Part shown: positions 1 to 32,249 of the stretch, in pieces
Layout: the number at the start of each line of letters is the position of its first letter
Numbering within the stretch: the stretch's first letter is position 1
Source of the DNA: Dehalococcoidia bacterium
GTDB taxonomy: Bacteria; Chloroflexota; Dehalococcoidia; UBA2979
Assembly (NCBI GenBank): GCA_009692765.1
Contig: SHYQ01000008.1
Coordinates: forward strand, 1 to 32,249
Reading direction: 5' to 3'
Length of the DNA: 32,249 nucleotides
Translations under genes and position numbers: made by a program
The notes under the pieces: model-generated
What the model was told of the DNA's origin: nothing
Seen by the model: the letters and a program-made list of their open reading frames with translations, nothing else
Database searches by the model: none

Positions 1-453
1 GTGTACCACCTCGGACGGCCGGGGTCGGAGACGGACCCGGAGACGCTGCAGCGCCACGACCTCGGCCTCCAATCGATCCACGACGCCATCCTCCCCGCGC
101 TCGGCCACGCCGTCGTCGAGGTGGACGTGTCGCCGTACCAGCTCATGCGCATCGCCGAGGCGCTCCTCGGCGTCGTCAACGAACTCAAGCAGTACGCCAT
201 CGCCGACGGCCGCTCCGCCGTGCCGCGCTTCGCCGACACGCTGCACTGGCTCTACCCCGACACGAAGGATGACCCCGGCGTCGCGATGGACCTCGTGCAG
301 CACCCGGTGAAGCTCCACAACGCGCTCGGCTACGCCCTCGCGGACGCCACCCGCGACGTGGAGGCCGCCCGCGCCGCCCAGCAGCAGGCGCGGCAGGCGG
401 AGCGCGGCCCGTGGTGGCGGGCGTTCGCCCGGCTCCTCCGTCGAGGCCGCTGA
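1..453 (+). CDS. hypothetical protein, possibly 5'-truncated by the window edge
   Basis: 150-aa ORF opening at base 1 with GTG and ending TGA; no recognised domain. Confidence 0.5.
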   Translation: MYHLGRPGSETDPETLQRHDLGLQSIHDAILPALGHAVVEVDVSPYQLMRIAEALLGVVNELKQYAIADGRSAVPRFADTLHWLYPDTKDDPGVAMDLVQHPVKLHNALGYALADATRDVEAARAAQQQARQAERGPWWRAFARLLRRGR

Positions 454-558
454 CTCCCCTCTGCCTCCCCTACCGCCGTTCCCGCACACCCTCGACCCCC
501 GCAGGCGACCCTCGACGCAAGGCGCGGCGCGGCAGCCACGAACCGGGCGACCGCCCGC

Positions 559-588
559 TTGTGACTAGGCGCGGGGCGTGCTTATAGT
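559..588 (+). promoter_or_regulatory. sigma70-like promoter upstream of the ferredoxin gene
   Basis: TTGTGA (559-564), 18-nt spacer, TATAGT (583-588), about 48 nt before the ATG at 636. Confidence 0.55.
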
Positions 589-635
589 CGGGATTCGGTG
601 GGTGTGACCCGAACGAGCGCCTGAAGGGACCCGCG

Positions 636-923
<288 letters not shown>

Positions 924-945
924 CGCCCGCACGAGCGTGTGACGC

Positions 946-971
946 GAACGGCCGCCCTCGGGCGGCCGTTC
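946..971 (+). terminator. hairpin terminator downstream of ferredoxin
   Basis: GAACGGCCGCCC / GGGCGGCCGTTC inverted repeat just after the stop codon. Confidence 0.6.
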
Positions 972-999
972 TGCATCCTCGCCGGCGGGGAGGCGGAGC

Positions 1000-1590
1000 C
1001 CTCACCCCCGGCCCCTCTCCCGCTGCGCGGGAGAGGGGAGTCGGAAGGAGACGTGGGGGGCTGCGCCCCCCAAACCCCGGCGGAGGCGCGCGCAGCAGGC
1101 GCGCGCCGGAGCGGCCGGGAGTGGCCCCCCTTCCCCTCTTCCTGCGCGGGAGGGGGCAGAAGTAGGACGTGGGGGCTGCGCCCCCACACCCGGCGGGCGC
1201 ACGCGCGGTAGGCGCGCCGGAGCGGCCGACAGTGGGCCACCTGCCCCTCTTCCTACGCGGGAGGGGGCAATAAGTAGGACGTGGGGGCTCCGCCCCCCAC
1301 CCGGCGGACGCACGCGCGGCAGGCGCGCCGGAGCGGCCGGGAGTGGGCCACCCCCTGCCCCCTTCCTTGCGCTGGAAGGGGGTTGTTGTTTGTGGGGGCT
1401 GCGCCGCCACACCCCGGCGGAGGCACGCGCGGGAGGCGCGCGCCGGATCAGGGACCGCGCGCGCAGCGCCGCGGTAACCTCCCCCTTCCCGGAGGGAAGG
1501 GGGCCGGGGGATGGGCGATCCCTCCTCTGGTTCCGTCCCCCCTCCCTTCCAGGGAGGGGGCCGGGGGGAGGGTTCCCTCTTACCTCGACG
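1000..1590. repeat. mosaic hairpin repeat block A, including 4 tandem units of about 112 bp
   Basis: Units start at about 1053, 1169, 1281 and 1392 with GTGGGGGCTGCGCCCCC-type hairpins, then a GGCAGGCGCGCCGGAGCGGCCG-like segment and a CCCCTTCC/GGGAGGGGG hairpin; a perfect 12-bp-stem palindrome CCCCTCTCCCGC-TGC-GCGGGAGAGGGG lies at 1012-1038. Confidence 0.85.
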
Positions 1591-1598
1591 CCTCCACG

Positions 1599-2069
1599 CT
1601 ACGCCCTCGACGCCCGCGCGGCGCGCCGCTTCGCGATGAGCTCGCGCGCGCGCGGCACCTCGAGGGCCGCCGCGGCGTCGATGCTCCACGCGCGGTACTC
1701 GCCCTCGTGCTCCAGCGCGTAGCGCCAGTAGCGCCTCGGCAGGTGGCGCGCGTAGAGGCTCCACGTCTTCGCCCAGAACGCGCGCGTGTGCTGCGCGCGC
1801 GTCAGCCAGTGCGCCAGCTCGTGCAGCAGCACCATCGTCGCGTCGAACTGACGCCCGACCGACCACACCGTGATCGTCTCGTCCAGATCCCACTGGCCGC
1901 GGCTGAACTCGCCTCGACGCATCGCCACCCCGGCGACGCGCACCGTGGTGTTGCGCTCGACACGGCCGCGCGTGCGCCAGTCGACCACAGGGCCGCGCCG
2001 CCGTCCCTCGTCCTCGAGGATGCGCGCGACCAGGGCGGTCACCCAGAGCGGCGTCGCGACGCGGGCCAT
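1599..2069 (-). CDS. SprT-like zinc metalloprotease domain protein
   Basis: HELAHWLT (HExxH) motif in a 156-aa protein with SprT-like context. Confidence 0.75.
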   Translation of the reverse strand: MARVATPLWVTALVARILEDEGRRRGPVVDWRTRGRVERNTTVRVAGVAMRRGEFSRGQWDLDETITVWSVGRQFDATMVLLHELAHWLTRAQHTRAFWAKTWSLYARHLPRRYWRYALEHEGEYRAWSIDAAAALEVPRARELIAKRRAARASRA

Positions 2070-2102
2070 CGGGCGATCCTCGCGCGGCCTCGCAGGCCGG
2101 GG

Positions 2103-3491
2103 CTAGACCTCGATCTCGTCGAGCGACGGGACGCGCGGCTCGAGCGCGGCGAGGCGCCCCTGCAACGCGCCGATGAGGCCCGCGATCGGCACGCGGATCT
2201 GCGCCATCGTGTCGCGCTCGCGGATCGTGACGGCGTCGTCCGTCAGCGTCTCGAAGTCGACCGTCACGCACAGCGGCGTGCCGATCTCGTCCTGCCGCCG
2301 GTAGCGCCGCCCGATCGACTGCGCGTCGTCGTACTGCGTGCGGAACGTCGGGCGCAGCATCTCCCAGATGCGCCGCGCCGTCGGCTCCAGGGTGTCCTTC
2401 CGCGATAGCGGCAGGATCGCCACCGTGACGGGCGCGATCGCGGGGGCGAAGTGCATCACCACGCGCGAGTCCCCGCCGTCGAGGTGCTGCTCCTCGTACG
2501 CCTCGAGCATCAGCGTCAGCATGATGCGGTCGACGCCCGCCGCCGGCTCGACGACGTGCGGGACAAGGTGCTCGTTGGTATCCGGGTCGAAGTACGTCAG
2601 ACGCTTGCCGGAGTGCGTCGCGTGCTGCGTGAGGTCGTACGCGCCGCGGTGCGCGATCCCCTCCACCTCACCCCACCCCCACGGGTAGTGCACCTCGATG
2701 TCCGCGGTCGCCTTCGAGTAGTGCGACAGCTCGTCGGGCCGGTGGTCGCGCAGGCGCAGGTGCTGCGGGCGGATGCCGAGGCTGTAGTACCAGCGCAGCC
2801 GCTCCTTCTTCCAGTACGCGTGCGTCTCCAGCGATGTCGCGGGGTGGCAGAAGTACTCCATCTCCATCTGCTCGAACTCGCGCGTGCGGAAGATGAACTG
2901 CTTCACCGTGATCTCGTTGCGAAACGACTTGCCGATCTGCGCGACGCCGAAGGGCAGCCGCTTGCGCGTCGTCGTCTGCACGTTGTCGAAGTTGACGAAC
3001 ATGCCCTGCGCCGTCTCGGGGCGCATGAACGCGCGCCCGCTCTCGTCCGCGACGGGGCCCACGATCGTGCTGAGCATCATGTTGAACTTGCGCGGCTCGC
3101 TGAACTTGCCGACGGTGCCGCAGTTGGGGCAGGTGTTCGCCTCGACGTGGTCGGCGCGGAAGCGGCCCTGGCACGATAGGCACTCCACGAGGGGGTCCGT
3201 GAACTCGGCGACGTGGCCGGAGGCCACCCACACCGCCGGGTTCGTGATGATCGCAGCCTCCAGGCCGACGACATCGTCGCGCTCCTGCACCATGGCGCGC
3301 CACCAGCGGTCGCGGATGTTGCGCTTCAGCTCCACGCCCAGCGGCCCGTAGTCGTACGCCGCCGCGAAGCCGCCGTAGATCTCCGCCGAGGGGAAGACGA
3401 ACCCCCGCCGCTTCGCCAGCGACGTGATCGTCTCGAGGTCCGCCTGCATCTCGGAGGGCGGCCCGTCCTCGGGGATCTGCGCGTTCGTCAC
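2103..3491 (-). CDS. glyS: glycyl-tRNA synthetase
   Basis: Single-chain GlyRS: AAAYDYGPLGVELKRNI, FMRPETAQGMFVNF, FRNEITVKQFIFRTREFEQMEMEYF, ANTCPNCG zinc site. Confidence 0.96.
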   Translation of the reverse strand: MTNAQIPEDGPPSEMQADLETITSLAKRRGFVFPSAEIYGGFAAAYDYGPLGVELKRNIRDRWWRAMVQERDDVVGLEAAIITNPAVWVASGHVAEFTDPLVECLSCQGRFRADHVEANTCPNCGTVGKFSEPRKFNMMLSTIVGPVADESGRAFMRPETAQGMFVNFDNVQTTTRKRLPFGVAQIGKSFRNEITVKQFIFRTREFEQMEMEYFCHPATSLETHAYWKKERLRWYYSLGIRPQHLRLRDHRPDELSHYSKATADIEVHYPWGWGEVEGIAHRGAYDLTQHATHSGKRLTYFDPDTNEHLVPHVVEPAAGVDRIMLTLMLEAYEEQHLDGGDSRVVMHFAPAIAPVTVAILPLSRKDTLEPTARRIWEMLRPTFRTQYDDAQSIGRRYRRQDEIGTPLCVTVDFETLTDDAVTIRERDTMAQIRVPIAGLIGALQGRLAALEPRVPSLDEIEV

Positions 3492-3633
3492 GGGTAGTGC
3501 TCCTGCACGGGTGTTCCCGGAGTGGGTGTTCCGGAGGCCGAGCGTAACATCGGGTGATCGCGTGGTAAACGAAGCGCGGCCTGCGGTCGTGCTACCCTCG
3601 CGGCGGCACGCTCGGGCGACCGGGAGGTGGACG

Positions 3634-3753
3634 ATGCGGCTGCTTCTGGCGATGGCGATCGGCCTCGCGATCGGCGCTGGGGTGGCCGTCCTCGTCGCCT
3701 CGCGCCCGGCGCGGTCGCCGATCCACGGCGCAGACGAGGGAGGCGAGCGATGA
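3634..3753 (+). CDS. small single-pass membrane protein
   Basis: 39 aa, MRLLLAMAIGLAIGAGVAVLVASRPARS..., preceded by GGGAGG; stop overlaps the next start (ATGA). Confidence 0.55.
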   Translation: MRLLLAMAIGLAIGAGVAVLVASRPARSPIHGADEGGER

Positions 3754-4109
3754 CCACAGCGAGGCCGGCGCGCGAGGCGCCGACGAAGCTCGTCATGATG
3801 ATCGTGTCCGACACGGACGACGAGGCGCTCATGTACGCGCTGGTCCAGAGCGGCTACTCCGCCACGAAGGTCGGCTCCACCGGCGGATTCCTCCGCCGCG
3901 GCAGCGTCACGATCTACTGCGGCGTCGCAGCCGCGGAGGTCGACGCCGTGGTCGCCATGGTGCGCGAGATCTGCCGCGCCCGCCGCGAGTTCGTCCCGAT
4001 CCCGGCGGCCCTCGCCGAGGAGGGCGGCTTCACCGCCGAGCCGATCGAGGTGCGCACCGGCGGCGCGATCGTCTTCGTCCTCGACATCGACCGCTTCGAG
4101 CGGCTGTAG
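3750..4109 (+). CDS. DarA/DUF970-family cyclic-di-AMP receptor-like PII protein
   Basis: KLVMMIVSDTDDEALMYALVQSGYSATKVGSTGGFLRRGSVTIYCGV matches the family signature (STGGFL). Confidence 0.85.
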   Translation: MTTARPAREAPTKLVMMIVSDTDDEALMYALVQSGYSATKVGSTGGFLRRGSVTIYCGVAAAEVDAVVAMVREICRARREFVPIPAALAEEGGFTAEPIEVRTGGAIVFVLDIDRFERL

Positions 4110-4136
4110 CAGTGCAGCGCGAGCCTAGCCGGCAGC

Positions 4137-5393
4137 CTAGCCGGCGGCCTCGACCTCGACATCGCTGGTGAGCAGGCGCAACGCGTCCGGCAGGACATCC
4201 GTCGAGGTGGGGTCGAACTGCTGGCCGGCCCCGACCTGGAGCATCGCCACCGCCTCCGACGCGGAGAACGCGGGCCGGTAGGGCCGCTCCGCCCGCAGCG
4301 CCCAGTACGCGTCCGCCACCGCGAGGATGCGCGGCGGCAGCGGAAGCTCCTCGATCGTCAGCAGCGCGGGGTAGCCTCGCCCGTCCGGACGCTCGTGGTG
4401 GGCCCCGATCCAGGAGGCGACCTCGTCGAAGCCGGACGCGCCCTCGAGCATCGTGGCGCCGAGGGTCGGGTGGCGGCGCATCAACTCCATCTCGTCCACC
4501 GTGAGGATCGTCGGCTTGTCGGTGATCTGCCGCGGCACGCCCAGCTGGCCGATGTCGAGCAGGTAGCCGGCGATACCGATCGCGTCGCAGTAGGCAGGCG
4601 TGAGGCCCTGGCACACCGCGAGCTGGCGCGCGAGCGCGGCCACCCGCGCGGCCCGGCCGGGCTCACGCACGGCAGCGTCGATGATCTCGCCCATCGCCGC
4701 CGCGAGCTGGTCGACGCGGCGGCGCGACGGCCGTCCCTCCGCGACCCCCGCCTGTCCGAGCAGGCGCGGCAGATCCTCGTGCGAGAGCCCGAGCCACGTC
4801 GTGTCGTCGCGGAGCGTGGCGACCATCGCGGCAGCGATCTCCGGCCCCACGAGGGGCTCGATGTCCTTGATGCCCGCCGCCTGCAACTGCGCGCGCGCGC
4901 GCAGGGGGCTCGGCGCGCCGGCGGCGAACTCGCACGCCCAGTGCGCGGCGCCGACCAGCAGGCCCTCGATCGGCACGTCCGTGCCGGAGCGCCCGTCGGG
5001 GCGGCCCCGCCCGTCCCAGCGCTCGTGCGCGGCGCGGATGCCGTCGCTCACCGCCTCGTCGAGGCCGAAGCGGTCCGCCACCCACGCGCCGCCCCCCAGC
5101 GGGCCGCGCGTGGCGCGCACGGCGATGCCGGCGTCGTGCAACAGGCCGACGTAGATCACGCGGCGGCGCTCCTCCGGGCCGAAGCCGAGGCGCTCCGCGA
5201 CCGCCTGCGCAAGGTACGCCACCCGCGCGGCGTGCCCGCTCTCCTCCTGCTCAGCGAGGTCAAACCCGCCGCTGAGGTAGGCCAGGAGCTCCAGCCGGCG
5301 CACCGGCCGCAACACGGTATTCCGCGCGATCGAGGCGAGCTCGGTCACGGGTCCGCCGAGTTCGGCGACACTCACCGCGTCGTCCATGGCCAT
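4137..5393 (-). CDS. tandem HD / HD-GYP domain protein
   Basis: N-terminal half LLHDAGI...HERWDGRGRPDG; C-terminal half LLDIGQLGVP...MRRHP...HHERPDGRGYP. Confidence 0.85.
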   Translation of the reverse strand: MAMDDAVSVAELGGPVTELASIARNTVLRPVRRLELLAYLSGGFDLAEQEESGHAARVAYLAQAVAERLGFGPEERRRVIYVGLLHDAGIAVRATRGPLGGGAWVADRFGLDEAVSDGIRAAHERWDGRGRPDGRSGTDVPIEGLLVGAAHWACEFAAGAPSPLRARAQLQAAGIKDIEPLVGPEIAAAMVATLRDDTTWLGLSHEDLPRLLGQAGVAEGRPSRRRVDQLAAAMGEIIDAAVREPGRAARVAALARQLAVCQGLTPAYCDAIGIAGYLLDIGQLGVPRQITDKPTILTVDEMELMRRHPTLGATMLEGASGFDEVASWIGAHHERPDGRGYPALLTIEELPLPPRILAVADAYWALRAERPYRPAFSASEAVAMLQVGAGQQFDPTSTDVLPDALRLLTSDVEVEAAG

Positions 5394-5636
5394 CCCCCGC
5401 CCCGCATTACGCGGCCGGCACCCGGCGGGTGCGCGGAGGCAGGGTCCGGCCCCGCCTGCCTACATCTTCGGCAGGCGCTCGGAGAATCTGGAGGGAGGGT
5501 CTTCGACCCGTCTGTGGCTGCCGCTGCTCCACGCGCCCGTCTGGGGGGCCGGCTCCACGGGGCGGGCGGGCGATCCGAGGCCGCAGAGTGGGCGCGCTGC
5601 GATCACGCCGCGTGGCGGGGCGCGCGCCTCGCGCCA

Positions 5637-6104
5637 TCACTCCATCTGCATGTAGTCCTCGTACCCGGGGGGGATGTCCTTCGGGCGTTCGCGCGGCTCG
5701 TGCTTCGGTCCGATCTTGTCGAACGCGCTGTTGATGCGGTGCTCGAGGATGTGGCGCGGGTCGAGGCGCTCCAGCGGGTCCTCCCCGCCGTACGCCTTCT
5801 CGGCGGTCTCGCCGAAGGTGTTGTCGGAGCCGAGCAGGCCGTCGTACTCCTTGCCCATGCGCCGCGCCCAGCGCGCGTAGGAGCCCTCGTCCGTGCCGTC
5901 CAAGCGGCCGAGCTCCTGCTTGATGTCGATGGCTTCGAGGCGCTGCGCGGCCGTCTTCCGCCGCGCGAACATCGACACCGCCCGCTTGATCTCTTTGCTG
6001 CCGCACTCGGGGCAGGCCTTCGGGTCCACGGCGCGCGCCACTGAGCGGAAGAAGACCTCCACGCGTCGCTTGCACCCGGCGCAGTCGTACTGGTAGATAG
6101 GCAT
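5637..6104 (-). CDS. FmdB-family zinc ribbon protein
   Basis: MPIYQYDCAGCKRRVEVF...CPECGS; start at 6104 within the ORF track entry 5637..6116. Confidence 0.85.
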   Translation of the reverse strand: MPIYQYDCAGCKRRVEVFFRSVARAVDPKACPECGSKEIKRAVSMFARRKTAAQRLEAIDIKQELGRLDGTDEGSYARWARRMGKEYDGLLGSDNTFGETAEKAYGGEDPLERLDPRHILEHRINSAFDKIGPKHEPRERPKDIPPGYEDYMQME

Positions 6105-6125
6105 GGCGCGCAGCATACCTCGTTC

Positions 6126-6170
6126 TGGCAGCCCTGGGTTATGGCATCCCTGGGTTGTGGCAGCCCTGGA
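6126..6170. repeat. 16-bp tandem repeat, about 2.8 copies
   Basis: TGGCAGCCCTGGGTTA / TGGCATCCCTGGGTTG / TGGCAGCCCTGGA. Confidence 0.8.
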
Positions 6171-6273
6171 TCGATGCCCGACTGCCCCGCAGGGCCGGTC
6201 AGGCGAGCCACCGTCCCCATCCGTTATGTTGCGCGGCGACCGCCAGAGCGCCCCCGGCGCCCAGCCCTCGAGA

Positions 6274-6314
6274 CTCAGCCCCCGAGGCTCAGCCCCCGAG
6301 GCTCAGCCCTCGAC
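6274..6314. repeat. 14-bp tandem repeat overlapping the yraN stop codon
   Basis: CTCAGCCCCCGAGG x2 followed by CTCAGCCCTCGACG. Confidence 0.8.
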
Positions 6315-6674
6315 GGCGTTCTGGACGTGGTTCAACTGGCCGACCTCGCCGCCGACCGTGAGCTCGATCGCCACGAGGTCGATGCGCAGCGTCGTGGGCA
6401 GGTCGGGGTGGTCGGCGGAGTACGCCTCGGCGAGCTGGCGCAGCCGCGCGCCCTTCGCCGGCGAGACCGCAGAGACGGCGGCGCCCATCTTGCGCGACGT
6501 GCGCAGCTTCACCTCGACGAAGACGAGCGTGTCGCCGTGCAGCGCGACGAGGTCGATCTCGCCCTCGCGCCGCCGCACGTTCTTGTCGACGACCTCGTAG
6601 CCGTGCTGCTCGAGGTAGCGAGAGGCGATCCGCTCGCCTGCCGCGCCCAGCCGCTGGGACCGTTCGTTCACCAC
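6303..6674 (-). CDS. yraN: YraN/UPF0102-family endonuclease-like protein
   Basis: GAAGERIASRYLEQHGYEVVDKNVRRREGEIDLVALHGDTLVFVEVKLR; next to rnhB as is common. Confidence 0.92.
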   Translation of the reverse strand: MVNERSQRLGAAGERIASRYLEQHGYEVVDKNVRRREGEIDLVALHGDTLVFVEVKLRTSRKMGAAVSAVSPAKGARLRQLAEAYSADHPDLPTTLRIDLVAIELTVGGEVGQLNHVQNAVEG

Positions 6675-7321
6675 AGCACTGCCTCTCGGACCGGAGCGAA
6701 CGACAACCGGTGGATGTTCGAGTACCCCAGCCGCGCGAGCGCCTCGCGGTGCTCGGGCGTCGCGTACCCCTTGTGCGCCGCCAGGCCGTAGCCCGGGAAG
6801 ACGGCGTCGAGCGCTTCCATCATGTGGTCACGTGCCACCTTCGCCACGATGCTCGCCGCCGCGACGGAGACGCAGCGCGCGTCGGCGCCCACGACCGGCC
6901 GCTGCGGAATGCCGCCCTCGACGACCTCGCGCCCGTCAATGATCAGGGCGTCCGGGCGCACCGGCAAGGCGGCGACCGCGCGCTGCATGGCGAGCCGGGT
7001 GGCGCGAAGGATGTTGATCTGGTCCACCACCTGCGGCGAGACCGCCGCGACCGCCCAGGCGCACCGCAGACGGATCTCCGCGGCGAGCGCCTCCCGTTGG
7101 TGCTCCGTCAGCTGCTTCGAGTCCCGCAGCCGCCCGATCCAGGCTGCCCGCGGCACCGCGCCGCCCGGCGTCAGCGGCATCACCACCGCCGCCGCGACCA
7201 CGGGGCCGGCGAGGGGCCCGCGCCCCACCTCGTCCACGCCCGCGACGCGGGCGTAGCCCGCCCGCCAGAACGCGCGCTCCTCGCCCCAGCCGGGACGTGT
7301 GGGTCGCAGCAGACGCGCCAT
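6668..7321 (-). CDS. rnhB: ribonuclease HII
   Basis: GVDEVGRGPLAGPVVAAAVV, LRDSKQLTEHQREALA, AHKGYATPEHREAL; start at 7321 (the ORF track extension to 7495 runs into the repeat block); overlaps yraN by 7 nt. Confidence 0.94.
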   Translation of the reverse strand: MARLLRPTRPGWGEERAFWRAGYARVAGVDEVGRGPLAGPVVAAAVVMPLTPGGAVPRAAWIGRLRDSKQLTEHQREALAAEIRLRCAWAVAAVSPQVVDQINILRATRLAMQRAVAALPVRPDALIIDGREVVEGGIPQRPVVGADARCVSVAAASIVAKVARDHMMEALDAVFPGYGLAAHKGYATPEHREALARLGYSNIHRLSFAPVREAVLW

Positions 7322-7394
7322 GAGCCCCCATTCTACGCGGTCGCGCGGGCTACGGCTCAAACTGCCAGCGCAGCGCGCCACGAGGGCGGCGCGG

Positions 7395-7704
7395 AGGGGG
7401 ACCCTCACCCCCGGCCCCTCTCCCGCTTCGCGGGAGAGGGGAGACGGAAAGGGGTAGGGATGGCTGCGCCCCAACCCCCCGCAGGACGCGCACAACGGGC
7501 GCGCCCGCCGGGCGCGGCTTGGTGCGCCCTCACCCTGCCCTCTCCCACTGACGTGGGCGAGGGTTCTGATCTGCGTTCGAGGCGCGCCTGCCGCGCGCCG
7601 TTCCGCCGGGAGCGCGAAGGGCGCAGCCCCCTCGCATCACCCTGGTGCCTTCTCCTCACCTCTCCCGCTTCGCGGGAGAGGTGCCGGGGGTGAGGGTCCC
7701 CCTC
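7395..7704. repeat. 310-bp repeat element with inverted termini (block B)
   Basis: GAGGGGGACCCTCACCCCCGGC at 7395 is matched in reverse complement at the right end (to 7704); both ends carry the C(C/A)CCTCTCCCGC...GCGGGAGAGG hairpin. Confidence 0.85.
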
Positions 7705-7940
7705 GGCGCTGGCCAACACGGCGCTGGCGAACGTCGAGGGATCGACCGACGATAGGAGGGACGCGAACGCCCGATCCGGGGGCTTCCGCGCGCACGAGGC
7801 GGCCCCTGCCGCGGTGTACACTCGGATCACCCGAACGCACGAGGATCGAGGCACGCGGCGCCTCGCACCTCCCTGCATCGTCGAGGGCCGCGCGCGGCCT
7901 CGGCGCCCCCGACCGGACGGCCGGCCGAAAGCGAGCCCAG

Positions 7941-9920
<1,980 letters not shown>

Positions 9921-9941
9921 CTCGACGCGACGCAAACACAC

Positions 9942-9970
9942 CGAAACGCCCCGCTATGCGGGGCGTTTCG
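9942..9970 (+). terminator. terminator hairpin after ftsH
   Basis: Perfect 13-bp stem CGAAACGCCCCGC-TAT-GCGGGGCGTTTCG. Confidence 0.75.
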
Positions 9971-10004
9971 CTTGGGAGCGCGCGAGCGCCCGAGGACTGA
10001 CGGG

Positions 10005-10425
10005 GGCGGCCCCTCTCCCGGCCCCTCCCCTGCGCGGGGAGGGGGGTCAGCAAGGGGAGATCCCCCATCCCCCCGGCCCCCTTCCCTCCGGGAAGGGGGA
10101 GGTCGCCGCGGCGCTGCGCGCGTTCACCATCCCAGGCGCTCCCCACGCGTTCGTTCGCTGGCGTCTCGGCCCGCCTCCGCCGGGAGCGCGAGGGGCGCAG
10201 CCCGCTCGCATCTCTTGCTGCTTCCCTGGCGGGAAGGGGGCTTTCGGATCTCGGCGTGCGCCTGCCGCGCCCGCCTCCGCCGGGAGCGCGACGGGGCGCA
10301 GTCCGCTCGCATCTCTTGCTGCTTCTGACTCCCTCTCCTGCGAAGCGGGAGAGGGGCCGGGGGTGAGGGTTCTCCCTCCCGCGCAGGGAGGGGGGAGGGG
10401 GCCGCCGCGCTCAGTCGCGCGGGCA
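10005..10425. repeat. mosaic hairpin repeat block C with an internal 56-57 bp direct repeat
   Basis: GCCCGCCTCCGCCGGGAGCGCGA(C)GGGGCGCAG(C/T)CCGCTCGCATCTCTTGCTGCTTC at about 10169-10224 and 10269-10325, plus several CCCCTTCC/GGAAGGGG-type hairpins. Confidence 0.85.
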
Positions 10426-10437
10426 CCACTCGCGCCG

Positions 10438-11157
10438 TCACGCCGAGGGCGGAGCGTCCACCTCGGCGGCGCGCAGCTCGCGCATGCGCCGCTCGTACAT
10501 CCGCTGCGCGACGAGCATCCAGGCGACCGCGCCCGCCGCGAGCCCGATGCGCAGCGCCGGGGCCTCCTCGAGCCTGCCGTCGTCCGTGAGCACCGCCGTG
10601 CCGAGGATGTAGCCGGCGCCCACCCACGCGACGTTGGCGACCGCCGCGCCGATGAAGTCGAGCGGCACCCACAGGCGCAGCGACATGCGCAGCGCGCCCG
10701 AGCCGAACGGACCGAGCGTCCGCGTGACGCTGTGCAGGTGGTAGAACGGCACCAGCCACAGCGCGCGCCCTTGCATCAGGGCGGCCGCCACCTTCAGCGT
10801 CGGTCCCAACCGCGTCCCCTCGATGTAGCGCGCCCCCCAGCGGCCCAGCGCGTAGGAGATCACGTCCCCAAGCACCGTCCCGGCGAGCGCCACGAGGAAC
10901 ACCACGCTGACGTTGCCCGTCCCCTGCGCGGCGGCGGCCCCGCCGAGGAACATGATCACGACCCCCGGGAACAGCATCCCCAGGCCGACCGTCGACTCTA
11001 TGAGCGCGGCGATGAAGACCATCGGCGTGCCGAAGCGCGCAAAGAGGTCGCGCACGAACAGGAACACGAAGTCCGTGATCGCGTTGAACCAGTCGTACGG
11101 GGCGCTGAGGTATTGCCACAGGTCCACGCGAGGGCGGCTCCGGCTTCGGTCGGTCAT
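10438..11157 (-). CDS. DedA-family (SNARE-associated/VTT domain) membrane protein
   Basis: FIESTVGLGMLFPGVVIMFLGG-type segment (AALIESTVGLGMLFPG), TVLGDVISYALGRWGARYI, multiple TM segments. Confidence 0.8.
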   Translation of the reverse strand: MTDRSRSRPRVDLWQYLSAPYDWFNAITDFVFLFVRDLFARFGTPMVFIAALIESTVGLGMLFPGVVIMFLGGAAAAQGTGNVSVVFLVALAGTVLGDVISYALGRWGARYIEGTRLGPTLKVAAALMQGRALWLVPFYHLHSVTRTLGPFGSGALRMSLRLWVPLDFIGAAVANVAWVGAGYILGTAVLTDDGRLEEAPALRIGLAAGAVAWMLVAQRMYERRMRELRAAEVDAPPSA

Positions 11158-11254
11158 GGGGGGTCCGGCGCGGGGAGGCGGGGACGGGCCCAGTCTCCCA
11201 CATCGTGCACCCTCGGCGGGGCCCGTCGCGCTCCGGCGGGGTCTGCGGGGCGCG

Positions 11255-11283
11255 TTGACCCCTCCCGCAGCCTCCTCTAGACT
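11255..11283 (+). promoter_or_regulatory. sigma70-like promoter of the rplU-rpmA operon
   Basis: TTGACC (11255-11260), exactly 17 nt, TAGACT (11278-11283). Confidence 0.75.
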
Positions 11284-11344
11284 TGTCGTTCGGCTCCCAG
11301 GAGGGTGTCCCAGAGTCTCCGGGACATCTCAGAGAAGGTCTTAC

Positions 11345-11659
11345 ATGTACGCCATCGTCCGCTTCCTCGGGAAGCAATACCGTGTGCGGCCCGGCGACCG
11401 GGTCATCGTCGACCGCATCGACGCCTCGGAGGGCGACGAGGTCGCGCTGGGCGAGGTCCTCCTCGTCGCCGACGACGACCGCACCACCGTCGGCGAGCCG
11501 GTCGTCTCCGGCGCGAGCGTCCGCGCCCGCATCGAGACGCACGACCGCGCCGCGAAGGTGACCTCCTTCGACTACAAGAACAAGACGCGCCAGAAGACCA
11601 TGCACGGCCACCGCCAGTTGCAGACGCGCGTCGTGATCACCGACATCACCGCCGGCTAG
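11345..11659 (+). CDS. rplU: 50S ribosomal protein L21
   Basis: [26 protein letters not shown]...[34 protein letters not shown] at 11345. Confidence 0.96.
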
Positions 11660-11700
11660 CCCGTCCGACCGGTAGGCGAGCGGGCGCGAGGGAGACCGAG

Positions 11701-11997
11701 ATGGCACACAAGAAGTCCGGCGGCTCAAGCAGGAACGGACGCGACTCCGCGGCGCAGCGCCTCGGCGTGAAGCGCTCGGAGGGCCAGATCGTCACGGCCG
11801 GCTCGATCATCATCCGCCAGCGGGGCACGCGCGTGCACGCCGGCCTCAACGTCGGCGTCGGCAAGGATCACACGCTCTGGGCGCGCGTCCCCGGCACGGT
11901 GAAGTTCAGCGCGTACGCCAAGGGCGGCCGCAAGCAAGTCTCCATCATCGCGTTCGGCGCTGAGGCCGTCGCTGCCGGCGCCGAGGCCGCCTCGTAA
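11701..11997 (+). CDS. rpmA: 50S ribosomal protein L27
   Basis: [52 protein letters not shown]. Confidence 0.97.
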
Positions 11998-12040
11998 CGT
12001 CGCGCCTGCACCCACCCCGATCGCTCGAAGGGAACGGCCC

Positions 12041-12277
12041 GTGAAAGCCACGATCCACCCGAAATACGAACTCGCGACCGTCACCTGCGGCTCCTGCGCC
12101 GCCACCTGGGAGACGCGCTCGACGAAGCCGGTGATCCACGTCGACGTCTGCTCGAACTGCCACCCGTTCTTCACGGGCGAGCAGCGCATCGTCGACACCG
12201 CCGGCCGCGTCGAGCGGTTCCGCCGCCGCTACGCCGGCGGCGCCGCTGCCGCGACGGACGCCGCACCGAAGGCATAG
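12041..12277 (+). CDS. rpmE: 50S ribosomal protein L31 (zinc-binding type)
   Basis: MKATIHPKYELATVTCGSCAATWETRSTKPVIHVDVCSNCHPFFTGEQRIVDTAGRVERF; GTG start. Confidence 0.96.
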   Translation: MKATIHPKYELATVTCGSCAATWETRSTKPVIHVDVCSNCHPFFTGEQRIVDTAGRVERFRRRYAGGAAAATDAAPKA

Positions 12278-12305
12278 GCCGCGGTCCCCGCCGTATGAAC
12301 GCGCG

Positions 12306-12331
12306 CGAGGGCGGCCGGAAGGCCGCCTTCG
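12306..12331 (+). terminator. hairpin terminator after rpmE
   Basis: CGAGGGCGGCC-GGAA-GGCCGCCTTCG. Confidence 0.6.
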
Positions 12332-12359
12332 TGCTATCCGTGCACATGCGAGGAGGCGG

Positions 12360-12863
12360 ATGCCCGCTCCGATGATCCGCCGGATCCGCGCGCATGAGGG
12401 CGTGCCGTACCGCGATATCCGGCTGCGCGCCCTCGCCGACGCTCCTCGCGCGTTCGGCACCACGCTCGCCGAGGCCGCGGCACGCCCCGCGCCGTGGTGG
12501 GACGAGCGGGCGCAGGCGACCGCGCAGGGCGGCCGCGCCGCGCTCTTCGTCGCAGCGGTCGACGAGCGCTGGTGCGGCCTCATCGGTGGCGAGTTGCCGG
12601 AGGCGACCGCGACCGCCGAGGTGATCTCGATGTGGGTCGAGCCCGCGTGGCGGCGTCACGGCGTCGCCGCGCGGCTGCTGGACGCCGTCGCGGGCTGGGG
12701 CATGCAGCACGACGCCACCGCGATGGAGTTGTGGGTCACAGAGGGCAACGTCCCCGCCATCGCGCTGTACGAGGGCTACGCGTTCGCGTTCACCAGCGAC
12801 TCGCGAGCGCACGCGTCGCAACAAGGCCTCCTCGAACGCTGCATGCGCCGCGCCCTCCGCTGA
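12360..12863 (+). CDS. GNAT-family N-acetyltransferase
   Basis: MWVEPAWRRHGVAARLLDAVAGW...LWVTEGNVPAIALYEGYAF. Confidence 0.85.
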   Translation: MPAPMIRRIRAHEGVPYRDIRLRALADAPRAFGTTLAEAAARPAPWWDERAQATAQGGRAALFVAAVDERWCGLIGGELPEATATAEVISMWVEPAWRRHGVAARLLDAVAGWGMQHDATAMELWVTEGNVPAIALYEGYAFAFTSDSRAHASQQGLLERCMRRALR

Positions 12864-12926
12864 GGCGGGCGAGGCCACCCGCCCCGCGCGGTGCACGTTG
12901 ACGCGTCCGGCGCGTACGCTGGCCCC

Positions 12927-13838
12927 GTGAGCAGCAGAGCGAGCACCCCCAACTACGGCGGCCAGGCGGTCGTCGAGGGCGTCATGATGCGCGGCGCGAC
13001 GGCGATGGCGGTCGCCGTGCGCCGCCCCGACGGCACCGTGATCAGCCGCGCCGAGCCGCTGCGCGGCCTGTCGAGGACGCGCCTGCGCGCCGTGCCGCTG
13101 CTGCGCGGCATCCTCGTGCTGTTCGAGACGCTGCAACTGGGCATGCGCGCGCTGGCGTGGTCCGCGGCGGTCGCCGCCGGCGCGGTCAACGAGCGTGGCG
13201 AGGGCGGCGCGCTGGGCATCCTCGACCGGGCCGTGCTGCTCAGCGCGTTCGCCGTGGGCGTGCTCGCGTTCTTCGTCGGCCCGGTCCTGCTGACGGCGTG
13301 GCTCGACGGCGTCGCTCCGGCGCGCTGGATCTCCCTCGCTGCGGAGGGCGCGATCCGCATCGCGCTGCTGCTCGTGTACATGTGGAACCTCGGGCGCAAG
13401 GGCGAGATCCGCCGGGTGTTCCAGTACCACGGGGCGGAGCACATGACGATCTACGCGCTCGAAGATGGGCGCGATCTCAGCGTCCCCGCGATCCGCCGCT
13501 ACCCGAAGGAGCACCCGCGCTGCGGCACGTCGTTCCTGCTCACCGTCGCGCTCGTCTCGATCGTCGTGTTCGCGTTCGCCGGCACTGAGCCGCTCTGGTG
13601 GCGCTTCGCCTCGCGGCTGCTGCTGATCCCCCTCGTCGCCGCGGTGGCGTACGAGGCGATCCGCTTCGCCGGCTTCCACCAGCGCTGGCCCGCGGTGCGC
13701 TGGCTCTTCGCCGCGAACATCGCGCTCCAGCGGCTCACGACGCTGCCCCCCGACGACGAGCAGATCCAGGTCGCGATCACCGCGATGCAGCGGTGTCGCG
13801 ACGAGGAACGCGCGCACGCCGCGCGCGCCACCGCGTGA
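12927..13838 (+). CDS. DUF1385/YqhQ-family protein
   Basis: NYGGQAVVEGVMMRGATAMAVAVRRPDG...FQYHGAEHMTIYALE...HPRCGTSFL; GTG at 12927 preferred over GTG at 12891. Confidence 0.9.
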   Translation: MSSRASTPNYGGQAVVEGVMMRGATAMAVAVRRPDGTVISRAEPLRGLSRTRLRAVPLLRGILVLFETLQLGMRALAWSAAVAAGAVNERGEGGALGILDRAVLLSAFAVGVLAFFVGPVLLTAWLDGVAPARWISLAAEGAIRIALLLVYMWNLGRKGEIRRVFQYHGAEHMTIYALEDGRDLSVPAIRRYPKEHPRCGTSFLLTVALVSIVVFAFAGTEPLWWRFASRLLLIPLVAAVAYEAIRFAGFHQRWPAVRWLFAANIALQRLTTLPPDDEQIQVAITAMQRCRDEERAHAARATA

Positions 13839-13868
13839 TGAGCGTGGCGTGATGAGCGTGGCGTGATG
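13833..13868. repeat. 14-bp tandem repeat at the DUF1385/nitroreductase junction
   Basis: GCGTGATGAGCGTG x2 plus partial GCGTGATG. Confidence 0.9.
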
Positions 13869-14492
13869 GCTGGCGCCGGCTTCGACGCGGATGGGATGGA
13901 CGCCGCGATCCGCGCGCGCCGCTCGATCCGCGGCCTGGAGGGGCCGCCGCTGCCGCCGGAGCAGGTTGACGCGCTCGTCGCGCTCGCGCTCACCGCGCCC
14001 GCGCCGCACCACACCGAGCCCTGGCGCTTCGTCGAGGTGTCGCCCGCGCGCCGGGAGGCGCTCGCCGTCGCGATGGGCGACGCGTGGGCGGCCGATCTCG
14101 CACGCGACGGGCTGCCGGAGGCGCGCCGCGCGTGGGCGCTGGCGCGGTCGCACCGCCGCGTCGTGGACGCGCCGACGCTGCTGCTCGGCTGCCTCGTGGC
14201 GGACGGCCTCAACGCCTACGCCGACGACCGCCGCGCGCGCGCCGAGTGGGGGCTAGCGCAGCACTCGTTTGGGGCGGCGTTGCAGAACATCCTGCTGGGC
14301 GCATCGGCGCGCGGCCTGGCCGCGTACTGGATCTCCGCGCCGCTCTACGCGCCCGAGGCGGTGCGTAGCGCCCTCGACCTCGATGAGGCGTGGCAGCCGC
14401 AGGCGCTCGTCTGTATCGGCCGCCTGCGCGCGGACTACGCGCCATTCGAGCGCCCCGCGCGCGACGTGACGCGCTTCCTCGTGCGGCGGTAG
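13866..14492 (+). CDS. nitroreductase-family protein resembling the FbiB C-terminal domain
   Basis: RRSIRGLEGPPLPPEQVDALVALALTAPAPHHTEPWRFVEV; ILLGASARGLAAYWISAPLY. Confidence 0.7.
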   Translation: MAGAGFDADGMDAAIRARRSIRGLEGPPLPPEQVDALVALALTAPAPHHTEPWRFVEVSPARREALAVAMGDAWAADLARDGLPEARRAWALARSHRRVVDAPTLLLGCLVADGLNAYADDRRARAEWGLAQHSFGAALQNILLGASARGLAAYWISAPLYAPEAVRSALDLDEAWQPQALVCIGRLRADYAPFERPARDVTRFLVRR

Positions 14493-14539
14493 GCGCCGCG
14501 GGCGGCCCCGCAGGCGAGCGGGACGTCGAGGTGCTGTGT

Positions 14540-14790
14540 GAGGCGGCCCACCCCCTGCCCCCTCCCTGCGCGGGAGGGGGTTCAAGAAGGAGAAAGGTAA
14601 TGCGAGGGGGCTGCGCCCCTCGCGCTCCCAGCGGAACGCGCGCGGCAGGCGCGCGATCCGAGGCGGAGCGCGAGGCCGCGCGATCCGAAAGCCCCCTTCC
14701 CGCGAGGGAAGGGGGTTGGGGGATGGGCGAAATCTCATTCTGATGTCAGACCCCCTCCCGCGCAGGGAGGGGGTAGGGGGTGGGCCGCCC
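14540..14790. repeat. mosaic hairpin repeat block D
   Basis: CCCCCTCCCTGCGCGGGAGGGGG hairpin, GCGAGGGGGCTGCGCCCCTCGCGCTCCCAGCGGAACGCGCGCGGCAGGCGCGCG core, and further CCCCCTTCCCGCGAGGGAAGGGGG hairpins. Confidence 0.85.
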
Positions 14791-14893
14791 CGCGCAAGCA
14801 CCTCGGCGCTGCTCGCCACGCAGCCCGCGGCGCGGGATGATCGCTTCACTCCGACTCAGGCAGACGACGTACCACGATGCGACAGGAACCTCG

Positions 14894-15310
14894 ATGACCA
14901 CCGCGAACCCACTCGAAGAGGGCCTGGCGCTCACCCTCGACTTCGACAAGCTCACGAAGGCGGCGGAGACGCCCGGCATCCTGCCCTGCGCGGTGCAGAA
15001 CGTCGACACGGGCGAGGTGATCCTGATCGCCTACGTCAACGAACTCGCGCTGAAGACCGCGATCGCGCGCAGGCTCCCGGTGTTCTGGAGCACCTCGCGT
15101 CGCGAGCTGTGGATCAAGGGCGACACGTCCGGTGAGACGTACGCGCTGCTCGAGGTGCGCGTGAACTGCGAGCAGAACTCGCTCGTCTACCGCGTGCGCC
15201 CGAATCGCGGCGGCATCTGCCACACGCACAACCAGCACGGCGACGCGCGCAACTGCTACTACCGCTCACTCGACTTCGAGACGATGGGGCTGCGCAACCT
15301 CGACCCATAG
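14894..15310 (+). CDS. hisI: phosphoribosyl-AMP cyclohydrolase
   Basis: VILIAYVNELALKTAI...FWSTSRRELWIKGDTSGE...HTHNQHGDARNCYYRSL; internal ATG at 14894 is the likely start. Confidence 0.92.
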   Translation: MTTANPLEEGLALTLDFDKLTKAAETPGILPCAVQNVDTGEVILIAYVNELALKTAIARRLPVFWSTSRRELWIKGDTSGETYALLEVRVNCEQNSLVYRVRPNRGGICHTHNQHGDARNCYYRSLDFETMGLRNLDP

Positions 15311-15341
15311 ACCGCTCGCCGCGGGCGCGCACCGTCGAGGG

Positions 15342-16118
15342 CTACGGGGCCGTCGGCTCCACCGGCCGCACCGCTACGCCGCGCGACTCGAGGTACCGCT
15401 TGAGGTCGGGGACGGTGTACGCCCCGAAGTGGAAGATCGAGGCCGCCAGCACCGCGTCCGCGCCGCCCTCGACGAGCGCGTCGTAGAGGTGCTCCGGCTT
15501 CCCCGCGCCGCCCGAGGCGATCAGCGGCAGGTGCACCGCCTCGCGCATCGCGCGCAACAGCGGCAGGTCGTACCCCTCCTGGTGGCCATCGGTATCCATC
15601 GAGGTCACGAGCAACTCGCCTGCCCCGCGCTCCTCGGCCTCACGCGCCCACTCCACGGCGTCGCGTCCGGTCCCCGTGCGGCCGCCGTAGGTGAAGACGT
15701 CCCAGCGCCCGGGCGCGACACGGCGCACGTCGATGGCGACGACGATGCACTGCGAGCCGAAGCCGCGCGCACCCTCGGTGATCAGCTCGGGGCGCTCGAA
15801 GGCGGCGGTGTTGATCGAGACCTTGTCCGCGCCCGCCTCGAGCATCCGTCGCACGTCGCCCGTCGCGCGCACGCCGCCGCCCACGGTGAGCGGGATGAAC
15901 ACCTGGTCGGCCGTGCGCTGGATCACCTCGTATACGCTCTCGCGTTCGCTGGAGGACGCCGTGATGTCGAGGAACACAAGTTCGTCCGCGCCGTCCTGGT
16001 CGTGCTTGCGCGCCAGTTCCACCGGGTCGCCGGCGTCGCGCAGATCGACGAACGACACGCCCTTCACGACGCGCCCGCGATCGACGTCGAAGCACGGAAT
16101 GATGCGCTTGGTGAGCAT
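15342..16118 (-). CDS. hisF: imidazole glycerol phosphate synthase, cyclase subunit
   Basis: [36 protein letters not shown]...[10 protein letters not shown]...IASGGAG. Confidence 0.97.
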
Positions 16119-16133
16119 CGGCGGGCCCCCGCC

Positions 16134-16862
16134 CTACGCCCGCGCCGCGGCGCCGGCGACCGCCATCGCCTCGCGCAGCGCGACGTCGCCGGTGTACAGC
16201 GCGCGCCCGACGATCGCGCCCTCGACGCCGGCCGCCGCGAGCGCGCGCAGGTCGCCGAGCGAACCCACGCCGCCGGCCGCGATCACGCGCACATCGGTGC
16301 GTGCGAGCAGACGCGCGTACGCCTCGACGTTCGGGCCGCCCTCGACGCCGTCGCGCGCGATGTCGGTGTACACGATGCGCCGCACCCCCGCGTCGACGAG
16401 CCGCGCGACGAACTCCAGCGCGTCGAGCTCGGTCGTCTCGGTCCACCCCTCGAGGCTGACCATCCCGTCGCGCGCGTCCACCGAGACGATCAATCGGTCG
16501 CCCGCCAGCGCGACCGCGTCGCGCAGCAGCGCCGGGTCCTTCACCGCGGCCGTGCCGATCACGACCCGCTGCACGCCGCCCTCGAGGGTCGCTCGCAGCG
16601 CGGCGAGGGTGCGGATGCCGCCACCCGTTTGCACCGGAGTCGCTACTGCCTCGGCGATCGCGCGCACGATCGCGGCGTTGGTCTGCAACCCGTCGCGCGC
16701 GCCGTCAAGGTCGACGACGTGGATGCGCGTGGCGCCCTCGGCGGCCCAGCGGCGCGCCATCGCGACGGGGTCGTCGCCGAAGACGGTCTCGCGCGCGTAG
16801 TCGCCCTGCGCCAGGCGGACGCACCGTCCGCCGCGGATGTCGATCGCCGGGATCACCTCCAC
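16134..16862 (-). CDS. hisA: ProFAR isomerase (HisA)
   Basis: MEVIPAIDIRGGRCVRLAQGDYARETVFGDDPVAMARRW...VQTGGGIRT...YTDIARDGVEGGPN. Confidence 0.96.
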   Translation of the reverse strand: MEVIPAIDIRGGRCVRLAQGDYARETVFGDDPVAMARRWAAEGATRIHVVDLDGARDGLQTNAAIVRAIAEAVATPVQTGGGIRTLAALRATLEGGVQRVVIGTAAVKDPALLRDAVALAGDRLIVSVDARDGMVSLEGWTETTELDALEFVARLVDAGVRRIVYTDIARDGVEGGPNVEAYARLLARTDVRVIAAGGVGSLGDLRALAAAGVEGAIVGRALYTGDVALREAMAVAGAAARA

Positions 16863-16889
16863 GCTGGCGCTCCCCTCGACCGCGGCGAT

Positions 16890-17540
16890 CTAGCGCGCCG
16901 CCGCGACGGGCGCGATCGAGCCGCGCTCGCGCGCGAGGCGCACGAAGTTGTCGTAGAGCCGCAGCCCCCACGGGCCGGACTTCTCCGGATGGAACTGCGT
17001 CGCCAGGACGTTGTCCCGCCCCACCGCCGAGGGAAAGCGCACGCCGAGGTAGTCGGTCTCGCCGACCACCACGGCCGGATCCGCGGGTGCGGCGTAGTAG
17101 GAGTGGACGAAGTAGAAGTACGAGTCCTGCGGGATACCCTCGAACACCGGGTGCGGCTCGCGCAGGTGCACCGTGTTCCACCCCATGTGCGGCACCGTCA
17201 TCCCCCGGGGGAAGCGCACGATGCGGCCCGCGAACACGCCGAGGCACGGGTGCTCGCCCTCCTCCTCCGACACGTCGAAGAGCGCCTGCATCCCCATGCA
17301 CACGCCGAGGAACGGCCGTCCGGAGGCGATGTAGTCGCGGATCGATCCGTCGAGGCCGCGCTCGCGCAGGTTGCGCATCGTGTCGGCGGCGGCGCCGACG
17401 CCGGGGAGGATCAGCGCCCGCGCGCCCTCGACGGTATGGGGATCGGCGGAGATCTGCGCCTCGACGCCGGCGCGCGCGACCGCCCGCGCCACGCTGCGCA
17501 GGTTGCCCGCGCCGTAGTCGACGATCACCAGGTCCGCCAT
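16890..17540 (-). CDS. hisH: imidazole glycerol phosphate synthase, glutaminase subunit
   Basis: MADLVIVDYGAGNLRSVARAV...PFLGVCMGMQALFDVSEEE...ATQFHPEKSG; start at 17540. Confidence 0.95.
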   Translation of the reverse strand: MADLVIVDYGAGNLRSVARAVARAGVEAQISADPHTVEGARALILPGVGAAADTMRNLRERGLDGSIRDYIASGRPFLGVCMGMQALFDVSEEEGEHPCLGVFAGRIVRFPRGMTVPHMGWNTVHLREPHPVFEGIPQDSYFYFVHSYYAAPADPAVVVGETDYLGVRFPSAVGRDNVLATQFHPEKSGPWGLRLYDNFVRLARERGSIAPVAAAR

Positions 17541-17665
17541 CGCCCGCTCCCAGCCTCCGTGCGGAAGAACTCCTTCCCAGTGTACCGACGCGCCTCGCCG
17601 GCCGCCGTGAGGGAACGCCCCACGGCGCGCGCCCCACCGCGCACGCCCCGCGGTATCCTCGGCGC

Positions 17666-21301
<3,636 letters not shown>

Positions 21302-21378
21302 TCACCGGCGCACCGCGGCGCTAGGCTACGACCTCGGAGCCCCCGCGCCGTCATGTGGGGGCCGGAGGAGGTCGTGCG

Positions 21379-21744
21379 ATGCGCCGGACGCGGTTGAGCC
21401 TGTACTACCTGGCCGGTTACCTGATCCCCTCTGGGGTGCTGTTGCTGGTGCTGGGCAGCGGCGCGCTCAAGACGCTCGGATCGGATAGGGACTATGGGCC
21501 GCACGTCACGCGCGTCCTGGGCATCATGCTGCTCGTGCTCGGCGTGCTGATCGTGCAGTTCATCCGCCATCGCGTGGAAGCGCTGTACTCGACGATCGTG
21601 GTCGTGCGAGTCGCGATCGTGGCAACGTTTCTGGGGGTCTACGCGAACTCGGGCGATCCGGTCTGGCTCCTGCTGGCCGTCGTCGTAGGGATCGGCGTCG
21701 TGCTCACCGGCACGAGCATGCTGCTCGACCGGCGAGGGCAGTGA
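21379..21744 (+). CDS. small multi-pass membrane protein
   Basis: Three to four hydrophobic segments; preceded by GGAGGAGG. Confidence 0.65.
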   Translation: MRRTRLSLYYLAGYLIPSGVLLLVLGSGALKTLGSDRDYGPHVTRVLGIMLLVLGVLIVQFIRHRVEALYSTIVVVRVAIVATFLGVYANSGDPVWLLLAVVVGIGVVLTGTSMLLDRRGQ

Positions 21745-21751
21745 CGCGCGT

Positions 21752-22885
21752 GTGACCGCCACCCCTGACGACGTGAAGCGCTTCCGCGCCTTCCTCCAGG
21801 AGGAGGTCGATGGCATCTACACCTACCAGCGGCTCGCGGCGCTCGAGGCGGAGCCGCGGCTGCGCGAAGTGTACGAACGCCTCGCGACGATGGAGGTGCG
21901 CCACCTCGAGCTGTGGCAGACGCAGCTGCGCAACGCGGGCGTCGACGCGACGCCCGGCCGCCCCTCGACGAAGGCGCGCTTCCTGATGTGGGTCGCGCGC
22001 CGCTTCGGCAGCGGCACGGTGCTGCCGATCATCAAGGCGTTCGAGCGCGACGCGACCGACATGTACACCGGCGACCCGATCGCCGAGGCCGCGGGCCTCC
22101 CGGCCGACGAGGCGCAGCACGCGCGCATCTTCTCCGCGCTCGGGCGCAGCACCTCCGGCGTGCAGGGCTCGCTGATCGGGCGCATCGAGACGCGCCATCG
22201 CGCGCTCGGCGGCGGGAACGCGCTGCGCGCGGCGGTGCTCGGCGCGAACGACGGCCTCGTCTCGAACCTCGCGCTGATCGCGGGGTTCGCCGGCGCGGCG
22301 CCCGGGCAGGGCGCGATCGTCCTCGCAGGCATGGCGGGCCTCGTCGCCGGCGCCTCCTCGATGGCGCTCGGCGAGTGGATCTCCGTGACCTCCTCGCGCG
22401 AGGCAGCCGAGGCGCAGATCGCCGCCGAGCGCGAGGAGCTGGCGCTCGACCCCGACGCGGAGCGCGACGAACTGGCGCTGATCTACCAGGCGAAGGGCTT
22501 GCCCCGCGACGCGGCCGAGCGCCTCGCTGCCGTGCTGATGGCCGACCCGGAGGGCGCCCTGGGCGCCCTCGCGCGGGAGGAGCTGGGGATCGTCCCGGAG
22601 GACCTCGGCTCGCCGTGGACCGCCGCAACCGCTTCGTTCATCCTCTTCGCGTTCGGCGCGGTGATCCCGCTGCTCCCGTTCCTGCTGATGACGGGCGGCC
22701 CGGCGATCGTGCTGAGCGCCGCGCTCTCGGCGATCGCGCTGTTCGGCACGGGCGCGGCGATCACGTTGCTCACGGGCCGGAGCGCGTGGTTCGGCGGCAT
22801 GCGCCAGCTCGTCCTCGGACTGCTCGCCGCCGCGCTGACGTACGTCATCGGCACGCTCATCGGCGGCGTCACGGGCGCGCTCTAG
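21752..22885 (+). CDS. ferritin-like/rubrerythrin domain fused to a VIT1/CCC1-type transporter (MbfA-like)
   Basis: N-terminal FLQEEVDGIYTYQRLA...MEVRHLELW; C-terminal RAAVLGANDGLVSNLALIAGFAGA...GLVAGASSMALGEWISVTSSREAAEAQ. Confidence 0.85.
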   Translation: MTATPDDVKRFRAFLQEEVDGIYTYQRLAALEAEPRLREVYERLATMEVRHLELWQTQLRNAGVDATPGRPSTKARFLMWVARRFGSGTVLPIIKAFERDATDMYTGDPIAEAAGLPADEAQHARIFSALGRSTSGVQGSLIGRIETRHRALGGGNALRAAVLGANDGLVSNLALIAGFAGAAPGQGAIVLAGMAGLVAGASSMALGEWISVTSSREAAEAQIAAEREELALDPDAERDELALIYQAKGLPRDAAERLAAVLMADPEGALGALAREELGIVPEDLGSPWTAATASFILFAFGAVIPLLPFLLMTGGPAIVLSAALSAIALFGTGAAITLLTGRSAWFGGMRQLVLGLLAAALTYVIGTLIGGVTGAL

Positions 22886-22934
22886 GAACGGGCCACGCGC
22901 GCGCCGCGTCGAGGTCACATCTCGCATCGAGCAC

Positions 22935-23175
22935 TCCGGGGGCGGCCACCCCCTGCCCCTTCCTGCGCGGGAAGGGAACCCTCACCCCCGGCCCCTCTCC
23001 CGCTCCGCGGGAGAGGGGAGGAGAAGGCAGCAGGGTGATGCGAGGGGGCTGCGCCCCTCGCGCTCCCGGCGGAACGGCGCGCGGCAGGCGCGCCTCGAAC
23101 GCAGATCAGAATCCTCGCCCACGGCAGTGGGAGCGGGCAGGGTAAGGGCGCACAACCAGCGCGCCCTGCGGGGGT
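22935..23175. repeat. mosaic hairpin repeat block E
   Basis: 22978-23152 aligns to the reverse complement of 7522-7697 with about 11 mismatches over about 175 bp. Confidence 0.9.
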
Positions 23176-23262
23176 TGGACGTGGGCCGTCCCGCACGGCG
23201 CCTCGCACGGGCGGTCTCGCGCTCGCGGTGCCACGCGCGCCCTGCGCGCGCAGCGCCGCAGA

Positions 23263-24384
23263 CTACCGCCCGGCGCGCCACGGGTCGCGCTGCATGGCCG
23301 GGGCCTGCGCAGCGACGCTCTGCAGGATCCCCACCGCGAGGAACGTCACGACGAGCGCGGACCCGCCGGTCGAGATGAACGGCAGCGGGATGCCGGTGGC
23401 GGGGAACAGCCGGAGGTTCACGGCGATGTGGATCGCCGCCTGCGCCACGATCATCGTCGTCAGCCCGCTTGCGAGCAGCCGCCCGAACGCATCGGGCGCG
23501 CGCGCCGCCGCGAGGTAGCCGCGCCACGCGACAAGCGCGAACAGCACGAGCAGCACCATCGCGGCGGCCGCCCCGCCGAATTCCCCGACCTGCGCGAACG
23601 CAAAGTCCGAGGCTCGCGGGCCGAGCCCATCGAAGGCGGAGGCGCTGCCGCCGAAGCCGCGCCCCGTCACGCCGCCACCGCTGAGGGCGACCTCGACCTG
23701 CCGCAGCGTGAAGCCGCTGCCGAAGGGATCGCGGCCGGGGTCGAGGAACACCGCGATGCGCTCGCGCTGGTAGGCGGGCACCGCGACCGCCAGCGCGAGC
23801 GGGAACATCGACGCGCCGAGCGCGACCAGCGCGCCGATGAAGCGCCACGACACGCCCCAGGTCGTCGCTATCGCCGCCCACACCACCACGAGCAGCGTCG
23901 CCGTGCCGAGGTCGGGCTCGACGAGGATCAGCGCCGTCGCGACGCCCACCATCGCGAGCGACACCGCGGCGGCGCGGGCAGCCGGCGGCCGCTCCGCGGC
24001 GAACCGCGCGCACGCGGCGATCGTCGCGATCTTCGCGAACTCGGAGGGCTGGATCGTGAACCCGCCCAAGCCGATCCAGCGGCGCGCGCCGTACTCGTGC
24101 GAGCCCAGCGCCAGCACGAGCACCAGCAGCACGAGCGCCACGCCGAACAACTGCGGCGCGAGCGCGCGCAGCCAGTGGTAGTCGAGGCGCGCCGCCGCCG
24201 TCATCGCCACGACGCCCACGAGGATGTACGCGGCGTGCCGCGCCACATCGGGGGTGACGGGGTGCTGCGCGTCCGCGAGGGCGATCGCGCGCAGCGAGAG
24301 CAGCCCCGCGGGGGCCAGCACACACGCGGCGAGCAGCAGCCACCCGTCCGCCACGAGGCCGGTGCGCAGCCGCGCCGCGATCAT
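23263..24384 (-). CDS. rodA: SEDS-family rod shape protein RodA
   Basis: SEDS features (IALVEPDLGTATLLVVVWAAI, FIGALVALG, QVEVALSGGGVTGRGFGGS, FISTGGSALVVTF) and position next to PBP2. Confidence 0.92.
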   Translation of the reverse strand: MIAARLRTGLVADGWLLLAACVLAPAGLLSLRAIALADAQHPVTPDVARHAAYILVGVVAMTAAARLDYHWLRALAPQLFGVALVLLVLVLALGSHEYGARRWIGLGGFTIQPSEFAKIATIAACARFAAERPPAARAAAVSLAMVGVATALILVEPDLGTATLLVVVWAAIATTWGVSWRFIGALVALGASMFPLALAVAVPAYQRERIAVFLDPGRDPFGSGFTLRQVEVALSGGGVTGRGFGGSASAFDGLGPRASDFAFAQVGEFGGAAAAMVLLVLFALVAWRGYLAAARAPDAFGRLLASGLTTMIVAQAAIHIAVNLRLFPATGIPLPFISTGGSALVVTFLAVGILQSVAAQAPAMQRDPWRAGR

Positions 24385-26384
24385 CGCAACGCCCGGCTGG
24401 TGCTCGAAGGGTTGGGATTCGACAGGCCGCCGTCGAGCCGCAGGTACTCCTCGAGGATCTCCCGCGCCACCGGCCCGGCGTGCGTCTGCCCGACGCCGTA
24501 CTCCAGGTACACCGCCACCGCGATCTGCGGGCGCTCGTACGGCGCGAAGCCGATGTACCAGCCGTGGGTGTCGTACTGCCCGTCCGGGTACGCCTGACCG
24601 AACTCGGCGGTGCCGGTCTTGCCGCCGATCGGCACGCCCGCGGGCGCTCCGGTGTTCGCCGTGCCCGCGGGCGCGGCGGCGGCGGCCATGCCGCGGCGCA
24701 CGACCTCGTAGTTCGCGGCGCTGCCGGGGAGGCGCGCGGTGATCCGCGTGGGGGTCGCGGTGAACGTCCCGCGCACCTCGACGCCGCGCACGACGTGCGG
24801 CACGAGCAGGTCACCGCCGTTCGCAATCGCCGCGGTGAGCATCGCCATCTGGATCGGCGACGTCGTCAGATAGCCCTGCCCGATGCCGTATGTGTACGTA
24901 TCGCCGAGCACCCACGGATCGCCGACGGTGCGTTCCTTCCACCTGGTGTCGGGCACCAGCCCCGCCGCCTCGCCCGGGAGGTCGATGCCCGTCCGCCTGC
25001 CGAGGCCCGCCGCGCGCGCCCACCTCGAGAGGCGATCCGCGCCCAGGCCGCGAAAGAGCACGCGCCCGTCCTCGGAGTAGCCGCCGGCGAGTTCGTAGAA
25101 GTAGACGTCCGAGGAGCGCGCGATCGCGCCGATGAGGTCGAGGTCGCCGTGCGCCATCCAGTCGCGGAACGTGTAGTAGACGTCCGGGCGGTACTCGTCG
25201 CGGACAGAGATGGCGCCGCCGCTGAAGATGCGCGTGCTGGGGGTCGCCACTCCCTCCTCGAGGGCCGCGAGCGCGACGAGCGGCTTGAAGATCGACCCGG
25301 GCGCGTGTACCTCCATGTACGTGCGATCGACGAGCGGGCGCGCCGGGTCCGCGAAGATGCGCGCCAGCGCATCGGCGTGGGCGCCGGCATCCCCGGCCCC
25401 GTCGAAGAGATTCGGGTCGTACGAAGGCAGCGAGACCATCGCCAGCAGCTCGCCGGTGCGCACGTCGACGACCGCCGCGGCGCCGCCCGCCGCGGGCGCG
25501 GGACGCGCCTGCCCCGTGTTCGTGCGCGCGACGCTCAGGCCCCGGTCCATCCCGCGCTGGAGCGCCGCCGCAGTGGCGCGTTGCAGCCTCGCGTCGATCG
25601 AGAGGACCACGTTCGCGCCCGGGGTGGCGGGTTCGACGCCGGCCTCGCGCAGCACGCGGCCGGTCGGGTCGGCGATCACCAGGCGCCGCCCCGGCGTGCC
25701 GCGCAGCGCTTGCTCGTAGCGCGCCTCGACGCCCGCCAGCCCGATGCGCGCGTCGAGCGGGTACCCCTCGGCGACGAGCGCGGCCGCGCGGTCCGCGGGG
25801 AGCGCGCCGACGTAGCCGAGGACGTGCGCGAGCGCGCCGGTCGGGTCGTACGTGCGCGACGCGGTGACCTCGACACGTGCGGCCGGGACGTCGGCGAGCG
25901 CGGCGCGGAAGAGGATCGCGTCGAGGCCGGAGACGCGGTCGCGCACCACGACCGGCGCGTGCGGGTCGACCAGCGCGAGCCCGGTCGTCGCCGCCTCGTA
26001 CAGGTCGACGGCGGGGATGCGCGTGACCGCGGCGATCCGTTGCAGCACCTCGACGCGCGCCGCCGCATCCTTCGGCAGCTCTCCGGGCACCAGGGCGATG
26101 CGGTAGCGCGGCACGTTGCTCGCGACAACCGTGCCGGTGCGGTCAGTGATCAGGCCGCGCGGTGCGGGGATCGCGTCGACGCGAGGGATCCCCGCACGCA
26201 TCGAGGCCGGCACGGCGGGGTCGAACACCTGCATGCGCAGCGTCTGCGCGCCGAGCAGCGCGAACACGCCGACGGCCACCGCCGTGAGCAGCCGCAGCGG
26301 CGCGGTCCCGCCCGGAGCCCGGCCCAGCGTATGGCCCAGAGTATGGTCCAGAGTGCCGCCCTGAGTGCCGTCGTCGTCGTTCAC
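24381..26384 (-). CDS. mrdA: penicillin-binding protein 2
   Basis: PBP dimerisation region, PGSIFKPL (SxxK), SSDVYFYELA, GGKTGTAEF (KTG); GTG start overlapping the mreD stop. Confidence 0.93.
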   Translation of the reverse strand: MNDDDGTQGGTLDHTLGHTLGRAPGGTAPLRLLTAVAVGVFALLGAQTLRMQVFDPAVPASMRAGIPRVDAIPAPRGLITDRTGTVVASNVPRYRIALVPGELPKDAAARVEVLQRIAAVTRIPAVDLYEAATTGLALVDPHAPVVVRDRVSGLDAILFRAALADVPAARVEVTASRTYDPTGALAHVLGYVGALPADRAAALVAEGYPLDARIGLAGVEARYEQALRGTPGRRLVIADPTGRVLREAGVEPATPGANVVLSIDARLQRATAAALQRGMDRGLSVARTNTGQARPAPAAGGAAAVVDVRTGELLAMVSLPSYDPNLFDGAGDAGAHADALARIFADPARPLVDRTYMEVHAPGSIFKPLVALAALEEGVATPSTRIFSGGAISVRDEYRPDVYYTFRDWMAHGDLDLIGAIARSSDVYFYELAGGYSEDGRVLFRGLGADRLSRWARAAGLGRRTGIDLPGEAAGLVPDTRWKERTVGDPWVLGDTYTYGIGQGYLTTSPIQMAMLTAAIANGGDLLVPHVVRGVEVRGTFTATPTRITARLPGSAANYEVVRRGMAAAAAPAGTANTGAPAGVPIGGKTGTAEFGQAYPDGQYDTHGWYIGFAPYERPQIAVAVYLEYGVGQTHAGPVAREILEEYLRLDGGLSNPNPSSTSRALR

Positions 26385-26902
26385 GCGAAGAGCCCCGCGC
26401 CCCGCTGCCGCAGCGGCCACAGCGCCGCCGCGATCGCGATCGCCATCGTGCCCGTCCACGCGGCGCCGAGGAGGATCGCGCCGATCGCCCCGGCCTCGCG
26501 CGGGAGCGCGGCCCACGTGCCGCCGGAGAGCGCGAGCACGGCCACGTACGCGACCGCGCCCACCGCGCCCGACACGGACGCTGCGGCGAGGCGGCGCGGG
26601 CCGGAGGCGGCGGCGCGGTCGCGGCGATCACCCGCGGCCGCCAGCACCATGCCCGCGGCCACCGCCGGGAGCAGCGCGAGCACGTACGATCCGACGCGCG
26701 CCTCCGACACCACGCCGAGGAGCACCCCCGCCACGAGGAGCGCGGGCCACACCTCGCGCGGGTCGCGCATCACCGCCCATGCGGCGATCAGGGCTACCGG
26801 GAGCACGGGGCTGCCGAGGCGATCGTGGAAGGCGGGCGGCACCGCGCCGATCTGCACGACCGCCGCGAGTGCGGCGAGCAGCACGAGCGCGACGCGGATC
26901 AC
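26381..26902 (-). CDS. mreD: rod shape-determining protein MreD
   Basis: 173-aa hydrophobic protein VIRVALVLLAALAAVVQIGAVPP...GLFA between mreC and mrdA; GTG start overlapping the mreC stop. Confidence 0.82.
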   Translation of the reverse strand: MIRVALVLLAALAAVVQIGAVPPAFHDRLGSPVLPVALIAAWAVMRDPREVWPALLVAGVLLGVVSEARVGSYVLALLPAVAAGMVLAAAGDRRDRAAASGPRRLAAASVSGAVGAVAYVAVLALSGGTWAALPREAGAIGAILLGAAWTGTMAIAIAAALWPLRQRGAGLFA

Positions 26903-27771
26903 GGCGCGCTCCCCAGTGTGCCCCCGAGTGCGCCCCCGAGCGCCGCGCCGGGGCGCGCATCGATCAGCACGAGCACCTGCTCCAGCCGCGCGAAGTCGGA
27001 CAGCGGCTCGACCTCGACCGTCTCGAGCGCGTCCTGCGGCGCGGAGGCGACGCGGGTGACCTCGCCCGCCAGCAGCCCCGGCGGCAGCAGCCCCCCCAGC
27101 GCCGAGGACAGCACGACGTCTCCGACGGCGATCGGCGCGCCGTGCGGGACGAGGTCGAGGCGTAGCCCCCGCCCGGTCCCCACGAGCGACCCGGGCGTGC
27201 GTGACGCCTGCACGACGGCCGCGATCGCCGAGGCGCGGTCGCTCAGCAGGCGGACGCGCGCCGAGTGATCCTCGACCTGTGCGACCACCCCCACCAGCGT
27301 CGCCCCCGCGCCGAGCACCGGCTGCCCCACGCGCACCCCCTCGAGGGCGCCGCGGTCGACCAGGAGCACCTCGCGCCCGGGAGCGGGGTCGCGCGCGAGG
27401 ATCGAGGCGGGGACGGCGCGGCGCGGGTCGCCGCCGACGGCGGCCCCGACCGCCGAGAGGAGCGCCGTGGTCTGCGCCTGCGCCACGCCCGCCTCGCGCA
27501 GCGCGGCCAGGTCGGCGGCGTCGCGCTCCGCCCGGCGGCGCAGCTCGGCGTTCTCGGCTGCGAGCTCGTGCAACTGTCCCGCGTGCAGGAAGACGTCCGC
27601 CGCCGGCCGCACGACCGCGCGCAGCGCGCCCGCCACGGGCGCGACGGCGGCGCCCATGCTCGCCTCGAGGCGGCCCGCCGGGGGCAGCACGGAGAGCGCG
27701 AGCAGCACGAGCGCCGCGACGAGGATGCCCGAGAGCCACGCGGCGTTGCGCATGCCTACCATCGCGCGCAA
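26899..27771 (-). CDS. mreC: rod shape-determining protein MreC
   Basis: N-terminal TM, coiled coil (LAAENAELRRRAERDAADLAAL), beta domain VGQPVLGAGATLVGVVAQVEDHSARVRLLSD. Confidence 0.92.
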   Translation of the reverse strand: MRAMVGMRNAAWLSGILVAALVLLALSVLPPAGRLEASMGAAVAPVAGALRAVVRPAADVFLHAGQLHELAAENAELRRRAERDAADLAALREAGVAQAQTTALLSAVGAAVGGDPRRAVPASILARDPAPGREVLLVDRGALEGVRVGQPVLGAGATLVGVVAQVEDHSARVRLLSDRASAIAAVVQASRTPGSLVGTGRGLRLDLVPHGAPIAVGDVVLSSALGGLLPPGLLAGEVTRVASAPQDALETVEVEPLSDFARLEQVLVLIDARPGAALGGALGGTLGSAP

Positions 27772-27908
27772 CCTCGACGCCGCCCGTCGATCCGGGACGC
27801 TGCGCCGCGCGAGACGAGCGGAGCGAAGTTGGGCGCGCGCCGGTGGCCCGCTGAGCGCTCAGTGCTCGTCGAGCGCGCTCGCCCCGTCGCCGACATATCG
27901 TACGCGGC

Positions 27909-28970
27909 CTAGCGCGGCGGCCGGCGCGACGCGACGAGCGACTGCACCTTCGCCAGCGTCTCGGCCTCCTCGAGCGCTTCCGCGCAGCCGCGCACGACCG
28001 CTCGCAGCGGGTCGCTGGCGACGTACACGGGGAAGCGCGTCTCGGTGGCGAGGCGGCGGTCGAGGCCGCGCAGCAGCGAGCCGCCGCCGCTCATGGCGAT
28101 GCCGTGCATCATCAGGTCGGCGACGAGCTCCGGCGGGGTCGTCTCGATCGTGGCGCGCACGGTGCGCACGATCTCGTTTGTGACGCTGGAGAGCGCGTCG
28201 CGCAACTCGACGGTGGAGATCTCCACCGACTTCGGCAGCCCGGTGGCGAGGTCGCGCCCGCGCAGGTCGACGGTGAACTCCTCGTCGAGGGGGAACGCGG
28301 AGCCCGCGTCGATCTTGATCTGCTCGGCGGTGCGCTCGCCGATCAGCATGTTGTGCACCTGTCGCGCGTAGTCGATGATGGCCTGGTCCATCGCGTCGCC
28401 CGCGGCGCGCGCCGACTGCGAACGCACGATGCCGCCGAGGGCGATCACCGCCACCTCCGCGGTGCCGCCGCCGATGTCGACGCACATCGACCCGGCCGCG
28501 TCCATCACCGGCAGCCCCGAGCCGATCGCGGCGGCCATCGGCTCCTCGATCAGGTAGACCGCGCGCGCTCCGGCGGCCATCGCGGCGTCGTGCACGGCGC
28601 GCTTCTCCACCTCGGTCGCGCTCGAGGGGATGCCGACGACGACGCGCGGCTTCGGGATGCCGAGGCCGAAGCGCTCGTGCACCGAGCGGATGAAGTACTG
28701 GAGCATCTTCTCCGTGACCGCGAAGTCGGAGATCACTCCGTCGCGCAGCGGCCGCACCGCCACGATCGTCGAGGGCGTGCGCCCCACCATGCGCTTCGCG
28801 TCCGCGCCGATGGCCAGGACGCGCTTCGTCACCTTGTCGATGGCGACGACGGACGGCTCGTCGATGACGATGCCGCGTCCGCGCACGCTCACCAGCGTGT
28901 TCGCGGTGCCGAGGTCGATGCCGATGTCGTGCGAGAACATGCCCAGGAAGGAGGACAGCGGGTTGATCAT
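27909..28970 (-). CDS. mreB: rod shape-determining protein MreB
   Basis: DIGIDLGTANTLVSVRGRGIVIDEPSVVAIDK...VVVGIPSSATEVEKRAVHDAA...YLIEEPMAAAIGSGLPV; start at 28970. Confidence 0.97.
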   Translation of the reverse strand: MINPLSSFLGMFSHDIGIDLGTANTLVSVRGRGIVIDEPSVVAIDKVTKRVLAIGADAKRMVGRTPSTIVAVRPLRDGVISDFAVTEKMLQYFIRSVHERFGLGIPKPRVVVGIPSSATEVEKRAVHDAAMAAGARAVYLIEEPMAAAIGSGLPVMDAAGSMCVDIGGGTAEVAVIALGGIVRSQSARAAGDAMDQAIIDYARQVHNMLIGERTAEQIKIDAGSAFPLDEEFTVDLRGRDLATGLPKSVEISTVELRDALSSVTNEIVRTVRATIETTPPELVADLMMHGIAMSGGGSLLRGLDRRLATETRFPVYVASDPLRAVVRGCAEALEEAETLAKVQSLVASRRPPR

Positions 28971-29035
28971 GGGATCGGGAGCCCTATCGGGGGAGAGGGC
29001 GGCGTTCGCTGTCGATGGGGAATGTCGACGTGCGC

Positions 29036-29065
29036 AGTCTAGCAGCGCGGGTCGATGCGGAGCAA
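29036..29065 (-). promoter_or_regulatory. sigma70-like promoter upstream of mreB
   Basis: Minus strand TTGCTC, 18 nt, TAGACT. Confidence 0.5.
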
Positions 29066-29201
29066 GCGCACACGCGCGTGACTCGATCGCGGCGCGCGGC
29101 GGCGTGACGTAACACACGATGGTGACGCGACGTAACGCGGTCCCTCGATGAGATAGATCAGCCCTCCACGCGTACGTCCTGCGAACCGCGGCAGCCTCGA
29201 A

Positions 29202-29234
29202 CAGGTCGAAGACCTCGATCAGGTCGAAGACCTC
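29202..29234. repeat. 18-bp-period direct repeat at the nudC 3' end
   Basis: CAGGTCGAAGACCTC twice, each holding a small dyad AGGTC-GAA-GACCT. Confidence 0.85.
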
Positions 29235-30136
29235 ATCCAGTCGCTGATCATCCGGTGCGAGACCGAGTCCGCGCGCGGCAGCCGTACGGTGTCGTCCGCC
29301 ACCTGCGCCAGCAGTTCGGCGCGCGTGAACCAGCGCGCCGACTTGATCTCCGTCTCGTCGACGTGCACCTCAAACGTCGAGGCCGTCGCGATGAAGCCGA
29401 CCATCAACTGCCCGGGGAAGGGCCACGGCTGCGAGGAGTGGTAGCGCACCTCCGCGAGGCGCACCCCCACCTCCTCGAACACCTCGCGCGCCGCCGCGCC
29501 CTCGAGCGACTCGCCGGGCTCGACGAAGCCCGCGAAGCACGAGTGCACGGCGTTCTGCCCGCCGGTGCGCGCGCCCAGCAGGCAGCGGTCGCCCCCGTCC
29601 GTGACGAGGACGATGGCGGCGGGCTCGATGCGCGGGTGATGCACGGTCGCGCAAGCCGCGTTGGTGCAGACCAGCACATGCCCCGCCTCGGCGGGCGTCG
29701 TCGGCGCGCCGCAGCGGCCGCAGAAGCGCTGCGCGCGGTGCCACTGGAGCACCCCGCGCGCGGCTGCGGCCAGCGCCGCCTCCGCCGCCGGCAACGTCGA
29801 GCCGACCTCCCGCAGCTCCGCGAGGCGCGCGCCCTCCGGCACCAGCGCCGTCGCCGCCGCCTCGTCCAGGTCGCCCGTGTCCACCGCGAAGTGCACCGCG
29901 CCGGCGTGCTCGCCTAGCAGCACGGTCACCCGCCCTTCGAGGGCGGCGAAGGCGCGCGCCGGCAGCGGCGCGAGCCGCGGGCCGTCGAGGGCGTCCACCA
30001 CCGCCAGGCGGTCGCGCCACCCCAGCAGCAGGCGCGCGTCGGCGTGCAGCAGCGCCTCCGCGAGCCACCCCTCGTCGAGGCGGCGCAGCACCATCCGGTC
30101 GATGTCGCCGCCGCCGTACACGTTCGGTTCCGCCAT
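29219..30136 (-). CDS. nudC: NAD+/NADH pyrophosphatase (NudC-type Nudix hydrolase)
   Basis: Zinc ribbon FCGRCG...CTNAACATVHHPRIEPAAI, Nudix box GFVEPGESLEGAAAREVFEEVGV, SQPWPFPGQLMVGF. Confidence 0.93.
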   Translation of the reverse strand: MAEPNVYGGGDIDRMVLRRLDEGWLAEALLHADARLLLGWRDRLAVVDALDGPRLAPLPARAFAALEGRVTVLLGEHAGAVHFAVDTGDLDEAAATALVPEGARLAELREVGSTLPAAEAALAAAARGVLQWHRAQRFCGRCGAPTTPAEAGHVLVCTNAACATVHHPRIEPAAIVLVTDGGDRCLLGARTGGQNAVHSCFAGFVEPGESLEGAAAREVFEEVGVRLAEVRYHSSQPWPFPGQLMVGFIATASTFEVHVDETEIKSARWFTRAELLAQVADDTVRLPRADSVSHRMISDWMRSST

Positions 30137-30157
30137 CGCCCTCAGCTCCTCACGCAA

Positions 30158-30185
30158 GAACGGCCGCCCTCGCGGGCGGCCGTTC
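30158..30185 (-). terminator. hairpin terminator downstream of clpC
   Basis: GAACGGCCGCCC-TCGC-GGGCGGCCGTTC, same stem as the ferredoxin terminator. Confidence 0.65.
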
Positions 30186-30212
30186 CCTCCTGTCGCGAAT
30201 GCCCTGCCGTGA

Positions 30213-32249
30213 CTACGCCGGCGACTGGGACAGCGCGGGCTCCGCCTCGACCTTCGCCACCACGACCCGCTCGAAGATGACCGCGCTGTCGACGTAGTCG
30301 ACGCGGATCGTATCGCCCTCCGCGTACGAGCCCTCCAGCAGCGCGTCCGAGAGCTTGTCCTCGACCTGGTTCTGGATCACGCGGCGCAGCGGCCGCGCAC
30401 CGAAGACCGGATCGAAGCCCTCCTTCCCCAGGAAGTCGAGCAGCGCGTCCGTGACCTCGACGAACATGCCCTTCGTCTTGAGGTTGTTGCGCAGGTCGTC
30501 CAACTCGAGGTTCACGATGCTGCGGATGTGGCCCGCGTCCAGCGCGTGGAAGACCACGGCCTGGTCGATGCGGTTGAGGAACTCGGGGCGGAAGATCCGC
30601 TTCATCTCCTCCTCGACGCGCAGCTTCATGCGCTTGTACTGGTCCTCGGCGGTCTTCGCATCGTCGGCGGCAAGGTTGAAGCCGACGCGCGAGTCCTTGC
30701 GGATCAAGTCCGACCCCACGTTGGAGGTCATGATGATGATCGTGTTGCGGAAGTCGACCTTGCGGCCCTTCGCGTCGGACAGGTGGCCGTCGTCGAAGAT
30801 CTGCAACAGCACGTTGAAGACGTCCGGGTGCGCCTTCTCGATCTCGTCCAGCAGGATCAGGCAGTACGACCGCCGCCGCACCAGGTCCGTCAACTGCCCG
30901 CCGTCGTCGTAGCCCACGTAGCCCGGCGGCGAACCGACGAGGCGCGACACCGTGTGCTTCTCCATGAACTCCGACATGTCGATGCGGACGATGTTGTCCT
31001 TCGACCCGAACATGAACTCGCCGAGCATCTCCGCGAGGTAGGTCTTCCCGACTCCCGTGGGGCCCAGGAACATGAACACGCCGATCGGGCGCTTCGGGTC
31101 CTTCAGGCCAGCGCTGGCGCGGCGCACCGCGCGCGACACGGCGACTATCGGGTCTTCCTGGCCGATCACGCGCGCGCGCAGGAACGACTCCATCTCCAGC
31201 AGCCGCTGCGACTCCTCCGCCGCGATGCGCGACAGCGGGATGCCCGTCCACTGCGAGATGACGTCGCGGATATCGTCCTCGACGACGATCGGCTGCTGCG
31301 CCTCGCGTGCCTGCTCGACCTCGGCCTCGAGTTCCTCGAGCTTCGTCTGGAACCGCACCTCGCGCTCGCGCAGCTCCGCGGCGTACTCGTACTGCTGGTT
31401 AGCGATCGCCTGGTCCTTCTCGCGGCGCAGCGCCTCGAGGCCGCTCGTCGCCTCGCGCACGGAGGGCGGCGTCGAGTGCCGGCGGATGCGCACGCGCGCC
31501 GATGCTTCGTCGACGAGGTCGATCGCCTTGTCCGGCAGGAAGCGGTCGGAGACGTAGCGCGACGACAGTTCGGACGCGGCCTTGATCGCCTCGTCCGAGA
31601 TCTTCAGCTTGTGGTGCTCCTCGTACGCGGGGCGGATGCCCTTGAGGATCGAGATCGTGTCCTCGACGCTCGGCTCGTCCACGCGCACCGGCTGGAAGCG
31701 CCGCTCGAGCGCGGCGTCGCGCTCGATGTGCTTACGGTACTCGTCCAGCGTGGTCGCGCCGATCGCCTGGATCTCGCCGCGCGCCAGCGCCGGCTTGAGG
31801 ATGTTCGCGGCGTCCACCGCGCCCTCGGCCGCGCCCGCGCCGACGAGCATGTGCAGCTCGTCGATGAAGAGCACGCAGTTGCCCGAGGTCTTGATCTCCT
31901 CGATCACCTTCTTCAGGCGCTCCTCGAACTCGCCGCGGTACTTCGTGCCGGCGACCAGCAGGCCGATGTCCAGCGTCAGCATGCGCTTGCCGATGAGCGT
32001 GTCCGGCACGTCGCCGTCGACGATGCGGTGGGCGAGGCCCTCGGCGACGGCGGTCTTGCCGACGCCCGGCTCGCCGATCAGCACAGGGTTGTTCTTCGTG
32101 CGTCGCGAGAGTATCTGGATGACGCGCTCGATCTCCCGGTCGCGGCCGATGATCGGGTCGAGTTGCCCACCGCGCGCCATCGCGGTGAGATCCACGCCGA
32201 GCTGGTCGAGCGTGGGCGTACGCACCGAGCGCTGGCCCGCAGCCGCCGG
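30213..32249 (-). CDS. clpC: ATP-dependent Clp protease ATP-binding subunit ClpC (N-terminal part beyond the window)
   Basis: Two AAA modules ([29 protein letters not shown]), UVR-like segment; reading frame stays open to the window edge. Confidence 0.94.

Follow-up and report, generated by a model that had tools for sequence, protein, structure and literature searches.

The DNA between a ferredoxin gene and a SprT-like gene in this Dehalococcoidia genome carries a block of repeated hairpins, and the locus raises the question of whether that block belongs to its two neighbors or to something larger. The first-pass annotation treated it as a local feature between the two genes. We find that it is actually one expanded copy of a genome-wide repeat, and we consider it probable that the array arose by local amplification of one copy of a mosaic palindromic repeat that is BIME-like, non-autonomous and restricted to one genus; the repeat family has probably not been described previously. 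The window, meaning the whole stretch of 32,249 nucleotides that was analyzed, is the complete contig C49 of a 1.26-Mb, 67-contig MAG estimated to be 75.6% complete.

The array itself stands out clearly. TRF reported a tandem repeat at 1050-1441 with a period of 111, 3.5 copies and 81% matches, and its score of 481 was the highest in the window by a wide margin. Starts of the core formed by two hairpin modules, A and B, fell at 1056, 1171, 1283 and 1394. The resulting spacing of 115, 112 and 111 confirms the four-unit tandem array initially placed at 1053-1500 with periods of 116, 112 and 111. Folded on either strand, 1002-1576 beat 100 of 100 dinucleotide shuffles (z -5.4 and -7.9), and the four diverged copies are far above chance level. 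No exact repeat inside the array is longer than 24 nt. Long ORFs run across the array; they were rejected as chance open frames, none being called by the coding model, and a coding reading was likewise set aside given that the periods are not constant multiples of three. The window had no Rfam match at the gathering score. Elsewhere in the window, tandem repeats with short units of 16 and 14 bp occur at 6122-6169 and 6250-6313 and, by eye, are unlike the family consensus.

Comparison with dispersed copies changed how the units are read. They had been phased as A-B-C, which is shifted by one module: the dispersed copies show C-A-B, and the first C of the array begins at about 999. Nor does the block end at about 1500, since a small hairpin, D, and then a pair of C modules in inverted orientation (c) close it near 1575. 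In the phase of the family, the whole array thus has the form (C-A-B)x4-D-c-c and covers positions from about 999 to about 1575. Unit 1, like the others on the plus strand, comprises module C at 999..1046 (CCCTCACCCCCGG plus the hairpin CCCCTCTCCCGC/GCGGGAGAGGGG), module A at 1053..1072 (GTGGGGGGC-TGC-GCCCCCC) and module B at 1085..1107 (GGCGCGCGC-AGCAG-GCGCGCGCC). It is followed at 1108..1124 by the array-specific spacer GGAGCGGCCGGGAGTGG, which recurs on the same strand at 1219-1235 and 1330-1346. Unit 2 occupies 1126..1219 (C 1126-1156, A 1169-1187, B ~1197-1219), unit 3 occupies 1240..1330 (C 1240-1268, A 1281-1299, B ~1308-1330) and unit 4 occupies 1354..1444 (C 1354-1382, A 1391-1411, B 1422-1444). 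Unit 4 is without the spacer present 3´ of units 1-3 and runs into D-c-c. Module D (ACCGCGCGCGCAGCGCCGCGGT, 1454..1475, plus strand) was delimited by eye from the alignment of copies, and, also by eye, this hairpin stands ahead of inverted C in many dispersed copies. The inverted modules c1 (1481..1515, CCCATCCCCCGGCCCCCTTCCC... on the minus strand) and c2 (1536..1573, minus strand) follow, the latter about 25 nt downstream of the SprT-like stop codon. Only one match to a terminator with a U-tract was found in 900-1700; it coincides with the C hairpin of unit 4 (1357-1383) and is followed by TTGTTGTTTGT.

The ferredoxin gene (4Fe-4S; 636..923, plus strand; Pfam Fer4, E=4.5e-12) lies upstream of the array and is followed by a terminator-like hairpin, GAACGGCCGCCC-TC-GGGCGGCCGTTC (946..971, plus strand), which has a perfect 12-bp stem and lies outside the repeat. 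A hairpin stands at the same place behind the ferredoxin stop codon in all eight relatives inspected, with differing stem sequences. The idea that the array is the ferredoxin terminator was rejected, because this conserved hairpin of the gene's own stands before the array. On the other side, the SprT-like gene (1599..2069, minus strand; HELAH motif) is convergent with ferredoxin. Its small protein had no Pfam match at 0.001, and the family's 43 other genomes yielded no homolog at E<=0.001. Since this gene was found in the one genome alone, the gap between ferredoxin and the glycyl-tRNA synthetase-like gene (2103..3491, minus strand) was compared across relatives instead. The synthetase is nearest to those of Chloroflexota MAGs (86% and 87%, in alignments covering all or part of the protein), with 81% to a MAG titled Dehalococcoidia and 62% identity to Tepidiforma flava, which puts the organism within or close to Dehalococcoidia. 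It adjoins ferredoxin in two relatives, G005 and G012, and no SprT-like gene was found in either. In G005 the two genes face each other across a repeat-free gap; the gap in G012 carries a repeat copy in another arrangement.

The repeat is dispersed across the genome. BLAST with the consensus unit hit 64 places, a profile search of ten contigs totaling 353 kb found 87 A-B cores, and a covariance model found at least 118 copies genome-wide. According to the first-pass annotation, the core is single or paired outside the array, and within the window this stood: single cores lie at 7582..7631 (minus strand), at 23044..23093 (plus strand) and at 14606..14654 (plus strand), the last inside a C-A-B-c-c element (14549-14782), and two cores in direct orientation lie at 10172..10303 (starts 10172 and 10256, minus strand). 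Genome-wide it did not hold, and further arrays are described below.

Alignment of copies with their flanks revealed a fixed module order, C-A-B(-D)-c-c. Module C is CCCTCACCCCCGG plus a hairpin, or one of the flavors CCCATCCCCC and CCCACCCCC, and in dispersed copies a spacer of about 10-24 nt separates it from A. Module A takes the form GTGGGGGC-TGC-GCCCCCAC or GCGAGGGGGC-TGC-GCCCCTCGC and is followed by CCGGCGGA and then by module B, with a stem of 7-9 bp and a loop that is mostly GGCAG or GGTAG. Downstream of B the small hairpin D is often present, as are inverted C modules, singly or in pairs. The orientation rules are strict: C ahead of A-B shared its orientation in all 69 cases, and neighboring inverted core pairs had B inside in 11 cases and the reverse facing in none (4 to 0 in the congeners), while 22 of the 33 neighboring core pairs were in direct orientation. 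Short GC-rich hairpins, with C modules lying outward at the boundaries, make up the basic element. Groupings per gap include CAc, CAcc, CAac and Cc, and the commonest, CA (16), is one-sided. A motif like GTCGAGGACTGA...GGGGCGGCCCA or GTCGAGGTGCTGCG often stands between the stop codon and module C in the 353 kb; the GTCGAGGACTGA-like motif is perhaps a further module or the true edge of the element.

The family is confined to intergenic gaps. Genes were called with a coding-potential finder scripted ad hoc, which gave a coding fraction of 0.817 over the 353 kb. Although 82% of this sequence is coding, none of the 87 cores and none of the 159 C modules fell inside a gene. Cores were present in 35 of 52 convergent gaps (67%), compared with 18 of 233 tandem gaps (8%; p=4e-19 for convergent versus tandem) and 6 of 52 divergent gaps (12%); this preference was not reproduced in three congeners, where copy numbers are small. 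At gene 3´ ends the outermost C pointed away from the gene in 73 cases and the other way in 2. Inverted C adjoined the 5´ end of a downstream gene at a ratio of 14:2, a pattern more in keeping with an element that has two ends than with a strand-specific terminator. In just 7 of 97 gaps did a stem of at least 8 bp separate the stop codon from the first module. Terminator hairpins that generally precede C modules were considered and dismissed, such stems being no more enriched ahead of C (4.3%) than in random stretches (4.0%). The 8 nt following C modules in the 353 kb are G/A-rich, not T-rich. In most cases C is the first strong hairpin encountered past the stop codon, where it may act as a 3´-end RNA structure.

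Local expansion of the element, as the first-pass annotation had proposed for this block, is borne out by the private spacer: GGAGCGGCCGGGAGTGG (variant GGAGCGGCCGACAGTGG) stands behind B of units 1-3 and is absent behind all further repeat copies in 436 kb. Units 2 and 3 form a sister pair with 91% identity across the aligned stretch, and unit 1 shares 89% identity with dispersed copies but 78% with unit 2. Such expansion recurs, with independent arrays in other gaps. Five direct units with a period of about 162 bp occupy C62 18848-19640 (L156), in a convergent gap of 1304 bp, and three of the five carry a private spacer found nowhere else. On the minus strand of C44 (3266-3940, L020) there are five to six C-A-B units with a period of about 128 bp, including a nearly identical pair, and smaller arrays of other periods occur at C1 and in G012. 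The simplest history of the array at the ferredoxin locus would begin with a single C-A-B-D-c-c element in the gap, in which C-A-B plus local flank was duplicated at least two times, with the units diverging afterwards.

The repeat has a narrow range. The A-B composite was detected in four of five congeners, at fewer copies (15, 8, 5, 4 and 0 detectable), and its one match outside the genus, in G010, is marginal, so that the composite is practically confined to one genus. The congeners too have C before A, with GTGAGGGGCTGCGCCCCTCAC as A. Other genera of the family (G005 L038 and G010 L037) also have copies of module A with a downstream CTCCC; their upstream sequence differs (ACCCGCC...CACCC), suggesting different module partners for A in these genomes. 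Viral contigs contained no exact core match, and the open-access literature, of which coverage was partial, yielded no account of a comparable repeat family from Dehalococcoidia, which makes weak evidence.

The usual explanation for REP-type repeats is a RAYT transposase. No Y1 transposase (RAYT, PF01797) was found in the MAG and its five congeners, incomplete genomes all, while control genomes were positive; TnpB and IS110 transposases were likewise not found in these six genomes, nor was DDE_Tnp_1 (PF01609) in the genome that carries the array, again with positive controls. Transposases are often lost from incomplete MAGs. As no mobilizing enzyme was found, we infer the mobility of the repeat from its distribution.

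The varied stems and similar loops of the third hairpin had been taken to hint at structural constraint, a suggestion that found support for stem B only. Stem B comes in several self-complementary types (ACGGCGCGC/GCGCGCC, GGCGTGCGC/GCGCACGCC and AACGCGCGC/GCGCGCGTC). An arm-swap test on B gave z=7.7 with relatedness uncontrolled, and of five both-side changes in 21 aligned copies four lay in helix B, in a comparison with shuffles that also ignore relatedness. Because the arm-swap test ignores relatedness, we prefer a tree-aware null in which the same substitutions were replayed along the tree on random stem columns in 500 simulations. Against this null, the fraction of paired cells in stem B was 0.944 versus 0.825 +/- 0.039 (reached in 0 of 500), and same-branch double compensations numbered 2 versus 0.35 expected (17 of 500), a marginal result. 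Stem A showed no pairing excess. An R-scape-like all-pairs test of the A-B core with a phylogenetic null yielded no significant column pair, and the covariation above background that the constraint idea had led one to look for did not appear. Overall, at limited power, there is moderate support for structural constraint on stem B and none for A.

How could such an element arise and grow? Copies may have been spread by an enzyme that recognizes hairpin DNA and that has since been lost, is supplied by another element, or lies in the unassembled part of the genome. They would survive mainly past gene 3´ ends, where insertion spares coding sequence and promoters. Tandem duplication of C-A-B and its flank could then occur by unequal recombination, slippage or the same enzyme, after which repeated homology would yield arrays of four to six units. 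Where transcribed, C may act as a 3´-end structure, a secondary role that would be unneeded for ferredoxin.

It is worth asking whether that role could be the primary one. If the modules were functional RNA 3´-end structures, either terminators without a U-tract or mRNA stabilizers, under selection gene by gene, the array would be a series of terminators. The enrichment behind gene 3´ ends and the 73:2 orientation of C there would follow naturally, as would the kept pairing of stem B and the scarcity of gaps with their own stem of at least 8 bp before the first module (7 of 97). We think this unlikely, given that the conserved ferredoxin hairpin already precedes the array, that the sequence after C is G/A-rich rather than T-rich, that inverted C also stands at the 5´ end of downstream genes (14:2), and that the element is missing from most 3´ ends and from orthologous gaps in relatives. 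The same inverted modules could be seen as the terminal inverted repeats of a MITE derived from a DDE insertion sequence, and C...c does bound many gaps (CAc, CAcc, CAac and Cc). Such an origin is rather improbable for a genome in which no DDE_Tnp_1 was found and for ends that are hairpins themselves, often doubled, with many copies one-sided, as in the 16 CA groupings.

The convergent enrichment and the tandem arrays would also be consistent with a putative chromosome-organizing site, bound by gyrase or a nucleoid protein in convergent gaps where positive supercoils meet, as proposed for BIME-2, whose arrays bind gyrase (PMC2817692). The far lower detectable copy numbers in congeners (0 to 15, against at least 118) make this very unlikely. 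There is next to no likelihood that the array is an assembly artifact or chimera. Although the MAG is fragmented into 67 contigs, the units are just 56-88% identical over their aligned length, and with exact repeats of at most 24 nt short reads should resolve the array, making a collapsed assembly unlikely; both flanking genes are on one contig, and arrays recur on other contigs.

With more than 100 copies in about 1.3 Mb and RAYT found in none of the six genomes, the family, with its strict module grammar and repeated local expansion, offers a natural case in which to ask how such repeats can spread and grow independently of RAYTs. A bolder and doubtful reading is that it represents a self-contained class of multi-hairpin mosaics in Dehalococcoidia, spread and amplified either by an enzyme other than a RAYT or solely by the replication and repair machinery of the host, in which the mechanism of dispersal would dictate that C lies outward and B inward. 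For strains of this lineage, the array could further be used as a marker that varies in length.

Several known systems resemble this repeat in part. Like prokaryotic MITEs it is short and non-coding, with inverted C near both ends in many copies; unlike them, it comes without a related transposase that we could find. The BIMEs of E. coli are mosaics built outside genes from palindromic units and linkers, and they show inverted pairs as well as tandem expansion at some loci (PMC2817692, PMC8266576); the repeat shares with BIMEs its extragenic mosaic palindromes, inverted pairs and local tandem growth (PMC2817692, PMC8266576, PMC3733652). It differs in having several dissimilar hairpin modules in one fixed order, in array units that are all direct where BIME-2 arrays alternate, and in having no GTAG tag beside module A and no RAYT gene found. 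Within 14 nt 5´ of module A, GTAG occurred in 2 of 87 copies, GTGG in 2 of 87 and CGTC in 0 of 87 (the ends of C and B were inspected by eye only); GTAG followed by GC does occur in the B hairpin of 28 of 85 copies, at a loop position rather than at a palindrome end. With no tag beside A and no RAYT found, we do not file the repeat under either REP superfamily or under REPINs. The REPINs of Pseudomonas fluorescens SBW25 (PMC3116915) are likewise inverted doublets that could form larger hairpins, and by eye module A (GGGGGCTGCGCCCCC) is similar to their palindromic core GGGGGCTTGCCCCC, although likeness between GC-rich palindromes is weak evidence of kinship and, unlike for REPINs, RAYT was not found here.

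The GTAG- and CGTC-tagged REP superfamilies reach into the Chloroflexota with GTAG-23 of Thermomicrobium roseum, whose REPs are clustered (PMC3733652). The repeat has in common with them hairpins in high copy, a preference for convergent gaps and gene 3´ ends, and dimers with a preferred facing, and CGTC REPs are similarly without a dedicated transposase (PMC3733652). Unlike these REPs, however, the repeat described here is a composite of three or four hairpins, and the head-to-tail arrangement that is absent or under-represented among them (PMC3733652) is common in this family.
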